This document shows positions 1 through 64,000 of a stretch of 64,000 bases of DNA, piece after piece (position 1 is the stretch's first letter; every line of letters starts with the position of its first letter). The stretch is from Streptomyces europaeiscabiei. GTDB taxonomy: Bacteria; Actinomycetota; Actinomycetes; Streptomycetales; Streptomycetaceae. The notes below the pieces were generated by a model that was not told the DNA's origin, did not search any database, and was given only the letters and a program-made list of their open reading frames with translations. The stretch spans positions 1 to 64,000 of the forward strand of contig NZ_CP107843.1 of assembly GCF_036346855.1 (NCBI RefSeq). Direction: 5' to 3'. The position numbers and the translations under genes are program-made.

Positions 1-1
1 C

Positions 2-415
2 GGCATCGGCGGCAGCGACCGAGCCGGCGCCTGCCTCACCACCGACGAACCCCCGCCCGGAGAACCCGTCTGCGCCACCTGCGAAGGCCGAGCAATCGGC
101 GCCGGGCAGGAATTCAGCCCCACCGGCCGGCTCCTCCTCTTCAGCCCGCGCGACATCGACCCGCCCAAGACCTGCCCCGGCTCCCGCAGCAGCGTCCTCT
201 ACGCCGAACTCCCCGGCGGCCGCGCCGGCCGCTGCCTCGCATGCGCCGACGTCCACCCCCTCCGCGCCATGGGCGGCCCCTACAACCCGCGCACCGCGAT
301 CATCCAACACCCCACCGGCTCAGCCCTCGTCGCACCGTGCCCCTTCCACCGCTGGCGCCAACTCACCGCCACCGACGGCCGCGTCCACTGCCACTGCGGA
401 CGCCCCGCCGCCTGA
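2..415 (+). CDS. Partial Cys-rich hypothetical protein
   Basis: This gene is open at the left edge of the window, so its start is missing. The frame runs uninterrupted from base 2 to a TGA at 413-415 and gives 137 visible residues. Nine cysteines are present, including CATC, CLAC and CHC groupings, which suggests structural zinc binding. No catalytic motif is recognised. It is followed 39 bp later by the next gene on the same strand and probably belongs to the same leftmost operon. Small Cys-rich proteins of this kind are frequent in actinophages. The function is unknown. Confidence 0.6.
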   Translation, partial: GIGGSDRAGACLTTDEPPPGEPVCATCEGRAIGAGQEFSPTGRLLLFSPRDIDPPKTCPGSRSSVLYAELPGGRAGRCLACADVHPLRAMGGPYNPRTAIIQHPTGSALVAPCPFHRWRQLTATDGRVHCHCGRPAA

Positions 416-454
416 GCCGCCCACCCCCGCCCGCCGAACCACAAGGAGAATGCA

Positions 455-1156
455 GTGACTGCGATGCCCGGCCCGCTCACCGACACCCAGCTCGACGAGA
501 TCGAAGGCCGCTACAAGGCCGCCACCCCTGGACCGTGGGGCGTCTACGAGTTCGGCGGCGGCAGCATGATCGACGTTGCTGCCGGACTGGAGGACACCGG
601 CACCGGCTACCGCGCCCGCCGCGAGATCTGCCGCCTCGAAGACGAGCCCCTCGACAACGACCCGACCCACCAGGAGTGGACGGCCGAGGAGGACTGGGCG
701 CAGGTCCAGGCCGACGCCGAGTTCATCGCCCACGCCCCGGCAGACGTCGCCGCGCTGCTCGCACAGATCCACCGCCTCCGCGCACAGCGGAAGTACCTCA
801 TCACCCAGCTCGCCAAGCGAGACGCCGCCTCCGGTGAAGCCGACCGCAAGGTGCAGGAGTTCCTCGCCGGGCCCACCGAGGACACGACCGCCGAGAGCCT
901 CGCCGACGACGGCTTCACCCCCGTCGAGATCGCCAACATGCTCGGCGGGATCACCGAAGCCGCCACCGATATCGCAGCGGCTGACAACCCCACTCACCTC
1001 CGCTGGGGCCTGAATGACGTGCAGTGGGGTGACGACGACAGCGTGATCGTGATGCTCTCCGGGCCTGACCTGGAGCCGTACTGGCTGGAGCTCGACGTCG
1101 AGCGCGCCGCCGTACTGCGGCAGGACCTCGCCGGACCCGACGCCGCAGCCTCCTGA
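455..1156 (+). CDS. Hypothetical protein, 233 aa
   Basis: The GTG start is chosen because an AAGGAG lies 7 bases upstream. The N-terminus has an LDEIEGRYKAATPGPW stretch. Residues about 85-100 read ADAEFIAHAPADVAALL, a pattern I associate with a widespread actinobacterial phage/prophage hypothetical family. The middle is helical, and the C-terminal 60 residues are acidic and hydrophobic (WGDDDSVIVMLSGPD). There are no membrane segments and no catalytic motif I recognise. It is co-directional with its neighbours, 36 bp from the next gene. The function is unknown. Confidence 0.7.
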   Translation: MTAMPGPLTDTQLDEIEGRYKAATPGPWGVYEFGGGSMIDVAAGLEDTGTGYRARREICRLEDEPLDNDPTHQEWTAEEDWAQVQADAEFIAHAPADVAALLAQIHRLRAQRKYLITQLAKRDAASGEADRKVQEFLAGPTEDTTAESLADDGFTPVEIANMLGGITEAATDIAAADNPTHLRWGLNDVQWGDDDSVIVMLSGPDLEPYWLELDVERAAVLRQDLAGPDAAAS

Positions 1157-1192
1157 TCTGCCTGCCCGCCCACGTCGCGCCTGAGGAGAACC

Positions 1193-2593
1193 GTGACCAC
1201 CAACCCGAACCCCGACCGCGACTTCGACGGCTGCCGCCGAACCTGCCGCCAGAAGGGCACCCACACCCGTGTCTGGGGCGATTGCGAGCACGGCGTGGAG
1301 CCGGAGCCCACCGTCCGCCTGTCGCGCGTCTACACGGAAGCTGACGGCTTCCGGTCGATCGGCTTCGACTCGTACACCGTGCAGCAGCTGGCCGAACTGA
1401 TCGAGCGCGGCATGCGCGGCGCTGGTGTCCGCGTCTCGGCCGGACGGTACGGGGACCTCGCTCACGCGGCCGCTGTCGAGATCGCCACCCGGCACCGGAA
1501 GACGCCCGCGCCGACCGTTCCTGTTGCCGCGCCGCCCACCACCGAGCAGACCGCCGAGGCTCCCGCCGCCGAGTGCAGCGCGCAGCACCGCCAGTTCGAC
1601 GACGGCCGACTCTGCATTCGCGCCGCACAGCACTACGGCGACCACATCGACGAGCGCGGCTTCCACTGGTCCGACACCGTGGCCGTGTACCCGGTGAGCG
1701 ACGGGACGTTCCGCCGAGGCACGGACGTCCGGGCCGTGCTGCGCCGCGCCGTCGAGGCGGAGCAGGCAGGCGGTCCGAGCCGTGGGGCCACCGAACCCCA
1801 GCCGCAACTCACCGCCGAGGACATTGCCCGCGCCAACGTCCTTGCCCTGCACCAGATCGGCGAACAACTGGCGGGCATTGAGTCCTGGATGTGGGGGCAC
1901 CTGGCCGACGCGCGCGACGCGGCCAAGGGCCAAGCCGTCGCCGCGCAGCCTGCCGCAGTCGACACGTCCGAGGACCGGTGCGCCGAGTGCGGCCACTTCC
2001 GAGGCGCGCACGAGGAAGCCGACGAGCCAGTCAGCGTCGGCCGCTGCACCGTCTGCGCGGACGAGGACGAGCGGCACGACTTCGAGGCGGCCGAGGAGCT
2101 GCGCCTCCTGGCCGAGCAGCCTGCCGTCGGTTCGTGTGTGGCTGCCGAGACACCCGAGCCGGAGGCGGGCGACGACCCGAACGGCGCCCTCATCGAGGAC
2201 TACCTACGGTTCCTGCGCGGCCGAGGCCCCGAGCCCGACCTGTCGGATCTGCCGCCAAACCGTCGAGACGCGATCACGGGCCAGTTCGAGATCGTGAAGG
2301 CGCTGGCCGACCGGGATCCGTCCCTGCCGCCCCTCGGGCAGGACCCTGTGGCTCGACGGCTGGGCCTGCACGCACCCGCCGCCGAGACACCCCACACCGA
2401 GACACCGGCCGAGGCGCCCCTGCTCTGCCCCCGCTGCGGTACCGACATCAGCGAGTACGGCGAGGACGACTTCGTGTTCCGCACCGGCGACGACCGCCCG
2501 TACTGCTCCGGCGAATGCATCGTGGCCGCCCACCGGACCGCGCTCAAGACCCCGCCCGCCGTTGTGGCCCAGCCCGGCAAGGAGCCGTCGTGA
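1193..2593 (+). CDS. Hypothetical protein with C-terminal zinc-ribbon-like segments, 466 aa
   Basis: The GTG start follows a GAGGAG with good spacing. Residues 1-110 include RVYTEADGFRSIGFDSYTV and an acidic helical stretch. Two Cys-rich blocks follow: CAECGHFRGAHEE with a CTVCADED partner (about 265-290), and CPRCGTD with YCSGEC near the C-terminus (about 415-445). Both look like structural zinc ribbons separated by Ala/Pro/Glu-rich linkers. There are no membrane segments. Its stop overlaps the next start (GTGA), so translation is probably coupled. It may bind nucleic acid through the ribbons, but that is only inference. Confidence 0.68.
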   Translation: MTTNPNPDRDFDGCRRTCRQKGTHTRVWGDCEHGVEPEPTVRLSRVYTEADGFRSIGFDSYTVQQLAELIERGMRGAGVRVSAGRYGDLAHAAAVEIATRHRKTPAPTVPVAAPPTTEQTAEAPAAECSAQHRQFDDGRLCIRAAQHYGDHIDERGFHWSDTVAVYPVSDGTFRRGTDVRAVLRRAVEAEQAGGPSRGATEPQPQLTAEDIARANVLALHQIGEQLAGIESWMWGHLADARDAAKGQAVAAQPAAVDTSEDRCAECGHFRGAHEEADEPVSVGRCTVCADEDERHDFEAAEELRLLAEQPAVGSCVAAETPEPEAGDDPNGALIEDYLRFLRGRGPEPDLSDLPPNRRDAITGQFEIVKALADRDPSLPPLGQDPVARRLGLHAPAAETPHTETPAEAPLLCPRCGTDISEYGEDDFVFRTGDDRPYCSGECIVAAHRTALKTPPAVVAQPGKEPS

Positions 2594-2709
2594 CCGTGCC
2601 CGTCTGCCAGTGGTGCCGCCAACCGGTCGCCCGACCGGTGTGGTGGGACGGGCTGCCGCAGTGCCCGGACCCGCATCGGTGCGAGCGCCGACGCCGGAAG
2701 CCCGAGTGA
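2590..2709 (+). CDS. 39-residue zinc-ribbon-like mini protein
   Basis: This short gene overlaps the preceding stop by GTGA and itself ends in a GTGA overlap with the next gene, so both ends show translational coupling. The product has CQWC near the N-terminus and two further cysteines (QCPDPHRC), a four-Cys arrangement typical of a minimal zinc ribbon, followed by a basic RRRRKPE tail. It may bind DNA or RNA or act as a small partner protein. The exact overlaps on both sides are the main support for it being real. Confidence 0.6.
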   Translation: MTVPVCQWCRQPVARPVWWDGLPQCPDPHRCERRRRKPE

Positions 2710-3116
2710 GCGGCCCACCCGCCTGGCTGATGTGGGCGCTCCTTGCCTCCCTGACCGCCATCCCCGTGTTCCTGACCGCTGCCGTCGTATCTCCGCTCAT
2801 CGACCGATCCGACCACCCCCGAGAGGACCAGCTCGTGAACCCTGAGCCGACCGCCCCGCGGACCGCCGACCCCGACGTCGTCTCCGCGATCCTCCGCTCC
2901 GACGACACCGGACCGGACGCCCTCTACCCCTGCCAGATCGGCGTGTACTGCGACGACTGCGGCACGACCGTGAAGCGGGACTACCTCGTCAACGACAACA
3001 CCAGCAAGCCCGCGCGCCTCGAGATCGCCCGCTCCCACCTGCGCAACGAGGGCTGGATCTGCGACGCCACCGGCGACTTCTGCCCGCCCTGCGCCCCGAA
3101 GGGGCCCACCACGTGA
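2706..3116 (+). CDS. Hypothetical protein with possible N-terminal membrane segment
   Basis: With the GTG that overlaps the upstream stop, the product is 136 residues long and begins with a hydrophobic stretch (WALLASLTAIPVFLTAAVV, about 8-27) that could be a membrane anchor. The soluble part carries CDDCG and a C-terminal CPPC, consistent with zinc binding. An alternative in-frame GTG at 2835, behind GAGAGG, would give a soluble 93-residue protein without the anchor. Both starts are credible and both forms could be made. It ends in a GTGA overlap with the next gene. Confidence 0.62.
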   Translation: MSGPPAWLMWALLASLTAIPVFLTAAVVSPLIDRSDHPREDQLVNPEPTAPRTADPDVVSAILRSDDTGPDALYPCQIGVYCDDCGTTVKRDYLVNDNTSKPARLEIARSHLRNEGWICDATGDFCPPCAPKGPTT

Positions 3117-3994
3117 CCGATACCCAGACTCCCCGCGAGCTGCTGATGGATCTCCTCAGCCTGGCAGAGTGCATGAACCGTGGCACCACCCCCGAGGACG
3201 TCGTCCAGGACGTCATCAACGAGGCCCTGCTGAACCAGCCCTCCCTCCGCACCTGCCTGGTCCCCGGATGCCTCCGCCAGTACGACGCGGTCACCACCAT
3301 GACCGGGAAGGAACCGCCCCGCCCCGAGTGGTCCGGGAAGGGATGGCACACGCTCGGCAGCGGCACCATCTTCCCCGCCGGCGGCCACATCTGCCCCGAC
3401 CACGTGACCGTCGTCGCCGCGCACCTGCCGCGCCGGGTGAAGCTCCCCAACGACCGGTGGACGGTGGACTGCGCGTGCGGATGGATGCCCACCCCGCAGA
3501 TCTGGCACGGCGTCCTGCGCGCCCTGTGGGAGCAGCACCTCCTCCAGGCCCTGGGCACCTTCCCGGCAGCCCCTCCTGCGCCCGAGGACGGCCTCGAGCG
3601 GCTCCCGCTCGCCGAGCACACCGAGGCCACCCTGCGCGAGCTGTACGAGACCCTCGAGGACACCGAGTACGACCGCCGGGAGACCCGCGAGGCAGGCCAG
3701 GCCATGTACAAGGCCTGGGACTGGCACCGGACCGTCCTCGGCGGCGTCTCCCGCGCTGTAGTCGCCGTCTGCAACATGATGCGAGTGGGCGTCGGCGACA
3801 CCCGCGACTGGACCGCCGACCGGCACGACGCCTACCTGTGGGCGGTCCTGATCGGCTGGGACGACGACACTCTCGCCGAGGTCGCGGCCAAGCACCGGTG
3901 GAACGAGCACCGGGTGGAGTACGTACGCGAGATGCGCGCCCTCCTCGCCCCCATCACCGACCCGCAGCCGAAGGAGACCTCGTGCGAGCGTTGA
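3113..3994 (+). CDS. Hypothetical protein, 293 aa
   Basis: The GTG start overlaps the upstream stop. The N-terminal part has a Cys-x4-Cys (CLVPGC, about residue 50) and the block ICPDHVTVVAAHLPRRV. CACGW lies near residue 122, so residues about 50-125 may form a zinc-stabilised fold. The C-terminal half is alpha-helical, with DWTADRHDAYLWAVLIGWDD and a possible helix-turn-helix-like stretch, DTLAEVAAKHRWNEHRVEYV. No enzyme motif is recognised. It sits in the left operon directly before an ASCH-domain gene and overlaps it by 13 bases. Confidence 0.65.
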   Translation: MTDTQTPRELLMDLLSLAECMNRGTTPEDVVQDVINEALLNQPSLRTCLVPGCLRQYDAVTTMTGKEPPRPEWSGKGWHTLGSGTIFPAGGHICPDHVTVVAAHLPRRVKLPNDRWTVDCACGWMPTPQIWHGVLRALWEQHLLQALGTFPAAPPAPEDGLERLPLAEHTEATLRELYETLEDTEYDRRETREAGQAMYKAWDWHRTVLGGVSRAVVAVCNMMRVGVGDTRDWTADRHDAYLWAVLIGWDDDTLAEVAAKHRWNEHRVEYVREMRALLAPITDPQPKETSCER

Positions 3995-4428
3995 CCGTGC
4001 GTCAGCCATACACCGACGCCATCGCCTTCGGGACAAAGCGCGTCGAGAACCGCCCCCGGAAGCTGCCCGAGAAGTACGAGGGCGAGCTCGTCCTCCTCCA
4101 CGCGGCGAAGGACCTGCACGCCTCCGGGATCACCGCCGTCGACCTGGAACAGATCACCTGGTCCGACATCAGCCAGTGGACGGGCACCCGCAGCGCGATC
4201 CTCGCCGCGGTCCGCTTCACGGGCTCCCATCGGTGCGCCGACGTCCACTGGTGCTGCAAGCCCTGGGGCCAGATCGAGACGAAGGCCCACCCCGAGGTGT
4301 GGCACTGGGAGATCGGCGAGGTCGTCCGCCTGGCCGAGCCCGTCGAGGCCTCCGGCGCGCTCAGCTTTTGGACCCCCAAGGACGACGTCCTGACCGCCGT
4401 CCGCACGCAGCTCGGAAAGGTGGTGTGA
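3982..4428 (+). CDS. ASCH-domain (PUA-like) protein
   Basis: The GTG start lies inside the end of the preceding gene and has AAGGAG 5 bases upstream. The N-terminus ALTVRQPYTDAIAFGTKRVE followed by NRPRK is the hallmark of ASCH domains, a beta-barrel fold related to PUA that binds RNA or modified nucleosides. The rest (HAAKDLHASG, CKPWGQIETK, HWEIGEVVRL) fits the remaining strands. At 148 residues it is a single-domain protein. Known ASCH proteins include RNA-binding regulators and some nucleases/amidohydrolases. In a phage it could act on host RNA or bind modified bases; the exact role is unknown. Confidence 0.82.
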   Translation: MRALTVRQPYTDAIAFGTKRVENRPRKLPEKYEGELVLLHAAKDLHASGITAVDLEQITWSDISQWTGTRSAILAAVRFTGSHRCADVHWCCKPWGQIETKAHPEVWHWEIGEVVRLAEPVEASGALSFWTPKDDVLTAVRTQLGKVV

Positions 4429-5246
4429 CCGTGGGCACCGCGCTGAACCTGGTCCCGGCCCAGGCCCCGAAGAAGGACCCGAGCACGAAGACCGGGGGCC
4501 GCGGCGGCGGGCAGAGCTTCGCCGGCCTGGCCCATCAGATCTACCAGGACGACCGGGCCGACACCGACTCCCGCCGTCTCCTCCTCGCTTTCGCGTACGT
4601 CGTCACCATGCAGCCCACCGACAACGCGAAGGAGCAGTGGCGGAGCATCCGCAAGGCCATCGGACGCGACGAACGCCACCGCTACACCGACCCGCTGCGC
4701 GCGCTGATCGAGCACGACCGCCCCCGCTACATGCCGCCCGACGAGCGGCCGGGCGGATACGACCCGTCCAAGCGGCGCTGCATTGGCCCCCGCCTCCGCG
4801 CATACAAGGAACGCCCCTTCAAGGGCCACCAGATGAGCCTCCCGGAGCGGGTTGCCCAGGAGAAGCGGGACACCGAGGACTTCCGCAACACCGAGAACGT
4901 ATGCGGCGCCCCCGGCAAGCACCGGGTCCTGGAGAAGCAGGTGGGAACCGGCTGGTACCGGTGGCACTGGTTCTGTCCACGCCACCAGGAGCACGCCCGG
5001 CGCGTGCAGGAACAGGTGAAGGAGCAGAACGCCGCCGCGCCCGAGCCGGTCCCCGACGCCGGCGGGCTCCTGCCCTGCTACTTCGAAGCCGACTGGGTCC
5101 GCCTGTACCGGCACTACACCTGGGACACCTGGGAGCCGCCCGTGTACGGCGTCCGAGCCGACGACTGGCCCACCCCCGGCAAGCAACCCGTCCCGCAACG
5201 AGCCCGCCTCAGCCTCATCATCGGCGGCGGCCTGGAAGAGGTGTGA
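4425..5246 (+). CDS. Hypothetical protein, 273 aa
   Basis: The GTG start overlaps the upstream stop; an alternative GTG is at 4431, further from the GAAAGG element. The N-terminal 30 residues are basic and low complexity (KKDPSTKTGGRGGG). The middle contains CIGPRLRAYKERPFKGHQMS and a Cys/His pair region (VCGAPGKH, WFCPRH) that may bind zinc. The C-terminus includes ADWVRLYRHYTWDTWEPPVY. There are no membrane segments and no recognised domain. Its position in the coupled left operon suggests expression together with the ASCH gene. Confidence 0.65.
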   Translation: MTVGTALNLVPAQAPKKDPSTKTGGRGGGQSFAGLAHQIYQDDRADTDSRRLLLAFAYVVTMQPTDNAKEQWRSIRKAIGRDERHRYTDPLRALIEHDRPRYMPPDERPGGYDPSKRRCIGPRLRAYKERPFKGHQMSLPERVAQEKRDTEDFRNTENVCGAPGKHRVLEKQVGTGWYRWHWFCPRHQEHARRVQEQVKEQNAAAPEPVPDAGGLLPCYFEADWVRLYRHYTWDTWEPPVYGVRADDWPTPGKQPVPQRARLSLIIGGGLEEV

Positions 5247-5248
5247 TC

Positions 5249-5992
5249 GTGCGTATCCCCATGCGTGTCCTGCTCGGTCAGTGGAGCCCCCAGCAGTGCC
5301 GGAAGACCGGCCACCTCCCCGGCGAGGGCATCATGCCGCACCTGCGGGAGAGCGACTACAGCACCCGCATCCAGCCCGGCACGATCATCGTCTGGTTCGA
5401 CCACAAGGCGTACCGCGTCCTCGAGGTCAACGAACGCCCCCTGGACCTGTGGCCGGAGCACTTCATGAGGGAGTGGAAGCGGTTCACCGAGGAGTGGGTG
5501 GAACAGGTCGTCGCCGGACGGGACCTGGGCGAGCAGCCCGAGCGCGCCACGTGGAACCACCGGCCCCTCGTCCTGGTCATCCAGCCCGCCGACCGACCCA
5601 CGGCGAAGCACGAGCACTACGCGGTACGCGCCTCCCGCGCGTTCTACGTTCTCCCCGAGCACTACAGCGTGTGCCGCCTCTGCAACGAGATCCCGCCTTG
5701 CACCCACGTCACCAACGAGGCTCTGGTTGACCACGAGATGGCCAACACCGAACGCCTCATGGCGATCCCCGCCGGCCACTGCCTCGGCTGCGGCGAGCGC
5801 ATCACCTCGAGGATGAAGGCCGTGCGGTTCCCCGGCCCGAACCTGTGGCGCCCCGACTGGGGCAACGACTCCGCGGTTTTCCACGCCCGCGCCCGCGACG
5901 ACTGCGAAGGCGGCGTCGCCAACTACCGACGGCAGTGGGAGCAGAAAGGCCACGCGGAGATGCAGCCGGAACTCCCGAAGGGAGCCGAGTGA
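5249..5992 (+). CDS. Hypothetical protein with Cys motifs, 247 aa
   Basis: The GTG at 5249 is preferred because GAAGAGG lies 7 bases upstream; a GTG at 5243 overlaps the upstream stop but is too close to that ribosome site. The region GTIIVWFDHKAYRVLEVNER resembles a small beta-barrel. Two Cys pairs (CRLCNEIPPC and CLGCGERI) suggest zinc binding, and a C-terminal stretch has FHARARDDCEGG. The function is not recognised. It is co-transcribed with the flanking genes and ends in a GTGA overlap. Confidence 0.65.
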   Translation: MRIPMRVLLGQWSPQQCRKTGHLPGEGIMPHLRESDYSTRIQPGTIIVWFDHKAYRVLEVNERPLDLWPEHFMREWKRFTEEWVEQVVAGRDLGEQPERATWNHRPLVLVIQPADRPTAKHEHYAVRASRAFYVLPEHYSVCRLCNEIPPCTHVTNEALVDHEMANTERLMAIPAGHCLGCGERITSRMKAVRFPGPNLWRPDWGNDSAVFHARARDDCEGGVANYRRQWEQKGHAEMQPELPKGAE

Positions 5993-6219
5993 GGCGCCGG
6001 GTGTCGAAGAAGGAGATCCTCCGCCGTCTGGAGGCCGTGGAGGCTCAGCTCGCGCAGCGCACGGTGCGCCCGCTGGACGGCCAGGAGGCGATCGAGGTGG
6101 CCACGATCGGGCACCATACGTACCTGGGGCCCGGCCCGTGCCGCGAGGATCTGTACGGCACGGTGTGCCGCGCGCACCGGGACGCCCACCAGCTCATCGA
6201 CGAGGACGACCTGCCGTGA
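5989..6219 (+). CDS. Small hypothetical protein, 76 aa
   Basis: GTGA overlaps occur at both ends, and a GGGAG ribosome site lies in the preceding coding sequence. The N-terminus SKKEILRRLEAVEAQLAQ is a predicted amphipathic helix or short coiled coil. Two cysteines occur in the C-terminal half (GPCREDLYGTVC). Coupled translation with the following coiled-coil gene suggests the two products may interact, but no family is recognised. Confidence 0.6.
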   Translation: MRRRVSKKEILRRLEAVEAQLAQRTVRPLDGQEAIEVATIGHHTYLGPGPCREDLYGTVCRAHRDAHQLIDEDDLP

Positions 6220-6716
6220 CCCAGACACCCGACCAGGAGCAGCGTCTGGCGGACCAGTTGGCCCGCCAGTACGACTACCGGTCCCTGGCCGAGGTCGAGG
6301 AGGAAGACCCCGAGCGGGCCCAGGAGCACCGCGACGCGGCCGCGCATCTGCTCTCGTGGATTGAGGAGTGCCCGCGCGAGGAGCGGATGGCGGCGTTCGG
6401 CCGCGGTTTCGACAAGGGCAAGGAGCGCCAGAAGCTTCGCACGGCTGCGGACATGCGGCGCCTCGAGGCGGAGGCTGCCGAGCTCCGCCGGGATCGTGAC
6501 CCGGAAGGGCTGCGCGCCCGCATCCGGGATCTGGAGTACGCGCTGCAGGGCTGGGACCGGTTCATGACCGGCCGCGTCGTCCCCCGTCCGGATGCTCCGC
6601 CGGACTGGAAGGCGCAGGCCGCCGAGTACCTGGCCAAGCTCGCCGAGGCGCAGCGGGAACTGGCGGAGTTGAAGGGCGTGCAGCCGTCCAACGCCACCAG
6701 AGAGCGCCCGTCGTAG
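6216..6716 (+). CDS. Coiled-coil hypothetical protein, 166 aa
   Basis: The GTG start overlaps the upstream stop. Nearly the whole protein is charged and helical: DMRRLEAEAAELRRDRDPEG and YLAKLAEAQRELAELKG are strong coiled-coil candidates. It is the last gene of the left (+) operon, ending 4 bases before the convergent stop of the LuxR/TrmB-like regulator. No domain is recognised, and a structural or scaffolding role is possible. Confidence 0.62.
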   Translation: MTQTPDQEQRLADQLARQYDYRSLAEVEEEDPERAQEHRDAAAHLLSWIEECPREERMAAFGRGFDKGKERQKLRTAADMRRLEAEAAELRRDRDPEGLRARIRDLEYALQGWDRFMTGRVVPRPDAPPDWKAQAAEYLAKLAEAQRELAELKGVQPSNATRERPS

Positions 6717-6719
6717 CGG

Positions 6720-7796
6720 TCAGGCGGCCGTCTCCACGCCTAACGCTCCAGCGATGCCCGCCCCCGCCGTGACTGTGTCGGTGGGGGCGCTGTCGTCCAT
6801 CAGCCGGTCCGGGGACAGTGCCCACTGGTACACCAGCTCCGGGAGCGTCCCAGCCCCCCACAGCCCCTTCAGCCCGGCGACTTCCTCCTCGAGCTTGCGC
6901 TTGGAGACGCCGATGCGGCGGGCGATGGCGGGCTGGCCGTGGCCGGCGGCGAGGTCGCGGAGGATCTCCCGCTGCCGGCGCGTCGTTCGCACCCCCTCCC
7001 CGCCCGGCCCGGACACGGTGTCGACCGGCAGGTGCCCGCGCCGGGGCCTCAGTTCGCCGCACCAGACGTCGGCGCGCCGCCATTCCCCGTCGAAGACGCG
7101 TGCGATCCAGGCGACCATGGCCCGGTCTGACACGTGCCACGCGGAATGCGTGGGCGCGCCCTCCACGACGTAGTTGGAGATGAAGGCGTGCTTGCGGTCG
7201 ATGACGATGCACCGTTCGAAGTGGCCGACCATGGTGCGGTATTCGGCGCCCTTTCCGGTCATCACCCGGGCCTGCTCGGCGGTCACCGTGTTGTCGCGGA
7301 CCGTGTCCCGGTACAGGGTGCGCAGTCGCACTCCCCGATTGAGCGCGGCGGTGTCGCGGTTGATGGCGAGCGCCAGGAGGTCGGCCGTACGCGGGCCGCC
7401 CGGCTGCGCGGCGAGGATCTCCGTGCGGGCGCCGGCGACTATGTCGTCGAGGCGGGCGTTCACGGTGGCCGGGTCGTCGAGGTACTCGGCGCCGCCATTG
7501 GTGCGCCACTGTGCGCCCGCGTAGTGCGTGCCGAGCTGGTCCGCGAGGGACGGCAGCACCGACATGGCGGCCAGCCGGGCCTGGGTCTCCTCCAACTCCC
7601 GTGCCGCTTTGCGCTGCAGAGCCACCTCAGGGTCCAGCACGACCGGGATACCGGGGCGGGCCGGATCGAATCCGATCAGCCCCCAGTGCTCCAGCTCCTC
7701 GAGAACACTCTGCTTCACTTCTGTGAGCGGTTCCTGACGTGCGATACACCCGTACGCGCGCAGTGCATCGGCCGTCAAATGCTGCCGGTCACTCAT
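6720..7796 (-). CDS. LuxR/TrmB-like transcriptional regulator with degenerate PLD-like domain
   Basis: The product has 358 residues from the ATG at 7796; longer upstream starts lack support. The N-terminal 60 residues (LRAYGCIARQEPLTEVKQS) resemble a winged HTH of the TrmB type. The middle contains HFERCIVIDRKHAFISN, matching the degenerate phospholipase-D-like segment found in TrmB/LuxR hybrid regulators of Streptomyces. The C-terminus (TRRQREILRDLAAGHGQPAI and onward) is a LuxR-type HTH. It is divergent from the DTAWG exported peptide gene across a 306-bp shared promoter region. By analogy with peptide-sensing regulators it may read that peptide; this is inference. An alternative is an ordinary lysogeny or stress regulator. 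Confidence 0.8.
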   Translation of the reverse strand: MSDRQHLTADALRAYGCIARQEPLTEVKQSVLEELEHWGLIGFDPARPGIPVVLDPEVALQRKAARELEETQARLAAMSVLPSLADQLGTHYAGAQWRTNGGAEYLDDPATVNARLDDIVAGARTEILAAQPGGPRTADLLALAINRDTAALNRGVRLRTLYRDTVRDNTVTAEQARVMTGKGAEYRTMVGHFERCIVIDRKHAFISNYVVEGAPTHSAWHVSDRAMVAWIARVFDGEWRRADVWCGELRPRRGHLPVDTVSGPGGEGVRTTRRQREILRDLAAGHGQPAIARRIGVSKRKLEEEVAGLKGLWGAGTLPELVYQWALSPDRLMDDSAPTDTVTAGAGIAGALGVETAA

Positions 7797-8102
7797 CGTT
7801 CTACCTGTGGCCAAGACTTGGGTCCCCCGAGACAAGCCGAGATCATCTGCGGTTTTCCGCACTGCGCATAGACGCATGTGCGAACCGCTTGAAAGCCCTT
7901 CCACCGTACGGCAGCGTGGGGCGTGGGGCGTCCCCCGACGCTCGTACTCCCCATCCTCCCCACAGCCAGCCGCGTCTACTGCCAGAACCACACGACACGG
8001 TCAACTAAAAGGGGATCGCAGCGGACCGGAGAGATCACGGGATCGGGTCAGGCGCCCCACTGCCGTTTCCGAGCATCCGACACCGACCGAAGGATTCCTC
8101 TG
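7797..8102. promoter_or_regulatory. Divergent promoter region between regulator and exported peptide
   Basis: These 306 bases have no convincing ORF and separate two genes transcribed away from each other. They contain a TGCGCAT/ATGTGCG imperfect dyad near 7864-7885 and a GTGGGGC direct repeat near 7915-7927. The AAGGA at 8090-8094 is the ribosome site of the peptide gene. No clear -35/-10 pair could be fixed by eye. Divergent control by the regulator is plausible. Confidence 0.5.
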
Positions 8103-8330
8103 GTGAAGATGAAGCGCACAGTCCGCCGTATCGCCGCAGTCCTCGCCCTCGCCACCGCCGCGACCACCGGCGCCCTCCTCGCCGACGGCCTCGCCACCAC
8201 CCAGGTCGGCGACACTGCCTGGGGCGCCCACGACACCACCGGCACCGAGCCGGCCGACGAGACCACGGTGCCCGAGCTGGCCGACGGCGGCACCGTCGTC
8301 GTCACCCCCCTCGACACCGCCTGGGGCTGA
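8103..8330 (+). CDS. Small exported peptide precursor with two DTAWG motifs
   Basis: The product has 75 residues from a GTG with AAGGA 8 bases upstream; an ATG two codons later would serve equally. Residues 1-9 are basic (MKRTVRR), 10-31 are hydrophobic and Ala-rich, a typical Sec signal peptide. The exported remainder is acidic, and DTAWG occurs at about 37-41 and again as the final five residues. The two copies use different Thr codons, so selection on the protein rather than a recent DNA repeat is likely. This architecture (leader plus repeated short C-terminal motif) resembles precursors of signalling peptides. The neighbouring divergent regulator is the obvious candidate receptor (inference). 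It could instead be a small cell-surface peptide. Confidence 0.72.
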   Translation: MKMKRTVRRIAAVLALATAATTGALLADGLATTQVGDTAWGAHDTTGTEPADETTVPELADGGTVVVTPLDTAWG

Positions 8331-8340
8331 CCCCACCCAC

Positions 8341-8365
8341 GCCCGGCCCGCACACCGGCCAGGGC
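8341..8365 (+). terminator. Hairpin downstream of the peptide gene
   Basis: GCCCGGCC pairs with GGCC-A-GGGC across an 8-base loop, 10 bases after the peptide stop. There is no T-run, but intrinsic terminators in high-GC actinomycetes often lack one. Confidence 0.4.
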
Positions 8366-8585
8366 GAACAGTTTCAGCCGACCCCTTCCGGTATGGCTGG
8401 TTCGTAGTGCAGGGTGAGGCAACGGGACCGAAGCCAACCCCCGGGTGACGATCCCCCTTGTTGGGCCCTGCCGAGCCTCGTGCCCGGCGGGGCCCGCCGC
8501 CCCTCCCGGTTTCCTCCCCACGGGAGGCCCGGCGGCTGCGCGAAAAGCGGAAGCCCCTGACAGCGAGTGACCGGCGTTGCCTGCC

Positions 8586-8627
8586 GATGCAGAGATAGTT
8601 ACGCCTGGGTGTAACTATCTCCGCATC
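8586..8627. repeat. 17-bp inverted repeat with AT-rich arms
   Basis: The left arm at 8586-8602 and right arm at 8611-8627 are complementary apart from one position. They share GAGATAGTTAC/GTAACTATCTC flanked by GATGC/GCATC, with an 8-base loop. The AT-rich arms stand out in this sequence and are not followed by a T-run, so an operator or recombination site fits better than a terminator. Confidence 0.6.
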
Positions 8628-8695
8628 GCCCCCGCTTGCTCTTGACTCTCAGTGACTTCAGAGCGTGGGCGCGGGCTTCTCGCTCCGCAACGCAA

Positions 8696-8740
8696 AGAAG
8701 GGCCCGCCACCTGCCGAGATGGCAGACGACGGGCCCTTCT
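8696..8740. terminator. Bidirectional hairpin terminator
   Basis: AGAAGGGCCCG (8696-8706) pairs perfectly with CGGGCCCTTCT (8730-8740). A second short stem, CTGCC/GGCAG, lies in the loop. It is about 50 bases beyond the stop of the leftward NERD gene and would end that operon; TTCT/AGAA ends make it usable in both directions. Confidence 0.7.
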
Positions 8741-8791
8741 ACGACGTGCCTTGCTGGTGGTGGCCCCCTCACAGCGCTCCCACCATATGCC

Positions 8792-9433
8792 TTACGCGGG
8801 CCGGGTGTCGGCGTACGGCGGCAGTCGGTCGGCGGCGAGCCGGGCCAGCCGCGCGGCGTCGGCCGAGCGCGGGCCGTCGTTGCCCCGCAGGAGGTGCACC
8901 AGCCGCCCGGCCGGGACCACTGGCACCTCCTGCAGAATGAACCCCTGCCCGGCCACAGGGGCGTTGTGCACGGCTATCAGCGGCTGGACAGGCACCTCGA
9001 GCGCGCGGGACACCATGTCGGCCTCGAAGCGCACCGAGCCGATCGCCCGGCCGTCGACCCGCTCCCCATGCATCAGCCGTTCACCGACAGGCCGCACAAC
9101 GCCGCCAGGCTTCTTTGCGGACCACAGCTTCGAGTCCACCACGAACACCTTCGCGCCCGGCGACACCAGCACGTGGTCGGCGTTCGCCGTACGCGCGCCC
9201 GGGATGGCCCGGTCGTGCAGCACCCGCCACCCCTCCCGCTCGAGCACCGATAACAGCCCGACCGTGTCCGCCTCACCCTTCGCCCCCGCATCCCACGCAC
9301 GGGCCTGCGCGTCCGCACGCCGAGTGTGGGCGGTGACACCCAGCCGGGCCAGCAGCCACCGCCACACACCCCGCCGGGCATGCGCACGAATCGCCGCAGC
9401 CTTCCGGGCCGCCGAGTTGTCCGCCACGCTCAT
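8792..9433 (-). CDS. NERD-domain protein (nuclease-related domain)
   Basis: The product has 213 residues from an ATG preceded by GGGAGGAG. The N-terminal 50 residues are basic and Ala/Arg-rich. Residues about 55-110 match the NERD domain: GAKGEADTVGLLSVLEREGW, then ADHVLVSPGAKVFVVDSK, containing the E...D...(D/E)xK pattern of the restriction-endonuclease-like fold. The C-terminal part (GFILQEVPVVPAGRLVHLL) completes the fold. NERD proteins are suspected nucleases, often linked to DNA processing or defence. It is the last gene of a long leftward operon and overlaps the upstream gene by 4 bases. Confidence 0.8.
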   Translation of the reverse strand: MSVADNSAARKAAAIRAHARRGVWRWLLARLGVTAHTRRADAQARAWDAGAKGEADTVGLLSVLEREGWRVLHDRAIPGARTANADHVLVSPGAKVFVVDSKLWSAKKPGGVVRPVGERLMHGERVDGRAIGSVRFEADMVSRALEVPVQPLIAVHNAPVAGQGFILQEVPVVPAGRLVHLLRGNDGPRSADAARLARLAADRLPPYADTRPA

Positions 9434-9825
9434 CGGTCTCCTCCCACTACATGCGGGCCCCACGTCAGCTCGTACGTGCACCCGGCAACCGGCGCGTCAT
9501 AGTCGTCAGGACCCGCCACCCACACGTGCGTCGGCCGGCCCTCCCGATCCACGGTCGCGTGCACGGTGACTCCTCCGATGTTCATCCACCACACGCGCGT
9601 GTCCAGCTGCTCCACGTGCAGCCACCGGCCCACGGCCAGCTCATCAAACTCGGTCCCCGGCAGGACGTGGGTCCTCGAGAACTCGCTGTCGGGGATGCCC
9701 TTCGCGTCGGGCAGCACGTGGTGGGCGAGGCCCCCGACGCCTTCCCGCTGTCCGGGGACCCGGCCCAGGTACTCGTGGACCAGGAGCCGCCACCGGCCCC
9801 CAGGCCGCCGCAGCCTCCCGCTCAC
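9430..9825 (-). CDS. Hypothetical protein, 131 aa
   Basis: The GTG start overlaps the upstream HTH gene's stop and has GGGGGAGGGGGAG just upstream. The protein is rich in aromatic and beta-branched residues in its second half (WLHVEQLDTRVWWMNIGGV, HVWVAGPDDYDAP), suggesting a small beta fold. No family is recognised. Its stop overlaps the NERD gene start, so the two are probably made together. Confidence 0.6.
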   Translation of the reverse strand: MSGRLRRPGGRWRLLVHEYLGRVPGQREGVGGLAHHVLPDAKGIPDSEFSRTHVLPGTEFDELAVGRWLHVEQLDTRVWWMNIGGVTVHATVDREGRPTHVWVAGPDDYDAPVAGCTYELTWGPHVVGGDR

Positions 9826-10382
9826 CGCTCCCCCTCCCCCACGACCAGGCGCATCCCGCACGCACGAAGGATCCGGGCCGCCCACCACAAGGTCAGCCGC
9901 TGCCTGCCCATCAGCATCTGGTTCAGGTGCTTCGTGCTCACCTGCAGTTCCCGGGCGATCGACGCCTGGGACCGGCCGGACGACTCAAGCGCAGCACGCA
10001 CCTGTCCGCGCAGGGCATCCGTCAGCAGGTCCGCGTCCTCCTCCGGCCGGGTGTCCGGGACCATGCTCGCGTCCACGACCCGCATCCGTACGCACCGCGG
10101 CCCCTTCATCCAGTCCCGGACGTCCGCGGTCAGCAGCGTTCCGTAGCCCGTCGGGCAGTCCTGCTTGGAATCCACGATGCCGCACATCTCGCCCACGAAC
10201 GCCAGCGCATCCGACGTGTAGTACAACTCCGTGCCCAGGCGGTCCACCTCCTCCCGGGCCTCCCGCGCGGTGAGCAGCGGATGCTCCCCGGAGTCGCGGA
10301 GGCTCGCGTAGTGGCGGGCCCAGTCGACCGGCCCGCGCGGCTTCCCGCTCACCGGCCGCCACCTCGACGTCTGCTCAGTCAC
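9822..10382 (-). CDS. HTH (XRE/Cro-like) DNA-binding protein, 186 aa
   Basis: The GTG start overlaps the upstream stop. The C-terminal 65 residues form a classical HTH: LRGQVRAALESSGRSQASIA then RELQVSTKHLNQMLMGRQRL, resembling Cro/C1 and HigA-type antitoxin domains. The N-terminal half (about 1-110) contains WARHYASLRDSGEHPLL and two Cys (MCGIVDSKQDC). It may be a regulator, or the antitoxin-like partner of a neighbouring gene, but no toxin is recognised next to it. Confidence 0.72.
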   Translation of the reverse strand: MTEQTSRWRPVSGKPRGPVDWARHYASLRDSGEHPLLTAREAREEVDRLGTELYYTSDALAFVGEMCGIVDSKQDCPTGYGTLLTADVRDWMKGPRCVRMRVVDASMVPDTRPEEDADLLTDALRGQVRAALESSGRSQASIARELQVSTKHLNQMLMGRQRLTLWWAARILRACGMRLVVGEGER

Positions 10383-10819
10383 TTCGCCGCCCCCTTCCGC
10401 GCCCGGTCCATGGCCTCGACCAGACGGTCCGCGTAGTCGACGGCCACGCCGTGCGGAGAGCAGAAGTCCCGCATCTCCCCCGCAAACTTCCGGGCCGCCG
10501 CTACCTCCGCGCGCAGGGCCTCCATCTCGTCCTCCGCGATCCGCTCGACCGTCATCAGGAACAGCAGTCCGTCGGGCTGCACCTCGATCTCGTGTCCGCC
10601 GTGCCGGTCGTTCCACTCCAGCGCGACTCCGCCCTCCTCGGTCGGATACACGCGCGGCGTGATGGCGATCGGCAGAGCGGCCCCGAGAACGGAAGCGGAC
10701 CGGATCGCCTCGGACGTGGGGGACTTTCCATGTCCGTCCAACCATCCGTCCTGCAGCTTGGACAGCTCGGTGAGGCGGTCGTAGAACGGGGTCGGCGGGT
10801 ACGGCTGATGCCTGCTCAT
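10379..10819 (-). CDS. Hypothetical protein, 146 aa
   Basis: The ATG start has GAAGGAGC upstream. It contains LQDGWLDGHGKSPTSEAIRS, then PRVYPTEEGGVALEW and EIEVQPDGLLFLM, a pattern seen in a broad family of phage and genomic-island hypothetical proteins. The C-terminal half is a charged helix. It is followed by the HTH gene with a GTGA overlap. The function is unknown. Confidence 0.65.
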   Translation of the reverse strand: MSRHQPYPPTPFYDRLTELSKLQDGWLDGHGKSPTSEAIRSASVLGAALPIAITPRVYPTEEGGVALEWNDRHGGHEIEVQPDGLLFLMTVERIAEDEMEALRAEVAAARKFAGEMRDFCSPHGVAVDYADRLVEAMDRARKGAAK

Positions 10820-10914
10820 GCTGCTCCTTCGGTGGGTTGGTAGGTGTCGGGGCCGGGGGTGAGGGCGATGCGGCGGCCGCCCAGCGAGAACCGCCAAAGC
10901 TGACCGGTGTACAG
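10816..10914 (-). CDS. Possible 32-codon ORF with non-canonical start
   Basis: In the same frame as the zinc-ribbon gene at 10921-11028 but after its TAG, an open stretch encodes LYTGQLWRFSLGGRRIALTP and a short acidic tail. It ends in an ATGA overlap with the next gene. The codons look like real coding sequence (strong GC3). No ATG, GTG or TTG is available; a CTG at 10914 with AGGG a few bases upstream is the best start. It could instead be reached by readthrough of the TAG. Confidence 0.35.
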   Translation of the reverse strand: MYTGQLWRFSLGGRRIALTPGPDTYQPTEGAA

Positions 10915-10920
10915 CCGGCC

Positions 10921-11028
10921 CTATCGCGGGCATCCGCCTGGCCCGCCGTGACGCCACAGGCGGCCCTCGGTGGTGAGAGCGACCGACCGCTTGCAGATGC
11001 TGCAAACGACCTTGACACGGGCATTCAT
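10921..11028 (-). CDS. 35-residue zinc-ribbon mini protein
   Basis: The ATG overlaps the TGA of the upstream membrane-protein gene (ATGA). The product MNARVKVVCSICKRSVAL followed by a short tail has CSIC and one further Cys at the C-terminus (GGCPR). It is probably a tiny zinc-binding protein. It ends at TAG, with an open in-frame stretch continuing beyond. Confidence 0.55.
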   Translation of the reverse strand: MNARVKVVCSICKRSVALTTEGRLWRHGGPGGCPR

Positions 11029-11270
11029 GCCGGTTCCTTGCGGTGCCGCGGCTGAACGGCGGGAAGCCGGCGCCGCCTGTACGACTGCACGGCGCGCTGG
11101 TAGGCAATGTCGACGACGTGCGCTATCGCCCCGGACACCAGCGCCAGCCCTATGACGGCGGCCGGGTGCGTCGCCCAGCGTTCGGTCAGCAGGTGCCAGG
11201 CGAACGCGCAGACCAGGCCGATCACGGCGGGCAGGAGTATCCAGGAGGCGAGGGAGCGGATATGGCGCAT
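11025..11270 (-). CDS. Small membrane protein with two transmembrane segments
   Basis: The ATG start has GGAGGG upstream. Residues about 5-27 (SLASWILLPAVIGLVCAFAW) and about 37-55 (AAVIGLALVSGAIAHVVD) are hydrophobic membrane helices. The C-terminus is highly basic (YRRRRLPAVQPRHRK) and should stay in the cytoplasm. The function is unknown; small membrane proteins in accessory phage regions often act in superinfection exclusion or as lysis modulators. Confidence 0.65.
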   Translation of the reverse strand: MRHIRSLASWILLPAVIGLVCAFAWHLLTERWATHPAAVIGLALVSGAIAHVVDIAYQRAVQSYRRRRLPAVQPRHRKEPA

Positions 11271-11399
11271 GAGCCCTCCACAGGGCGGGATGTGACGGTG
11301 GGTTATCGCACGGCGGTCTGTACTGGCGAGTAGGTGTCTCCGCCCCGCGTCTGCGGGATACCTGAGGGCAGGAAATGGCCTCGAAGGCGCCAGGCATGG

Positions 11400-11780
11400 T
11401 TACTCTGCGTTGGCTTTCCGGGCTGCTCGACGCTCCCGCCGGTAGGCGCGCTCGCCTTCCCAGCACGCGTCACACGGCTCCTCGCCGCGGTACCGGTGCG
11501 CAGCGAACCCGGCATGGTCGCCGTGGCGCCGACCCGGCTGGAGGATTCCGGCCCCGCACGCCAGGAAGACAGCGTGGGGGGCGTTCCTGGCACCCAGCTT
11601 CTTCACCGCACGATTCACCGTCGGGGTTACGCCCTTCGGCGTCATGACCAGCTGACTGGCGATCTGCTCGTGCGTGTGGCCCAGAGCCACGAACTCCAGG
11701 ACGCGAACCTCGTGGTCCGTCAGAGACGGGACGGGCCCGCCGCCCGAAGGCGACGGGCCCACCTGAACCGGGGCACTCAC
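11400..11780 (-). CDS. LuxR/GerE-type HTH protein, 126 aa
   Basis: The GTG start overlaps the upstream stop. Residues about 15-80 are a LuxR-type HTH: LTDHEVRVLEFVALGHTHEQ, then IASQLVMTPKGVTPTVNRAV. The C-terminal 40 residues (HRYRGEEPCDACWEGERAYR) have a Cys pair seen in many actinophage regulators and a basic tail. With no receiver or ligand domain, it probably regulates phage genes directly. Confidence 0.78.
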   Translation of the reverse strand: MSAPVQVGPSPSGGGPVPSLTDHEVRVLEFVALGHTHEQIASQLVMTPKGVTPTVNRAVKKLGARNAPHAVFLACGAGILQPGRRHGDHAGFAAHRYRGEEPCDACWEGERAYRRERRAARKANAE

Positions 11781-12334
11781 TGAGCGCTGCCCAGCCCGGC
11801 GAGGAACTGGTGCATGACCCGGTTGTGACGGGCGTCCGCGAGCGCGTTGTGAAGGCCTCCCGGCTGCTCGGGCATCTCCGGGCCCCCGGCCTGCCAGCGC
11901 AGCGTCTCCAGCTCGTTGAACCACCGCGGGATCTGCTCCGGCATCACCGACCAGTCGTTGTCCCACAGGGAGTGCAGGCGGCACATGTCCTGTGCCCCGT
12001 ACCAGGCCCACAGCTGCGTGACTTCGGCGTCGGTTGCGGCGAAGTAGGCGGCAACTCCCTCAGCAATCTGGCCGACCCGCTTCACGGATGGATGCGTCAG
12101 GTCCAGGCGCGGCCACTTCCCGTGGAAGCGCCGGTCGCCGTGCGGCTTCGGCAGAGACGGCCACACGTTGTCCATCATGAAGGGGATCTTCTTGAACGCC
12201 TTCATGTCGAAGTCGCCGTTCACGGCGTAGAACTCGGTGCCCTGGTCGTCGGTGAGTCCGATGGAGACGAGGCCGGAGGTGGCGGAGTCGGCGGGGAGGA
12301 ACTCGCAGTCGAGGTACACGTTGCGGATGCTCAT
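11777..12334 (-). CDS. DEDD-family 3'-5' exoribonuclease-like protein
   Basis: The product has 185 residues. The start at 12334 is favoured by AAGGAG 12 bases upstream; an in-frame ATG at 12355 overlaps the upstream stop and would add seven residues. Motifs of the DEDD exonuclease superfamily are visible: VYLDCEF (D-x-E, ExoI) near the N-terminus, WYGAQD (ExoII) about 120, and HNALADARHN (H/D, ExoIII) near 165. These coordinate two metal ions for 3'-5' cleavage. The family includes RNase T-like and phage exonucleases. It may degrade host RNA or trim DNA ends. Confidence 0.72.
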   Translation of the reverse strand: MSIRNVYLDCEFLPADSATSGLVSIGLTDDQGTEFYAVNGDFDMKAFKKIPFMMDNVWPSLPKPHGDRRFHGKWPRLDLTHPSVKRVGQIAEGVAAYFAATDAEVTQLWAWYGAQDMCRLHSLWDNDWSVMPEQIPRWFNELETLRWQAGGPEMPEQPGGLHNALADARHNRVMHQFLAGLGSAQ

Positions 12335-12351
12335 GGGCGGTGGGTTCTCCT

Positions 12352-12882
12352 TCATGCGGGCAGGTAGTGGATGTGGATGGCCTGGTCGTCGCCCTGCTCG
12401 GCGAGGTCCATGAACCACGGGATCTCGGCGTCCTCGGGCTGCCACTCGAACACCGCCCACCGGTCCTCCATCGAAGGCAGGTACTCCCGGTCGAACCCCA
12501 TGTCCTTGCAGAACGCGGCCAGTGCGCCCGCGGCCCGGAGCCTGTCGGCTGTGAGGATGACGATGGCCTCGTTGTCCAGGGAGCAGACCGGGACGCCTTC
12601 CCAGTCGCCTCCGAAGTCGTCCGCGGTGGGGTGGAAGCGGCCCATCGGCAACTCCGGCACGTCCGTGATCTGGTCCAAGTAGGTCAGGCCCTCGTAGTCG
12701 ACGGGCACGCACAGGTTGGAACGCTCCCCGTCGAGGCGTACCCGGGCGAGGAGGGCCCCGTTGTAGCCGGGTTCGGTGCCGGTGATGATGCCGGGGCGCG
12801 TCGGCCCGTCCGACAGGTTCCGGTAGTGGGTGAAGGTGACATGGCGGCCGGTCACCGCCTTCTCCGTGAGGGTGCTGGTCAT
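12352..12882 (-). CDS. Hypothetical protein, 176 aa
   Basis: The ATG overlaps the upstream TGA. The N-terminus MTSTLTEKAVTGRHVTFTHY resembles the start of the next gene upstream (MTSTVTP). The region VRLDGERSNLCVPVDYEGLT and an acidic C-terminus (FEWQPEDAEIPWFMD) show no recognised domain. It is translationally coupled at both ends. Confidence 0.62.
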   Translation of the reverse strand: MTSTLTEKAVTGRHVTFTHYRNLSDGPTRPGIITGTEPGYNGALLARVRLDGERSNLCVPVDYEGLTYLDQITDVPELPMGRFHPTADDFGGDWEGVPVCSLDNEAIVILTADRLRAAGALAAFCKDMGFDREYLPSMEDRWAVFEWQPEDAEIPWFMDLAEQGDDQAIHIHYLPA

Positions 12883-13373
12883 CGGCTGGTGCTCTCCTTC
12901 TTGCGGCGGGGGTACAGCAGCCGGGCGGAGGCGCGGCTGATGAGGGACTGGCGGGCCGCGGCCTTCGGCGAGACGGCCGTCAGCGGGGCCTTGGGCCTGG
13001 CGGTGAGCGGCGTCGGCTTGGCTCCGGGCCGGTCGGGGTGCCAGAACTCCACCCACACCCCGTTCGACTGCCACACGCACGCGATACGCCCCGGCACGGT
13101 GTAGTCGAGGCTGGGCCGGTGGAATTCGCCGACGATCCCCACCACCCGGCCGCCGGTGACAAGCCCCTGCACGGCCTTGGCGGCGTCCGGGCCGTCGACC
13201 CGTGCGGACAGCAGCGGGCCGACCTCGGTGTCGAGGCGCATCCACGGCCCCACCTTGGCCGTCAGGCCGCTGACCTTGATGAAGGTCAGCCACTGGCGGT
13301 TCGCGGAGTCCTGCTCTGCTGCCACGTTGTCTGCGCTCTTCGGCGCCCCGTCCGGGGTAACGGTGCTGGTCAT
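12879..13373 (-). CDS. Hypothetical protein, 164 aa
   Basis: The ATG start has AAGGAG about 10 bases upstream. It contains a beta-rich middle (VGIVGEFHRPSLDYTVPGRI, WVEFWHPDRPG) and a basic C-terminus (SRASARLLYPRRKKE), which may bind nucleic acid. No family is recognised. It overlaps both neighbours by 4 bases. Confidence 0.62.
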   Translation of the reverse strand: MTSTVTPDGAPKSADNVAAEQDSANRQWLTFIKVSGLTAKVGPWMRLDTEVGPLLSARVDGPDAAKAVQGLVTGGRVVGIVGEFHRPSLDYTVPGRIACVWQSNGVWVEFWHPDRPGAKPTPLTARPKAPLTAVSPKAAARQSLISRASARLLYPRRKKESTSR

Positions 13374-13867
13374 GGGATGGGGTTCTCCTTCGCAGGGGTG
13401 ATGAGGGTGAGCGGGCCGAAGTCGGCCACGATCTCCGACAAGGCCACGCCGACGCCGGCGCCTTCGGGATGCAGGTAGAGCAACGGATTCCCGTGCGCGT
13501 CGCGTTCTTCGGTGACCAGCCACACGGAGCCGTCACAGTCCCCGTAGTGGCGGTTGACGAGGTAGGGCACGTTGTCGTGGACCACAGCCAGGTCGTTGAT
13601 CTCGACGATGCCGTACGGGTCGTCGTTGTTGTCGCGGGTGGTGACCTCCGGATGCCAGTGCAGGGTGACCGGGACGCGCGCCATGTGGAACGCGTCGTCC
13701 AGCCACGAGCCAGGGGTCTTCCCGCACGCCTTGTGGACCAGGGACACCGCCCCGCAGTCGATCTCCATCAGGTACTGGTCGTCCGCAGGCTGGCAGGAGC
13801 ACTCCAGGGCGCTGGGATGAAGCAGATTGGGATCCGGGAACGCGGCGAACTCGAAGAGGCCGGTCAC
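13370..13867 (-). CDS. Hypothetical protein, 165 aa
   Basis: The GTG start has GGAAGGACC upstream. A CSCQPADDQYLMEIDCGAVS segment carries three cysteines, and a later CGKTPGSW adds a fourth, suggesting a small metal site in the first 55 residues. The second half has alternating acidic and aromatic residues (VNRHYGDCDGSVWLV). There are no enzyme motifs. It is coupled to the next gene by overlap. Confidence 0.62.
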   Translation of the reverse strand: MTGLFEFAAFPDPNLLHPSALECSCQPADDQYLMEIDCGAVSLVHKACGKTPGSWLDDAFHMARVPVTLHWHPEVTTRDNNDDPYGIVEINDLAVVHDNVPYLVNRHYGDCDGSVWLVTEERDAHGNPLLYLHPEGAGVGVALSEIVADFGPLTLITPAKENPIP

Positions 13868-13895
13868 TTCGGTCCTTCCATGAGGTCGCTTTGGA

Positions 13896-14774
13896 TCACA
13901 GGGATTGGTAGAGGGACTCGCTGTACTTCTCGGACCCGTCGGCGACGAAGCCCTTCCCGTCGCAGTGCGAGCACGCAGCGACCGACGCTTCGGCGACGAC
14001 GCCCGTCCAGTACTCGACCTGCTCGCGCCAGCCGGCCAGCGCCTGCTCGTAGTTGTCGCCGGACACGTAGGGCGGGATCGGCAGGGTGATACGCCGGTTG
14101 ACGGTGACCTGCACGTGGTAGCCGGACTTGAGCGGCTTCCCGTTCCGGCCGGTGTTCGCCCGCCACTCGGTCCGCGGCTGGTCGTACGGCACCTTCAGGC
14201 TGACGTGGACGCCCGGCCTGCCCTGGAAGTTGGCGCTGACGAAGTCGACGTACGGCATGTTCTTGAACGCCGCCATCAGGTGGTCAGCCAGGCCCGGGAT
14301 GTGGCCGGGGAACAGGTGCATGTACTCGCGGCGCTCGGTCAGCGCGTGCGGCAGCTTGGCAACCCACTGCGGCTCGTCCGGGGTCGGCGGCTCACGGCCC
14401 TCCAGGACCACGATCGGCCCGTCGAAGACATGCTCCAACCGCGGCTGGTCCTCGGTGACGTTGGTGTACAGCTGCCACATGTTCTCGTCGTACTCGCGGC
14501 GCTCATTCCACTCATCCAGGGTCAGCCTGACCGGGTAGCGCACCGACTCCGCAGTCGGGTCGGACAGCCGGTAGCCGGTCGTCTTGGGTGACGGCTGCCC
14601 GGAGATCGTGAGGCGAGTGGCCTCGTGGTCGGTGGCCCACCAGTCACGGGGAAGCTTCTCCATCGGCTGTCCGTCGGCGGCCAGGCTGATGTCCCTGATG
14701 TTGGGGAAGGTGTCGGGCTTGGGCAGGTGGTAGATCCAGCGGCCGTCGGGGTGCTTGAGGGCGTACGTGGTCAC
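13896..14774 (-). CDS. Hypothetical protein, 292 aa
   Basis: The GTG at 14774 (VTTYALKHPDGRWIYHLP) is chosen as the conserved-looking start; a GTG at 14837 overlaps the upstream stop and would add 21 low-complexity residues. The middle contains WRANTGRNGKPLKSGYHVQV and a positively charged stretch. The C-terminus has CSHCDGKGF, a single Cys pair reminiscent of DnaJ-type zinc repeats. No domain is recognised. Confidence 0.62.
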   Translation of the reverse strand: MTTYALKHPDGRWIYHLPKPDTFPNIRDISLAADGQPMEKLPRDWWATDHEATRLTISGQPSPKTTGYRLSDPTAESVRYPVRLTLDEWNERREYDENMWQLYTNVTEDQPRLEHVFDGPIVVLEGREPPTPDEPQWVAKLPHALTERREYMHLFPGHIPGLADHLMAAFKNMPYVDFVSANFQGRPGVHVSLKVPYDQPRTEWRANTGRNGKPLKSGYHVQVTVNRRITLPIPPYVSGDNYEQALAGWREQVEYWTGVVAEASVAACSHCDGKGFVADGSEKYSESLYQSL

Positions 14775-14833
14775 GGTGCAGGGATGCCTTTCAGGTGATG
14801 CAGCAGGGAGAGGGTGCGGCCGAGCGGGGATGG

Positions 14834-15205
14834 TCACCGGTCCACGGGGACGGGGATGAGCATCACGGTGCGGCCGCGTCCGTCGCGGTAGCGGAAGGGG
14901 TGGCCGTCGTTGGCGGCCCGGACGACCGCGTCGACGAAGTCGGCTTCCTCGGCGAGGAACGTCAGCGGGTCCTCGAGGGCGGCTCGTACGGCGTGGCGGG
15001 TCTCGTCGGAGCCAGGGAGGTTGACGTCGATCTCGTGGGCGACGGCGTCCATCTGCTCGTCGGTGATGCTGCTGTCGCAGCCCAGCTCGAGGGCCTTGGC
15101 CGTGATGCGGGCGACCTTAAGGGCCCGGTTGTAGTCGATGAAGTCGCGGCGGTCGCTTCCGGCGGGCAACTGGTGGCGGGCGGTGGGCAGTCCGGACGTG
15201 GACAT
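14834..15205 (-). CDS. Hypothetical protein, 123 aa
   Basis: The ATG start has CGGAGAACC upstream. The protein is mostly helical (FIDYNRALKVARITAKALEL, DETRHAVRAALEDPLTF) with a short basic beta segment at the C-terminus (GRGRTVMLIPVPVDR). No family is recognised. It is the first gene after a 193-bp gap containing two strong hairpins, so transcription from upstream may be modulated here. Confidence 0.6.
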   Translation of the reverse strand: MSTSGLPTARHQLPAGSDRRDFIDYNRALKVARITAKALELGCDSSITDEQMDAVAHEIDVNLPGSDETRHAVRAALEDPLTFLAEEADFVDAVVRAANDGHPFRYRDGRGRTVMLIPVPVDR

Positions 15206-15239
15206 ACGGGTTCTCCGTCGTGGTGAGGCTGTGCGGGGG

Positions 15240-15287
15240 CCGCCGCCCCGCCCCCGCCGAGTGGGGGTGCGGGGGTCGGGGCGGCGG
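15240..15287. terminator. GC-rich hairpin
   Basis: CCGCCGCCCCG (15240-15250) pairs perfectly with CGGGGCGGCGG (15277-15287), with further C/G pairing inside. It lies between two leftward genes and lacks a T-run, so partial termination or RNA stabilisation is likely. Confidence 0.5.
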
Positions 15288-15357
15288 TTCTTCGGCCAGC
15301 CAGGGGGAGGGCCGGCCGGGTTGGCCGCACCCGGGGAGGGGTGGGTGCGGCGCGGAC

Positions 15358-15385
15358 GGGATCCCCTGTTGGGGCGGGGGATCCC
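15358..15385. terminator. GGGATCCCC hairpin
   Basis: The 9-bp perfect arms GGGATCCCC (15358-15366) and GGGGATCCC (15377-15385) are separated by a 10-base loop. The hairpin starts 13 bases after the stop of the leftward gene at 15399, the expected position of a terminator or attenuator. Confidence 0.5.
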
Positions 15386-15398
15386 TGGTCGGTGGTCG

Positions 15399-15962
15399 TC
15401 AGTCGAAGCAGTCGAACCGGTCGGTGACGTCCTGGCCGGTGCTGTCGAGGACGGCGATGTTCCACGCCTGCTTGCGGTCGGCGAGGCTGTTCACGACCCG
15501 GCCGATGATGCGGACCTGGTTGTGGCGCAGGGCGTCGCGCTTCTGGGGCCCGTCGGGCGTCTCGTACGACAGCGTGTACGTGGCGATCTGCACGAACGTC
15601 TTGCTGCGGTGCTCCTTCACGGTGACGAGGCCCTGCTCCTGCGCCTGGTGTACGGCGTCGGAGATGTTGAGCTGTGCGGGGCCCATGCCCCAGCCAAGTG
15701 CGGTGAGGGCGGTCCACTCGTAGGTGGTGTCGGTGAGGCGCTGGACGATGTCGTCGACCGTCGCGGGACGGGCCGGAAGCGGGGTGGTCTGGACGCGGTA
15801 GTTGCGCGCCTTGTAGCCGACGCCGGAGGTCGCGGCGTGCTCGACGGCCTCGTTGGCCAGGAGGGCGTTCTCGATGCCCTTGCACTCCGACTGGTACGAC
15901 GCGGTACGGATGGCGCCGGGGACGGTGTAGCCGTTGGGGTCGAGGAGGCGCAGTTCGAACAT
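15399..15962 (-). CDS. Hypothetical protein, first gene behind operator site 1
   Basis: The product has 187 residues from an ATG with AGGGGGAAACCC upstream. The N-terminus FELRLLDPNGYTVPGAIRTA and later TVKEHRSKTFVQIATYTLSY suggest a mixed alpha/beta fold. No cysteines are spaced for metal binding, and no family is recognised. It is the first gene downstream of the TTGCG-TG-CGCAA palindrome at 16018-16035. It is flanked by a hairpin on each side, so it is probably transcribed from its own regulated promoter. Confidence 0.65.
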   Translation of the reverse strand: MFELRLLDPNGYTVPGAIRTASYQSECKGIENALLANEAVEHAATSGVGYKARNYRVQTTPLPARPATVDDIVQRLTDTTYEWTALTALGWGMGPAQLNISDAVHQAQEQGLVTVKEHRSKTFVQIATYTLSYETPDGPQKRDALRHNQVRIIGRVVNSLADRKQAWNIAVLDSTGQDVTDRFDCFD

Positions 15963-16000
15963 GGGTTTCCCCCTGGGGATGTGGTGCGTTGTCGGCTCCA

Positions 16001-16035
16001 CCACCATAGGCCATACTCCATTGCGTGCGCAATGG
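16001..16035 (-). promoter_or_regulatory. Operator/promoter site 1: CCATTGCG-TG-CGCAATGG palindrome
   Basis: The perfect 8+8 palindrome CCATTGCGTGCGCAATGG lies at 16018-16035. Read leftward it is followed by AGTATGGCC and TATGGT; TTGCGC and TATGGT, 18 bases apart, could be -35 and -10. The same core and AGTATGG flank recur at 22033-22049 and 36223-36255. The site sits about 55 bases upstream of the gene at 15399-15962. Confidence 0.7.
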
Positions 16036-16066
16036 CGTTGCCCGGATTGTTCGGGACCACGAAGAA

Positions 16067-16090
16067 GGGGCCAGCCCGAAGGCCAGCCCC
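16067..16090 (-). terminator. Hairpin terminator with CGAA loop
   Basis: GGGGC/GCCCC and GCC/GGC stems close a short loop; leftward the hairpin is followed by a pyrimidine run (CCCCTTCTTC). It lies about 20 bases after the stop of the gene at 16111 and just before operator site 1, so it separates two transcription units. Confidence 0.55.
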
Positions 16091-16110
16091 TCCACCCGCT
16101 GAAGTCCCGT

Positions 16111-16677
16111 CTACGCCACGGCCGAGACCTCCACCGGCCGCACCGGCGACGGCTCGACACCCGCCTCACCGCGCTCGCGTGCCTTCGATCGCTCCCACGA
16201 TCGCTTCACAGCGTCCACGTTCATCCCCAGCCGCTCAGCAATTACGTCGTACCCCATCCCCCGACGCCGGCCGACCTGGACCGCAAGGCGCCGCTCGTCC
16301 CGGCTCAGCCTCATCTCGCCGCGCTGGCCCGGGGCGAGTGCACGGTGCACCGCCACCACATCCATCCCACCCCGCACCCTCACCAGCCCCGGCGCGTGGT
16401 CCCGTACGGCCTTCTCCGACCTCGACGGCGCCGTCTGGAGCGGGGCCCCGTGCTCGTCGAAGTCCACCCACGCCAGCGCCTGGCGAATCGACCGGTCCGG
16501 ATCCACCAGTGCAGCCAGCACGACCGCCACAGCCTCCAGCTCGTGCCGAGACAGCCCCATCAGCCGGGTCCTGATGTCCTCCGCGGATCCCTCGTGGACG
16601 TCGACGGCCAGGCCGGCCGCCTCCGGCAACAAGGCCTCCACCATGTCGCCGCGCTGCTCCGCGCTCATCCCGCTCAT
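16111..16677 (-). CDS. HTH-containing protein, 188 aa
   Basis: The ATG overlaps the upstream WhiB gene's TGA and has GGAGGACG upstream. The C-terminal third is an HTH: LSRDERRLAVQVGRRRGMGY then DVIAERLGMNVDAVKRSWER, resembling sigma-70 region 4/LuxR-like helices and ending in a basic segment. The N-terminal half (about 20-70) includes LSRHELEAVAVVLAALVDPD, probably helical. Its coupling to a WhiB-like gene suggests joint action in transcription control. Confidence 0.72.
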   Translation of the reverse strand: MSGMSAEQRGDMVEALLPEAAGLAVDVHEGSAEDIRTRLMGLSRHELEAVAVVLAALVDPDRSIRQALAWVDFDEHGAPLQTAPSRSEKAVRDHAPGLVRVRGGMDVVAVHRALAPGQRGEMRLSRDERRLAVQVGRRRGMGYDVIAERLGMNVDAVKRSWERSKARERGEAGVEPSPVRPVEVSAVA

Positions 16678-17348
16678 GCCACGTCCTCCAGCGCCTTCGC
16701 GTCCTGTGCGGCGTCCTCGGCCTCCCAGGCGCGGGTGGCCTGCTGCAGCGCCGTCACCGACACCTGCAGATGGGCGGCGACGTCCCGGCTTCCTGCCCCG
16801 AGGGAACGGAGTTCCTCGACGACGGTCCGGGACTCGTCGCGTACCAGCTCCCAGAGCAGGCGGCGGTCGCCTCGCCCGCGGTGCGGCAGCACGCTGCCCT
16901 TGTCGCCCAGCCACCACACCGCGAGCCGCACCGTCACCGGCGCCGCGATCACGCTGTACCGCCTGCGCAGCTCGACGGCGACCTCCTCGGCCGTGAGATG
17001 CCCGCGGCGAAGCGGCCTCATCCTCGCCCTCCAAGCCAGCGACGCCAGTTCGCCGGCCTGCTCCCAGTTCGGGACGTTCCCCAGGAGCGCCTCACAGCGC
17101 AGGGCCCGCCGCTGAACTGCCGTCAGCCCGCCGGAGACACCCCACCGCATGTAGTAGGAGCCCTCCTCGTACTCCAGGATGTCGGTCAGGCAGGACGTAC
17201 GGGACGGGCAGCCCCGGCACAGGCCCTGCATGAGCCGCTGAGTCTTCTCCGAGTCGGCGAAGAACTCCTCCGAGTCCTTGCCCCGGCAGGCCGCAGCCTC
17301 GCTCCAGCTGCTAGCCGAGACGAGCGGACGGTCGACTGTGATGGTCAT
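16674..17348 (-). CDS. WhiB-like (Wbl) iron-sulfur regulator, 224 aa
   Basis: The ATG overlaps the upstream RusA stop. The Wbl signature is complete: AACRGKDSEEFF, then CRGCPSRTSC (C-x2-C-x5-C), then the WGVSGG turn at about 75-80. The four Cys bind a 4Fe-4S cluster. In Streptomyces and Mycobacterium, Wbl proteins bind the principal sigma factor and alter transcription, and phage copies can dominate host WhiB genes. The long C-terminus (about 100-224) carries extra helices (DVAAHLQVSVTALQQATRAW) like a second HTH. It probably redirects host transcription. Confidence 0.88.
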   Translation of the reverse strand: MTITVDRPLVSASSWSEAAACRGKDSEEFFADSEKTQRLMQGLCRGCPSRTSCLTDILEYEEGSYYMRWGVSGGLTAVQRRALRCEALLGNVPNWEQAGELASLAWRARMRPLRRGHLTAEEVAVELRRRYSVIAAPVTVRLAVWWLGDKGSVLPHRGRGDRRLLWELVRDESRTVVEELRSLGAGSRDVAAHLQVSVTALQQATRAWEAEDAAQDAKALEDVA

Positions 17349-17890
17349 GAAGCTGCTCCAGTGAGGATGTAGAGACGGATGGTCGCGCCGGGCTCGTCCA
17401 GGGCCTCGGGGTCCTCCCCCGGGTAGACCTTCCGGATCGTCAGCTCGGTGATCTGCGAGTCGTCCTTGATGACCCCGGACTCCGACAGCGAGTCCAGGCA
17501 GGCGCGGGCGTGGTGATCGATGTCCGTGCTCGAACGGGTGATCGGCCAGGTCCGACGCCGCTTCGGCGCGGTCTTCGGCTTCGGCACCGTGACCGCGATG
17601 ACCGCCCGGGTGGGCACGTCCGCATACAGGCCGTGCTTCTGCTTCACCACCTGGCAGATGGCACAGGTCCCGTCCCAGTCGGCGAACCCATGCGCCCCCG
17701 TGGCCTCGCGGGCGGCCGTGATGATGTCCTTCCGCCACGGCTTGAGGACCTTCGCGTTGCTGTGCACGGCGGGCCGGCCCTTCCCCATGAAGGACACGCG
17801 GCCCTGCCCGGCCGGAACGCCGTACACGGTGATGTCGGCGACCTGCTGCCAGGTGATGCCCGGGATCTGATCGGACTCGGTCATGGTCAC
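17345..17890 (-). CDS. RusA-like Holliday junction resolvase
   Basis: The product has 181 residues from GTG with AGGAG 10 bases upstream. The fold and catalytic region of RusA are visible: ITVYGVPAGQGRVSFMGKGR at the N-terminus, KPWRKDIITAARE, and the acidic core DIDHHARACLDSLSESGVIK followed by DDSQI. RusA-family dimers cut four-way junctions using Asp residues in this region. In lambdoid and actinophage genomes rusA-like genes lie in recombination/replication operons and resolve branched DNA before packaging. A CAICQ pair adds a possible zinc site. It overlaps the WhiB gene. Confidence 0.83.
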   Translation of the reverse strand: MTMTESDQIPGITWQQVADITVYGVPAGQGRVSFMGKGRPAVHSNAKVLKPWRKDIITAAREATGAHGFADWDGTCAICQVVKQKHGLYADVPTRAVIAVTVPKPKTAPKRRRTWPITRSSTDIDHHARACLDSLSESGVIKDDSQITELTIRKVYPGEDPEALDEPGATIRLYILTGAAS

Positions 17891-17907
17891 GGTGTGGGAT
17901 CTCCTGG

Positions 17908-18402
17908 TCAGGCGACGCTGGTCTGGGAACGGAACTGGGTAGCCTCGGCGCGCAGGCGTCGGCACTCGGTGAGGCGCATGTCGAGCGTGTTGCGGTAGTG
18001 CTCGGCGCGGGTCCGCCACTCACAGGCCTGAGGGTTCTCGACGAGCTGGCGGGAGACCTTGGCGTGCAGGCTCTTGAGCGCCCAGCGCCAGCGCGTGAGG
18101 TTGTCGGGATGCCGGAGCGCGAGCCGGTCGGCGACGCTGGCGGTGTTCTTCGCGTCGGAGTCGACCAGCCTCATGAAGGCGCCACTGACGAGGGCGCGGA
18201 TCCGGGCGACGTTCCCCGGGTCCGGAGGCTCGTACGCGGGAAGGTCCTGGTCCGTGCTCCGGCTCAGGTGCCACTTCCCGCATATGCACTCGTAGGGGAA
18301 CAGTGCGGTGCCGTACCGGATGCCGTCCTCGGTGCGCGCGAACTCGGCATCCGGGTGGGTGTCGTACACCCGCTTCCACGGCGTGTGGCAGGGCCTCGCC
18401 AT
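17908..18402 (-). CDS. Hypothetical protein, 164 aa
   Basis: The ATG overlaps the upstream TGA (TGATG). The N-terminus MARPCHTPWKRVYDTHPDAE and YECICGKWHLSR contain a CxC-type pair, matching a frequent actinophage hypothetical. The C-terminal 70 residues are a long basic helix (LTRWRWALKSLHAKVSRQLV, LTECRRLRAEATQFR) with coiled-coil tendency. The function is unknown. Confidence 0.65.
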   Translation of the reverse strand: MARPCHTPWKRVYDTHPDAEFARTEDGIRYGTALFPYECICGKWHLSRSTDQDLPAYEPPDPGNVARIRALVSGAFMRLVDSDAKNTASVADRLALRHPDNLTRWRWALKSLHAKVSRQLVENPQACEWRTRAEHYRNTLDMRLTECRRLRAEATQFRSQTSVA

Positions 18403-19421
18403 CACGAACCCACCGCAGGGAACGCATCGTGGGTGCGGCCGTCCAGCTCCCGGCCGGCGGCCTTCTTCCCGACACGCTGGACAGTGGCCCAACCCTCAAG
18501 GTGGTCGTTCACGCCCCACGCGCCGTGTCCCTGGGTGCGTCCGTCAGCCGGGTGGACGTACAGGACCCGCTTCTCGTCCCAGACGTCCACGGAGGCGCGG
18601 GCGGCCACGTCGATCCGCCCTCGGTCGGCCCACTCGCCGTTCTGCTTGTGGAAGTAGGCGATGCCGTAGTCCTGGCACTGGTCGCGCAGGGAGCGGAACC
18701 AGTCGGGGTGGGCGGGACGGGCCTTGCGGCCGGACTCTCCGCCAGTGATCAGCCAGTTGGGGGCGATCAGGTCGGGGCATCCGCCGGTGCAGAATCCGCC
18801 CGCGAAGTCGTGGACGGGGCAGTGGGTGTGTCCGCGGTGCAGCTTGACAGGGCCGAGGAGAGGTTCGCAGGACAGGAAGCGGACGGCTGCCGGGGTCTGC
18901 ATGAGCGGCCGGATGCGGATGTCGGCCCACTGCTGGTTCTCCACGCTGACGCCCAACCACAGGTTCGGCAGCGGCCACACCCACTGGTCGGAGGGCAAGC
19001 CCTTGCCGAGCGCGCGGCGGCGGACGCTGTCGACGAAACCGGTGTCGGTCAGCAGGCTCCGCATGCGGGCGTGCCGCTTCGTCAGGAGCTGAAAGGTATG
19101 CCGGCGGGCGGCGGCCATCACGCCGAAGATGTCCGCGATCCACTCCTGGGAGATGTCCGCGTGGAAGAGATCGCTCATGGAGTTCACAAAGACGCGGGTG
19201 GGCTTCCGCCAGGACAGCGGGTCGTTGACCTTGTTCGCGCGGACCTGGACGTCGAAACCGTGCGGGAACGCAGCGTGCCCCCGAAACCGCTCGGCGATCG
19301 TCTCGGCATAGCAGTTGTCGCACCCCGCGCTGATCTTGGAACACCCCGTTGCCGGATTCCAGGTACGTCCGGGGGTGCCGTCGTCGTTGCGGGTCCACTC
19401 GATGGTCGTCGTCTCAGCCAT
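18402..19421 (-). CDS. DUF5131 family protein (phage Gp37/Gp68-like)
   Basis: The product has 339 residues from an ATG with AGGGAGAAG upstream. The N-terminus shows the family's defining block: TWNPATGCSKISAGCDNCYA, with three closely spaced Cys that suggest an iron-sulfur or radical-SAM-like site. The conserved downstream motifs FVNSMSDLFHADI, FQLLTKRHARM and LWLGVSVENQ are present, as is a later Cys group (HCPVHDFAGGFCTGGC). The C-terminus has the GGESG and FHKQNGEW blocks. Such proteins are common in phages. Enzymatic activity on nucleic acid or nucleotides is suspected but unproven. Confidence 0.85.
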   Translation of the reverse strand: MAETTTIEWTRNDDGTPGRTWNPATGCSKISAGCDNCYAETIAERFRGHAAFPHGFDVQVRANKVNDPLSWRKPTRVFVNSMSDLFHADISQEWIADIFGVMAAARRHTFQLLTKRHARMRSLLTDTGFVDSVRRRALGKGLPSDQWVWPLPNLWLGVSVENQQWADIRIRPLMQTPAAVRFLSCEPLLGPVKLHRGHTHCPVHDFAGGFCTGGCPDLIAPNWLITGGESGRKARPAHPDWFRSLRDQCQDYGIAYFHKQNGEWADRGRIDVAARASVDVWDEKRVLYVHPADGRTQGHGAWGVNDHLEGWATVQRVGKKAAGRELDGRTHDAFPAVGS

Positions 19422-19818
19422 GGCGCTTCTCCCTGTCCTTCTGCATGGCAAGCACGTCGGTCACGGTGTGGCCGTTTACGGTGACCAGCGGAGCCTGCTC
19501 CTTCGCGAGGCGGAGCGCGGTGTCGAGGTCGAAGCGGTGCGCGTCGAGCCAGGCCTCGCCCCGGTCGTACTCCTTGACTCCGTGGTCCCAGGTGCCGTCG
19601 GCCCCGAGGCACATGTCGCCACCGCGGATGACGGCGTACCGGCCCGAGCCCCGGTACTGCACCCGGGTGCTGAAGATGAACGAATCGACGCAGTCCTCCG
19701 GGACACAGCTCACGGAGTACTCGGTGGCCAGCACGGTGGCCTCCGGAACGGTGAGGGCTTCCTTCGCCGCCCGTTCGGTGACGGCGCGGTACCAGTCGGG
19801 GATGGTGTTGTCGCTCAC
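19414..19818 (-). CDS. Hypothetical protein, 134 aa
   Basis: The GTG start overlaps the upstream stop and has GAAGGAGC about 12 bases away. The N-terminal half is helical (DWYRAVTERAAKEALTVPEA); the middle has CVPEDCVDSFIFSTRVQYRG and an acidic GGDMCLGADGTWD segment. The C-terminus is helical. No family is recognised. It overlaps the DUF5131 gene by 8 bases. Confidence 0.6.
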   Translation of the reverse strand: MSDNTIPDWYRAVTERAAKEALTVPEATVLATEYSVSCVPEDCVDSFIFSTRVQYRGSGRYAVIRGGDMCLGADGTWDHGVKEYDRGEAWLDAHRFDLDTALRLAKEQAPLVTVNGHTVTDVLAMQKDREKRHG

Positions 19819-20339
19819 GGCTGGGGGTGCTCCTTCGGGCGGTCGGCGACGGGGCGCCGGGTGAGGGCGTCGGCGCGGGCGTGGAGGGCCACGACGGGCG
19901 CCTGGGTGGGGTCGGCGTCGGCGAGGGCGGCTTTCACCGCGGTGACGCCGAGGGCGATCGCCCGCTGGGTCTTCGGGTCGTGCCGGGTGCAGTCGGTGGC
20001 CTGGTCGCTGAACTCGGTGAGGGCGAGCGGGCCTTCGATGCGGGCGTGGTGCCAGCGGGCGTGGCTGCACAGCTGGTGGGCGGTGAGCTTCTGCGGGTTG
20101 GGGTGGTAGACGAGGCGGGTGCCGGTGTCCAGGAGTGCGGTGGCGTGTCCGGTACTCATCCCAGTCCACACGTCGATCAGGGCGGGGACGGCGAGGGTTC
20201 CGGCGTACAGCGCGGCGGAGGCGGCGTGCGCGTGGAGGTCGAAGTACTCCGGGATGTCGCGCAGGTCGATGACCGTGGGCTTCTTGAGGCTGACTCCGTG
20301 GCGCGCGTGCTCGGTGGGGCGTTCGGTGGTGGTGTTCAC
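19815..20339 (-). CDS. Hypothetical protein, 174 aa
   Basis: The GTG start has GACGGAGC upstream. It contains VIDLRDIPEYFDLHAHAASA, then TGMSTGHATALLDTGTRLVY and a His-rich helix (LCSHARWHHARIEG). The C-terminal half is helical, ending in a Pro-rich tail. No known motif is present. The His clusters may bind metal. It is co-transcribed with its neighbours. Confidence 0.58.
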   Translation of the reverse strand: MNTTTERPTEHARHGVSLKKPTVIDLRDIPEYFDLHAHAASAALYAGTLAVPALIDVWTGMSTGHATALLDTGTRLVYHPNPQKLTAHQLCSHARWHHARIEGPLALTEFSDQATDCTRHDPKTQRAIALGVTAVKAALADADPTQAPVVALHARADALTRRPVADRPKEHPQP

Positions 20340-20398
20340 GACGGTGCTCCGTCCTGCGGGTGAGATGCCGGTTCGGGGTGGTGCTCCAGTGCGTGTGG

Positions 20399-20941
20399 TC
20401 AGGCGGTGATCTGCTGGGCCCGGTCGATGAGGCGGAGCGCGGTCTCCTCGGTGACGCAGAGGGCAAGCGCGATGTCCGGCACGGTCCGGCCCTTGCGGGC
20501 GAGTTGCAGGGCCTCGCGGGCGTGGGCGTCGACGCGGTCCTCGGCACGGACGTACGACTGGCCTGTGCGCAGGGCCTGCCCGGCGGTGCGGCGGGCGTGC
20601 CGCTCGAGGTGCTGGTCGTAGGCGTCGGTGCAGCGTTGGCAGCGGCATCCGTGCGTGGGTACGCCGGCGGCGGTTCCGTGCCAGGTCTCCCGGCCGGTGT
20701 AGAGGGCGCGGCCTTCCTGGGCGTCGGGCATCCAGCCCGGGGCGAGTTCCACGACGACGCGCGTCGTGGAGGTCTCGGTGACCTTGTCCGGGCAGGGGCT
20801 GGGGCAGCGGGCGCACAGGGCGGCGGCCTGGACGCGTGCGGTCTGCTGCTCTTTCTGCGGCACGTCGTCGAACAGAGCGTCATACACCGACGCGTTGCCG
20901 ACGCACGGCAGGGGGCGCTGGAGCAGCGTTCCGGTGCTCAC
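20399..20941 (-). CDS. Divergent WhiB-like/HTH protein, 180 aa
   Basis: The GTG overlaps the upstream TGA. The N-terminal region is Wbl-like: PCVG near residue 13, then ALCARCPSPCPDK (C-x2-C-x3-C), a shorter last spacing than the usual C-x5-C. A second Cys group CRCQRC lies near 100-105. The C-terminus is an HTH (LQLARKGRTVPDIALALCVT, EETALRLIDRA). The altered spacing could mean a different cluster or zinc. It is probably a transcription regulator working alongside the canonical Wbl proteins. Confidence 0.62.
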   Translation of the reverse strand: MSTGTLLQRPLPCVGNASVYDALFDDVPQKEQQTARVQAAALCARCPSPCPDKVTETSTTRVVVELAPGWMPDAQEGRALYTGRETWHGTAAGVPTHGCRCQRCTDAYDQHLERHARRTAGQALRTGQSYVRAEDRVDAHAREALQLARKGRTVPDIALALCVTEETALRLIDRAQQITA

Positions 20942-21189
20942 CGGTGGCCTGCCTGGTGCTTGCGTCCGCTGTCCGTCTCCAGCTCGAGCTGGACCGCCTT
21001 GACGTAGGCGGAGTAGCCCTGGGAGTAGGCCAGGTTCGGGTGGAAGTCGGCGATGTATCCGGCGCGGATGTCGAGCTCTTCGAACGTGAGGGTGGCGTGG
21101 TCGTCGTAGGCGTCGGCGCGGCCGGCGCTCCGGTCGAGGTCGTCGGCGGACAGGCCGCCGGTGGAGGGGGCGATGGTCTGGATGGTCAT
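20938..21189 (-). CDS. Small hypothetical protein, 83 aa
   Basis: The ATG start has GGAGC upstream. It is acidic and helical (LTFEELDIRAGYIADFHPNL) with a short basic tail (SGRKHQAGHR). No family is recognised. It is coupled to the divergent Wbl gene by a GTGA overlap. Confidence 0.58.
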   Translation of the reverse strand: MTIQTIAPSTGGLSADDLDRSAGRADAYDDHATLTFEELDIRAGYIADFHPNLAYSQGYSAYVKAVQLELETDSGRKHQAGHR

Positions 21190-21208
21190 GACGATGCTCC
21201 AGGGGGTG

Positions 21209-21517
21209 TCAGGCGACGGCGTCGGCGAGGTCGGCGTCGAGCTGGTCGGTGTCGAGCGCGAGGGCGTGGACGCGGACGGAGGCGCCGTCGGTCCGGCTGG
21301 TGCGGGTGTCGAGGGTCCACAGCACGACGCCGGGCCCGGCGGGCTGGCGGGTGATGCGTCCGCCGAGGGCGAGGTACCAGGCCGTCAGCTCGGGGAGGCC
21401 GGTGGTGAAGACGTGGGCGGCGCCGTCGTGGTCGGAGATGCGGCCGTGCGGGAGTCCGTTGTAGTCGGCGGTGACTTCGGCTTTGACGGCGGCGTCGAGG
21501 CGGCGGATGGCGTGCAT
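21209..21517 (-). CDS. Hypothetical protein, 102 aa
   Basis: The ATG start has AAGGGGAG upstream. The region GAAHVFTTGLPELTAWYLAL and GGRITRQPAGPGVVLWTLDT suggests a small alpha/beta fold; the end is acidic (DTDQLDADLADAVA). No motif or family is recognised. It lies 19 bases upstream of the next gene of the same operon. Confidence 0.58.
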   Translation of the reverse strand: MHAIRRLDAAVKAEVTADYNGLPHGRISDHDGAAHVFTTGLPELTAWYLALGGRITRQPAGPGVVLWTLDTRTSRTDGASVRVHALALDTDQLDADLADAVA

Positions 21518-21610
21518 GGCGGGCTCCCCTTGGCGGGTGCGGTGGTGGAGTCCGGCCCGGCCTCAGGAGGCGGGGGCTCGACCGTGGCCGGGCCGGAGAC
21601 TGAGGGTGGT

Positions 21611-21949
21611 TCAGGCGCTTTCGCGGTGGGCGTCGGCGCAGTCGGGGCACTGGACGCGGCCGAGGTTGTAGCCGCCGCTCTCCTCGATGACGTGGGCGTC
21701 GGCGTGGGTGGGGTCGAAGATGACGCCGCAGTAGCAGGAGCAGCCGCACCGGCGGATCTCTCCGCTCGCGGGGAGGGTGATTCCGGCGATGAGGGCGGCG
21801 ATGCGCATGAGGGCCCGGTAGGTGGTGTTGTCCCCGGCGACGTCGGCCTCGTCCATGACCTCGTCGAACTTGTCCTGCTGGAGGTGGGTGAGGCGGCTGT
21901 AGTCGGCGGTGGGGGCCTTCTGGGTGCGGGCAGCGGTCATCACGGCCAT
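21611..21949 (-). CDS. Cys-rich hypothetical protein, first gene behind operator site 2
   Basis: The product has 112 residues from an ATG with AGGAG 8 bases upstream. The N-terminal 60 residues are helical (LQQDKFDEVMDEADVAGDNT). The second half has CGCSCYCG and a C-terminal CPDC, six cysteines in total, giving a probable treble-clef or zinc-ribbon fold. It is the first gene downstream of the palindrome at 22033-22049 and so probably heads the operon running left to about 17000. Confidence 0.65.
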   Translation of the reverse strand: MAVMTAARTQKAPTADYSRLTHLQQDKFDEVMDEADVAGDNTTYRALMRIAALIAGITLPASGEIRRCGCSCYCGVIFDPTHADAHVIEESGGYNLGRVQCPDCADAHRESA

Positions 21950-22011
21950 GGGTGGGCTCCTGAACTGGGGTACTCCGTCAGGCCGTTGAAGTGGGGCCTG
22001 TCGTTGTCGGC

Positions 22012-22049
22012 ATGACCACAGTAACCCATACTCCATTGCGTCGCAATGG
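22012..22049 (-). promoter_or_regulatory. Operator/promoter site 2: CCATTGCG-T-CGCAATGG palindrome
   Basis: The 8-bp arms CCATTGCG (22033-22040) and CGCAATGG (22042-22049) are separated by one base. Read leftward, AGTATGGGTTACTGTGG follows, matching the flank of sites 1 and 3. It lies about 85 bases ahead of the gene at 21611-21949 and directly after a terminator, so it is well placed to start that operon. Confidence 0.7.
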
Positions 22050-22067
22050 TTCTGTCTGGTTCTTGGG

Positions 22068-22109
22068 CATGAAAGAAGCCCCGCCCCAGGAACTCCGGGT
22101 CAGGGCTTC
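22068..22109 (-). terminator. Intrinsic terminator, leftward
   Basis: GAAGCCC (22075-22081) pairs with GGGCTTC (22103-22109). Read leftward the stem ends in TTCTTTC, a partial U-tract. It is 33 bases after the stop of the excisionase-like gene. Confidence 0.68.
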
Positions 22110-22141
22110 AACAGAAGGGTGCGGCAGGGGCCGCCGGCGGG

Positions 22142-22390
22142 TCAGGATCTGCCTCGCTCGCGGGCCTCGACCTCCCGCGCGTGAATGACGAGCAGGTCGC
22201 TCCAGGAGGCACAGTCGGCGCGCTGGACCCGGTCCACCGGGATGCCGTGCTTCGTGCACCACCGCTTCAGGGTGCGGACGGAGGCCTCGTGCCCGGTCTC
22301 ACTGAACAGTTCGGAGGCTTCGGTGAGGGTGACCAGGTCGGCGGCGGGCAGGTGCGGGCTGAGCGAGGTGACGGCCACAGGGCCTCCCAT
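22142..22390 (-). CDS. Excisionase/MerR-like HTH protein
   Basis: There are two possible starts: ATG at 22390 (82 aa) or GTG at 22378, which has GGGAGG 4 bases upstream. The core LVTLTEASELFSETGHEASV, then RTLKRWCTKHGIPVDRVQRA matches small winged-helix proteins of the excisionase/MerR type, where the residues after the second helix read position and DNA minor groove. The C-terminus is charged helix (LVIHAREVEARERGRS). It could assist the integrase in excision or act as a repressor. It lies far (about 18 kb) from the integrase, which weakens the excisionase reading. Confidence 0.65.
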   Translation of the reverse strand: MGGPVAVTSLSPHLPAADLVTLTEASELFSETGHEASVRTLKRWCTKHGIPVDRVQRADCASWSDLLVIHAREVEARERGRS

Positions 22391-22503
22391 GATCGACGGC
22401 CATCGTTCGCAGCTCCGGCGGCCGATACGGGTGGGCCCTCGGGGGGCCCGGGTGGTGATGTTGTCGTGAACGGTGGTGCAGGGTAGGACCCGCTTACCCC
22501 GGT

Positions 22504-23070
22504 TCAGGTTGCATGAACTCGCAAAGAATTCCGGGCGGCCACGTGTTCGTAGGCGAGGCGCGCCAGGGTCCAGGAGCTGGACAGGCCCCCGCGGGTGGTG
22601 CAGCGGCTGTTGGTGCACACCGCTCGCTGGGCGTCCTCCACCCACATCAGGCCGAACGTGCGGCAGCCGGGGCACCTGTGAGGGCGGATCACCTTGGTGT
22701 CACCCATGGCGATCGCGTGCTCGAGGCGCTGGCGGTAGACGATCGTGTCGCGGCGCTGCTGCTGCGCTGCGGGGGCGTTCTCGGTGTGCTCCCGGTACCA
22801 GTCGTAGACGGCTTCCACGCGGTCCGGGAGCGGGCCGGCGTCCGGGTTCACGGAGCGGGCGTGCTGGACGATCTCGGCGACACTGCGGTCGATGTGCTCG
22901 TCAACGTCCGCCCGGTACGGCAGAGCGGGGGACACGGCGGTGGCGCGGGGCTCGGAGCTGATGTACGAGTGCCCGGCGGGCCCGGTGACGGGATACTCGC
23001 GAAAGTCTTCGGAGAGGAGGCGCAGGCGGCTTGAGGCTGTGTCGTTGGTGTCGTCGCCTGTGGTGCTCAT
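22504..23070 (-). CDS. Zinc-ribbon hypothetical protein, 188 aa
   Basis: The ATG start has GGGGGACG upstream. The N-terminal half is polar (SSRLRLLSEDFREYPVTGPA). The middle helix is YDWYREHTENAPAAQQQRRD. The C-terminal quarter carries a four-Cys ribbon: HRCPGCRTFGLMWVEDAQRA then CTNSRC. It resembles phage proteins of unknown function with a DNA-binding ribbon. It is isolated by gaps on both sides. Confidence 0.65.
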   Translation of the reverse strand: MSTTGDDTNDTASSRLRLLSEDFREYPVTGPAGHSYISSEPRATAVSPALPYRADVDEHIDRSVAEIVQHARSVNPDAGPLPDRVEAVYDWYREHTENAPAAQQQRRDTIVYRQRLEHAIAMGDTKVIRPHRCPGCRTFGLMWVEDAQRAVCTNSRCTTRGGLSSSWTLARLAYEHVAARNSLRVHAT

Positions 23071-23301
23071 GGGCGTCCCCCGTCCCCTTGGCAGCGGCCT
23101 CGGGGGCGCGGGGAGCCGGTGCGACATGGGGGTAGCAGGGGCGCGCGCCGGAGGCCGGAGGTGTTTACTCCGGGTGTTCCGGACGCCCCATGGTGGCACG
23201 GAAGTGGCCGGAGTTGAACAGATCGTGGTTGATGATCAGCGCAATGTGACTTGTCTGAAGATTCAACAACGGACGTTACTTCGGGTAAGAGTTTGGCCTG
23301 T

Positions 23302-23559
23302 TCACCACACCAGGCGTGGCAGCCCGAGCAGCCCCCGGAGCATCGCGTCCAACTCCGCCCGCTGCCCCTCGTCCACGATCCCCTTCACCTGGGCACCCTC
23401 GAACATCCCCCGGACGATCGTCAGCGTCAGCGTGAACACCGCAGCCGTGTCCTCATCGGTCAGCGAGTGCCCCGCCTCGTTGAACATGGTCTCGACATGC
23501 TCGGCAAGCCGCTCGGACGAACTCTTGCCCCCTGCTCCTGCGTCAGGGCCTTCGGTCAT
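23302..23559 (-). CDS. Small hypothetical protein, 85 aa
   Basis: The ATG at 23559 has GGGGACC upstream; an alternative ATG at 23673 behind GGAG would add 38 low-complexity residues. The protein is helical and acidic (RLAEHVETMFNEAGHSLTDE, VFTLTLTIVRGMFEG), ending in LRGLLGLPRLVW. It is similar in layout to the two small paralogs at 42505-43091. The function is unknown. Confidence 0.58.
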   Translation of the reverse strand: MTEGPDAGAGGKSSSERLAEHVETMFNEAGHSLTDEDTAAVFTLTLTIVRGMFEGAQVKGIVDEGQRAELDAMLRGLLGLPRLVW

Positions 23560-23833
23560 GTGCGGTCCCCGTCCTGCCTGCCTGCGGGCGTGACTATGGA
23601 GGGGGATTACGGCCGCACCGCCCGCCGTGTTCATCACGACGGCCGGGATGGGGGCCGGCTCTGCTGCGGACATCGGGGCGTCTCCGCTCCTCCGGCAGAT
23701 CGGAAAGGTCATACGTACGCCCAGGGGGGATTCCGCTCCTAGGCCAAGGGTCTACACCAACGGCTGCCAGTCCGTGAGCGCAGACCGCCACTGTGACACC
23801 CTCAGCGGCGTGTCGGTAAGGGCAGGGCAAGTT

Positions 23834-23864
23834 TTGACAGGACTTATAACCACCGTGGTGTACA
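23834..23864 (+). promoter_or_regulatory. Promoter-like element with ACCACCGTGGT operator
   Basis: A perfect TTGACA lies at 23834-23839. TGTACA follows 19 bases later, and the dyad ACCACCGTGGT (23849-23859) fills the spacer, as in repressor-controlled promoters. An overlapping TTATAAC at 23844-23850 could serve either strand. No (+) gene follows, only hairpins about 400 bases on. Confidence 0.42.
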
Positions 23865-24262
23865 GATCCGGCCGACCTCGTCACTCGAGGCAACCACACG
23901 CGCTTTCCTGCCCTCAACGAGGCAGCCCCCGGCAAGGAGATGCACGGGGGACGGAGTTTTGCCGACAACGCACCCGGTGCCCTTGCAGGGGGCTGTGAGA
24001 CCTCACGAGCGCATGCCCGTCAGATGACGGCAGTCTAGCCAGACAACTCGTCACGCGGGCAGATCCGGGGAAACCTCCCGGTCGCACCGTCCGGTCGGTC
24101 CGGAGCAGGGCGGGGGCCGCGCGTGGCCGGAGGGTGGGCACGGGAGGGCTGCGAACCACCAAGGCCCGGTCCTCCGGCACGGCGGCCTCCCGCCCACGTG
24201 GGGGGTGGCATTGCCCACCCAACCCCGCATAAATGCGCGAACGGAACCCGTGTGCACTGCAA

Positions 24263-24301
24263 TCACCCGGTTGGGTGACGCGAAAACCCCGGCAACCGGG
24301 G
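24263..24301. terminator. Two tandem hairpins
   Basis: TCACCC-GGTT-GGGTGA (24263-24278) is followed by CCCCGG-CAA-CCGGGG (24287-24301, 24301 included). Each is a perfect short stem. They lie between the end of the partition operon and the gap, and may terminate a (+) transcript from 23834. Confidence 0.5.
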
Positions 24302-24332
24302 CGAACTCGACTTGAATCGATCGGGTACGACA

Positions 24333-24373
24333 GCGGCCCGGCTCCCCCGCCGTCACGGTGGGAGCCGGGCCGC
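24333..24373. terminator. 14-bp perfect hairpin after the partition operon
   Basis: GCGGCCCGGCTCCC (24333-24346) pairs perfectly with GGGAGCCGGGCCGC (24360-24373). It starts 20 bases after the stop of the leftward RHH gene and is the obvious terminator of the par operon, though it has no U-tract. Confidence 0.68.
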
Positions 24374-24393
24374 CGCCAGCTCTACTGGTTGAC

Positions 24394-25344
24394 CTACCGG
24401 CGCCTGCCTGCGGTCGGGAGCTGAGGCAGGAACTCGTCCAGGACCGCGTTCAGGAAGTCGCTGCGGCTCGGGAACCCGTACGCCTGACAGAAGGCGTCGT
24501 AGTTCGCCAGTTCCTGCTCCGACGGGCGGAACGACTGCTGCCCGGAGTCCTTCAGCCGCCCGCGTACGGCGCGCCGGCCGACGACCTCGCCGAGCATGCC
24601 GTCCTCGTCGTAGTCCTCCTCATCGACCGCATTGTGCTGCTGGTACACGTCAGCGAGGACCTTGCCGAACAGGTTGTTCCGCTTGCAGTACAGGAACGCC
24701 CGCCGCACCACGAGCGCGTTGGACGGCTCCTTGTCCCCGGCCATCTTCTTGGACAGCTGGTAGTGGGCGAACCGCTCACGCACGCTGTGGCTGACCATGA
24801 CGGTGCACTGGGTGGCTCGGGCGCCCGCAGGGCCGAGGCTGGGTACCTGCACCTGGTCGATCTGGACGTCGCTGCGGTAGGCGAGCGGTACGGGCCGGTG
24901 TGTGGCCGGAGGTCCGGCGACGGCTCGTACCGCAACCTCCTGGCCGCCGCTCCCCTCTTGTTCCTCCTGCTGCGCCTGCTGGGCCTGCTCGGGCTGTTCC
25001 TGCGCGCGTTCGATCTTCTGCGGTGGGGCGGCCGTCTTCGGCGTCTCGACGACAGGCACGGGCGCTGGCGCGGGGACGACTGCCTCCTCGGTCTGTGTCG
25101 GCTCCACCCTGCGGGCCGGGCCGGGGCCGGGCGGGACCTCCACGACCGGCGGGACGGGCGCCGATGCGGTCTCCTCCGGCTGCGTCTCCGCGGGCGGCGT
25201 GGGGCTGGCTGTTGTGTCGGCGGCCGCGTCGTTGGACTGTCCGCGGCGGCGCCGCCGGTTACCGAGAGCGGAGTTCGCGAAGGAAGCCAGCGCCTCCTGG
25301 TCCGGTAGTTCGGCGTTCACGTCCGTTGCCTTGCTCGAGCTCAT
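24394..25344 (-). CDS. ParB-like partner: RHH-type centromere-binding protein
   Basis: The product has 316 residues. The ATG overlaps the parA stop (ATGA), the arrangement of par operons. Residues 1-35 are basic (LGNRRRRRGQS), 36-150 are Pro/Glu/Gln-rich and disordered. Two helix-strand-helix segments follow: TVMVSHSVRERFAHYQLSKK with SNALVVRRAF (about 180-215), and RPSEQELANYDAFCQAYGFP with SRSDFLNAVLDEFLPQ at the C-terminus. These look like ribbon-helix-helix folds, so this is a ParG/omega-like partner, not a canonical ParB with a KorB/HTH domain. It should bind the 12-bp repeat array upstream of parA and autoregulate the operon (inference). Confidence 0.7.
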   Translation of the reverse strand: MSSSKATDVNAELPDQEALASFANSALGNRRRRRGQSNDAAADTTASPTPPAETQPEETASAPVPPVVEVPPGPGPARRVEPTQTEEAVVPAPAPVPVVETPKTAAPPQKIERAQEQPEQAQQAQQEEQEGSGGQEVAVRAVAGPPATHRPVPLAYRSDVQIDQVQVPSLGPAGARATQCTVMVSHSVRERFAHYQLSKKMAGDKEPSNALVVRRAFLYCKRNNLFGKVLADVYQQHNAVDEEDYDEDGMLGEVVGRRAVRGRLKDSGQQSFRPSEQELANYDAFCQAYGFPSRSDFLNAVLDEFLPQLPTAGRRR

Positions 25345-26321
25345 GCTTCCTCACCGGCCTCCGCCTGGGCGCGGCGCGCGGTCATCTCCTGCAGCACCTC
25401 GACCGTCAGCGACTGGTAGTCGCCGGCCAGTGCCTTCATCGACTTCATCAGCGGCGGCGGCAGTTCCTTCGATGCACGGAGTTCCTGCGGCACCTTGCCG
25501 CGGAGGCGGGCCTCGACGGCTGCGGCCTCGACGTGTCGGATGGTCTGCTCGAAGAGGGGGGCCGTGCCCTGGAGGTCTTCCTCGAGCTTCTCGCGGATCT
25601 TTTCCTGGACCTTGGTGGCGGAGCTGTTCGTCGCGAAGAGTACGACGCCGAGGAGTTGGAGGACGTCGTTGATCTGGCTGGCGGTGCCGAAGCGCTTGGC
25701 GACGGCGCGCAGGCCCTTGCGGGAGGAGGGGTCGGACTTGGAGGGGATGAGGACGTAGTCGGAGGCCACGAGCGCGGCGAGCTGGAGGACGTCGGAGCCG
25801 GGGGCGACGTCGAGGATGATGACGTCGTAGTCGTCGCGTACGCCGTCGATGGCGGCCGCGTAGATGCCCATCCACGCGTCGCGGTCATCGGGGTCGGCGA
25901 TCTGCTTGGAAGCGCGACGCTGGCAGTACAGCTCTTCGATGATCTCTTCGAGCTGTTCGCCGCCCGGGACGACGTGCAGGCCTGGGCGCGCCTGCCCGGT
26001 CGGGGTGAGGGGCTTGCCCTCGAGGATGGCGGCGGCCTGGGCGGCGCCCTTGTCGTTCATCTGGCTGTTGGAGATGCCGAGGTCTTCGCAGTTGTTGCCC
26101 TGTTCGTCCAGCTCCATCAGCAGGACGTCCTTGCCGAGCTTGGACAGGGCGACACCGAAGGCGGAGGACAGGGAGGACTTGCCGACGCCTCCCTTGCCGT
26201 TGACGACGGCGATGACCTTGGGTTCGTGCTGGCCGGCGTCGATGAGGGTGTAGCGGCGCTCAAGGCTGCGCTTCACCCCCTCCAGGTTCATCAGGGTGAT
26301 GGGGACTTGCAGTGTGCTCAC
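25341..26321 (-). CDS. parA: ParA-family partition ATPase
   Basis: The product has 326 residues from the GTG with GGAAGG 8 bases upstream; a GTG at 26363 would add 14 residues but has no ribosome site. The deviant Walker A NGKGGVGKSS is at about 42-50, followed by the MELDEQGNN Walker A' region and the hydrophobic IILDVAPGSDVL Walker B-like segment, all characteristic of ParA/Soj ATPases. These form ATP-dependent dimers that bind nucleoid DNA non-specifically and move plasmid cargo bound by the partner protein. The partner gene follows directly. It implies stable inheritance of an extrachromosomal form. Confidence 0.9.
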   Translation of the reverse strand: MSTLQVPITLMNLEGVKRSLERRYTLIDAGQHEPKVIAVVNGKGGVGKSSLSSAFGVALSKLGKDVLLMELDEQGNNCEDLGISNSQMNDKGAAQAAAILEGKPLTPTGQARPGLHVVPGGEQLEEIIEELYCQRRASKQIADPDDRDAWMGIYAAAIDGVRDDYDVIILDVAPGSDVLQLAALVASDYVLIPSKSDPSSRKGLRAVAKRFGTASQINDVLQLLGVVLFATNSSATKVQEKIREKLEEDLQGTAPLFEQTIRHVEAAAVEARLRGKVPQELRASKELPPPLMKSMKALAGDYQSLTVEVLQEMTARRAQAEAGEEA

Positions 26322-26436
26322 GGATGCGCCTTCCTGCCGGGTCTGGGTGAGGTCTCGGCGCACGACCCTATACGGCGATCATGCTCGGCCTGTGGAGACC
26401 CGGGCGGAAGAGCGGCAAGAGACGCTATGGGGCGTG

Positions 26437-26520
26437 GTAGCTAGCGGAACTTATGGCGTGACCACTAGCGCGCTATATAGGACGACCCATAGCCCCATTG
26501 CTAGCCCTTTACCTAGCGTG
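26437..26520. repeat. Seven phased 12-bp units with central (C/A)TAG: candidate centromere
   Basis: Seven contiguous 12-bp units begin at 26437, 26449, 26461, 26473, 26485, 26497 and 26509. The tetranucleotides at positions 5-8 are CTAG, ATGG, CTAG, ATAG, ATAG, CTAG and CTAG. CTAG is rare in high-GC actinomycete DNA, so four copies on an exact 12-bp phase are unlikely by chance. The array lies about 115 bases upstream of the parA start, the usual place for a parS that doubles as operator. An inverted GCTATGGG/CCCATAGC pair spans 26424-26493. Confidence 0.68.
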
Positions 26521-26522
26521 GT

Positions 26523-26633
26523 TCAGGGCTCGTCGATGTCCGCGTCCTCGTCGAGGAAGTCGTCCTCGACGTCGTCGGGCCATGCGGGCTCGAGGAACAG
26601 GCCTGCGTAAGGCGGCTTCTCCAGCGTGGGCAT
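26523..26633 (-). CDS. 36-residue acidic mini protein
   Basis: The ATG has AAGGAG 8 bases upstream. The product MPTLEKPPYAGLFLEPAWPD ends in a strongly acidic tail (DDVEDDFLDEDADIDEP). Its stop codon is 3 bases before the repeat array, so the repeats mark its 3' boundary. Such acidic mini proteins can mimic DNA or bind basic partners. It could modulate the par proteins, but this is inference. Confidence 0.6.
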   Translation of the reverse strand: MPTLEKPPYAGLFLEPAWPDDVEDDFLDEDADIDEP

Positions 26634-26654
26634 GAGCAGGCTCCTTGCGTACGG

Positions 26655-26867
26655 TCAGACTGTGATCGTCTGCGGGGTTCTCAGGGCGAGGATGTGCTTG
26701 TTGAGCATCGCGCACTCCACCTCGAGGGCGTACCTGTCGCGGCACTCAGTGTCGGTCAGGTGAGTGTGCGCGAAGTACCAGTTGGTGCAGTGCTCCCAGC
26801 ACTCCTCGCCCATGGGGTGGTAGTCGGCGTGGAGGAGGCACATGCCGAGGGTGGTGCTGTGGTCCAA
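26655..26867 (-). CDS. Small Cys/His-rich protein, TTG start
   Basis: The TTG start is supported by GGAGG 8 bases upstream; an internal ATG is possible. The product (70 aa) has CLLHADYHPMGEECWEHCTN and HTHLTDTECRDRYALEVEC, giving Cys and His residues spaced for metal binding. It ends in a helical segment (LNKHILALRTPQ). The function is unknown. It follows a larger hypothetical gene with a 15-base gap. Confidence 0.58.
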   Translation of the reverse strand: MDHSTTLGMCLLHADYHPMGEECWEHCTNWYFAHTHLTDTECRDRYALEVECAMLNKHILALRTPQTITV

Positions 26868-26882
26868 GAGGGATGCCTCCGT

Positions 26883-27881
26883 TCAGGCCGTGGCCGGCTG
26901 GTAGTTGTGGTGGACGCGGTACGCCGCGCAGTCGGCCGCGATGCGGGCGCAGGCGAGTTGCACCCACTGCCCGTTCTCGACGGCCGTGGCAGTGACGTCG
27001 ACGGAGGACCCGAAGACTTCGTCGCCCTTCCAGTCGTGGTTGCGGATGGGGATACCCGCCTTGCTGGACCAGTCGGCGACCCAGCGTTCGGTCTTCCGGC
27101 CCCGCTGGCGGCCGATCGTCCACTTCTCCAGGCGGAGGGTGACATCGTGGACGGTGCCGTCGGGCATGCACACCCGCCCGTCGACGGGCTCGCCGTGCTT
27201 CTCCTGCTCGTTGGTGCGCTTGCCGAGGAGGAAGCGGACGGGGCTGACGGGGAGGGAGCCGCGCATCCACCACGGGTCGCTGGCCCTGGACTCGTCGCGT
27301 CGGGCCCACAGGTTCCAGTACAGGCGGCCGTGGTGGATGGCGGCCTCGATGACGCGGGAGTCGTAGCCGATCGGGTTGAGGCGACGCTGCCACCATCGGC
27401 CGTGGTCCTCGGTGTGGAGGTAGAGGGCGCCGAGCGGGCCGAGGCACAGGTGCGCGCCGAGGACGTTCTCGCTGCCCGGGTTGCCAACCTTGATGCCGAT
27501 GCCGACGTTGCTGGAGACACGGCCGCCGATGACGAGCTGCCCGCCCACCGTGCCGGTGAGCCGGGTCTTCCACGGGCCGGGGTTCTGCAGGAGGAAGTGC
27601 GGGTTCTTCTTCCCGTCGTCCGGGCCGGTGTACGGGTCGCCGATGTCGTACACGGCCGGGTCGAGCTTGCCCTGGGGGTCGGTGCGGGTGCCGCACCGGT
27701 CGCACGCCACCCACCGGCTGGGCCCCATCGTGCCGACGCCCTGGGTGCCGTCCACGACCGGCTTGTGCCCGAACAGGCGGCACAGGGCGATGAGACGGGG
27801 GATGTCGTGCACCCAGAACCCGCGGTTGATCAGGCCGCGTTCGCCTCGGTCCTTGCTGTAGTCGACGGTGTAGACGCGCAT
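26883..27881 (-). CDS. Hypothetical protein, 332 aa
   Basis: The ATG start has GGGAG 6 bases upstream. The N-terminus (YTVDYSKDRGERGLINRGFW) is followed by HKPVVDGTQGVGTMGPSRWV and a CDRCG pair. The middle has a glycine-rich beta segment (LTGTVGGQLVIGGRVSSNVG) and the C-terminal half ends in QLACARIAADCAAYRVHHNY. It is a conserved-looking phage protein without a recognised domain. It sits between the initiator-like gene and the small Cys/His protein. Confidence 0.65.
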   Translation of the reverse strand: MRVYTVDYSKDRGERGLINRGFWVHDIPRLIALCRLFGHKPVVDGTQGVGTMGPSRWVACDRCGTRTDPQGKLDPAVYDIGDPYTGPDDGKKNPHFLLQNPGPWKTRLTGTVGGQLVIGGRVSSNVGIGIKVGNPGSENVLGAHLCLGPLGALYLHTEDHGRWWQRRLNPIGYDSRVIEAAIHHGRLYWNLWARRDESRASDPWWMRGSLPVSPVRFLLGKRTNEQEKHGEPVDGRVCMPDGTVHDVTLRLEKWTIGRQRGRKTERWVADWSSKAGIPIRNHDWKGDEVFGSSVDVTATAVENGQWVQLACARIAADCAAYRVHHNYQPATA

Positions 27882-27959
27882 ACGGGCTCCCGGGGCGCAG
27901 CAGACGGGTGTGGTTGCTGGGCTCAGGCTGCCGTGGATCCGCCCGGGTGTTCCCCTGGC

Positions 27960-29354
27960 TCAGGTCCACTGCTGGCGGGCCTGTCGGCCGACGGCGTACG
28001 TGACCAGACGGCCGCCGTACAGGTCCAGGGCATCGTCCGGGTCCTCGTCGTAGTGGGCGGCGATCGTCTCCCACTGGTCCCAGCCGTACTGGCGGGCGTG
28101 AGCGCGGTCGGCGTCGGTGCGCTCCGGCTCGGCGAAGGCGGCCTGGACGGTGTCGACGGCCGTCTTCCACTCCTGCAGCACCGTGATCGAGCGGCCGCCG
28201 GCGATGGCGGCCTGGACGGCGGCGCGTGCCGCCTCGTCCTCGCTGTCCCGCGAGGTGACGGACGCGATGTACGCCGCGGGGTACTTCGGCCGCCACCGGT
28301 CGCTGCTGCGGGGCATACCGATCAGCTCGGCGGCGATGTCGTGGGCGCCCAGGCCGCGGTCGAAGTACGGGCGCAGCACGAACGCCAGGCGGCGGATCCG
28401 CTCCCCCTGCGTCCAGTTCACCAGCGCCCGCACCAGCCGCGTCTCCCGGATCTCCCGCTGCACCTGCGCCGGGGTACGGCGCCGAGCCGACCCTTCGCTG
28501 CTGCTGCTGTTCGTGGTCTGTCGGGGGAGGGAGGTGGGCGGTTCGCTCACGCGCTCGCGCGAGGTGTAGTTACTACCACCCTCTACCTTCACCTTTCCCT
28601 CTCCTTCATCAACCGTAGTGAGGGAAGGGGGCTCAAGGCCCGCAGAGCTGGAGTTATCCACAGGCGGGTTATCCACAGGAATCCCGGCTTCCCCCAGAGG
28701 CACAGGGGTCGCGGCCGGGCGGGGAGCAGGGAGGCGGCGGCCTCGCAGGTCCACCACGATCCGCGCGCTGTACCCGGAGCCGACGAGCGTGTGTCCCATC
28801 GCCTCGTCGTACACGGGCGGGATCACGGCCGCGTACACGGTGGCCGTCGCGGCGTAGCCCTTCATGCCGAGCAGGCGGCGGATGTTCGTCCGGGTGCCGT
28901 GCTGGACCCAGGCGAGCGCGCCCAGCTCCCGCAGGTAGCCGATGTGCCGCTTCACGGTCGCGCGGGACAGGTCGAGCCGGACCGCCATCTCGTCCAGGCA
29001 GTACCGGACGTGCCCGGTCGTGTAGTCCATGCGGTCGGCGAGGTCCTCGGCGACGCGGAGCGTGGTGGCAGTCGCCCGGGGATGTAGGCCGGCTGCGATC
29101 AGCCACTCCACGGCGCGACGCCACCGACGCGGCCCGCTCCGTCGCGACGAGGTGTGAGCCACCTCCTGGCAGATGCCACGGGCAAGAGCGAACTGCACGC
29201 CACTGTAATCGCTCGCACGTTCGAATTCGAGGTCGGGGGCGTGGAGAGGCTGAGGAACCTCGGGGCACGCGGTGTCACCCGAGTAGGGGGAGATAAGCCG
29301 CGAATCGCCCTGCGCGGGGATGCGAAGCTGACAACTAGCCGTGCGCTGGGGCAC
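27960..29354 (-). CDS. Replication-initiator-like protein with N-terminal wHTH and internal candidate origin
   Basis: The product has about 464 residues; the start is uncertain. GTG at 29354 has a weak AGG, and GTG at 29198 falls at GVQFALARGIC, where this family usually begins. The N-terminal domain (EWLIAAGLHPRATATTLRVA, RLDLSRATVKRHIGYLRELG) is a winged HTH. The centre is disordered and Ser/Pro-rich, and the C-terminal 170 residues are helical (QREIRETRLVRALVNWTQGE). The family is common in Streptomyces phages and plasmids. A disordered middle that contains two DnaA boxes in its DNA resembles the lambda O layout, where the origin lies inside the initiator gene. Replication initiation is therefore likely but unproven. 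Confidence 0.68.
   Translation of the reverse strand: MPQRTASCQLRIPAQGDSRLISPYSGDTACPEVPQPLHAPDLEFERASDYSGVQFALARGICQEVAHTSSRRSGPRRWRRAVEWLIAAGLHPRATATTLRVAEDLADRMDYTTGHVRYCLDEMAVRLDLSRATVKRHIGYLRELGALAWVQHGTRTNIRRLLGMKGYAATATVYAAVIPPVYDEAMGHTLVGSGYSARIVVDLRGRRLPAPRPAATPVPLGEAGIPVDNPPVDNSSSAGLEPPSLTTVDEGEGKVKVEGGSNYTSRERVSEPPTSLPRQTTNSSSSEGSARRRTPAQVQREIRETRLVRALVNWTQGERIRRLAFVLRPYFDRGLGAHDIAAELIGMPRSSDRWRPKYPAAYIASVTSRDSEDEAARAAVQAAIAGGRSITVLQEWKTAVDTVQAAFAEPERTDADRAHARQYGWDQWETIAAHYDEDPDDALDLYGGRLVTYAVGRQARQQWT
28654..28677. other. Two tandem perfect DnaA boxes: candidate origin
   Basis: TTATCCACA occurs at 28654-28662 and again at 28669-28677, 15 bases apart and in the same orientation, each followed by GG. 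This is the canonical DnaA box. They lie in the part of the initiator-like gene that encodes its disordered linker. About 45-110 bases to the left, 28563-28627 is AT-richer than average and includes a pyrimidine tract, as expected of a duplex-unwinding element. Confidence 0.6.
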
Positions 29355-29380
29355 TATGTACCTGCCGTCCTGCGGACATG

Positions 29381-29450
29381 AAAAAGCCCGCTCGGTGGTG
29401 AAGGTGGTTCTGGACGAACCTGAAGGTCGCTCGAACGCTCGGGCCCGGTC
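29381..29450 (-). terminator. Weak terminator-like element
   Basis: CGGGC (29440-29444) can pair with GCCCG (29386-29390), and leftward the stem is followed by TTTTTC. The loop is long and contains a second stem GGTTC/GAACC. It is downstream of the gene at 29598 and may terminate it. Confidence 0.3.
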
Positions 29451-29597
29451 GCCAAACCGGTCCAGAGATTCGGGCCTTAGCTCCGAGGACCAACTCGGAG
29501 CCGTTGCACAAGGCCGCGCACGGTGCGCCAACACCAGCGGCCAGCGGTAGAGGAAGCGCCCCCGCCAAGGGGCTCAAGACCTCCCGCTCGATACTCG

Positions 29598-30251
29598 CTA
29601 CGTCACCTGATCTCCCTTACTGGGTGAGGTCTGCCCCACGCGGATAACGCGCGGGTGGTCGATGGCGGCACGGTGCTCAAGTTCCTGAGCCCATGCCTCG
29701 TCAGTGGCACGCCGCGCGATTTCGCGGTCGATGGCGGCCTGTTGGACCGCATCTGCGGCATCGTCGCGGCGCTTCTCCATTGCGGCCTGAAGCTCCAGCA
29801 TCCGGTCGTGTGCCTTCACCAGGTCGCCAGGCAGGGTGATGGCGGAGTAGTGGTCCCGGATGCGCCCCAGCTCCCAGCACACGGTGCCCCAGTGCTGCTT
29901 CCGGCGGGCCCGCTCAACATCGCGGCGCATCTCCTCAAGAGCGCCCAGGTTGCAAGCGTCCTCGTAGGCCTGGCCCTCCAGTGCGACGAACCAGGCGTTC
30001 CGAGCGCTGCCTTCCTTCGGGCGGTCGGGAAGGAGTGCGCGGAGACGGCCGATCTCCGCAGTGAGGAGGGAGCGGATCTGGGCGGCCGCTGGCCGGGCCA
30101 GATCTTCGAACTCGTGGTCCTCAGCGAGGGACGACCAAACGGTGTCGGGCTGGAGTCGGTCCAAGCGCTGCCACTTGGTGCAGGCGGTCCGTACCGCGTA
30201 CTCGGCTTTCGCCTGCCACTCCTCGCGGGAGGGCCAGGCGCGGCCGGTCAC
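29598..30251 (-). CDS. Hypothetical coiled-coil protein, 217 aa
   Basis: The GTG start overlaps the upstream mini-gene stop. The protein is almost entirely charged helix (EEMRRDVERARRKQHWGTVC, AAMEKRRDDAADAVQQAAID) with several coiled-coil segments, and ends in TSPSKGDQVT. No family is recognised. It is the last gene before a 243-bp gap leading to the initiator-like gene. Confidence 0.62.
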   Translation of the reverse strand: MTGRAWPSREEWQAKAEYAVRTACTKWQRLDRLQPDTVWSSLAEDHEFEDLARPAAAQIRSLLTAEIGRLRALLPDRPKEGSARNAWFVALEGQAYEDACNLGALEEMRRDVERARRKQHWGTVCWELGRIRDHYSAITLPGDLVKAHDRMLELQAAMEKRRDDAADAVQQAAIDREIARRATDEAWAQELEHRAAIDHPRVIRVGQTSPSKGDQVT

Positions 30252-30364
30252 GCGACTGTGGGGGTAGTGGTGACAGGGCCCCGCTGGATCGCCGGTGTGA
30301 TCTTCACGGCGGTGGCTGGGGTTTGCCTGTCTGATCGCCCGGGAGGACGGGTACTCTCTGCCAT
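30248..30364 (-). CDS. 38-residue basic mini protein
   Basis: The ATG has AAGG 7 bases upstream, and the stop overlaps the next GTG (GTGA). The product MAESTRPPGRSDRQTPATAV is Pro/Thr/Arg-rich and basic. The tight coupling is its main support. The function is unknown. Confidence 0.45.
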   Translation of the reverse strand: MAESTRPPGRSDRQTPATAVKITPAIQRGPVTTTPTVA

Positions 30365-30605
30365 GTCGGCACCTTCATTCGCGTCGCAACGACTGTGGTG
30401 TCGCAAGGTCCCGCGTCCGGTGTTACCAGCACCAGGACAGCCGCCCTCAGGGGTGGCAGCGGGGCCTTCCAACTTTTCCGGCCCGCGCCCTCCGCCCGCT
30501 CTCGCAACTGAGTGGACGTCTGACGCTAGGCGCAGCCTATCCCTTGACCTCGTCATCTGTCCCACGCCTCCCAACTCGTGTCTCTCGTACGTTTGTCACA
30601 CGACC

Positions 30606-31073
30606 TCAGTGCTCCCGCTCCGCCTGACCATCCGCCGGGTGCGCTTGGGCCGCCCGTTCCAGCACCGTCAACGAGCGGCCCACCGTTCCGGCCATCGCGT
30701 GGAAGCCGGCGCCCTCGAACTCCTTCTGGACTGCGGCCAGGACGGCCGGGTCGTGCCGGGCCGCGAAGTACTGGCCGGCCGCACGCCACGCCACCGCGCA
30801 CGCCTTCTCCCACACCTCCTGAACCAGCGCCGGATCGGCGTCCGGGAACAGGTCCCGAGGCAGTCGGTCCGCGCGGCCCACCGCGTCCAGCTCGGCCGCC
30901 GCCATCAGCCCGGCGAGGAACTGCGCCGTCGACACGTGCCGCCCGGCGAGCACCAGGTCCGCCCGCACGGTCCGCTCCGCCTCGGGAGCCTCGACCGTTC
31001 CGGCGGTGTCCACCGGGTCCGGGCCCGGCGTACCCCAGAGCGAGGCGGATGCGGGGGTGTTGGGCTGGTTCAC
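30606..31073 (-). CDS. Hypothetical protein, 155 aa
   Basis: The GTG start overlaps the upstream WhiB-like gene's stop and has GGAGG 7 bases upstream. The N-terminal 40 residues are Pro/Ala-rich; the rest is helical (RADLVLAGRHVSTAQFLAGL, EKACAVAWRAAGQYFAARHD). No domain is recognised. It ends before a 241-bp gap with no visible gene. Confidence 0.6.
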   Translation of the reverse strand: MNQPNTPASASLWGTPGPDPVDTAGTVEAPEAERTVRADLVLAGRHVSTAQFLAGLMAAAELDAVGRADRLPRDLFPDADPALVQEVWEKACAVAWRAAGQYFAARHDPAVLAAVQKEFEGAGFHAMAGTVGRSLTVLERAAQAHPADGQAEREH

Positions 31074-31882
31074 GCGGCGGCCTCCAGGCGGACAGCAGAC
31101 GGGTACAGGGGAAGGATCGCGGGGATGGGCGGGGAGGGCTCGAGGGCATCGTCCAGAGACATCTGACTGGCCCAGCCCCACGATGCGGAGCGGGCACGGA
31201 CGGTGTGGCTCTTCGCGGCGGCCCGGCCGCGCACGCGGGGCGGTGCGGGAGCCACCGCGGGCACGGTTCCGTCATCGTCGACGACCACCGCCTCCTCAAT
31301 CAGGCCCCGCTCCACCGCCGCAGCCAGCAACTCCCGTCGGGTCGCCCGCGTCTTGTCCAGACTGAACTGGGTCACCAGGCGGGAGCGCTGCCAGTTCGCC
31401 GTACGCCAATCCACGCCGGCCGCCCGCGCCACCGCCCACGGATCCACGTGCACAGCCAACGCCAAGAGCACGTCATGCTTCTGCTCGGTCCGCAGGTGCT
31501 CGGTCGGGGCCGCCGCCGCGACCTCGTGCCGGTGCTCGATGAACCGGCGGTGCCGCTCCAGCGCTGTACGGCCGCCCCACACGCCCCGAGGCTCCGCCAG
31601 CCGTGCCGTCTCGCCCTTCCCGACCACACTGGACGCGTACGCGTCGCACCACTCCCTCACCGGGCACTCCCGGCACACCCGCTTCGCAGCCTCCTCCCGG
31701 GCCCGCCGCACCTTCCCGCCCTCACCGCCGTCCACGTCCGGCCCGTGCCACGCATCCAGTGACAGGCTCAGGTCCCCCGCCGCCTGGCGCGGATTGTCAG
31801 GGTCCGGGGCACACCCCCGGTACCGGAAGAACGGATGCTCGGTCCACGCCTCATAGGCGCCCTGCGAATCGGTACCGGTCAT
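31070..31882 (-). CDS. Large WhiB-like (Wbl) protein, 270 aa
   Basis: The ATG overlaps the upstream stop (ATGA) and has AAGGGGG nearby. It shows RGCAPDPDN, then CRECPVREWC (C-x2-C-x5-C) at about 70-79 and GVWGGRTALER, the complete Wbl iron-sulfur signature. A 20-residue insertion separates the first Cys from the rest. The C-terminal 150 residues carry an HTH-like segment (DPWAVARAAGVDWRTANWQR) and a basic, Ala/Pro-rich tail, unusual for host Wbl proteins (80-130 aa). It probably targets the host sigma factor, with added DNA contact. Confidence 0.85.
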   Translation of the reverse strand: MTGTDSQGAYEAWTEHPFFRYRGCAPDPDNPRQAAGDLSLSLDAWHGPDVDGGEGGKVRRAREEAAKRVCRECPVREWCDAYASSVVGKGETARLAEPRGVWGGRTALERHRRFIEHRHEVAAAAPTEHLRTEQKHDVLLALAVHVDPWAVARAAGVDWRTANWQRSRLVTQFSLDKTRATRRELLAAAVERGLIEEAVVVDDDGTVPAVAPAPPRVRGRAAAKSHTVRARSASWGWASQMSLDDALEPSPPIPAILPLYPSAVRLEAAA

Positions 31883-32175
31883 GCCGGACCCCCTTCCAGA
31901 TCATCGAAGTCCCCGCCAGGGCGGGAGCGGTGGGCGGCGAGCGCCGCATCAAGCACCAGATCGGCCTCCGCCAGCGCCCCATGCGCGGCGCCCTGCTGGG
32001 CCATCAGCACCCCGACGCGCTCACGGAACGCCGCCATGTCGCGGTGCAGGCATCCGGCCGTCAGCCGGGACGCGGCACGCTCACGAGCGAGCGTCCGCTG
32101 AAGCGCACGCTGCCGATACACGGCAGCCGCGCAGACAAGGCCGGCGGCGAGGGCCACGGCCACAGGAACATTCAC
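31879..32175 (-). CDS. Small membrane-anchored protein, 98 aa
   Basis: The GTG at 32175 follows GGAGG with 8-base spacing. Residues about 2-19 (NVPVAVALAAGLVCAAAVY) form one membrane helix, followed by a basic, helical cytoplasmic region (RQRALQRTLARERAASRLTA) with coiled-coil character. It could anchor a complex at the membrane. The function is unknown. It is coupled to the Wbl gene. Confidence 0.62.
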   Translation of the reverse strand: MNVPVAVALAAGLVCAAAVYRQRALQRTLARERAASRLTAGCLHRDMAAFRERVGVLMAQQGAAHGALAEADLVLDAALAAHRSRPGGDFDDLEGGPA

Positions 32176-32263
32176 GACCTTCACCTCCGGAAGGCAGAAC
32201 AAGAAGCCAACAGCGGGCGGGCGGGGCCAGGCGGCGAGTCAGGGACAGATCAGCGAGCCGAAC

Positions 32264-32416
32264 TCACTCACCCGCCCCACCACCCCCGTCGCCGTCCCCG
32301 TCCGGCTGGAAGGGGCTGGGGTGACGCCGCTCCCACCACGTGCACACCACGACGCCGAGCCCGGAGAGCACCAGCACAGCGGGAATGAGCAGACGCAGAA
32401 CATCGCCTTGAGACAT
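32264..32416 (-). CDS. 50-residue single-pass membrane protein
   Basis: The ATG start has GAAGGG upstream. One membrane helix (LRLLIPAVLVLSGLGVVVCT, about 6-25) is followed by WWERRHPSPFQ and a Gly/Asp-rich tail. Tiny membrane proteins of this type recur in actinophage early regions. The role is unknown. Confidence 0.58.
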   Translation of the reverse strand: MSQGDVLRLLIPAVLVLSGLGVVVCTWWERRHPSPFQPDGDGDGGGGAGE

Positions 32417-32462
32417 GACGAACCCTTCGATCAGAGAGAGGCATGGACGGACGTGGGCGCGG

Positions 32463-32648
32463 TCACTGCGGCCGGTAGTACTGGCGCTCCGCCAGATCCC
32501 CGAGCAGCTCCCAGACAAGGAAGCCCACACAGCCAGCGGCAACCGCCGCCCACCACCAGTCGCCGCGCACCACGCAGCCAACGGCCGACGCGGCACACAG
32601 GATGATCAGGAGCAGGTTGAACGCGATGCTGGCGCGGCTGGGCGGCAT
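32463..32648 (-). CDS. 61-residue membrane protein with two segments
   Basis: The ATG start has GGAAGGAC upstream. Hydrophobic segments FNLLLIILCAASAVGCVV and WWWAAVAAGCVGFLVWELLG form two membrane helices with a short loop (RGD). The C-terminus is polar. It pairs with the neighbouring single-pass protein in a small membrane gene cluster. Confidence 0.6.
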   Translation of the reverse strand: MPPSRASIAFNLLLIILCAASAVGCVVRGDWWWAAVAAGCVGFLVWELLGDLAERQYYRPQ

Positions 32649-32752
32649 GAACAGTCCTTCCGGAGCAGGGGAAAAGACACGCGCGCGAGAGGCCGGCGGA
32701 CCGGTCCCTGCGCGCGCGTCGGTGGGGCGACGTGTCGTCGGGGTTGCGAGGG

Positions 32753-32956
32753 TCAGGTGGTGGCGTGGTCTGGGCAGAGGTCGCCGCCCTTGCGGGTCCG
32801 TCGCCACCCGCGCTCCGTCTTCAGCAGGCGGCGGAGTTCGCGGTGGGTGTGCGGCTCGAACCGGACGGGCCAGTGGGCCTCGGCGCCACAGCGTCCGTCG
32901 GACTCGGATTCGTCTGCCGCGTCGCAGCGGATGACGAGGTAGGCGTCGGCAGTCAC
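32753..32956 (-). CDS. Small zinc-type protein, 67 aa
   Basis: The GTG start overlaps the methyltransferase stop (GTGA). Cys pairs CDAADESESDGRCG and C-terminal CPDH suggest a zinc site; the middle is basic (HRELRRLLKTERGWRRTRKG), suited to nucleic-acid contact. It is co-translated with the DNA methyltransferase and may assist it, but this is inference. Confidence 0.6.
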   Translation of the reverse strand: MTADAYLVIRCDAADESESDGRCGAEAHWPVRFEPHTHRELRRLLKTERGWRRTRKGGDLCPDHATT

Positions 32957-34623
32957 GCGGCTACCTCGAGGTCCGACCTCGTGCCGCAGTCCTGGGGGCT
33001 GTGGATGATGGCCCGCAGTCGGGAGCCGATCCAGGCGCCGACCTGCGGGGAGACGGCGTTGCCGAATCCGTCGACCTGGTTGCGGGCGCTGCCCCAGACG
33101 ATGAACTTGCCCTTGTAGTTGGGGAAGTTGACGTCGAAGCCGCAGCCGCGGCCGATCTCGTACTCCCGCATCATCCGGAAGTAGCAGTCCTCGAGCGTCA
33201 TCTCCGAGAGGGTGGCCCGCCATTCGGCCGCGAGTTGGGCCTCGAGCTGACTGTGGTTGATCGTTCCGGCGGCCGTGAGCAGTCCCGGGATCTGCTCGGC
33301 GGTGAACGTCGGCATTGCTTCGCTGTGCACGGTGGGGACGGTGTTCTTGCGGAACGGGACGATGCCAGAGGACACCACGGCGAGCGTCTCCGAGCCCACC
33401 TGCGTAGGAAGGGGCTCGCCGACACCGCGGGGGCCGCCCTGGTAGTTGTCCACCGCGATTGCGACCGGACGCGCGGCGTCCTGATCCCACAGTGGCTGGA
33501 TGACGGGCCCGGTCGACAGGATGGACGTCTCCTGTTGACTGGTCTGCGTCGCCATCGGCTGCCACAGGTGCTTCTCCGTGCCGTGCACGGCCTTCGCCGG
33601 CATGAGGACTGCAGGAAAGCCGGCGAACCGTTGGCGGCAGCGCTCCGCACGCGCCAGCGTCGCCGCCGCCAACGGGCCTATGCTGCCGTCCCTCTGCTTC
33701 TTGATCGGCTTGTCACCGATACGGACCCCAAGGTCGCTCAGGTCGAGCGCGGCCAGCGACGGTGTCATCGGCGGGATGACCTCGCGGCGGCAGCTGGGGC
33801 ACCGGTAGTTGTACTGCTTGCCGTAGCGCACTGTCCCGGACGCCGGGACCCCGGTACGCCACGACCACACCGCCTCCACGTCCCGGTCGCAGGAGTGGCA
33901 GCGCGACACCGGCCTGTGGTCGAGGTCGGGATCGGGGAGGGACTCGTCCCAGAACGCGATGAACAGCCTGTCCCTGGACTGGGGTACGCCGAAGAACATC
34001 GAGTTCAGGTACAGCACCTTGTGCTTGTACTTGAGGTCGCCGAACTGCTTGAGCCACCACTGAAAGGTGGTGCCGTCCCCGACCTTCGGACGGTTCGGCA
34101 GCGCGGGCCCCCACGATGTCAGCTCGGTGGTGCACTCCACGAGGATGAGCTGTGGGTGGTGCTGGGCGGCGTAGTGCAGGACACAGTTCGCGGTGGCCCG
34201 GTCCCGTTCGGAGCGCGTCACCCGCGCCTCGTAGTCGGGGTCTTCCAGGTCGAACAGACCCACGCCCTGCTCGTAGGCCTTGATCGTGTTCGCCTGCGAG
34301 TGGTTGACGCAGCTCACGCCCGCGAGCAGCAGGTCAGCGGCGGGGAGGTCCCGGGCCGAGTGGTAGTCGGACGCCTCGGGGTCGACCAGGTCGGCGATCC
34401 AGTGCTCGACGGTGGGATGGTTCGCCTCGTGGACCTCGACCTTGTAGCGGTTGTGGTTGGCGGCCGAGATCGCGGTGAACCCGGCGATCTCGGCCGCGAG
34501 GGTGAAGCCGCCGAAGCCGGTGAACAGGTCGACGGCGGTGTACTCGTCGTGGCGGAACCGGCGGCGTCTGGTGGCCGGCCTGTGCGTGGCCGTGCGGGGC
34601 AGCTTCTTGGACGGGCGGGCCAT
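32953..34623 (-). CDS. C5-cytosine DNA methyltransferase with atypical catalytic motifs
   Basis: The product has 556 residues; the ATG overlaps the upstream stop (TGATG). Motif I is AVDLFTGFGGFTLAAEIAGF (SAM binding), motif IV is AGVSCVNHSQ (catalytic Cys, where the usual form is PCQ), motif VI is LVECTTE (usual ENV), motif VIII is QSRDRLFIAFW, and motif X is DGFGNAVSPQVGAWIGSRL. The target-recognition region carries a zinc-type insertion, CHSCDRDVEAVW and CPSCRRE. Variants with (P/S)xC and NHS are known in actinophage methylases. It could protect phage DNA from host restriction. No partner nuclease is recognised nearby. Confidence 0.87.
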   Translation of the reverse strand: MARPSKKLPRTATHRPATRRRRFRHDEYTAVDLFTGFGGFTLAAEIAGFTAISAANHNRYKVEVHEANHPTVEHWIADLVDPEASDYHSARDLPAADLLLAGVSCVNHSQANTIKAYEQGVGLFDLEDPDYEARVTRSERDRATANCVLHYAAQHHPQLILVECTTELTSWGPALPNRPKVGDGTTFQWWLKQFGDLKYKHKVLYLNSMFFGVPQSRDRLFIAFWDESLPDPDLDHRPVSRCHSCDRDVEAVWSWRTGVPASGTVRYGKQYNYRCPSCRREVIPPMTPSLAALDLSDLGVRIGDKPIKKQRDGSIGPLAAATLARAERCRQRFAGFPAVLMPAKAVHGTEKHLWQPMATQTSQQETSILSTGPVIQPLWDQDAARPVAIAVDNYQGGPRGVGEPLPTQVGSETLAVVSSGIVPFRKNTVPTVHSEAMPTFTAEQIPGLLTAAGTINHSQLEAQLAAEWRATLSEMTLEDCYFRMMREYEIGRGCGFDVNFPNYKGKFIVWGSARNQVDGFGNAVSPQVGAWIGSRLRAIIHSPQDCGTRSDLEVAA

Positions 34624-35468
34624 CAGGCGGCACTCCCTTCTGTGGTGCCGCCCTGGGCGGCCTGCTTGAGTTCCTCGATGCGGCCCTCCAGCAACGTGTC
34701 GAACGTCGTTGCCGCGTGCTCCGGGGGCGGGCCCTGCACGTCGCGGTCCGAGACGCCCTTCTGCTTGCCGTCGATGCGGATCTGCAGGAGCGCGATCTGG
34801 TTGTCCCAGCAGTTGGCGATCTGTGCCATCAGGCGCGGCAGCGGGTCCTCCCAGTTCTGCTGACTGGCCGGACGCTCTCCCTCGGCGTACGCGGGCCGTC
34901 CCTCGTCCTCGGCGGACTTCGGGTGCTCGGCCTGGGCCTCCCGCAGGTCGGACTTCGCCCACAGGTCCAGGGCCGCTCCGAACCGCATGGCCGCGTTCCT
35001 CAGCGCGTCCCCGATCGCCTCCTTCACGGCGTTCGGGCCGCGTTTTCCCTGTGCGTCGCCGTACCCGAGCCGGGTGTGCCCGCAGACCGTAAGTCGGATC
35101 CACAGGCCGCCGTTGTCGTCGAAGGCGGGCAGGCCCCGCTGGTCGAACGCGACGGGCTCCCAGTCCCAGAGCGGGTCGGCGTCCAGGAGCCGGTTGGTCA
35201 GCTCGGCGTGCCCGACGTAGTCCAGGTGGAGGTGCCAGGCGCTGATGTAGTTCCCGCACTCCTTGCACTCCGACTTGGCGTGTCGGGGGTTCGCGCAGAT
35301 CCCGGTCTTGGAGTCGCGGCAGGCCCCGCACTTCAGGCGGGGAAGGTGCTGGATCTGCTCGGTTGGGAAGTCGGCGCGCAGCTTGGCGAGTCCGTCGGCC
35401 TGGTTTTGGGTGTGCGAGGTCTGGCCCTCCGCCGGGTGGCTGGCGGGGGCCTCGGTGGCGGTGGCCAT
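34623..35468 (-). CDS. Rad52/ERF-like single-strand annealing protein
   Basis: The product has 281 residues from an ATG with GGAAAGAG upstream. The Rad52-like core is GLWIRLTVCGHTRLGYGDAQ then GKRGPNAVKEAIGDALRNAA and MRFGAALDLW, the pattern of phage Rad52/ERF annealing proteins that act without RecA. An inserted zinc module (CGACRDSKTGIC, CKECGNY) precedes it at about 45-75. The C-terminus is acidic and helical. These proteins anneal complementary strands during phage recombination and concatemer processing. The methyltransferase is translated from an overlapping codon directly after it. Confidence 0.78.
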   Translation of the reverse strand: MATATEAPASHPAEGQTSHTQNQADGLAKLRADFPTEQIQHLPRLKCGACRDSKTGICANPRHAKSECKECGNYISAWHLHLDYVGHAELTNRLLDADPLWDWEPVAFDQRGLPAFDDNGGLWIRLTVCGHTRLGYGDAQGKRGPNAVKEAIGDALRNAAMRFGAALDLWAKSDLREAQAEHPKSAEDEGRPAYAEGERPASQQNWEDPLPRLMAQIANCWDNQIALLQIRIDGKQKGVSDRDVQGPPPEHAATTFDTLLEGRIEELKQAAQGGTTEGSAA

Positions 35469-35555
35469 GAGGTCTCTTTCCGTATGGGGTTGTGCGGTGG
35501 GGTGCGGGCCGCTCGTCCGGTGTCGGCGTCCGGCCGACGTCCCGCACCCGGCGTG

Positions 35556-36131
35556 CTAGTGCTCCTGGAGGAGGAGGTCCTCTTCGCCGTACTCGGAGAA
35601 CAGGTAGGCCATCGCGACGCGGGAGGCGCTGACCTGGTAGCCGAGTTCCTCCGACTTCGCGGCGGCGGCCTTCTCGACGTCCTCGCGCAGCGTGTTGTCC
35701 GGGCGGACGTTCAGGTTCTCCTTGGTCGGCGCACCCCCGCGGGGGGCCCGAGCCAGCGGGGCGGGAACGAACTCGCCGGCGAGGAACTTGCGGTAGCCGT
35801 CGTTGACGACCTCGGCGAGGGACTCGCCCGCCTCCTTCGCCGCCTGCTCGATGCGTTCCTTGGCCGCCTTGTCCATCCACAGGCCGAGGTTGCGGTTGCC
35901 GGTGGTGGTGGCGGGCGGCTTCAGCAGCTGCCAGCCCCGCGGCTCCATGACCGCACGAACGGCCTCGGCGAGGTCGGCGTCGCCGCGCTCGGCGAGCCGG
36001 TCGGCGGCAACGGTGAGGCGGGCACGGATCACTTCGGGGGTCAGGCGGGGGCTGCGGGCCACGGATGGTCCTTTCGGCGGGCGCCGGCCGCCGTCGGGAC
36101 GTGCGGGCGGTCGCGTGGGGGCGTTGACCAC
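35556..36131 (-). CDS. RHH-like DNA-binding protein, first gene behind operator site 3
   Basis: The GTG at 36131 with GGAGG 8 bases upstream gives 191 residues; a GTG at 36062 with AAAGGA gives 168. Two helix-rich segments, MDKAAKERIEQAAKEAGESL with AEVVNDGYRKF (about 75-105), and RPDNTLREDVEKAAAAKSEE (about 135-160), each resemble ribbon-helix-helix proteins of the kind that bind operators as dimers. The layout echoes the partition partner. It is transcribed leftward from the divergent palindrome at 36223-36255 and could be that site's regulator. Confidence 0.62.
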   Translation of the reverse strand: MVNAPTRPPARPDGGRRPPKGPSVARSPRLTPEVIRARLTVAADRLAERGDADLAEAVRAVMEPRGWQLLKPPATTTGNRNLGLWMDKAAKERIEQAAKEAGESLAEVVNDGYRKFLAGEFVPAPLARAPRGGAPTKENLNVRPDNTLREDVEKAAAAKSEELGYQVSASRVAMAYLFSEYGEEDLLLQEH

Positions 36132-36222
36132 GCCAGTGTCCTCCAATTCTTCGTACGGCTGCCATGGGGTATGGCGTTATCCGCTGCGGGACCGGTCAGT
36201 TCCGGCCTCACAACGCAGACAG

Positions 36223-36255
36223 TACTCCATTCTTTCTTGCGTGCGCAATGGAGTA
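36223..36255. promoter_or_regulatory. Operator/promoter site 3: divergent palindrome
   Basis: TACTCCATT (36223-36231) and AATGGAGTA (36247-36255) form perfect 9-bp arms, and TTGCGTGCGCAA (36237-36248) a second palindrome inside. Each direction has a plausible pair: rightward TTGCGT with TATGGT 17 bases on, leftward TTGCGC with TACTGT 18 bases on. It lies between the leftward recombination operon and the rightward WYL gene, so both could share one operator. Confidence 0.72.
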
Positions 36256-36299
36256 TGGGTATGGTGGTGGCAACACCACAGAGCAGCGGGGGGAACACC

Positions 36300-36734
36300 A
36301 TGAAGCGCACCGCCACCCAGACCACCACCCGGACCCTCGCCGACCTCTACCGCGCCATCGACCGCCAGCACGCCGTCACCATCACCTACACCGACCGCGA
36401 CGGCACCACGAAGATCCGCACGATCGAGCCGTTCGAGATCAGCACCACCAAGAACGGCGGCATCCGCGTCCACGCCATGTGCCGCCTCGCCTACTTCGAG
36501 GACCCCACCGACGCCGAGCGCGGCTTCAACCTCGAGAGCATCAGCGAGTACACCGTCCACCGCATGGCGTTCGTCCTCACCCGCCCCGAGCCCACCGTCT
36601 ACGAGCGCCCCGCCCCCGCCCCGGCCGACGACGCGGACGCCCTGTTCTTCTACGAGCTGGCCCGCGACCAGGACGACGCCGACTACCGCCCCCGGGTGAA
36701 GCTCACCCAGGCCCAGACCGACCTCGCCGCCTGA
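36300..36734 (+). CDS. Stand-alone WYL-domain protein
   Basis: The product has 144 residues from an ATG with GGGGGG 6-8 bases upstream. Residues 15-85 form a WYL domain: AIDRQHAVTITYTDRDGTTK then IRTIEPFEISTTKNGGIRVH and LESISEYTVHRMAFVL. WYL domains bind ligands or nucleic acid and usually follow an HTH in transcription regulators (PafC type). Here no HTH is present, and the last 45 residues are acidic. It might be a ligand-sensing partner of the divergent RHH-like protein, or a sensor acting on phage transcription. Confidence 0.8.
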   Translation: MKRTATQTTTRTLADLYRAIDRQHAVTITYTDRDGTTKIRTIEPFEISTTKNGGIRVHAMCRLAYFEDPTDAERGFNLESISEYTVHRMAFVLTRPEPTVYERPAPAPADDADALFFYELARDQDDADYRPRVKLTQAQTDLAA

Positions 36735-36751
36735 CGAAAGGGGATACAACG

Positions 36752-36786
36752 AAGGCCACCACCCCGCACCGGGGTTGGTGGCCTTT
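36752..36786. terminator. Intrinsic terminator after the WYL gene
   Basis: AAGGCCACCACCCCG pairs with GGGGTTGGTGGCCTTT across a short loop with one bulged base and ends in TTT. It starts 17 bases after the WYL stop. Confidence 0.8.
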
Positions 36787-36868
36787 ACATACTGATCGCG
36801 CACGCGCAGCGTAGCGAATCAACTCGTCACGCCGCTACCGGTCTTCACGACCTGGGAGAATCCGCCAC

Positions 36869-37069
36869 ATGGCCGACCGTCAGGAATCGCTCCTCGACCC
36901 GCCGCCCGGCTCGCGCCGGCGCCGCTGGTGCCGGGGCCTGGGATGCGGGCGTGAACTGACCGACCCGGTCTCCCGGATGCGCGGCTACGGCCCCGAGTGC
37001 GACCCCGAACCCCGCACCGGCCCCGGCCGCGAGCACGACGTCGACCAGGACACGCTCCCCGGACTCTGA
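36869..37069 (+). CDS. Small zinc-type protein, 66 aa
   Basis: The ATG start has GGGAG about 10 bases upstream. A basic patch (SRRRRW) precedes CRGLGCGRELTDPVSRMRGY and GPEC, a four-Cys zinc fold with the LTDPVSRMRGYGPEC form common in small actinobacterial proteins. The rest is acidic and Pro-rich. The function is unknown. Confidence 0.62.
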   Translation: MADRQESLLDPPPGSRRRRWCRGLGCGRELTDPVSRMRGYGPECDPEPRTGPGREHDVDQDTLPGL

Positions 37070-37303
37070 CCGGGTGTCACTCTGCTGGGCTACGGTGGTG
37101 GTGTACCACCCGGCCAGCCGCGTACTGCCGGTCGCCGCTCAGCCCGCGCCCACGCTGCGGGCAGCCCCGAGACGGGGGCGGCCAAGGTCTCCAGGGGCCC
37201 GCGTAGCTGATCACGGGTTCCCCCTGATGCGCTGTTCGTTCTTCTTCCGTGGCCCCTGACGTACGGCCGGAGGAGCGTGGGTCCTGTCCGGCTGGGAGAC
37301 GTC

Positions 37304-38866
37304 ATGCCGAAGAAGCAGCCCACCGCCGCGAAGCGGGCCCGTGCCGCAGTCCGGTCCGGCGCCAAGTACACCGCCGCCCTCCGCGAAGCGGGTGGCCACC
37401 GCCTCCCGCCCCACATCGACCTCTTCGACGACCAGGCGCTGCCCGAGGACGAGCGCATCGTCGTCGACTGCCTCCGGGCACTCGTGGCCGAGGGCGCCCC
37501 GCTGCCGGTACGCATCGCCGAGCCCACCGACCCGGAGGTCGTCCAGGCGCGGGCGCGGGCCGAGGGCAACGGCATCCGCCCGCAGTGGCGGCGGTGGGCG
37601 TCGGTCCATGCCTGCGTCGACGGCTACCTACTGCGCGAGACCCAGTACGGGCCGAGCCGCTCCGGATACACCCAGGCCGACCGCGGGCCCCGCGTGCCGG
37701 TGCCGGTGCGTGCGGCCGACGGGACCGTGACCGTGGTGGCGATGCCCGAGTGGGCGTGGCTGCACGAGGGCCGGTGGATCTGGGCTCACACCGGCTGGCC
37801 GGTGGATTCGCCCGGCCGGATCGTGGACCCGCCACAGAGGTTCTCGCCAGCGCCGGGGCTGCGCTGGCAGGTCGCGGTCTGGCTCGACCTGGGGGACGGG
37901 AAGGGGAAGGTGCTGGGCGAGGACTACGGCGGCGGCACCTCGGACTGGCAGACCGTCGGCTGGTGCGCCAGCCGGGACGACGCCCGCCAGATCGCCCGCG
38001 CGTACACCGCGCACCGGGGCAACTACTCCCGTGCCGACGTGGTGGAGCACGGGACCGACAACGGCGTCGTCTCCCTCACCGTGGACACCTACCTCCCGGC
38101 GCCGGACGCCCCCGAGCGCCCGCGCCCCACCACCGCTCCGGGCCCGCGGCCTGCCTCCCCGGACAGGTCCGAGATCCCCGAGCCCGCCTGGTACCAGCGG
38201 AAGGACAATCCGCCGAACTCGTCGCTGGTCGTGTGGACCGGCACCGACTGGCGCACGTTGGTGTGGACCGACTGGCAGACCTCGAACATCGCGGCCGTTC
38301 TCGGCATCGGGGCCGGCGGACCGTACGAGTGGGCGGAGTCGTGGGGGCCGCGCCACCCCGACCGGGACATGCACGACTGGACGCAGGAGGGCCGCGAGCT
38401 GCGCTCTCGGTACCCGGAGCCCACCTATCAGGAGCGCACGAAGCGGATCGATGGCATGCGCCGGGCCCGGGAGGATGCCATCGTGTCCGCCCTCGCCGAC
38501 CGAGGTGGTCTCACCCGGGATCAGGCCGTCGCCCGCCTGGCCGAGGGCGGCGAGGAGTACCGCCACGTCCTGGACGTCGGACAGGCCGTCATCTCCCGCG
38601 CCCTGCACACCGCTCGCCGTGCCCTGCCCGAGGGCCCGGAGCGTACGGCGGTCCGTCACGCCCTGGACGACCTCATGGATCGTCACCTCCTGCCTGCCGA
38701 CCCAGAGCACATCGCAGGCGAGCAGCTGGACAGTGAGGTAGAGGCCATCCGCGCGCCCGCCGAGACCGCCTGGTGCCGTCGGGCGGTCGCCGAGTACATC
38801 GCCCCGGCGCCCGATCCGGTGGCGGCCGGCGTCGACGGGTTCCGCCCCCGGGACACGCGGCCGTGA
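37304..38866 (+). CDS. Large hypothetical protein, 520 aa
   Basis: The ATG at 37304 with GGGAG upstream is preferred over a GTG at 37277. The N-terminus KKQPTAAKRARAAVRSGAKY with TAALREAGG is a motif frequent in Streptomyces mobile-element proteins. Residues about 80-190 carry aromatic, beta-rich segments (PEWAWLHEGRWIWAHTGWPV). The region about 290-370 (WYQRKDNPPNSSLVVWTGTD) is similar in character. The C-terminal 150 residues are helical (RMRRAREDAIVSALADRGGL). It does not match a family I know. Being large, beta-rich and near the recombinase genes, it is of interest. Confidence 0.65.
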   Translation: MPKKQPTAAKRARAAVRSGAKYTAALREAGGHRLPPHIDLFDDQALPEDERIVVDCLRALVAEGAPLPVRIAEPTDPEVVQARARAEGNGIRPQWRRWASVHACVDGYLLRETQYGPSRSGYTQADRGPRVPVPVRAADGTVTVVAMPEWAWLHEGRWIWAHTGWPVDSPGRIVDPPQRFSPAPGLRWQVAVWLDLGDGKGKVLGEDYGGGTSDWQTVGWCASRDDARQIARAYTAHRGNYSRADVVEHGTDNGVVSLTVDTYLPAPDAPERPRPTTAPGPRPASPDRSEIPEPAWYQRKDNPPNSSLVVWTGTDWRTLVWTDWQTSNIAAVLGIGAGGPYEWAESWGPRHPDRDMHDWTQEGRELRSRYPEPTYQERTKRIDGMRRAREDAIVSALADRGGLTRDQAVARLAEGGEEYRHVLDVGQAVISRALHTARRALPEGPERTAVRHALDDLMDRHLLPADPEHIAGEQLDSEVEAIRAPAETAWCRRAVAEYIAPAPDPVAAGVDGFRPRDTRP

Positions 38867-38943
38867 GCTGAAAGCGTGCCAGGGGAACGTCTTGCCCGCG
38901 CGGCCGTAGGTTGTGTTCCACGCGCTCCGCCGGGCGTATCGAT

Positions 38944-38973
38944 GGGAGGGGGAGACCCCGCTTTTCCCCTCCC
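38944..38973. repeat. GGGAGGGG/CCCCTCCC hairpin
   Basis: The 8-bp perfect arms at 38944-38951 and 38966-38973 are separated by a 14-base loop. The hairpin ends 6 bases before the left arm of the larger inverted repeat, so the two together form a structured block upstream of the recombinase-like gene. Confidence 0.55.
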
Positions 38974-38979
38974 ACCAGG

Positions 38980-39101
38980 GTTTTTACGAACCTTCGGCCC
39001 CTCCCCACCAAGGGCCGGGTCGCGCGCAAGACCCGCACCCTTCCACACCGCCCCGCACCACGACCAGGCAGTTGGAGGGAGATCCGAAGGTTCGTTAAAA
39101 C
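38980..39101. repeat. 18-bp inverted repeat flanking 86 bp: candidate recombination site
   Basis: GTTTTTACGAACCTTCGG (38980-38997) and CCGAAGGTTCGTTAAAAC (39084-39101) are complementary at 17 of 18 positions. The right arm ends directly before TTGATC, a -35-like hexamer, and 36 bases before the recombinase-like gene. Such well-conserved AT-containing arms in GC-rich DNA suggest protein-binding sites: recombinase arms, an operator, or a plasmid resolution site. Confidence 0.65.
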
Positions 39102-39137
39102 TTGATCTCTTGTGCGGAACGGGCACCATAAAGGTCC

Positions 39138-40001
39138 ATGGACCCTCGCACCCTGCTCGATGACTGGCTCGCCTCGAGCGCACTGCGCCCCTCCACCCGG
39201 GCCGCCTACCGCCAGGAAATCGTCTCCTGGCTCACCTGGTGCGAGACCACCGGCACCGATCCCTACACGATCGGGCCCGAGCACGTCGCCCGCTGGGCCG
39301 AGGACCGCTACCTCGCCCCCCACCTCGACGGCCGGCCCTTCAACGGACCCGACGCCCTCGCCTACCTCGCCGAGACCAGCCCCGAGGCCGCGGCCTCCCA
39401 CGACCGCCGTATCACCGCGCTCACCCAGTACTACCTGGCCGCCGCGCAGCGCGGGGCGATCCGCCTCGCCCCCGACCTCGGGGTCCTGCGCTCCGGCGTC
39501 GACCGTGTGCCCGACCAGCCGCAGAAGCTCACCGCCCGTGAGCGGGCCGTGTTCCTCACCGCCGTCGGCTCCTGGGGCCCCGAACAGGCCCGCAACTACC
39601 TGCGCGACCGCCTCATCGCCTACCTCCTCCTCGAGCGCCTGCGCCCCGCCGAGGTCACCCGCGTCGACATGCGCCACCTCTACGAACAGCCCGACATGAG
39701 CTTCGAAGTCCGGGCGCCCGACGACTTCGAGAACGTCGGCAAGAAGTTCACCCTCGACCCGCTCACCGGCGCCGCGGTGAAGGCCTACCTCCCCCTGCGG
39801 GAGAAGCTCCGCCCCCGGCCCGGCGTCCACACCCTCATCATCGGCGAGGGCGGCAAACCGATCGTCTCCCGCTACCCCAACATGCTCATCCGCAACATCG
39901 CCGCCACCCACCCCCTCCTCGCCGACCGCCACCCCCCGGTCACCGCCGACACCGTCGCCCACACCGGCCTCTGGGACGAACCCGCCCCCGACAACCGGTG
40001 A
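39138..40001 (+). CDS. Tyrosine recombinase-like protein lacking the C-terminal catalytic half
   Basis: The product has 287 residues from an ATG with AAAGG 5 bases upstream. It has the SAM-like core-binding domain (RPSTRAAYRQEIVSWLTWCE at about 17-36) and the start of the catalytic domain: LLLERLRPAEVTRVDMRHL carries the box I Arg. The VGKKFTLDP segment supplies a Lys at the beta-hairpin position. It ends at VAHTGLWDEPAPDNR before any H-x-x-R or catalytic Tyr, so strand exchange is impossible alone. It may be a truncated integrase or a DNA-binding accessory. A direct repeat AACCGGTG occurs at its 3' end. Confidence 0.68.
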   Translation: MDPRTLLDDWLASSALRPSTRAAYRQEIVSWLTWCETTGTDPYTIGPEHVARWAEDRYLAPHLDGRPFNGPDALAYLAETSPEAAASHDRRITALTQYYLAAAQRGAIRLAPDLGVLRSGVDRVPDQPQKLTARERAVFLTAVGSWGPEQARNYLRDRLIAYLLLERLRPAEVTRVDMRHLYEQPDMSFEVRAPDDFENVGKKFTLDPLTGAAVKAYLPLREKLRPRPGVHTLIIGEGGKPIVSRYPNMLIRNIAATHPLLADRHPPVTADTVAHTGLWDEPAPDNR

Positions 40002-40043
40002 AAACCGGTGTGAAGAACGCATCTGCGCTGCCAGGATCACCGC

Positions 40044-41000
40044 ATGCTCATCACACCGCGCCCCGGCGCAGACCGTAAGAACATCCGCCAGGTACTCAGC
40101 GGCGTCCACACCACGGCCCTGAACCTGCAGCGGCCGTACGACAGCGCCTTTCAGGGGCTGCTGACGTATCTGGAATGGGCCACGGAGTCCGCGCGGATGC
40201 TGCGCTCCCAGATCAGCGACCGGGACCTCGGCCAGCTGGTGTTCACCGATCGCTACCGGGCCCTGCTGGGCAGCTGCGGCACGCTCGCCGGCTCGGCTCA
40301 GGAGCGCCTCGTGAACGGTCTGGTGCAACTGGAGGTGGCCGAACGCATCGAGGCCCTCGAGGCGGCAGTCGCCGCGCTGGACACCCAGATCGGCCGGTGG
40401 AGCCAGCAGCAGGAGAAGTTCGTCGTCGCCGACTCCAGCTTCTACATCCAGAACGCCGTCAAGCTGGCCGACGCCGACCTGCACGAGATCCTCGGCGTTC
40501 CGCGCTGGCAGTACGTGCGCCTGCTGTTCCCGATCGTGGTGGTCGACGAACTGGACGACCTCAAGGACGCCAGCAAGAACCGGGCCCGCTGGCGCGCCGC
40601 CCACACCCTCGGACGCCTCGACGAAGTCCTCGACGGCGGCACCCACGGGATCCTGCACGAGGGAGTGCACACTGTCGCCGACGGCGAGACCCGCGGCAGG
40701 GTCAACGTGGAGATCGTCCTCGACCCGCCCGGCCACGTGCGCCTGGACCGCCCCGACGTAGAGATCATCGACCGGACGGTGGCCATCCAGGGCCTGGCCG
40801 GCCGCGAGGTACGGCTGCTGACGTGCGATACGAGCCAGCACACCCGGGGCCGGAACGCCGGGCTGAAGGTGACCAAGATCGCGACGAAGGACCCCGGCCC
40901 GGAGCCGGACTGGGAGGAGCAGAAGAAGCCGGGCACCGGCCTGCGCGCGCAGCGGCGCCAGCGGCAAGCGGAGGCGTCTGAAGGGTCGGACGGGCGTTAG
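40044..41000 (+). CDS. PIN-domain protein
   Basis: The product has 318 residues from an ATG with AGGATCAC upstream. The N-terminal 120 residues are helical (RYRALLGSCGTLAGSAQERL). The PIN domain (about 125-280) shows the acidic residues VVADSSFYI, VVVDELDDLKDASK and LLTCDTSQHTRGRNAG, in the order of PhoH-associated PIN nucleases. PIN domains cut RNA with a metal ion and are frequent toxins, but no antitoxin is adjacent. The C-terminus is basic. Its stop overlaps the convergent integrase stop. Confidence 0.75.
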   Translation: MLITPRPGADRKNIRQVLSGVHTTALNLQRPYDSAFQGLLTYLEWATESARMLRSQISDRDLGQLVFTDRYRALLGSCGTLAGSAQERLVNGLVQLEVAERIEALEAAVAALDTQIGRWSQQQEKFVVADSSFYIQNAVKLADADLHEILGVPRWQYVRLLFPIVVVDELDDLKDASKNRARWRAAHTLGRLDEVLDGGTHGILHEGVHTVADGETRGRVNVEIVLDPPGHVRLDRPDVEIIDRTVAIQGLAGREVRLLTCDTSQHTRGRNAGLKVTKIATKDPGPEPDWEEQKKPGTGLRAQRRQRQAEASEGSDGR

Positions 41001-42094
41001 CCAGTGAGCAGAAACCTGTCGACCAAGTGGTCGTACACGGCGACGGCGGACGCGGCGTGCCGGGCCTTCAGCGCGGCGTCGTCGCGGCGGCGGATGTAGC
41101 GCAGGGTGGTCTCGATCGCGGCGTGGTCGGCGTACTTCTGGATCTCGTCCGGGTGGACGTTCGCGTCGTGCATGTGAGTGAGCTTGGAGGCGCGCAGCAC
41201 GTGCGGGGTGAGGTCGCGGCCCGGGAGGACGCCGGCGTGGCGGCCGAGGCGGGTGAGGAGCCGGTCGATGGCGTGGCGGTCCATGGGCCGGTCGTGGTCG
41301 TCCAGGAGCAGCGGGCCGCCGGTGCGTCCTTCGATAGCCACGTCGATGAGGCTGCACAGTCGTTCCGGGAGCGGCCAGACGCGTCCCTTGCCGCCCTTGC
41401 GGCGCAGGTCCAGGGTGCGCTGCCCGCCAGCCTCTTTCAGGTGGTGCAGCTGGGCGGTGACGGCTTCGGAGACGCGGCCGGCGAGCGTGTAGAGGAGGAC
41501 GGGGACCAGGGCCTCGCGGGCGGTGGCGGCGGCGTTGACGACGGCCTGGAACTCGGGGACTTCGAGGATCGGCGTGGCGGTGGTCTCGTCACGCGGGTCG
41601 ACCTTGGGCCGGTCGTGCTTGGTGACCGGGGAGGCGATGGGCTGCTTGGTCTTCCAGGCCGCGTACTCGGTGAGGGCGGTGAGGACGGACAGCCGTCGGT
41701 TGATGGTGCGCGGCGCGCGGCCGGCGGCCTTCTGGGTTTTGGTCCAGGTCTCGATGATGCCGGGGGTGATGGCGCCGACGAACAGTCGCTCGTGCCCGCC
41801 CAACTCCCGTGCCACGGCGGCCCAGAGGCGGAGGTCATCGGCGTACGCCTGCTTGGACTTCACCGCGGGGACCGCTTCGGAACCGAGCCAGGAGGTGACG
41901 AGGAGGAAGGTGTCGCGGTCAAGGCATTCGGCGAGGAGCTCGAGCCGGTGGCGGCGTTCGCCGAGGCGCCGGTTGACCGGGTCGCGGGGGGCAACGGTGC
42001 CGAGGACGTCGCGGAGCCAGAACAGGGCGTCCTGAGCGGCGCCCGGGCGGTCGAGTTCGGCGGTGGGTCTGGGGGTGATGGTGTGCTGGGTCAT
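40997..42094 (-). CDS. int: Tyrosine integrase/recombinase, complete catalytic set
   Basis: The product has 365 residues; the ATG overlaps the upstream stop (TGATG). The core-binding domain (about 85-160, AYADDLRLWAAVARELGGHE) is followed by the catalytic domain: Arg in TLAGRVSEAV, Lys in RRKGGKGRV, HVLRASKLTH (H-x-x-R), ADHAAIETT (second His) and Tyr in LRYIRR. Site-specific integration and excision, or dimer resolution of a plasmid form, are both possible. It is convergent with the PIN gene and co-transcribed with a small partner behind a 7-bp palindromic operator. Confidence 0.9.
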   Translation of the reverse strand: MTQHTITPRPTAELDRPGAAQDALFWLRDVLGTVAPRDPVNRRLGERRHRLELLAECLDRDTFLLVTSWLGSEAVPAVKSKQAYADDLRLWAAVARELGGHERLFVGAITPGIIETWTKTQKAAGRAPRTINRRLSVLTALTEYAAWKTKQPIASPVTKHDRPKVDPRDETTATPILEVPEFQAVVNAAATAREALVPVLLYTLAGRVSEAVTAQLHHLKEAGGQRTLDLRRKGGKGRVWPLPERLCSLIDVAIEGRTGGPLLLDDHDRPMDRHAIDRLLTRLGRHAGVLPGRDLTPHVLRASKLTHMHDANVHPDEIQKYADHAAIETTLRYIRRRDDAALKARHAASAVAVYDHLVDRFLLTG

Positions 42095-42429
42095 CAGGTG
42101 CCCGCTCGATCGGTGCCCACGTCGTAGGCGAACAGGGCGAACTCGGGCAGGTAGTCCGGGTGGTCCTTCCACTCCTTGGCGATGGTGGCGAGTTCGCTCC
42201 AGGCGAAGGTCAGGACGAGGCCGATGGCGGTGGCCAGTTCCGGTTCGCCGCGGTCGGCGAGCGTACGTCGGGATCGGATATCGCCCACGACGCGACTCAG
42301 TGCGCGCAGCGATCGTGCCACGGGGTCCTTGTCGAAGTGGCGTGTGTGGTGTTCTCCGCTGAACTGCTCGTCGATGCGTGCGTCTACGAAGTCGGCGATG
42401 CGGTTGATGTGCTCTGCGGTGACGGCCAT
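42094..42429 (-). CDS. Integrase-operon partner, 111 aa
   Basis: The ATG has AGGG 8 bases upstream and its stop overlaps the integrase start. The N-terminus AVTAEHINRIADFVDARIDE and the middle (LRALSRVVGDIRSRRTLADR) are helical. No excisionase HTH is evident. Being directly in front of the integrase, it may be an accessory factor or an expression regulator. Confidence 0.62.
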   Translation of the reverse strand: MAVTAEHINRIADFVDARIDEQFSGEHHTRHFDKDPVARSLRALSRVVGDIRSRRTLADRGEPELATAIGLVLTFAWSELATIAKEWKDHPDYLPEFALFAYDVGTDRAGT

Positions 42430-42450
42430 GTGGATCACCCTAGCGCTTCT

Positions 42451-42468
42451 GCATAACACACGTTATGC
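42451..42468 (-). promoter_or_regulatory. Palindromic operator of the integrase operon
   Basis: GCATAACACACGTTATGC has perfect 7-bp arms and a 4-base spacer, unusually AT-rich here. It lies 22 bases upstream of the small partner gene, overlapping the expected promoter, so it is a probable repressor site. Confidence 0.6.
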
Positions 42469-42504
42469 GCGTCCCCCAGGGCGATCCCCTGCCGGGCAGT
42501 GTCT

Positions 42505-42759
42505 TCAGCCAGCGGTGGCGGCGAACCAGCGGTGCAGCGCGGCCACATCGTCGTCAGTGCCATGGTCCATGGCGTACTTCATGACGACCAGCTGCATGAT
42601 GCCTTCCACCTTGCCGTCCTCGTCCCAGGCTTCCAGCATCGTCTGCGCGGCGCTGGCCAGGTTCGGGTCCTGGATGGTTTCGGCGTGCGCAGCCGCATTG
42701 TGCAGAGCAGCGGCCGTGAGTAGTCGGCCGGTTGCCTCGTCGTCGGCGCTGCCTTCCAT
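42505..42759 (-). CDS. Small hypothetical protein, paralog A
   Basis: The product has 84 residues from an ATG with GGGGAGGG upstream. It is acidic and helical: DDEATGRLLTAAALHNAAAH and HGTDDDVAALHRWFAATAG. The opening and closing motifs match those of the next gene upstream (42834-43091), so the two are a tandem duplication. The function is unknown. Confidence 0.58.
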   Translation of the reverse strand: MEGSADDEATGRLLTAAALHNAAAHAETIQDPNLASAAQTMLEAWDEDGKVEGIMQLVVMKYAMDHGTDDDVAALHRWFAATAG

Positions 42760-42833
42760 GGGCCCTCCCCGCGGTCCCTCGGCTGATGGAACATTATCTG
42801 GAGCCAGGCGGTCAGTTGCCCCGGCGCGGCAGG

Positions 42834-43091
42834 TCAGGGACCGGTCTTCTCCGCGATCCACCGGTCCAGCGCGGCCTGATCCTCGAGGGACGCGTTCCTC
42901 TGGGCGTAGCCGCGGACCACGTCGTACAGGCGGCCCTGGAGGTCACCGAACTCGTCGAAGCGGCGGAGGACAGCCCGGGAGAACTCGCCGATGGAGACGT
43001 CGTCGTGCTCGTCGGCCTTGGCGGCGGCCTCGTGGAAGGCGGCCACCACGAGCAGGTGTGCGGTGGCTTCGTCGTCGGGACTCGCGTACAC
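42834..43091 (-). CDS. Small hypothetical protein, paralog B
   Basis: The product has 85 residues from a GTG with AGGGGG upstream. DDEATAHLLVVAAFHEAAAK at the N-terminus and QAALDRWIAEK at the C-terminus parallel paralog A, with a charged helix between. The function is unknown. Confidence 0.58.
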   Translation of the reverse strand: MYASPDDEATAHLLVVAAFHEAAAKADEHDDVSIGEFSRAVLRRFDEFGDLQGRLYDVVRGYAQRNASLEDQAALDRWIAEKTGP

Positions 43092-43109
43092 CGAGGAACC
43101 CCCTTGGCT

Positions 43110-43445
43110 TCAGGACCAGCTGTGGGCGCCCTCGTGACCGGCAGGTAGGAGGCAGAGTTCGGAGGCGTCGTGATTCTCGGTGTAGCACGTCGGTTCGTGC
43201 GTCCACTCGCGTGACTGGTCCGACCAGCGGAGCCACCAGTTCGTGATGCCGTCTGTCCCTCGGTCTTCAGACTGGGCGAGACCGACGTGCAGCCCGGCGT
43301 GGCCGGCCTCGAGTTCGCAGTCCAGAGGTGACTTGACCTCGTGTGCGGCGTTGGGCAGTTGCTCCAGGCGCTGCACCTCGTCCGCCGAGAACTCCACACC
43401 TTCCGTCATGCATTCCCGCATCGCATCCCCGATCGCCAGTGGCAT
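43110..43445 (-). CDS. Hypothetical protein, 111 aa
   Basis: ATG at 43445 has no clear ribosome site; internal ATGs at codons 9 and 13 are possible. It contains DCELEAGHAGLHVGL and CLLPAGHEGAHSW, two C-x(n)-GH-x-G-x-H modules typical of actinobacterial zinc-binding proteins that occur singly or in tandem. The function is unknown. Confidence 0.62.
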   Translation of the reverse strand: MPLAIGDAMRECMTEGVEFSADEVQRLEQLPNAAHEVKSPLDCELEAGHAGLHVGLAQSEDRGTDGITNWWLRWSDQSREWTHEPTCYTENHDASELCLLPAGHEGAHSWS

Positions 43446-43485
43446 GTGAGCTTATCGGGAACCAGAGCACCGTCATCCCCGCGAC

Positions 43486-43516
43486 GATCTACCAGTCCGG
43501 GACCAACTGGTAGATC
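43486..43516. repeat. 11-bp inverted repeat GATCTACCAGT/ACTGGTAGATC
   Basis: Perfect arms at 43486-43496 and 43506-43516 flank a 9-base spacer. It is followed by AGTTCGAGGGAGTTCGATTC, a direct AGTTCGA repeat that recalls a tRNA T-arm. It lies between two leftward genes. An operator or attachment site are both possible. Confidence 0.5.
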
Positions 43517-43558
43517 CCTAGTAGTTCGAGGGAGTTCGATTCTTCGCCAGAAACGATC

Positions 43559-44059
43559 CTAAGCTCGGGGCCCTCTGCCGGGATCGCGAAGATTACGCAT
43601 CATGGCGTCGTTGTTGATGCCCGGGGCCTGCCGTACGGCGCTCAGGACGACGTCGGGCAGATCCTCCGGCCAGTCCTCGGGCTCGATCAGATGGTGCTCG
43701 CCTGCGAACCAGACCGTGGACAGCACTGCGGCGGCCACCCTCTGGTGCAGGTGCTCGCGCATCCCGCCCTCGCGGCTGGTGATCCCGGCGGCTTGCTCGA
43801 CCTGCTTGACCGACAGCCGGGCCAGTTCGGGGCGGAGAGCTCCACGGCCGGCTTGAACCATTTTCAGGCCCTGGCGGGACCAGTGGTCCAGCAGCCGTTC
43901 GTACGTTTCCCAGTCCCGGCCGCCCGCTGCGACGTACTTCGACAGCATCGCCGCGATCTCCCCGGCCTCGGTGATGGTCTCGGTGAAGGACTGCAGGAGC
44001 AGCGCAGCCTGCTCGTCGGTCAGTTCGCCATCACGCTTGGGGCCTCGTTGCTCAGTCAC
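43559..44059 (-). CDS. Hypothetical protein, 166 aa
   Basis: The GTG start has GGTGGG upstream. The N-terminal half is helical (ELTDEQAALLLQSFTETITE, AAMLSKYVAAGG). HQRVAAAVLSTVWFAGEHHL lies at about 115-135. The C-terminus is basic (NNDAMMRNLRDPGRGPRA). No domain is recognised. It sits 40-50 bases from the inverted repeat at 43486-43516. Confidence 0.6.
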   Translation of the reverse strand: MTEQRGPKRDGELTDEQAALLLQSFTETITEAGEIAAMLSKYVAAGGRDWETYERLLDHWSRQGLKMVQAGRGALRPELARLSVKQVEQAAGITSREGGMREHLHQRVAAAVLSTVWFAGEHHLIEPEDWPEDLPDVVLSAVRQAPGINNDAMMRNLRDPGRGPRA

Positions 44060-44133
44060 CCGCCCACCGTAGCGACGCCGGTCATACCGCGTCCGGTGAA
44101 GCGGCCACGTTCGCCCGAATCACGACTGGTGCA

Positions 44134-44379
44134 GACGGGCGGGTCGCGGGCTCGTCACGCCCCGGTCTTCCTAGCCTGCTGGGCGAGCACGGGGGCGTGG
44201 CAGACCACGCACAGAGGGCAGCCGCCGAGCCCGTACTTGTGCGTGGGACGCCCGCACCTGGCGCACGGCCCGACGTAGGCGGGAGGACACGTGGGGGTAG
44301 GAGGTGCGGGCGGGGGCGTCGTCATGCCGTCATCGTACGTACGCGCGAGCGCGGACGGGCGGGTCACGGGCTCGTCACG
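44134..44379. repeat. 26-bp direct repeat, copies at 44134-44159 and 44354-44379
   Basis: Both copies contain GACGGGCGGGTC(G/A)CGGGCTCG followed by TCACG and differ at one base. They bracket the small zinc-type gene at 44155-44325. The second copy is 62 bases ahead of the lipoprotein gene. They could be operator sites, or footprints of a recombination event that inserted the gene. Confidence 0.55.
44155..44325 (-). CDS. Small zinc-type protein, 56 aa
   Basis: ATG at 44325 (a longer start at 44367 is possible). After a Pro-rich N-terminus it has CARCGRPTHKYGLGGCPLCV and VC, a compact zinc ribbon. It lies between the two copies of the 26-bp direct repeat. The function is unknown. Confidence 0.5.
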   Translation of the reverse strand: MTTPPPAPPTPTCPPAYVGPCARCGRPTHKYGLGGCPLCVVCHAPVLAQQARKTGA

Positions 44380-44440
44380 ACGGTCTCCTCCGGCAACTCG
44401 GGCACCTACCGTGAGCAGTCATATCCGAGCTGGGGGAATC

Positions 44441-45097
44441 ATGCGCGTACGAACTGCCAGACGAGCGGCCGCCGTTGTTCTGCTTGCCTCGCTCACGGCG
44501 GCCTGCAGCGGGGACGGGGACAGCGGAGGCCAGCAGGCGGAGGCGAGCCGGTCGGCTGCCACGAAGCCGTCCAAGGAGAAGGCCGTCGACTGCTCCGATG
44601 AGGATCTGAGTCAGGCCGACTGGATGGAGCACTGCTCGGGCGAGTCGGCCGGCACGGGCGGGGACGGCTCCGAGGAGCAGGCGACGGGGCTGCGGTTCGG
44701 GGAGTCGTACACGTGGCCGGACGGGCTGAAGGTGACCGTGGTCGGCGCGAAGGTGTTCACCGACTACGACACGGAGCTGCTGGAGTCGGCGAGGCCCGGG
44801 GAGCGGGACTTCCGGGTGACGCTGAAGCTGGAGAACACCGGCGCCGCGCCGGTCGCGCTGGACGAGCTGTCGCTGATCATCGAGGGGGCGACCAACGGCG
44901 GGCAGGCGGCCACCACCACCTTCGAGAAGGGGTCGGAGCCGCTCGAGGGCCGCCTCGCTCCGGGTGTATCGGCGACGAAGACCGACGACAACATGCTGGA
45001 GACGAAGTACGGCCGGAAGGTCGTGGTCATCGTGCAGCGGGCCAGCGACAACTTCGATCTAGAGTTCCCCGAGTTCACCGGCCAGATCACCGGATAG
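44441..45097 (+). CDS. Secreted lipoprotein, DUF4352-like
   Basis: The product has 218 residues from an ATG with GGGGG upstream. It has a basic start, hydrophobic helix and lipobox (VVLLASLTAACSG), so the Cys is lipidated and the protein anchored outside the membrane. Residues 25-75 are polar linker. The C-terminal domain (RFGESYTWPDGLKVTVVGAK, FRVTLKLENTGAAPVAL) is a beta-sandwich like DUF4352 domains. It is the only (+) gene here and lies between the integrase block and lysis module, as lysogenic conversion genes often do. It may block superinfection or alter the host surface. Confidence 0.78.
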   Translation: MRVRTARRAAAVVLLASLTAACSGDGDSGGQQAEASRSAATKPSKEKAVDCSDEDLSQADWMEHCSGESAGTGGDGSEEQATGLRFGESYTWPDGLKVTVVGAKVFTDYDTELLESARPGERDFRVTLKLENTGAAPVALDELSLIIEGATNGGQAATTTFEKGSEPLEGRLAPGVSATKTDDNMLETKYGRKVVVIVQRASDNFDLEFPEFTGQITG

Positions 45098-45123
45098 GCC
45101 GGAGGAGCAGTTACAGGCCGCCC

Positions 45124-45801
45124 TCAGGAACGACGTCGATCCAGCAAGTTGAGCGGGAGTAGCCCGGATGGCGATGTGTCGGTGGGGCTGGGTTCCTGGG
45201 GCGGGGTGGGCGAGGGCTCCGGGCTGGCCGTGGTGGTCTGAGTGCAGTCGTACTCGGGGTTGTCCGGGTCGGAGGCGTCAGTCAGGGTGCACCGGTAGGT
45301 GTTGCCGTCCTGGTCGTGGAAGGTCTGCTGGGCCGGAGGCGCGGCGTCTTTGCCGTCCGTGCCGTCTTTGCCGGGCGCCCCGCTTGCTCCGTCCTGGCCA
45401 GCAGGCCCGGTTGGGCCGGGCGCCGTGGAGTCTGCTCCTGGCGCGCCTGCCGGGCCGACTGGTCCAGTGGCGCCTGGGCTGGGAGTGATGGTCGGGGCGT
45501 CCTTGCCCGGTTTACCTGCGGCCCCTGATGGGCCCACTGGTCCGGACGGTCCGATCAGCCCGGCTTCCCCTGGCTCCCCGCTGGGGCCGGCGACCGGGGT
45601 TCCTCCCATGTTCTCGACTTGCTGGGTGAGCAGGGCGACGTCGCGGTGTGCGCTCTCCAACGCCCTGGACATGAGCAGGAAGCCGGTGACGACAGCCGCC
45701 AGTGCGCCGGAGGCAAGGATGATCGCTGCGGCGGCGGTTAGGTTGTCGCGGCGGCGCCGCTTACGTGTTTCCACCCGGCTGCCAGGCTTCGGGGGGGTCA
45801 C
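45124..45801 (-). CDS. Collagen-like membrane protein in the lysis module
   Basis: The product has 225 residues from a GTG with GGAGG upstream. A basic N-terminus (ETRKRRRRDN) precedes one membrane helix (LTAAAAIILASGALAAVVTG, about 21-44) and a short coiled coil (ALESAHRDVALLTQQVENM). The periplasm/wall part has Gly-X-Y repeats (GPSGEPGEAGLIGPSGPVG and GPVGPAGAPGADS) like phage collagen-like trimers. The end has two Cys (YRCTLTD, YDCTQT) and a Pro-rich tail. It overlaps the XhlA-like gene, suggesting a lysis role, perhaps a spanin-like or holin partner. Confidence 0.75.
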   Translation of the reverse strand: MTPPKPGSRVETRKRRRRDNLTAAAAIILASGALAAVVTGFLLMSRALESAHRDVALLTQQVENMGGTPVAGPSGEPGEAGLIGPSGPVGPSGAAGKPGKDAPTITPSPGATGPVGPAGAPGADSTAPGPTGPAGQDGASGAPGKDGTDGKDAAPPAQQTFHDQDGNTYRCTLTDASDPDNPEYDCTQTTTASPEPSPTPPQEPSPTDTSPSGLLPLNLLDRRRS

Positions 45802-46142
45802 GTCTTGCCTCCTGCCATGAAGAGGATCACGGGGACGAGGATTCCGAGCAGGGAGATGACTGCTCCGACCAGCCAGCGCCGGGTCTGGGTGATCCGGTCT
45901 GCATCCTGGACGCGCTGGTCCTGTACAGCACGCATGTCGTCGTTGTGCTTGGTAGACAGTTGCTGCACCGTCTTCTCCAGGTCGGACAGATCCTTCAGCA
46001 GGGCCGCCTTTTCGACGGCATACACGTCGATCGACACCAGCCTGTCCAGGCGGCTGTTGATCTGCGCGTAGTCGTCGCGGACATCGCCGCGAAGGGCCTG
46101 GATGAGTCGCCCCAGCTCTCCCAGAGACGGCTCATCGGCCAT
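45798..46142 (-). CDS. XhlA-like tail-anchored membrane protein
   Basis: The product has 114 residues from an ATG with CGGAGC upstream. A long N-terminal coiled coil (RLDRLVSIDVYAVEKAALLK, DLEKTVQQLSTKHNDDMRAV) leads to one C-terminal membrane helix (WLVGAVISLLGILVPVILFM). This matches the XhlA/haemolysin family that works with holins and amidases in phage lysis. It lies between the collagen-like gene and the holin. Confidence 0.78.
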   Translation of the reverse strand: MADEPSLGELGRLIQALRGDVRDDYAQINSRLDRLVSIDVYAVEKAALLKDLSDLEKTVQQLSTKHNDDMRAVQDQRVQDADRITQTRRWLVGAVISLLGILVPVILFMAGGKT

Positions 46143-46181
46143 GTCGTGCTCCGTAGTGGGGGGTTAACGGGGCCTGGGCGT

Positions 46182-46559
46182 TCAGGCCGGGACCGACTTG
46201 ACGACGCTGGACTCCTCGAGCCGGGTGGTGGCGAGGGGCGGGGTGACCATGAACCGCTCGACGACGGCGAGACCGGCGGCGATGGCGGCCATCCACAGGG
46301 CCTGGCGGTCGGCGTCCCAGTTCAGGCCGAGGCCGACGAACAGCGCCATGACGGCCTGGGCGGTCTGGAGGATGGCGGCGCCCCAGGCGCCGTTCTTCGC
46401 GACGAACGCGATGATGAGGGCGACGACGCCGGCGGCGACGGCGTTGATGCCGGTCTGGACGCCGTCGGAGACGTCGAACTCGTAGCCGATGAGCTTGACT
46501 CCGGCGGCGATGAGGCCGAGGACGAGGGCGGGTTCCCTGCCGAGCGCGATGCCGAACAT
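46182..46559 (-). CDS. Holin-like membrane protein
   Basis: The product has 125 residues from the ATG at 46559. At least three hydrophobic segments occur: LVLGLIAAGVKLIGYEF, GINAVAAGVVALIIAFVA, and GAAILQTAQAVMALFVGLGL, with a fourth possible (ALWMAAIAAGLAVVERF). The size and position directly after the endolysin gene fit a phage holin that forms pores for enzyme release. The C-terminus is polar. Confidence 0.8.
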   Translation of the reverse strand: MFGIALGREPALVLGLIAAGVKLIGYEFDVSDGVQTGINAVAAGVVALIIAFVAKNGAWGAAILQTAQAVMALFVGLGLNWDADRQALWMAAIAAGLAVVERFMVTPPLATTRLEESSVVKSVPA

Positions 46560-46601
46560 GGGCGGTCCTTCCGTGTGGAGGGGTGAAGGTGGGTGGGGTG
46601 G

Positions 46602-47528
46602 TCAGGAGACGACGGTGAAGCCGTGCTTCTTGCCGAGGCGCTCGAGGGACGTACGGCCGGGGATGCCGTCGGCGTCGGAGCCGGTGTAGGAGCCGCCGGC
46701 CTTCGAGCGCTGCCAGGCCGCGTACGCCTTGACGGTGCTGGTGCCGTAGTGGCCGTCGGAGAGCAGCTTGCCGAGCAGGCCTTCGTCGACCAGGGCCGCC
46801 TCGACGGTCTTCACGCCGCTGTAGGTGACGGGGGTGCCCTTGGCGGCCGGGTTGGAACGGGCGGCGGCGACCAGCTTGGACAGGTCCACGACCGGCTTGA
46901 CCGGGGTCGGCAGGGTGACCGGGGGCTTGGGGGTGACCTTGCCGAGGCGGGTGTCGACCCGGGCCCGCATGGATTCCATGGTGAAGCCGCGCGGGTCTAC
47001 CTTGCCGGGCTGCCAGTTGAGGTGGCCAATCACCGAACCGGAGTCCCAGCCGTGGTGACGGCAGAGCGCGGCCGCGACGCGCTCGATGGCGTCGAGCTGA
47101 GCGGCGGGCCACGGGTCCTGGCCGTCGCCGAGGTTCTCGCACTCGAAGCCGTAGAAGTGTCTGTTCCCGTCGACGGTGGCCTCGTCGTCGGCGGGCAGCG
47201 TCTTCTCGTCGATGACGGCGCGCAGGACGTCCGGGTCACCGAGGCCAGCGTGGTTTGTACGACCGTAGCCGACGAGGTGGACGCGGCCGTCCTTGGTGAT
47301 GACGCCATGGCACAGGGGGCCGGGGAGACTGGAGTGGCCGTCGCGGCATATCTCCACGGTGCGCTTGGACCCGGAGGTGACGGTGTGGTGGATCATCACA
47401 CCGTGGACGGGGCCCCAAGGGCCCTTGTGGTTGCGGTTGTGGTCCTCCCAGTCGCCGACCTCGACGACGGTGACGCCTTCGTCGAGGAGGGCTTGGAGGA
47501 ACGTGCGGGCTGCGGGCGGGGTGGCCAT
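46602..47528 (-). CDS. Endolysin: N-acetylmuramoyl-L-alanine amidase with C-terminal wall-binding domain
   Basis: The product has 308 residues from an ATG with GGAGG upstream. The N-terminal domain is a type-2 amidase: HGVMIHHTVT (zinc His), HGVITKDGRVHLVGYGRTNH, the HFYGFECENLGDGQ block and GHLNWQPGKVDPRGF (second His and zinc-binding Lys/Asp region). It cleaves the bond between MurNAc and L-Ala. A Pro-rich linker (about 200-215) leads to a C-terminal peptidoglycan-binding segment (VEAALVDEGLLGKLLSDGHY, AYAAWQRSKAGGSYTG). It has no signal peptide and relies on the holin. Confidence 0.9.
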   Translation of the reverse strand: MATPPAARTFLQALLDEGVTVVEVGDWEDHNRNHKGPWGPVHGVMIHHTVTSGSKRTVEICRDGHSSLPGPLCHGVITKDGRVHLVGYGRTNHAGLGDPDVLRAVIDEKTLPADDEATVDGNRHFYGFECENLGDGQDPWPAAQLDAIERVAAALCRHHGWDSGSVIGHLNWQPGKVDPRGFTMESMRARVDTRLGKVTPKPPVTLPTPVKPVVDLSKLVAAARSNPAAKGTPVTYSGVKTVEAALVDEGLLGKLLSDGHYGTSTVKAYAAWQRSKAGGSYTGSDADGIPGRTSLERLGKKHGFTVVS

Positions 47529-47687
47529 GGAACCTCCATAAGAACCGGGCCGTGATACTGAAGCTCTTGGGCTTGTTTTGCCGTTGATTCACAGGCTATG
47601 GCGGTTCGTTGAGGGTGTTCCCCTGCCTCAAGTCGGCGCGAGACCGGCCGGGGGAACGCCAGGGCCGTACGCTCCTACGCTCGCGGT

Positions 47688-47945
47688 ATGCAGCAGACTG
47701 GCCCCGCCCGCACCGTCGTTCTCGCGAAGAACCTTCAGATGTTCCATGCCTGGTGCCGTGAAACCGGGCACAGCCCCCGCGACCCGCGGGTGGTGTACGC
47801 GTCCGGCGAGCACAGGCTTCGCGGCCTGAGGAACGTCGAAATAGTCCGCTACGGCAGCTGGTGGGACCGCCCAGACATCCGCCCACTCGAGGAAGCCGTC
47901 GCGTGGCTGGAAGCCCGCGCCGCGAAGGAGGCCGCCCATGCCTGA
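47688..47945 (+). CDS. Hypothetical protein, first gene of the (+) cassette
   Basis: The product has 85 residues from an ATG. The motif VVLAKNLQMFHAWCRETGHS and VVYASGEHRLRGLRNVEIVR with a WWDRPD run are present; a small alpha/beta fold is likely. The product overlaps the following gene by 8 bases. It begins a four-gene cassette running against the surrounding leftward lysis and tail genes, divergent from the endolysin. The function is unknown. Confidence 0.62.
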   Translation: MQQTGPARTVVLAKNLQMFHAWCRETGHSPRDPRVVYASGEHRLRGLRNVEIVRYGSWWDRPDIRPLEEAVAWLEARAAKEAAHA

Positions 47946-48147
47946 CCCCTCTGCCATCGCCGCCATGCAGCAACAGGTCGCGGCGGCCTGCATGGAGACG
48001 AAGGAACTCATCGCCCCGATCCTCGACTCAGCCGAGGGTGTGAAGGCCGACATGGTCGGGCGCGGCTGGGCCGAGGCGAACGCCGAGCGGGTCGCCACGT
48101 CCTACGTGCAGTCCATGCTCAAGCGTGTGATCGAGGGGGTGTTGTGA
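47938..48147 (+). CDS. Small hypothetical protein, 69 aa
   Basis: The ATG overlaps the end of the previous gene. It is helical and Ala-rich (IAAMQQQVAAACMETKELIA, ERVATSYVQSMLKRVIEGVL), with no membrane segment. It could be a small coiled-coil or DNA-binding protein. It overlaps the next gene by GTGA. Confidence 0.58.
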   Translation: MPDPSAIAAMQQQVAAACMETKELIAPILDSAEGVKADMVGRGWAEANAERVATSYVQSMLKRVIEGVL

Positions 48148-48350
48148 GCAGGCCTGCGAAGGCGCCCCCTGCGCGTCGGATCACGGGGTGGGCTGTGCTG
48201 TCGCTGGTCCCGCTCGTGCTCGTGGCCCTCGCGGCTCTTGCCGGGCAACTCATAGAACTCGTCATCGGCTCATTGATCGCCGCGTTCCTCTGCCTCGCCA
48301 CCTACGTCGGTGTCCGGCTCCTCTCCGACAGGGGGACAGACTGTGGCTGA
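48144..48350 (+). CDS. Small membrane protein with two segments, 68 aa
   Basis: The GTG overlaps the upstream stop. Residues about 14-35 (GWAVLSLVPLVLVALAALAG) and about 38-58 (LVIGSLIAAFLCLATYVGVR) form two membrane helices. In this setting it might be a second holin or anti-holin. It overlaps the last gene of the cassette. Confidence 0.6.
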   Translation: MSRPAKAPPARRITGWAVLSLVPLVLVALAALAGQLIELVIGSLIAAFLCLATYVGVRLLSDRGTDCG

Positions 48351-48579
48351 GCAGAAGGTGGGGCAGCTGCTGGACTCGCTCGGCGTCACGCTGGATTTGG
48401 ACGACGGGGACATGCCGGTCGACGCCCACCTCCTCGTCAAGGTTGTCAAGGCTGACGGAAGCGTGAGCCTCGTCAAGGGCGCCAGTGAATCCCTCGACTG
48501 GATCACCGTGCTCGGTATGCTCACCGCCGCTCTCCACATCGAGAACAGCGGCTATCGCAACGCCCTTGACGAAGAATGA
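48343..48579 (+). CDS. Small hypothetical protein, 78 aa
   Basis: The GTG start has GGGGGAC upstream and overlaps the membrane gene by 8 bases. It contains LDLDDGDMPVDAHLLVKVVK and GASESLDWITVLGMLTAALH, a small alpha/beta fold. It closes the (+) cassette, whose end faces the convergent gene at 48605. Confidence 0.58.
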   Translation: MAEQKVGQLLDSLGVTLDLDDGDMPVDAHLLVKVVKADGSVSLVKGASESLDWITVLGMLTAALHIENSGYRNALDEE

Positions 48580-48604
48580 CCGAGCACCGCGAGTCTGCCC
48601 GTCA

Positions 48605-48883
48605 TCAGGCCGGGACGACCTTCAGGGTGAGGTCTTCGCCGTACGCCTCGCGGTACTGGTCGGGCGTCCAGGTCCGGTCCCCCGCGTAGAAGACCGGCTC
48701 AACCCGGGCGCCGCCGGGGGCGATGGTGTCGGTGAGCAGGGCCCAGGCGACGACGTGGGACGGTGCGGGCATCTGTGCGGTGTCCGTGCCGCGCGGGGCG
48801 AATGCTTCTACTCGCCAGCCAGGCGTCGCCGGGGCCACGCTGAGGATCGTGCCGTGGCCTGATGGGCCCGTGAGAATCGACAT
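48605..48883 (-). CDS. Hypothetical protein downstream of the tail spikes, 92 aa
   Basis: The ATG start has AAGGACACC upstream. It is beta-rich (GTILSVAPATPGWRVEAFAP, WALLTDTIAPGGARVEPVFY) and has PDQYREAYGEDLTL near the end. It sits directly after the spike genes and could be a small tail-associated accessory or chaperone. No family is recognised. Confidence 0.6.
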   Translation of the reverse strand: MSILTGPSGHGTILSVAPATPGWRVEAFAPRGTDTAQMPAPSHVVAWALLTDTIAPGGARVEPVFYAGDRTWTPDQYREAYGEDLTLKVVPA

Positions 48884-48902
48884 TCGGTGTCCTTCTGCCT
48901 CG

Positions 48903-51470
48903 TCAGGTGGCGTAGCCGTACAGCAGGATCCCCGAGCCGGTACCGAAAGCTCCGGCGGTGAAAGCCCCGGCGGTGACGGTGGGAGGGGTTGTCTGGCTCG
49001 CGTCGGTGCCGCCGAATCCGGTGGCGACGGAGGCGAGGACGTCGGCGACGGACCCCTCGGAGACGAGGTTGGGCACGGTCGTCGCCTTGATCATGACGCC
49101 GAGGTAGTGCAGGCCCGTATACGTCGTGGTGTAGGTGGACGCGGCCCCGGCGGTGGTCTGAGCGATCGCCAGCGTCTTCGCGGTGTTGGCGGCCCAGGCT
49201 GCGGTCAGCTGGTCTGCTGTCCTCGCCAGGGCGACCTTCGCCGAGTTGTGGAGCGTGAACCAGTAGTTGGTCGGCGCTGAGGCGGCGGTGCCGCCGGACA
49301 CGAACCCGAGGTTCGAGATGACCTGGCCCTTGGGCAGCCAGATCGGCACCAGGTACAGCGTGCCCGAGGTGGGAGTGTTGCTGGTGCCCGCGCGTAGCCG
49401 TGAGGTGGTCTCGTACCGGCCTGAGGGCCGCATGGCGTTCTCGACTGCCCCGAAGCCCAGGTCGAACGGGCTGGTATCGGGGCCGGTGGACTGGTCGTCC
49501 ACGCCCGTGTCGCTCAGGTCGTTGCCGTAGCGGCGCACGTTCGTGCAGGTCGACGTGATGCCGATACCGGCGGCGACCTCGTTGCCGCTGCCGAACTTGC
49601 GGACCTTGTTCCCTGCGATGAGGAGTCCGTCGGAGCTGGTCGAGCAGCGGATGCCCCACGAGCCGGCCGCCGATCGCGAGGCGCCCTTGATGTAGTTGCC
49701 GGTCACCTGGACGTCGGATCCGCTGAGGACGTGGACGCCGTTGACGCCCGCGTTCTGGATCGTGTTGCTGGCGATGAGGACGCCGGTACCGGTGTCGCAC
49801 GAGATGCCCGACGCGGTCGGTGTGTACACCCGGTTCCCGGTGACGGTGCTGCCGACGATGTTCTGCTGCGAGATGCCCGTGCCGGCCGTGTCCCGGATGG
49901 TGTTGCCCGAGACGGTGTACTGCTCGACGTACTCCAGCCGGATCCCGTTCTGCGAGCCGCTGGTGACGCCGTCGATGACGTTGCCGGTGATCGTGGCGTC
50001 GAGGACCTTGCCGGTGGCCTCGCCCATGAGCAGGATCGCGTCGTCGTGGCCGGTGGTGCCGCGGATGGTGTTGCCGCTGATCGTGATGTTGCGCAGGTCC
50101 TGCGACGCGCTCGTCTGCGTGCCCGCGAGGTTCTTGGTGTCCTCGGTGTCGCCGGTGTCCACCACGCGCATGCGCACGCCCGCGCCGCACCCGGAGATGA
50201 CGTTGCCCTGGATGACGGTGTCGCGCCAGTCGTACCCGCCGACCGCGTACTGGGACAGGCCGTCGAAGGTGTTGCCGATGATGCGGATCCCGGAGTGTCG
50301 GGTGCCGATCGTGGCTGAGTGGGAGCCGATTCCGCGCGGCCACGCGACGGTTCCCGCGGTGCCCGAGGCGCCGACGTAGCAGCCGCGGACCTCGATGTCT
50401 TGGCAGACCGTGTTGTCATACGGTCCGAAGCCACCGAACACCGAGCTGGACTTGGCGAGGTCGATCTGTACGGCCTCGGAGAAGTCCCTCGATCCGGGGT
50501 CGATGTACCCGCGGAACTGGCAGTTCAGGATCCGGCCGGTCTGGACGGAGTTCAGCTCGATGGCGTGGTAGCCGGGGAGGTCCAGGACTTCCGTGTCGCG
50601 GATGGTGATGCCGCGGGCGTGGCCGATGCTCATGCACATGGCGCTCGCGGTGAGCCCGGCGGTGGTGCCGCGCATGTTCCACACGCCGCCCTCGATGAGG
50701 ATGTTGCCGTGCCCTGTGTAGCCGCCGAGGCTCTGGGCCGCGTCGCCGTTGAGGATCATCGTCCCGGCGTAGTTCCGCCGGAACTCTGTGCCGGGCAGGA
50801 GGGTCAGCCGGGTGTTGCCGTAGATCCGGAGGATTGCGCCGATCATGTAGGTGCCGGAGGGGACGATGACCCAGCCGCCGCCCGCCGCAGATGCCGCGCT
50901 CAGTGCGGCATTGATGGCCGTGGCGTCGTTCCCGGTGCCGTTGCCGAGCGCCCCGTACACCTTGGGGTTGTAGATGCGCATGCCGGACATCTGTAGGTTC
51001 TCGGGGGTGAGCGTGCCGGACACGTCCAGGTCGCCCTGAACGTCGAGGTCGTCGACAAGGGAGCTGCCGGTGACGGTCAGCGTCTCCGCGACCAGGTCCG
51101 TCGGGGCCTGGCCGCTGTCGAGTTTTCCGCTGCCGTCGAGCTGCGCCCAGCCGCCGGGCTCTCCGCCGTCGGCGATGAAGTCGGCGAGGATGGAGCCGGT
51201 GTCGGTGGCGGTCATCGCGTAGCGGCGCCCGTACCCGAAGTCGACGTAGAGCAGGGTGACCCCGTCGGGGCCATAGAAGGAAACCGATCCATCGGTGTTC
51301 GCGTTGACGTGCGTGATGGGGTTGGTGCCGAGGTCGGCGAGATCGATGAGTTGGGAGCCGTCGGACGGTGCATCCCAGACGGTGCCGACGGCGAATGGGC
51401 GCAGCTGGAGCTGGTACCCGACGCGTTCCATGGCGAAGTCGGCCGGGCTGCCCCCGAACAGGTGTCTCAT
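48903..51470 (-). CDS. Tail spike/receptor-binding protein with beta-helix, 855 aa
   Basis: The ATG start has GGAAAGG upstream. Residues 1-115 form an anchor (LFGGSPADFAMERVGYQLQL, FYGPDGVTLLYVDFGYGRRY, GSILADFIADGGEPGGWAQL) shared with the neighbouring spike. From about 185 (PKVYGALGNGTGNDATAINA) to about 650 there is a right-handed beta-helix of pectate-lyase type with repeating NTI/GNxI turns (ISGNTIRGTTGHDDAILLM). The C-terminal 170 residues are a beta-sandwich (LYLVPIWLPKGQVISNLGFV). It probably binds and may cut host surface polysaccharide. Confidence 0.82.
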   Translation of the reverse strand: MRHLFGGSPADFAMERVGYQLQLRPFAVGTVWDAPSDGSQLIDLADLGTNPITHVNANTDGSVSFYGPDGVTLLYVDFGYGRRYAMTATDTGSILADFIADGGEPGGWAQLDGSGKLDSGQAPTDLVAETLTVTGSSLVDDLDVQGDLDVSGTLTPENLQMSGMRIYNPKVYGALGNGTGNDATAINAALSAASAAGGGWVIVPSGTYMIGAILRIYGNTRLTLLPGTEFRRNYAGTMILNGDAAQSLGGYTGHGNILIEGGVWNMRGTTAGLTASAMCMSIGHARGITIRDTEVLDLPGYHAIELNSVQTGRILNCQFRGYIDPGSRDFSEAVQIDLAKSSSVFGGFGPYDNTVCQDIEVRGCYVGASGTAGTVAWPRGIGSHSATIGTRHSGIRIIGNTFDGLSQYAVGGYDWRDTVIQGNVISGCGAGVRMRVVDTGDTEDTKNLAGTQTSASQDLRNITISGNTIRGTTGHDDAILLMGEATGKVLDATITGNVIDGVTSGSQNGIRLEYVEQYTVSGNTIRDTAGTGISQQNIVGSTVTGNRVYTPTASGISCDTGTGVLIASNTIQNAGVNGVHVLSGSDVQVTGNYIKGASRSAAGSWGIRCSTSSDGLLIAGNKVRKFGSGNEVAAGIGITSTCTNVRRYGNDLSDTGVDDQSTGPDTSPFDLGFGAVENAMRPSGRYETTSRLRAGTSNTPTSGTLYLVPIWLPKGQVISNLGFVSGGTAASAPTNYWFTLHNSAKVALARTADQLTAAWAANTAKTLAIAQTTAGAASTYTTTYTGLHYLGVMIKATTVPNLVSEGSVADVLASVATGFGGTDASQTTPPTVTAGAFTAGAFGTGSGILLYGYAT

Positions 51471-51547
51471 GTGGGTGGTCCTTTCCGGGGGTCAGGAGAC
51501 GAGGTTCAGGCCCGGGTTCGCGGTGTCCGGGCGCGTTGTCATTCGGA

Positions 51548-53383
51548 TCAGGCGACTCGCTCCGCCTTGAGCGCGCATCCGCCACGCAGGACGGTGTCGC
51601 CCGCGTTCGAGGTGTTCTGCGCCCACAGGAAGGTGATGCTCCCGGCGGTGGCGCCGGTGACGAGGGTGCCTTTGAACGTGGTTCCGGTGCCGGACGCGAA
51701 GGTGACGACGCCGGCCGCCGTGGCCACGCCCACTCCGTCGTTGTCGGTCCACACCATCGAGGCGCCCGCGGGGACCGTCCAGGTGGCGCGGAACCCGCCG
51801 CCGCCGTTGGTCCACACGGCGGGGAGTTCGATGTCGTAGATGGAGTTCGCGGCGACCGGGAGGGTGAGGTGCGGGTCGGCGGTGGGGGTGACGGTGCTCG
51901 CGCGCGGGGTGTCGATGGACTTGACGACGATGGGCGGGATCGCGGCGCCGAGGTTGTCCTTGAAGATCGTGCCCGCGCCCGCGATCTCGACGGCGGAGAC
52001 CGCGAGGGTGCCCTTGGTGATGAGAGCGTTGCCGGTGATGAGGTTCGGGCCGGCGGAGCCGGAGGCCTCTTCACGGATCAGGGAGCGGGTGCGGCCGTTG
52101 GTGGGCGAGGACGCGATCGAGTTCCCGATGACGTTGTTGTCCTTGGTGCCGAACTCCAGGTGGATGCCGGAGACCTGGCCGGTGAGGGAGCCGACCTCGC
52201 CGGGGCTGAAGATGGTGCAGTTGGCGACGACGTTGCCCGTTCCGGCGATGAAGATGGAGTCGCCGGCCGTGCCGTCGAAGTTGCAGTCGACGATCTTTGT
52301 GCTCGAGCAGTCCTGCAGACGGACACCCTTGGTGTTGTTCGTGGCGCCGCCGACGAAGTTGCAGTCGGAGATGAACTGCGTGCCCGCTCGGTCCAGGATG
52401 CAGACGGCGGTGCCGAAGGTGGTGCCGCCCTCGCCGCCGAGGAATTCGAAGTCGCAGGCGATGATCTGGTTTTCGTCGCTGGAGTCCGTGTGGATGCCGC
52501 GGCCGGGGCCGGTGGAGTTCATGGACTGGTCGAAGAGGCAGCCGAAGACGCGGTTGTTGTGGCCGAAGGCGCCGCCGGTCATGCCGCCGAGGTAGAGGGC
52601 GTCGTCGCGGCAGGCGATGAAGTGGATGTTGTCGTAGCGGGAAGCGACCGATCCGGCTGCGTAGATACCGCCGGAGGTTCCGCTGGGGCCCTGCTCGATG
52701 CAGTTTCCGTCGATGGTCAGGTCCCGCATGGTGATGCGGGTGTCGGCTCCCGTCATCTCGAAGACGAAGCAGTCGCTGCCTGCCGCGAGTTTGACCGAGG
52801 TGCCCCAGCCGGATCCGAAGATGGACAGGTCCTGTACGGCGGCGATGGTGATCGGGGAGGACACGAGGTAGGTGCCGTGCGGGAGGTAGAGGGCGGTGCC
52901 GGCCGCAGCCGCGGCGTCGATGGCGCTCTGCAGGGCGATCGTGTCGTCGGCCACGCCGTCGCCGACGGCCCCGAACTCGGCGGCGGTCGCGACGAGCCAG
53001 TCCAGATGGCCGGGCAGGAGGTTGACGTCGATCATGCCGGTGCCGTCCAGGGGCGCCCAGCCGTTCGGCTCTCCCCCGCTGGCGATGAAGTCGGCCAGGA
53101 TCGACCCGGTGTCGGTGGCGGCCATGACGTAACGGCGTCCGTATCCGAAGTCGACGAAGAGGATCGCTTCGCCGTCGGGGCCGTGGAAGGAGACGGCGCC
53201 GTCTTCGTCGGCGGTGACCTCTTCGATCGGCGTGCCGGTCAGGTCGGTCAGGTCGGTGATCTGCGTACCGCCGGTGAGCGCGGTCCATACGGTGCCGACC
53301 GCTCCGGGCCTGAGCTGCAGATCGGTGCCGACGCGCTCCATCGCATAGTCGGAGGGGCTACCTCCGAACAGGTGCCTGGCCAC
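51548..53383 (-). CDS. Second tail spike with shared N-terminal anchor, 611 aa
   Basis: GTG start at 53383. The first 115 residues closely parallel the 855-residue spike (LFGGSPSDYAMERVGTDLQL, FVDFGYGRRYVMAATDTGSI). Then AEFGAVGDGVADDTIALQSA begins a beta-helix of the pectate-lyase/glycosidase type, about 130-430. The C-terminal part (YDIELPAVWTNGGGGFRATW) is a small beta domain. Two spikes on one anchor suggest a branched adhesin or alternate receptors. Confidence 0.82.
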   Translation of the reverse strand: MARHLFGGSPSDYAMERVGTDLQLRPGAVGTVWTALTGGTQITDLTDLTGTPIEEVTADEDGAVSFHGPDGEAILFVDFGYGRRYVMAATDTGSILADFIASGGEPNGWAPLDGTGMIDVNLLPGHLDWLVATAAEFGAVGDGVADDTIALQSAIDAAAAAGTALYLPHGTYLVSSPITIAAVQDLSIFGSGWGTSVKLAAGSDCFVFEMTGADTRITMRDLTIDGNCIEQGPSGTSGGIYAAGSVASRYDNIHFIACRDDALYLGGMTGGAFGHNNRVFGCLFDQSMNSTGPGRGIHTDSSDENQIIACDFEFLGGEGGTTFGTAVCILDRAGTQFISDCNFVGGATNNTKGVRLQDCSSTKIVDCNFDGTAGDSIFIAGTGNVVANCTIFSPGEVGSLTGQVSGIHLEFGTKDNNVIGNSIASSPTNGRTRSLIREEASGSAGPNLITGNALITKGTLAVSAVEIAGAGTIFKDNLGAAIPPIVVKSIDTPRASTVTPTADPHLTLPVAANSIYDIELPAVWTNGGGGFRATWTVPAGASMVWTDNDGVGVATAAGVVTFASGTGTTFKGTLVTGATAGSITFLWAQNTSNAGDTVLRGGCALKAERVA

Positions 53384-53403
53384 AGCGTTCTCGCTTTCTC
53401 AGC

Positions 53404-54420
53404 TCAGGCGAGCCAGTAGGAGCCGTCGATGGTGAGGACGTCACCGGCGCGGATGTTGAAGGGGCGGTTGGTGAGCAGGTTCAGGCTGTTGGGCGTGTCG
53501 AGGACGCTGTTGCCTGTGGACGTGGGGAAGCGAAGTCGGGCGATCTTGTTGGTGCCGTCGGTGGTGGGGAACGTCATGCCGATACCGACCGCTGAGCCCT
53601 CGTCGTTGTCGCTGGTGTAGTTCCACTTGAACAGCGAGCGGAAGGCGGTGGTGCAGGGCAGGCCGGGCGGCAGGGTGACCTGGATCGGCTCGGTGTACTC
53701 GGGCGGGTTCCCGGTCGGGATGAGCTGGATGGTGACGTCTACGCGCTTGCCGACGGCCTGGTAGCGGCCGATGTTCGTGGAGCCGACGCCCCAGTTGATG
53801 GTGGTCTCGGCGGAGTTCCATACGGGGGTGTAGGTGGAGTCGTCGATACCGGCGGTGGCGATCCACCGCCAGGCCGAGCCGTCGCCGACGTACAGCTTCC
53901 CGTTGTCGACCAGGAGCTGGTTGCGGCGGGAGGTGGGGCGTACGCCGGGTACGGCGGGAACAACGCCGCGGTCGGTGAAGTAGCGGCGGTCGGCGACGTT
54001 GACGGCCATGACCACGGTGGAGCCGGCGGCGACGGTGCACTGGGCGAGGGGGATCTCCCAGACCCCGTCCTCCTCCTGGGTGAGAGGGGGCGCGGTCACG
54101 CCGCCTTCCTTGTAGACGGCGGTGACGGAGTTGGCGGACTGGCTGGCGCGCAGCACGACGAGGTCGACGCGGGCGCTACCGCCCGCGTTGGCGGGGACGG
54201 CCAGGTTCTTGGTGGCGTCGTTGTCGTAGTAGAAGCCGTTGACGAAGGCGCGGCCGGTGGCGACGGCGACGGTGGTGGCACCGCTGCCGGTGACCTTCAG
54301 GGTGAGGTCGGCGGCGTCGTCGGCGTGGACGCCGTCCAGGCCCCACCAGCGGGCCATGCGGGACCACTGGAGTTCGGTGGAGATGCTGCTGCCGGTGAAC
54401 GGCCCGGAGAACTCAGCCAT
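53404..54420 (-). CDS. Tail fibre/minor tail protein, 338 aa
   Basis: The ATG at 54420 follows closely on the upstream gene. The N-terminal 100 residues (SGPFTGSSISTELQWSRMAR, VATGRAFVNGFYYDNDATKN) are the pattern of siphovirus upper baseplate/fibre proteins. A middle linker is followed by a C-terminal beta domain (YQAVGKRVDVTIQLIPTGNP, FKWNYTSDNDEGSAVGIGMT) that may bind carbohydrate or the spikes. Confidence 0.75.
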   Translation of the reverse strand: MAEFSGPFTGSSISTELQWSRMARWWGLDGVHADDAADLTLKVTGSGATTVAVATGRAFVNGFYYDNDATKNLAVPANAGGSARVDLVVLRASQSANSVTAVYKEGGVTAPPLTQEEDGVWEIPLAQCTVAAGSTVVMAVNVADRRYFTDRGVVPAVPGVRPTSRRNQLLVDNGKLYVGDGSAWRWIATAGIDDSTYTPVWNSAETTINWGVGSTNIGRYQAVGKRVDVTIQLIPTGNPPEYTEPIQVTLPPGLPCTTAFRSLFKWNYTSDNDEGSAVGIGMTFPTTDGTNKIARLRFPTSTGNSVLDTPNSLNLLTNRPFNIRAGDVLTIDGSYWLA

Positions 54421-54425
54421 GGTGG

Positions 54426-55595
54426 TCAGGCCGCCTTTCGTGTTTTCAGGCGCCCGACGTCCTTCTTGACCTGGGCGATGAGGGCGTAGATGCGGGCGAC
54501 GGGCCCGGTGCCGGTGCTGTCGCCGCCGACGGTCGCGGTCACCTTCGCTCCGTCGGCGGCGGTGCAGGAGAGGGTGACTTCGCGGACGACGTCGGTGTAC
54601 CAGGAGCCGCGGATGTCGGCGGAGACGGTGTCGCCGACGTTGTAGTCGCGGCCGTAGCGCAGCTGGGGGATGTCGATGGGGCTGATGGACAGGGAGCCTT
54701 GGCCTGCGCCGTTGGTGAGGGCTTCCTCGGCGGCCTGGTCCATCTGGGCGGTGAGGTCGACGGAGGCGCTGTCGACGGAGGTCTGGTCGACGAACTGCTC
54801 GAGGACCAGGCCGGGGAAGAGGGGGTCGGTGCGGTCGTAGACGGCGCAGACGCGGGGGGAGGTCTGGCCGCCGGCGACGACGATGGCGCGGGTGCAGGTG
54901 GGCGGGGTGGTGGAGTAGGAGGCGTCGGTGAGGTTGCCCAGGCGGAAGGAGAACCGGGCGGTGCCGGAGGCGTCGACGGGCTCGTACACCTGGAACTCGA
55001 GGCTGGCGCTTTCCTGGACGACCCGGAAGCCGAGGCCGGCGGCGCCTGCGATGTCCTGCAGCACGGTGAGGAGGTTGTCGAACTGGTTGACCTCACGGGT
55101 GATCGTCGGACCGTTCGCGCCGTCGGGGGCGAGGGTGAGCAGCAGGTTCGTGCGGGAGGCGAGGGAGCCGGGTCCGGCATTGAGGTTGACGAGCTGGCGC
55201 ATCGCGGTCTCTGCCACGACCGCGCTGATCTTGTAGACGGGATCGGTCTGCGCGCCGATGAGGGCGGTGGGCTTGGGCCAGCACGTGTACTGGGCGAGGA
55301 GGCCGGTGTCGTCGAGGCCGCTGACGGTGAGCCGCCCGGAGCCTGCGTCGCTGGAGGAGCGCGCCCAGTCGACGGTGCGGATAGGGCCGGACATGACGGT
55401 GTCGCCGTCCGGGGTGCGGATGATCAGCCCGTTGCCCTCGACGAGGAGGGGCGCCTTGGAGGAGTCGGCGGAGACCTCCATGGAGAAGGTGCCGATGGAG
55501 TTGTAGCGCGGCACGAGGGTCAGGGACGTGTAGTCGTCGACCTGGCCGAGGCGCGCGAGGGTGCTGTTGCGGACGTATACGCGCAGCGCGGACAT
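54426..55595 (-). CDS. Minor tail protein, ReqiPepy6 Gp37-like
   Basis: The product has 389 residues from the ATG at 55595. It shows the Gp37-like pattern: VYVRNSTLARLGQVDDYTSL and PRYNSIGTFSMEVSADSSKA at the N-terminus, TRFSFRLGNL-like segments, and the helical C-terminus (ARIYALIAQVKKDVGRLKTR). This family forms the baseplate hub/tail tip (Tal) of actinophages. It lies between the Dit and fibre genes, as expected. Confidence 0.83.
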   Translation of the reverse strand: MSALRVYVRNSTLARLGQVDDYTSLTLVPRYNSIGTFSMEVSADSSKAPLLVEGNGLIIRTPDGDTVMSGPIRTVDWARSSSDAGSGRLTVSGLDDTGLLAQYTCWPKPTALIGAQTDPVYKISAVVAETAMRQLVNLNAGPGSLASRTNLLLTLAPDGANGPTITREVNQFDNLLTVLQDIAGAAGLGFRVVQESASLEFQVYEPVDASGTARFSFRLGNLTDASYSTTPPTCTRAIVVAGGQTSPRVCAVYDRTDPLFPGLVLEQFVDQTSVDSASVDLTAQMDQAAEEALTNGAGQGSLSISPIDIPQLRYGRDYNVGDTVSADIRGSWYTDVVREVTLSCTAADGAKVTATVGGDSTGTGPVARIYALIAQVKKDVGRLKTRKAA

Positions 55596-55611
55596 GGGGT
55601 TCCTCCTCCTT

Positions 55612-56547
55612 TCAGGCGGCGAGGTAGCGGGGCTGGTAGGTCATGCGGACGCGGGTCTCGGACGTGGATCCGGCGACCGTGAGGGTGAGCGCGTTGATGC
55701 CGGGCTGAAGGGCCCACATGGTGGAGGCGTCGGAGATGTCGTTCCACAGGTTCGTGACGTCGTTGAGCAGGGCCGTCTGGCGGCGCTCGCGGGTGTCGAT
55801 GACGATCGTGTCGCCGCCGATGATGGTGCGGGTGAGGACGAGGGTCTCGTCGGTCGTGACGTTGGTGAGGGTGACGCTGGTGGCCGGGCCTTCGATCGTC
55901 CACACGGGAAAGGCGGTGTCGTCGCCGTCGTTGTCGACGGTGACCGAGCCCAGGACGTGGGAGGTACCGACGGTCAGCGGCAGCACGGGGAAGAACGTCC
56001 CGGACTCGGCGGCCTGCCACTGGGTGGAGGATTCCGCGCCGAGCCAGAACGGTGACGGGCAGGCGAAGGACAGGACGTTCATGCACCAGCGGGTCCCGGC
56101 GGTGTCGAGGGATTCGTCGCCCTCGAGGCCTGCGGAGTAGAGGGCAGCGATGGTGCGGGCGGAGCCGTCGTACTGGACGACGGTGAGGGTGCCCAGGCCG
56201 CGCTTGGGGTTCAGGGAGCGGATCAGACCCCGGCGGCGGGCGAGGTACGCGGCGCGGGAGTCGTCCGCCCAGAACGCGACGGGCAGGGCGATCTCCTTGC
56301 CCTGGGCGCGGACCTGGCGGATCTCGTAGCCGTCGATGCCGGGGGATTCGTCCTGGCTGAAGGCGTAGGCGGGCATGTCCAGGCCCTTGGCGCCGGGCTG
56401 GAGGACCCAGCCGTTCTCCCAGTCCGTGAACCTGGTGACGAGGCCGGCGGGGTCGATGAACGACACCTGGGGCTGCTCGTTGATGCGGGTCGGCCACGGG
56501 ACGCCGGGCGGGGTCTCCGGGACGGCGGGAGCGACGAGGATGGGCAT
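55612..56547 (-). CDS. Distal tail protein (Dit)
   Basis: The product has 311 residues from the ATG at 56547. It has the siphovirus tail component layout: an N-terminal belt domain (VSFIDPAGLVTRFTDWENGW, GLDMPAYAFSQDESPGIDGY, IALPVAFWADDSRAAY) and a C-terminal galectin-like domain (FPVWTIEGPATSVTLTNVTT). It connects the tube to the hub and lies directly after the tape measure gene. Confidence 0.85.
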   Translation of the reverse strand: MPILVAPAVPETPPGVPWPTRINEQPQVSFIDPAGLVTRFTDWENGWVLQPGAKGLDMPAYAFSQDESPGIDGYEIRQVRAQGKEIALPVAFWADDSRAAYLARRRGLIRSLNPKRGLGTLTVVQYDGSARTIAALYSAGLEGDESLDTAGTRWCMNVLSFACPSPFWLGAESSTQWQAAESGTFFPVLPLTVGTSHVLGSVTVDNDGDDTAFPVWTIEGPATSVTLTNVTTDETLVLTRTIIGGDTIVIDTRERRQTALLNDVTNLWNDISDASTMWALQPGINALTLTVAGSTSETRVRMTYQPRYLAA

Positions 56548-56548
56548 G

Positions 56549-59500
56549 TCAGGCTCCCACTACGACGGGCCGGTGGAGCTGGTCCTCCAGGGCGAGCGCG
56601 GCCAGGACCGAGGCGCGGGAGGCCTGCTCGCGCACGGTGGCCTGGTAGTTGAGGATCCGGTCGCCGACAGTGGTGGTCGAGGTGCTGTTCCCGATCCGGG
56701 TTCCGCCCGCTCCGGCGCTCGAGCGGACGATGGCGGCCATGCGTGCGGCGGTGGCGGCGGCCTGGGGGGTGGCGGCGCGCATGCCCTGGGCGAAGCCCTG
56801 GACGGTGAACTCGCCGAGCTGGGCGAACACCAGCGACGGACTCTTGATTTTCAGGGCCTTCTCGATGGTCGCCTTGATCTTCTTGGCCAGGGCGGACATG
56901 GCGTTCTCAATGGCCTTCTCCTGCGCCTTCAGTCCGGCGAGGTAGCCCTTGCCGGACTGGGACCCGGCGTCGTAGAGGGCGTCGGCGGCGTCCTTCCCGT
57001 ACGCGGTGGTGGCCTTGGTGATCGCGGCCTGGGTGGCGTTGATGTCCTTGAGCTGCTGCGGGGTCGCGTCGACGAGGGCCTGGGCGTAGGCGGCGCCGCC
57101 GTCCGGCCCGGCGTTGATGATCTGCTGAAGCAGGGCCTTGGACAAGCCGCGCTGGGCGAGAACCTGGAGGTTCTTCCCGAACGCCTTCAGCTGCGACAGG
57201 CGGGAGTTCAGGCCGGCGAGGATGCCGCCCGCCCCGAAGCCGAACCCACCGTTGGGCAGGCCGGTCATCTGGGTGAACTGGGTGGCGTTCTGGGCGGCTT
57301 CGGCAGCGAACGCGTTGGCCGCCGAGATTTTCGCGGCGATCGCGTCACGCTGCTTGGCCAGGGCCTGCAGCTGCGCGTTCGAGGCGGAGATCTTCGCCAG
57401 GAGCGCGTTGTCGATGGTCGACTTCACGCCCTTGAACGCGTTCTTCACCGCGTTCGCGACCAGGGTCATGGCCGCGCTGATCTGGGAGGCGGTGCCGGTC
57501 AGCTTCTTCAAAAAGTCCGAGCCGACGGACGCGGCGATGGGGCCGGTGTCGATGCGCTTCCCGCCCACGCGGACGATGCCGCCGGACGCGTAGCCGCGAG
57601 GCAGGCCCCGGCCGATACGGGTACCGCCGCCGACGAGGCCGCCGAGGGCGTAGCCGCCGGGCCGGTTGTACGCCCTGGACAGAGACCCGTACCGGGCGAG
57701 CGCGTACCGCATCGAGGCGTACACATTGGCCATCGGGTCGGTGCTGACGCCGTACATGAACGGGCCGGTGTTCTTGTACTTCCCGGCGTACGCGCGGAAG
57801 GTGCCCCGGATGACCTGCATGAGGCCGACGCTGGGGTAGCCGGCCTGCCAGTTGGAGTCCCACCGGTTGACGGCCTTGGGGTTGCCGCCGGACTCCTGCC
57901 GCATCCGCCGCAGGGTGGTGTCGGCCAGGGACAGGGACTGGCGGACCTGGCCGAGGGCCTGCTCGACGACGCCGCGCCAGCGCTGTACGCCGGTGCCGCC
58001 GTCCCCGCCGGAAGCGGTGAGGTACTTCATCGGGTCGACGGCGCGGCCGTTGACGCGGGCCTCGAGGTGCAGGTGCGGACCGGTGGTGTTGCCGGTCGCG
58101 CCGACGGCGCCGACCTTCGCGCCCCGGGTGATGCCGGCGCCGACCTTTGCAGCGATCGAGGAGAGGTGCGCGTACAGCGACTGCAGCTTGCCGCCGTGGT
58201 TGATGACGACGTGGCGCCCGTACGGGCCACCGGACTCGGCGGAGTTCACTGTGCCGTTGTCGACAGCGACGACCTTGGTACCGGTGCGGGCGGGGAAGTC
58301 CAGGCCGGTGTGGCGGCCGGAGGACCACATCAGGCCCCGGGCGCCGAAGCGGGTGCCGTAGGCGGCCTTCACCGGCTTCGTCCAGGCGCCGGTGGAGTCG
58401 GGGATGTCCTTGCCGCGGATGTAGTCGACGGCCCGGTCGATGAGGTTCAGCGGGGCGCGGGCGACCATGCCGGGCCAGGTGCTGGTGTTCGTGCCGAGGG
58501 CCTTGGTGATCCCGGACTTGACGGGCTTGAGGGCCTTCGCGGCGAGGTCGCCGAAGCGCCCGCGTACGGCGTCGGCGCCCTTGCCGAGCGCGCCGGTGAC
58601 GCTGTCGGCGATGTTCGAGCCGAGGCTCTTCAGGCCGGAGCCGAGGTCGCCGATGATGCCGCCGCCGGCGAACCCGTACTGGGAGCGGGCGATCGCCGGG
58701 TTCTGGCCTCGGATGGCGGCCTGGTTCATGGCGTGCAGGCGTGCCCGCTCGTACGGGTCGCGCATGACCTCGGAGACGTAGACGCCCTCGCCGCGTCGCA
58801 TGGGGACGAGTTGGTCGTCGCCCTGCCACCAGTTGGAGTCCCCGGAGAGGATGCCGCCACGGGCGAAGCCCTTCGGCATGCTCATCGGCTTCAGGTCCGG
58901 GACGCCGGGGATCTTCGCGGCGGTCTGGTTCCAGACGGTCACGATGCCGCGGTTGTAGACGGTCTCGATCCAGAACTTGATGGGCTCCTTGACCAGGTTC
59001 TTCAGTCCGGCCCAGATCTGGCCGATCGCGTCGCGGGCGTCCTCGAAGGCCTCGCGCAGTCCCTTGGCGAACGCGTCGAAGCCGCCGCGGACCTTCTTCC
59101 ACGCATCCGTGGCGGTCGAGCGGATCCCGGACCAGAAGTCGTTCCAGATCCGGATCGCGCCGTCCTTGAGATCGGTGAAGATCTTCACGGTGCGGCGCCA
59201 CATGTCGCGGAACCAGCCGATGGTGCCGTTGACGATGTCCGGGATGATCGAGTGGCCGAGCAGCTTGTCGTACACCCACTCGAAGGCGCTCGCGATCGCC
59301 TTCGTCAGCCACTTCACCGCGTCGACGGCGGGCTGGAAGGCCTTGCGTAGGGCGGCGAGGAAGTTGACGAGCTTGGTCAGCGCGGGGACGACGATCTTGA
59401 CGATGAGCCAGGTCGCGAGCCGCAGGAACAGCGTGGACAGCTGCACGAGGGGCGGGATCAGCGGGATCAGGGCGGGCAGCAGGGCCAGGAGGAACTGCGC

Positions 59501-62296
59501 GCCCATCATCGTGATTTGCGGGATGAGGGGGGCGACGGCGGTCAGGATCTCGCCGAAGCTGCGGCCGAGCTGCAGCAGGTGCGGCAGCAGCATCGGCAGG
59601 ATCGGCAGGGCCGTCTGGAGGGCCGTGGTGAAGAGTGCGAGGCCCTGGGTGACGAGTTCCTTCAGGATGACCGCGAGCCCGGCAATGATGGGCTTGAGGG
59701 CGGCGCCGAGGGCGCCCGCGACCTGGCGAATGACGGGTGCGGCGAGGAGGAAGGCGGCGGCGAGCGCGTCGACCAGGGGCAACAGCGGCGGCAGGAGTGA
59801 GGCGAGGAGCTCGCCCGCGACCGGCAGCAGGGGGGAGAGGGCCTCGACGAGGTTGATCGCGGCCTTGGCGATGCCGACGAGGACGGGTCCAAGGTTCTTC
59901 GCGACGGGCATCAGCGCCACGCCGAGCTGCTCGAGCAGGTCTCCGACGGCGGGGCCGAGGAGGCCGGCGATCTCGACGACGAACGGGGCCAGGGTGGCCA
60001 GGAGCGGCAGGGCGGCCTGAATCGCTGATCCGAGGGCGCCCGCGACGAGGGTGGCGATGGCCTGGACGGCGGTGAAGATGGCCCGGAGGGATTCCTGCAC
60101 TTCCGGCAGGGCGGTGATGCGGCGGATCTCCTCGAGGGCGGTGCCGATGACGGCGAAGAAGTCGCCGCCCCCGGCGGCGGCCGCGCCCATGATGTTCTTG
60201 ACGATCCCGAAGACGTCGCCGAGGACGTTGCCGAACTGGATCGCGACATCGAGGGCGGTGTTGATCGACTCGGCGAGGGTGCCGGACTCCAGGCCCTTGG
60301 ACAGCTTGTCCATGACCCGGTCCATGGCCGAGGCGGCGCCCTGGGTGATCCGGTCGAACGCCGGCTGCGCGGCGATGGACAGCTGACCGAGGCCGGTGAC
60401 CAGTTGGCCGGGTATGCGGGAGAGGTTGCCGAGGCTGGAGGTGATGCCGTCGAAGACCTTCTTCAGCTGGCCGGTGCGCTCGAGGTTCGATACGGCGGTG
60501 AGCGCGTTGCGGCCCATCGTGTTGAGTTCGCCCGCCGCGCCGGTCAGGCCGGTGCGGACGGTGGGCAGGATCTGTGTGCCGACCCGACTGAGGCGGTTGC
60601 CGAGTCCGTCGAACAGCCGGTCCTGGACCTCCAGGCGCATGTCCCGCCACGCCGGGGCCATCGACTGCAGGATGCCGACGAACTGGCGGGCGTTCGGGGA
60701 CAGCTTCGCCAGCGCCGTGTCCAGCTTGGATGTCTGTGCGGCCGCCTTGGTCTGCGCGTCGGCGACCTGCCGGGCCGCATCGGCGACAGCGCGGTGGGCG
60801 TCGGCCAGGGAGCGTTGGGCCTCGGCTACCTGCTCGCCGGTCTGCCGGATCCGCTCGCGCGCGGCGAGGACCTGCTGACTGCCCTCCACCCCGGCCTTGT
60901 TGGCCGCCTTGGTCTCGGTGGTCAGGCGCTTTTGCTGCCGGGACTGCTCCTCGGCGTTCGCGCGGGACCGCTCGAGGGCGAGTTCGGCCTGCCGGATCTG
61001 CAGCTGTGTCGCGGTGGGGTCGGAGCGGGTGGTGGCGAGGTCGAGTTCGGCCTGCTCGACGTCGAGTGCGGCCTGCTTCTGGTCGAGGGCGCCCTGTTTC
61101 AGCTGGGCGTTCATGTCCTCGAGGGCGCGGGCGGCCTCGCGGCGGGCGGCGGACAGTTCGGCCTGGGTGAGGCGGGCGGTGCGCTGGGCCTGGGTGAGGG
61201 CCCGTTCGGCGTCGGCTACGCCGCGCTGGGCGTTGGCGAGCTGCCGCTGTGCCGTTTCCACCTGCCGGGTCGCGGTGGCCGCCTTGGTGGCCTCGGAGGC
61301 CACCGGGTTGAACGCTGCCTTGATCGCGTCGCCGACGCCGAGGGTGCCGAGTTTCATCGCGCCGAACAGGCCGATGAGAGTGGTCAGGGCGGGCGCGCCG
61401 GTCGCGGCGAGGGGGCCGAGCTGGGCGAGCGCGGAGCCGAGGGAGCCGATGGTGGGCAGCGCGCTGATCGCGGCGCCGGTGAGCATGGCGATGCGGCTGG
61501 ACAGCAGACCGACGCCACCGCCTCCCCCGCCCCCGGAACCCAGCGAGCTGAGGCCGAGGGTGAGGGCGGCCAGGCCGGTGGAGCGGACCCGGATGTTGAC
61601 GGTCCGGTCGCGGGTCAGGACCCGCAGGGAGGCGTCGGCGGCGGCGGTGTCGGCGCGGGCCTGGACCGTGACGGTGCGGCGGCGGGTGAGGTTGGCGAGG
61701 TCGTTCGCGGCGACGCGGGTGTCGACGTCGGCGCCGATCCGCACGGTGCGGCGCCGGATGAGGTTGTTGATCTCGTTCGCGGCGACGCGGGTGTCGACGG
61801 AGGCGCGAATGTTGACGACACGGTCGGCGGTGAGCCGGTCGAGTTGACGCTTGGCGGTGTTGTAGGCGGCCTGCTGGATGACCGGGAGGATGTCGACGCT
61901 CTGCTGCCCGGACAGGAAGCCGAGCTTGGTCTTGGCTGCGGTGTCGTCGACCTCGGCGGTGATCTTTACCTTGCGGTCCGCCGTCAGTTTCTGCAGGGAG
62001 GCGGTGGCAGCCTTGTCGTCCAGCTCGGCCGTGATCTTTACGGTGCGGTCGTCGGTGAGGCGGCGCAGGGCAGTGGTGGCGGCCTTGTCGTCGAGGGTCG
62101 CCTTGACCTTCACGCCGATCGGCTTGGCAAGCTTCTTGCTGATCGCGTTACGGATCAGGTCGCCGGCGAGGTCTCCCGCGTCCTTCGCGGGCTCGCGAAT
62201 AGCAGCGGGCAGCTCGATGCGGAGGCGGTCGCCGAACTGGCTGACGTCCGGGATCAGTGAGACCCGGGTCCGGCCGACGACGGTGCCCTCCGACAT
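56549..62296 (-). CDS. Tape measure protein with M23 peptidase and lysozyme-like domains, 1915 aa
   Basis: The ATG has GGGAGGG upstream. Residues about 50-260 hold repeats of the form KAATTALRRLTDDRTVKITA. A long helical part with hydrophobic stretches (ALPLLATLAPFVVEIAGLLG and similar, about 700-1000) is typical of tape measures. Near 1320-1425 an M23 endopeptidase domain is complete: GRHTGLDF, YAHLSS and GPHLHLEARV. Near 1460-1555 a lytic transglycosylase/lysozyme-like domain follows (RQESGGNPKAVNRWDSNWQA, PSVGLMQVIRGTFRAYAGKY). The two hydrolases help the tail cross the thick cell wall. The predicted length suggests a tail of roughly 280 nm (about 1.5 angstrom per residue). Confidence 0.93.
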   Translation of the reverse strand: MSEGTVVGRTRVSLIPDVSQFGDRLRIELPAAIREPAKDAGDLAGDLIRNAISKKLAKPIGVKVKATLDDKAATTALRRLTDDRTVKITAELDDKAATASLQKLTADRKVKITAEVDDTAAKTKLGFLSGQQSVDILPVIQQAAYNTAKRQLDRLTADRVVNIRASVDTRVAANEINNLIRRRTVRIGADVDTRVAANDLANLTRRRTVTVQARADTAAADASLRVLTRDRTVNIRVRSTGLAALTLGLSSLGSGGGGGGGVGLLSSRIAMLTGAAISALPTIGSLGSALAQLGPLAATGAPALTTLIGLFGAMKLGTLGVGDAIKAAFNPVASEATKAATATRQVETAQRQLANAQRGVADAERALTQAQRTARLTQAELSAARREAARALEDMNAQLKQGALDQKQAALDVEQAELDLATTRSDPTATQLQIRQAELALERSRANAEEQSRQQKRLTTETKAANKAGVEGSQQVLAARERIRQTGEQVAEAQRSLADAHRAVADAARQVADAQTKAAAQTSKLDTALAKLSPNARQFVGILQSMAPAWRDMRLEVQDRLFDGLGNRLSRVGTQILPTVRTGLTGAAGELNTMGRNALTAVSNLERTGQLKKVFDGITSSLGNLSRIPGQLVTGLGQLSIAAQPAFDRITQGAASAMDRVMDKLSKGLESGTLAESINTALDVAIQFGNVLGDVFGIVKNIMGAAAAGGGDFFAVIGTALEEIRRITALPEVQESLRAIFTAVQAIATLVAGALGSAIQAALPLLATLAPFVVEIAGLLGPAVGDLLEQLGVALMPVAKNLGPVLVGIAKAAINLVEALSPLLPVAGELLASLLPPLLPLVDALAAAFLLAAPVIRQVAGALGAALKPIIAGLAVILKELVTQGLALFTTALQTALPILPMLLPHLLQLGRSFGEILTAVAPLIPQITMMGAQFLLALLPALIPLIPPLVQLSTLFLRLATWLIVKIVVPALTKLVNFLAALRKAFQPAVDAVKWLTKAIASAFEWVYDKLLGHSIIPDIVNGTIGWFRDMWRRTVKIFTDLKDGAIRIWNDFWSGIRSTATDAWKKVRGGFDAFAKGLREAFEDARDAIGQIWAGLKNLVKEPIKFWIETVYNRGIVTVWNQTAAKIPGVPDLKPMSMPKGFARGGILSGDSNWWQGDDQLVPMRRGEGVYVSEVMRDPYERARLHAMNQAAIRGQNPAIARSQYGFAGGGIIGDLGSGLKSLGSNIADSVTGALGKGADAVRGRFGDLAAKALKPVKSGITKALGTNTSTWPGMVARAPLNLIDRAVDYIRGKDIPDSTGAWTKPVKAAYGTRFGARGLMWSSGRHTGLDFPARTGTKVVAVDNGTVNSAESGGPYGRHVVINHGGKLQSLYAHLSSIAAKVGAGITRGAKVGAVGATGNTTGPHLHLEARVNGRAVDPMKYLTASGGDGGTGVQRWRGVVEQALGQVRQSLSLADTTLRRMRQESGGNPKAVNRWDSNWQAGYPSVGLMQVIRGTFRAYAGKYKNTGPFMYGVSTDPMANVYASMRYALARYGSLSRAYNRPGGYALGGLVGGGTRIGRGLPRGYASGGIVRVGGKRIDTGPIAASVGSDFLKKLTGTASQISAAMTLVANAVKNAFKGVKSTIDNALLAKISASNAQLQALAKQRDAIAAKISAANAFAAEAAQNATQFTQMTGLPNGGFGFGAGGILAGLNSRLSQLKAFGKNLQVLAQRGLSKALLQQIINAGPDGGAAYAQALVDATPQQLKDINATQAAITKATTAYGKDAADALYDAGSQSGKGYLAGLKAQEKAIENAMSALAKKIKATIEKALKIKSPSLVFAQLGEFTVQGFAQGMRAATPQAAATAARMAAIVRSSAGAGGTRIGNSTSTTTVGDRILNYQATVREQASRASVLAALALEDQLHRPVVVGA

Positions 62297-62309
62297 GCCA
62301 CCCTCCCTT

Positions 62310-63178
62310 CTACTGCTGTGGCGCCGCCTGCTTGGCCGCTTCCAGTTCGCGGATCTTCTTCAGCCAGTGCGCGATCTCTGCCTGCTTGGCCGCCTCGTCG
62401 GCCGGGGTGGTGCTGGGCCGCATCCGCTCCAGGACTGCCCGGTTGCGGGCGTCGATCGCCTCGGCCAGTTCCTGGGACCGCTCGTCGCCTTCCATCACGG
62501 GCGGCTGGATGGTCTGCAGGTCCGGCGGATCGCCCTGGAGGTGGGCCTTCCACAAGATCCGGACCAGCAGCAGCAGCGCGTTGTAGGAGGAGGCCCCGAT
62601 GTAGGTGGCCTGCGACCAGCGGGCTCCGTCGACGTCGCCGGCTTCGGCGGCGCGGGTGGCGGATTCCTCGGGCAGGGCGTCGACCAGGTCGCGGAGTTCG
62701 GCCCAGTTCATCGACCCCTCTCCCCAGGACATGGCCCAGAACTCGGTTAGGCGGCGGCCTGGGTAGTAGCGCTGGATGTCGGCTCGAAGGGCTCCGGCGT
62801 GCTCTCGGAGGAGGGCGAGGAGCCGGAGTCTTCCCCCGCGGTGGTGCCCGCCTCCTTGCTGAGTTCGTCGAGGAGGTCGGTGAGTTCGCCGACGGTGAGG
62901 TGGGCGACCCTGAGGAGGTCGTCGAACGCGTCGGGCGGGGACGCCACCTTGCGGAGGATGCCGAGGTTGGCGTTGCCCTCGTCCTTCTCAACGGACTCGA
63001 CGAGCTCGATCGGCCAGTGGTCCTGGGTGAGGAACGAGCACACCCGCTCCCGGACGGAGATGCCCTCGGGGTCGCCGGGGACCTCGAAGACCACGTCGAC
63101 GTACTTGATGCCGGCGGCTTCGGCGCGCTGGGCGCGCATCTGCTGCAGGCGGATCACCTTGCGGTTCGGCTTGGACAC
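62310..63178 (-). CDS. Tail assembly chaperone pair (G and G-T fusion by -1 frameshift)
   Basis: The first product G runs from GTG at 63178 to a stop at 62747 (143 aa; KVIRLQQMRAQRAEAAGIKY, DLLRVAHLTVGELTDLLDEL). A second frame, -1 relative to G, is open from before 62831 to 62310 and encodes LALLREHAGALRADIQRYYP, then GRRLTEFWAMSWGEGSMNWA and ELRDLVDALP, the standard T part. The slippery GGGGGAA at 62837-62831 joins them into a fusion of about 289 residues. These chaperones bind the tape measure during tail assembly. The stand-alone ATG at 62732 is probably not used. Confidence 0.85.
62831..62837 (-). promoter_or_regulatory. -1 programmed frameshift site GGGGGAA
   Basis: On the minus strand the G frame reads GCG GGG GAA; slipping back one base gives GGG GGA AGA CTC, entering the T frame that continues to 62310 with no stop. 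The heptamer is of the type used for G/GT fusions in actinophages. Confidence 0.7.
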
Positions 63179-63296
63179 GGCGTCTTCCTTCGTGGGCGAG
63201 GGCTTGGGGCGGGGGACGGTCACGGGGGTGAGGGTGGTGGTCTGCCGCGCTGCCCCCGCCCGGGTGTGAGCGCGGCAGACCACCAGCTCTGGGGGG

Positions 63297-63881
63297 TTAC
63301 GTCAGGGCGACGTTGGTGAGGTAGCGCTGTACGGCCTGGCCGCCGCCGGGTGCGGCGAGCGGCTTGAACGTCAGCTCGAAGTTGGAGGCGTCGTCGGCGG
63401 AGCGCTTGCGGTTGCCGCGGTCGGACACGTCGACGCGGGCGATCATGATGCGCTCGATCTCGTCGCCCTCGATGATGTCGATCCCGAGCGCCCGCTCGAT
63501 TCCGGGGCTGGCCTGCCCGGTGCCGAAGGACAGGAACTGAGGGACGGCGGGCGGGCCGACGGCGGCCGCCGTGCTGGTCATGTCGTCCTCTTCCACCGCG
63601 TAGTACAGCTGGAGCATCGCGGCGGTCGTCTCCAGGAACGTCATCTTGAAAGAGCCGTCGCGGGACTTGATGCGGGTCTTGACCGGGGCTTCCTCGCCCC
63701 AGGCCTGGATCTCGGTGCGGTCTTCTCCGAGGGCCTCCTCGAGGCCGTCGGGGTGCATGTAGCCGAGGTCGACCCATGCGACGTCCCAGGCGGCGGTCGG
63801 CGTGGTGGGGAAGGTGGTGCCGACGGGCGCGACGTAGGCGCGGCCCTTGACGCCAATCTTGATGTTGTCTGCGTCGCCCAC
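63297..63881 (-). CDS. Major tail (tube) protein
   Basis: The product has 194 residues from a GTG with AGGAGG 8 bases upstream. It shows the tube-protein fold in sequence: GVKGRAYVAPVGTTFPTTPT, DVAWVDLGYMHPDGLEEALG, TRIKSRDGSFKMTFLETTAA and IARVDVSDRGNRKRSADDAS. The order (head-tail connector, tube, chaperones, tape measure) is that of siphoviruses. It polymerises around the tape measure. Confidence 0.88.
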   Translation of the reverse strand: MGDADNIKIGVKGRAYVAPVGTTFPTTPTAAWDVAWVDLGYMHPDGLEEALGEDRTEIQAWGEEAPVKTRIKSRDGSFKMTFLETTAAMLQLYYAVEEDDMTSTAAAVGPPAVPQFLSFGTGQASPGIERALGIDIIEGDEIERIMIARVDVSDRGNRKRSADDASNFELTFKPLAAPGGGQAVQRYLTNVALT

Positions 63882-63891
63882 GATGGGCCTC

Positions 63892-64000
63892 CTAGCTGGT
63901 CGTTCGGGGTGGGCGCACGCTCATCCCCAAGGTCATGCCGACCCGTCGGATCCCGGAATTGGGCTCCTCGGGCCGGTCTTGCGGACCGGTCTCCTCCGAT
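63892..64000 (-). CDS. Partial protein upstream of the tube gene
   Basis: This gene is open at the right edge; the last 35 residues are visible and end GIRRVGMTLGMSVRPPRTTS before a TAG. Its position before the tube gene fits a head-tail connector or tail terminator, but the visible part is too short to assign. Confidence 0.5.
   Translation of the reverse strand, partial: SEETGPQDRPEEPNSGIRRVGMTLGMSVRPPRTTS

Follow-up and report, generated by a model that had tools for sequence, protein, structure and literature searches.

The locus raises the question of whether two divergent genes, one for a DNA-binding regulator and one for a small exported-type protein carrying the motif DTAWG twice, form a peptide signalling pair, and how such a peptide would be read. 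The window (the whole stretch of DNA analysed, 64 kb) is identical in its first 20,000 bases, with 0 mismatches, to plasmid NZ_CP107973.1 of Streptomyces europaeiscabiei NBC_00363, a circular element of 92.8 kb annotated with a terminase large subunit, a P22-type coat, tail proteins and a DNA-transfer gene. Because phage structural and packaging genes and a transfer gene are found together on a replicating circular plasmid, NZ_CP107973.1 is a phage-plasmid. It resembles the pZL12-type Streptomyces phage-plasmids, which are circular elements of about 90 kb with terminase, coat and tail genes and a DNA-transfer gene; the passages of PMC4487206 that describe pZL12 and its relative pSLE1 name no signalling pair.

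The divergent pair and its recurrence

The regulator and precursor genes are separated by a gap of 306 bp and comprise the following features:

6720..7796, minus strand: proposed receptor-regulator of 358 aa, with a winged helix-turn-helix (wHTH, residues ~1-55), a TrmB/PLD-like domain (~97-248) and a probable LuxR-type HTH (~267-331)
7053..7508, minus strand: middle domain of PLD/TrmB type (residues 97-248; structure model and fold match), proposed to bind the peptide
6804..6998, minus strand: probable C-terminal LuxR-type HTH, residues 267-331
8103..8330, plus strand: putative signal precursor of 75 aa, from GTG at 8103 (alternative ATG at 8109), with a predicted export signal and two DTAWG copies
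8211..8225, plus strand: DTAWG copy 1, GACACTGCCTGGGGC
8313..8327, plus strand: DTAWG copy 2, at the C-terminus, GACACCGCCTGGGGC

The protein sequence of the precursor is VKMKRTVRRIAAVLALATAATTGALLADGLATTQVGDTAWGAHDTTGTEPADETTVPELADGGTVVVTPLDTAWG; its export signal was scored by an in-house charge-and-hydrophobicity rule. The DNA pattern GAYACNGCNTGGGG, which stands for DTAWG, has no further occurrence within the 64-kb window. The precursor has no match in Pfam and a single, chance-level match in NCBIfam, and its homologues, where the source names them, are called hypothetical protein, one of them also secreted protein. As a query it retrieved 13 proteins (one at E 0.44), and DTAWG is the C-terminal end in all 13. 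The same query alone found no homologue among viral contigs and phage records, where the regulator was needed as query to find them. A search of its own genome gave no significant second match (E 0.10 for the next best); for the regulator, the host genome contains paralogues on the chromosome.

The modelled middle domain of the regulator is alpha/beta and was positively assigned to the PLD fold over about residues 100-247, with the wHTH and the LuxR HTH making up most of the rest. The combination of a wHTH with a PLD-like ligand domain is that of the TrmB family at the fold level, while whole-length superposition on TrmBL2 gives a high rmsd. The Pfam TrmB profile does not match the window regulator up to E 1 in a search whose filters discard the bulk of matches weaker than about 0.1; TrmB is the JGI name of some homologues. 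Pfam and NCBIfam gave HTH matches only, all below cut-off, and PHROGs and PADLOC gave none. Database annotation puts the regulator start at an internal codon (~7718), by which part of the N-terminal wHTH is lost; homologues favour the start at 7796. The description given in the earlier note thus holds: a regulator with an N-terminal winged HTH, a PLD-like middle and a probable C-terminal LuxR HTH, backed here by the model and the fold assignment, lies divergent from an exported-type precursor with two DTAWG copies, which differ in codon choice by one synonymous base.

With the regulator as query, matches were found in 88 plasmid records and in one phage, Chymera (two records). Nine of the first ten loci contain a divergent ORF, 50-78 aa long, that has an export-like start and in which a motif is repeated; it lies 145-420 bp from the annotated regulator start. 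A divergent precursor is also present in five of the next nine plasmid loci, in 15 of 16 IMG/VR loci and in 9 of 13 GTDB-contig loci, some loci being the same record in two collections. A profile built from 11 regulators detects a relative at E <= 1e-10 in 60 of the 61 genomes of the window's genus; at class level, 49 of 196 genomes, in 14 of 81 genera, have a relative at E <= 1e-15.

The 100 regions around the matches listed, together with 30 loci from the genus profile search and the earlier loci, yielded 207 distinct regulators after exclusion of those more than 85% alike by 4-mers, of weak matches (E > 1e-10) and of domains shorter than 120 aa. A pair was called when a divergent ORF with an export-like start and [DE]xxW lay within 900 bp. 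At least two identical copies of [DE]xxW in a divergent export-signal ORF were found beside 76 of the 207 regulators versus 0 of 2,720 control anchors, and at least one copy in a divergent export-like ORF beside 106 of 207 versus 111 of 2,720 (4.1%); the anchors, set at 250-bp steps along 400 kb of further DNA from the genus, overlap and hence are not independent. Nine alternative motif patterns reach two or more identical copies in 0 or 1 of the 207. The pair is not mainly a phage trait, since 72 of 102 pairs lie outside the phage-plasmid set, most of these on genome contigs. By the pair criterion, 101 of the 207 regulators have no [DE]xxW ORF; some precursor-less regulators share one precursor in tandem arrays, and some may be orphans.

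The motif differs among systems (DTAWG, DTTWG, DTGWG, DSAWG, DSTWG, DTHWG, DTWWG, DPGWG in Chymera, DVGWG and others) and is mostly uniform inside one system. For this comparison, pairs 700 bp or more apart were left out, by which 102 of 106 were kept, a few spurious picks among them. Two or more motif copies occur in 78 of the 102 pairs, and 71 of these 78 have the same residues at peptide positions 2 and 3 (X1 and X2 of the core D-X1-X2-W) in all copies. Copies agree at X1X2 in 95.8% of 263 comparisons within a precursor and in 5.8% of 22,742 between precursors. Glu replaces Asp at motif position 1 (EISW, EPSW, EPTW), with up to six repeats, at four loci on genome contigs (L106, L096, L281 and L288). 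In the Chymera precursor the motif stands at a likely signal-peptidase site, read by eye between AQA and DPGWG.

Genus g33 (11 loci) shows a different layout. A nearby short ORF carries D[ST]xW in 10 of the 11 loci; the ORF of L241 is without a clear export signal, and L240 has TSWG only. In the ten loci that were placed, the motif ORF is downstream and convergent, not divergent, and in several loci the motif directly follows the likely signal-peptidase site.

Covariation of regulator and peptide motif

Four residues of the middle domain vary with the peptide, and their codons in the window are the following:

7416..7418, minus strand: codon of residue 127 (Ile, in strand 126-131), which tracks peptide position 2 (Thr/Ser) and fails to do so in genus g33
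7353..7379, minus strand: codons of residues 140 (Leu), 144 (Ala) and 148 (Asp), at i, i+4 and i+8 in helix 138-153, identified by covariation

The alignment comprised 94 partnered regulators and a window row, 95 rows in all, the window protein being also L017 and so counted twice; L180, L185, L150, L152, one spurious L162 pick, duplicates and domains shorter than 200 aa were left out. Asp stands at site 148 in all 37 rows with Thr at X1, in all 27 with Ser and in 2 of the 31 others, most of which have a small or hydrophobic residue there. Site 127 is Ile or Val in 37 of 37 Thr rows and Met or Leu in 26 of 27 Ser rows. After overall divergence was regressed out, 148 ranked first for X1 (r 0.52) and 127 second (0.40; SD over sites 0.099), and the best sites for X2 were 140 (0.25) and 144 (0.19; SD 0.045). 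By X2, site 140 is Leu with 11 of 15 Ala peptides, Gln with 12 of 20 Thr and Val or Ile with 17 of 28 Gly. In the structure model, 140, 144 and 148 are one turn apart in their helix and 127 lies in the preceding strand; the four residues would face one groove.

The pattern was written down before 105 more loci were added, which gave 123 new distinct regulators, 50 of them with a divergent [DE]xxW ORF; some of the new loci are orthologous to earlier ones. All 28 pairs with repeated copies followed the 148 rule, as did 19 of 22 with a single copy, the misses being L283 (EGSW) and L253 (ETSW), whose motif ORFs look spurious, and L314, which has both DRGW and DTGW. The 127 rule held for 6 of 6 Thr peptides (one from the probably spurious ORF of L253) and 10 of 11 Ser peptides. 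The 11 loci of genus g33 have Asp at site 148 in all but one, which has Glu; L, M or A stands at site 127 beside Thr/Ser peptides, which rules out the 127 rule as a universal one. Site 140 changes in 9 of 12 X2 contrasts, with no fixed direction. Judged from these alignments, the 148 rule seems to be general and the 127 rule to depend on lineage, with X2 specificity following a less simple pattern. The residue at 148 is little guide to the presence of a precursor: Asp occurs in 67 of 103 regulators with a precursor and in 55 of 100 without.

The covariation at four middle-domain residues argues that the regulator recognises the DxxW motif directly via its middle domain. The earlier note had proposed that the peptide is read by the adjoining regulator, which this pattern supports, and had looked to other genomes for co-occurrence of the two, which is found both in the 207 regulators and in the new loci.

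Two observations concern regulators without a detected precursor of their own. Tandem arrays of 3-6 regulators, mostly with one detected precursor, occur at L161, L117 (on the host chromosome), L176, L143, L164, L137 and others; 12 of 14 arrays include a member with V/E/G/A at sites 127/140/144/148, and this member never has its own precursor by the pair criterion. L057, L047 and L048, with no detected precursor, show L/L/A/D at these positions, as do 5 of 7 DSAW receptors, and by sequence it is possible that they eavesdrop on DSAWG.

The covariation shows motif recognition and not the route by which the motif arrives, and the precursors studied adjoin their regulators. The regulator could be binding DxxW of unexported precursor inside the cell, as a sensor of the secretion state or in a private feedback loop with no cell-to-cell signal. 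This is unlikely, as the multiple copies, the exact C-terminal copy and the position of the motif at or just after the likely signal-peptidase site suit processing outside the membrane, and as there are regulators for which no precursor was detected. A modified peptide (RiPP) or an antimicrobial made of DxxW units, with the regulator controlling immunity or production, would also fit the small size, export-like start and repeated units of the precursors, many of which lie in Streptomyces genomes. However, receptor residues track the peptide, and at the plasmid and phage loci examined, where most neighbours are named hypothetical protein, annotation places no peptide-modifying enzyme or exporter directly next to the pair; such a product is thus very improbable. 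That the covariation is shared ancestry, regulator and precursor subfamilies having descended together without contact, is scarcely credible: peptide identity and regulator distance are indeed correlated (r 0.16 and 0.12, values reached in 0 of 500 permutations), but independent contrasts, taken on a tree from which these sites were omitted, show a switch at 127 in 9 of 9 Thr-Ser pairs, five of them only 0.11-0.22 apart, and at 148 in 8 of 9 Ser/Thr-other pairs, the top sites fall on i, i+4 and i+8 of one helix and the strand before it, and new loci obey the 148 rule.

Candidate operators and neighbouring genes

The DNA targets of the regulator may lie between the two genes, where three palindromes were noted:

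7848..7861, no strand: proposed operator 1, TGCGGTTTTCCGCA
7863..7876, no strand: proposed operator 2, TGCGCATAGACGCA, 15 bp from operator 1
7928..7941, no strand: second conserved palindrome of the divergent region, GCGTC-N4-GACGC

A general repeat search of the window missed the operators, which were revealed by a dyad count. The dyad TGCG-N6-CGCA occurs in 24 of 30 phage-plasmid intergenic entries (L058 stands twice among the 30) versus at most 4 in five shuffles per set that kept single-base composition; the same few spurious picks as in the concordance set also remain in the dyad counts. Fifteen of the 30 entries contain a tandem pair with a spacing of 15 bp, and 14 of these 15 pairs have their sites near -98 to -102 and -83 to -86 relative to the profile-match start. 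The two proposed operators are the sole TGCG-N6-CGCA matches in the 64 kb (2 seen versus 2.87 expected); as this count is at chance level, the evidence for operators is their position and conservation, and the intergenic conservation is partly shared descent. The pattern TGCGGNNNNCCGCA, with one mismatch allowed, is rarer than chance (1 versus 8.3 in the window and 1 versus 5.4 in the overlapping stretch L216). No third operator was found in the window, nor a convincing direct target elsewhere on the plasmid. In 16 of the 30 phage-plasmid entries (14 of 30 on shorter stretches) the GCGTC-N4-GACGC palindrome is placed near -161 to -176 relative to the regulator. At the remaining loci the dyads are different: CAGG-N2-CCTG in 30 of 72 (shuffle maximum 5) and TCCTG-N6-CAGGA in 21 of 72 (shuffle maximum 2).

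Directly beyond the precursor, the window has no gene in the same direction; the next gene is convergent:

8792-9481, minus strand: NERD-domain gene (family match), convergent with the precursor gene

An inverted repeat found by eye in the interval between the two genes (8587-8627, gatgcagagatagttacgcc / tgtaactatctccgcatc) is perhaps a bidirectional terminator; a scan for promoters and terminators gave no result. NERD or nuclease-related genes are also close to the pair in other phage-plasmids (L018, L019, L021, L022, L023 and L025).

Of 15 annotated precursor-bearing loci on phages or plasmids, 11 have a gene next to the precursor, on its far side, that runs in the same direction, 73-177 bp on and mostly at about 100 bp. 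A Pfam scan of nine of these eleven genes identified one Tad3 and two DUF7352 proteins and left four without a match; below cut-offs, one resembles metallopeptidases and one PGDYG proteins. The Tad3 gene, which encodes a Thoeris inhibitor, lies directly beyond the precursor (L025:2033-2443, E 7.2e-31), and the slot differs at other loci. The gene beyond the precursor may be a variable cargo slot whose expression is gated by the signal. In Chymera the pair lies between structural and lysis genes on one side and the integrase, immunity repressor and excise genes on the other, a position that suits a role in lysogeny.

Proposed mechanism and relation to known systems

As a whole, the reading of the pair as a peptide pheromone and its cytoplasmic receptor is one that we consider highly probable. 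Its strongest part is direct recognition of DxxW by the middle domain; its weakest are extracellular signalling and a lysis-lysogeny role. The recurrence of the pair, the repeat structure of the precursor, the receptor-peptide covariation and the conserved operators come from computation, and we infer export, processing, import, the oligomeric state, the sign of the effect and the trait controlled. Sec would export the precursor, and cleavage would release a short peptide that contains the core D-X1-X2-W (here DTAWG). This peptide would re-enter the cytoplasm, probably by a host oligopeptide permease, and bind a groove of the PLD-like domain, where X1 and X2 would be read by residues 148 and 144/140 of the helix and residue 127 of the strand. 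Binding would alter the hold of the regulator, as a dimer or tetramer, on the tandem operators between both genes, and through it the expression of the regulator, the precursor and whatever lies beyond the precursor.

The RRNPP/arbitrium systems (AimR-AimP; Firmicutes, Bacillus phages) consist of an exported precursor, a short peptide and an adjacent cytoplasmic DNA-binding receptor of HTH and TPR domains. The present system is like them in its small exported-type precursor, the short peptide proposed and its carriage by temperate phages and plasmids, and the receptor gene adjoins the precursor gene in both; it differs in its receptor of wHTH, PLD-like domain and LuxR HTH, its divergent genes, its DxxW core and its actinobacterial hosts. 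Since the receptor is positively assigned to a PLD fold, a wHTH and a LuxR HTH, and not to TPR, the system is not an arbitrium relative, and membership of RRNPP/arbitrium is ruled out by receptor fold. Unlike archaeal TrmB and TrmBL2, the window regulator is bacterial and has an extra C-terminal LuxR-type HTH, and its proposed ligand is a peptide, whereas that of TrmB is a sugar (2f5t is titled sugar binding domain). It is also unlike LuxR-family proteins of the RhlR, SdiA and NarL type, as its HTH is preceded by a PLD-like domain in place of an acyl-homoserine-lactone or receiver domain, and the ligand proposed is a peptide, not a lactone. A lead only is offered by S. coelicolor BldK, an oligopeptide transporter which, according to the passages on it in PMC9640686, imports an extracellular peptide of ~655 Da presumed to be a signal; the likeness lies in the extracellular peptide, its presumed signal role and its import by an oligopeptide transporter in Streptomyces.

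The open-licence literature yielded no description of a DTAWG/DxxW peptide and regulator pair, and a prior description is possible in subscription papers and bioRxiv, most of which lie outside that scope. By term search, a 2026 review of phage communication contains neither Streptomyces nor any word beginning with actino, and the accessible part of a 2016 review of actinobacterial quorum sensing lists no such pair. The peptide-and-receptor family across Streptomyces genomes, phage-plasmids and phage Chymera is apparently undescribed so far.

In its widest form, the proposal is that Streptomyces and their phages share a genus-wide D-X1-X2-W language with a new class of intracellular receptor, a readable code (148/127 for X1, 140/144 for X2), private phage-plasmid channels and eavesdropping orphan receptors; we regard this as reasonably likely. 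Since each system would supply a precursor, its receptor and a prediction of specificity at once, the import of peptides as signals by Streptomyces would become a directly testable question. If the proposal is true, a major group of antibiotic producers would have a gene-encoded peptide language, so far unlabelled, and the phages and phage-plasmids of Streptomyces would have a possible arbitrium-like channel with an unrelated receptor.
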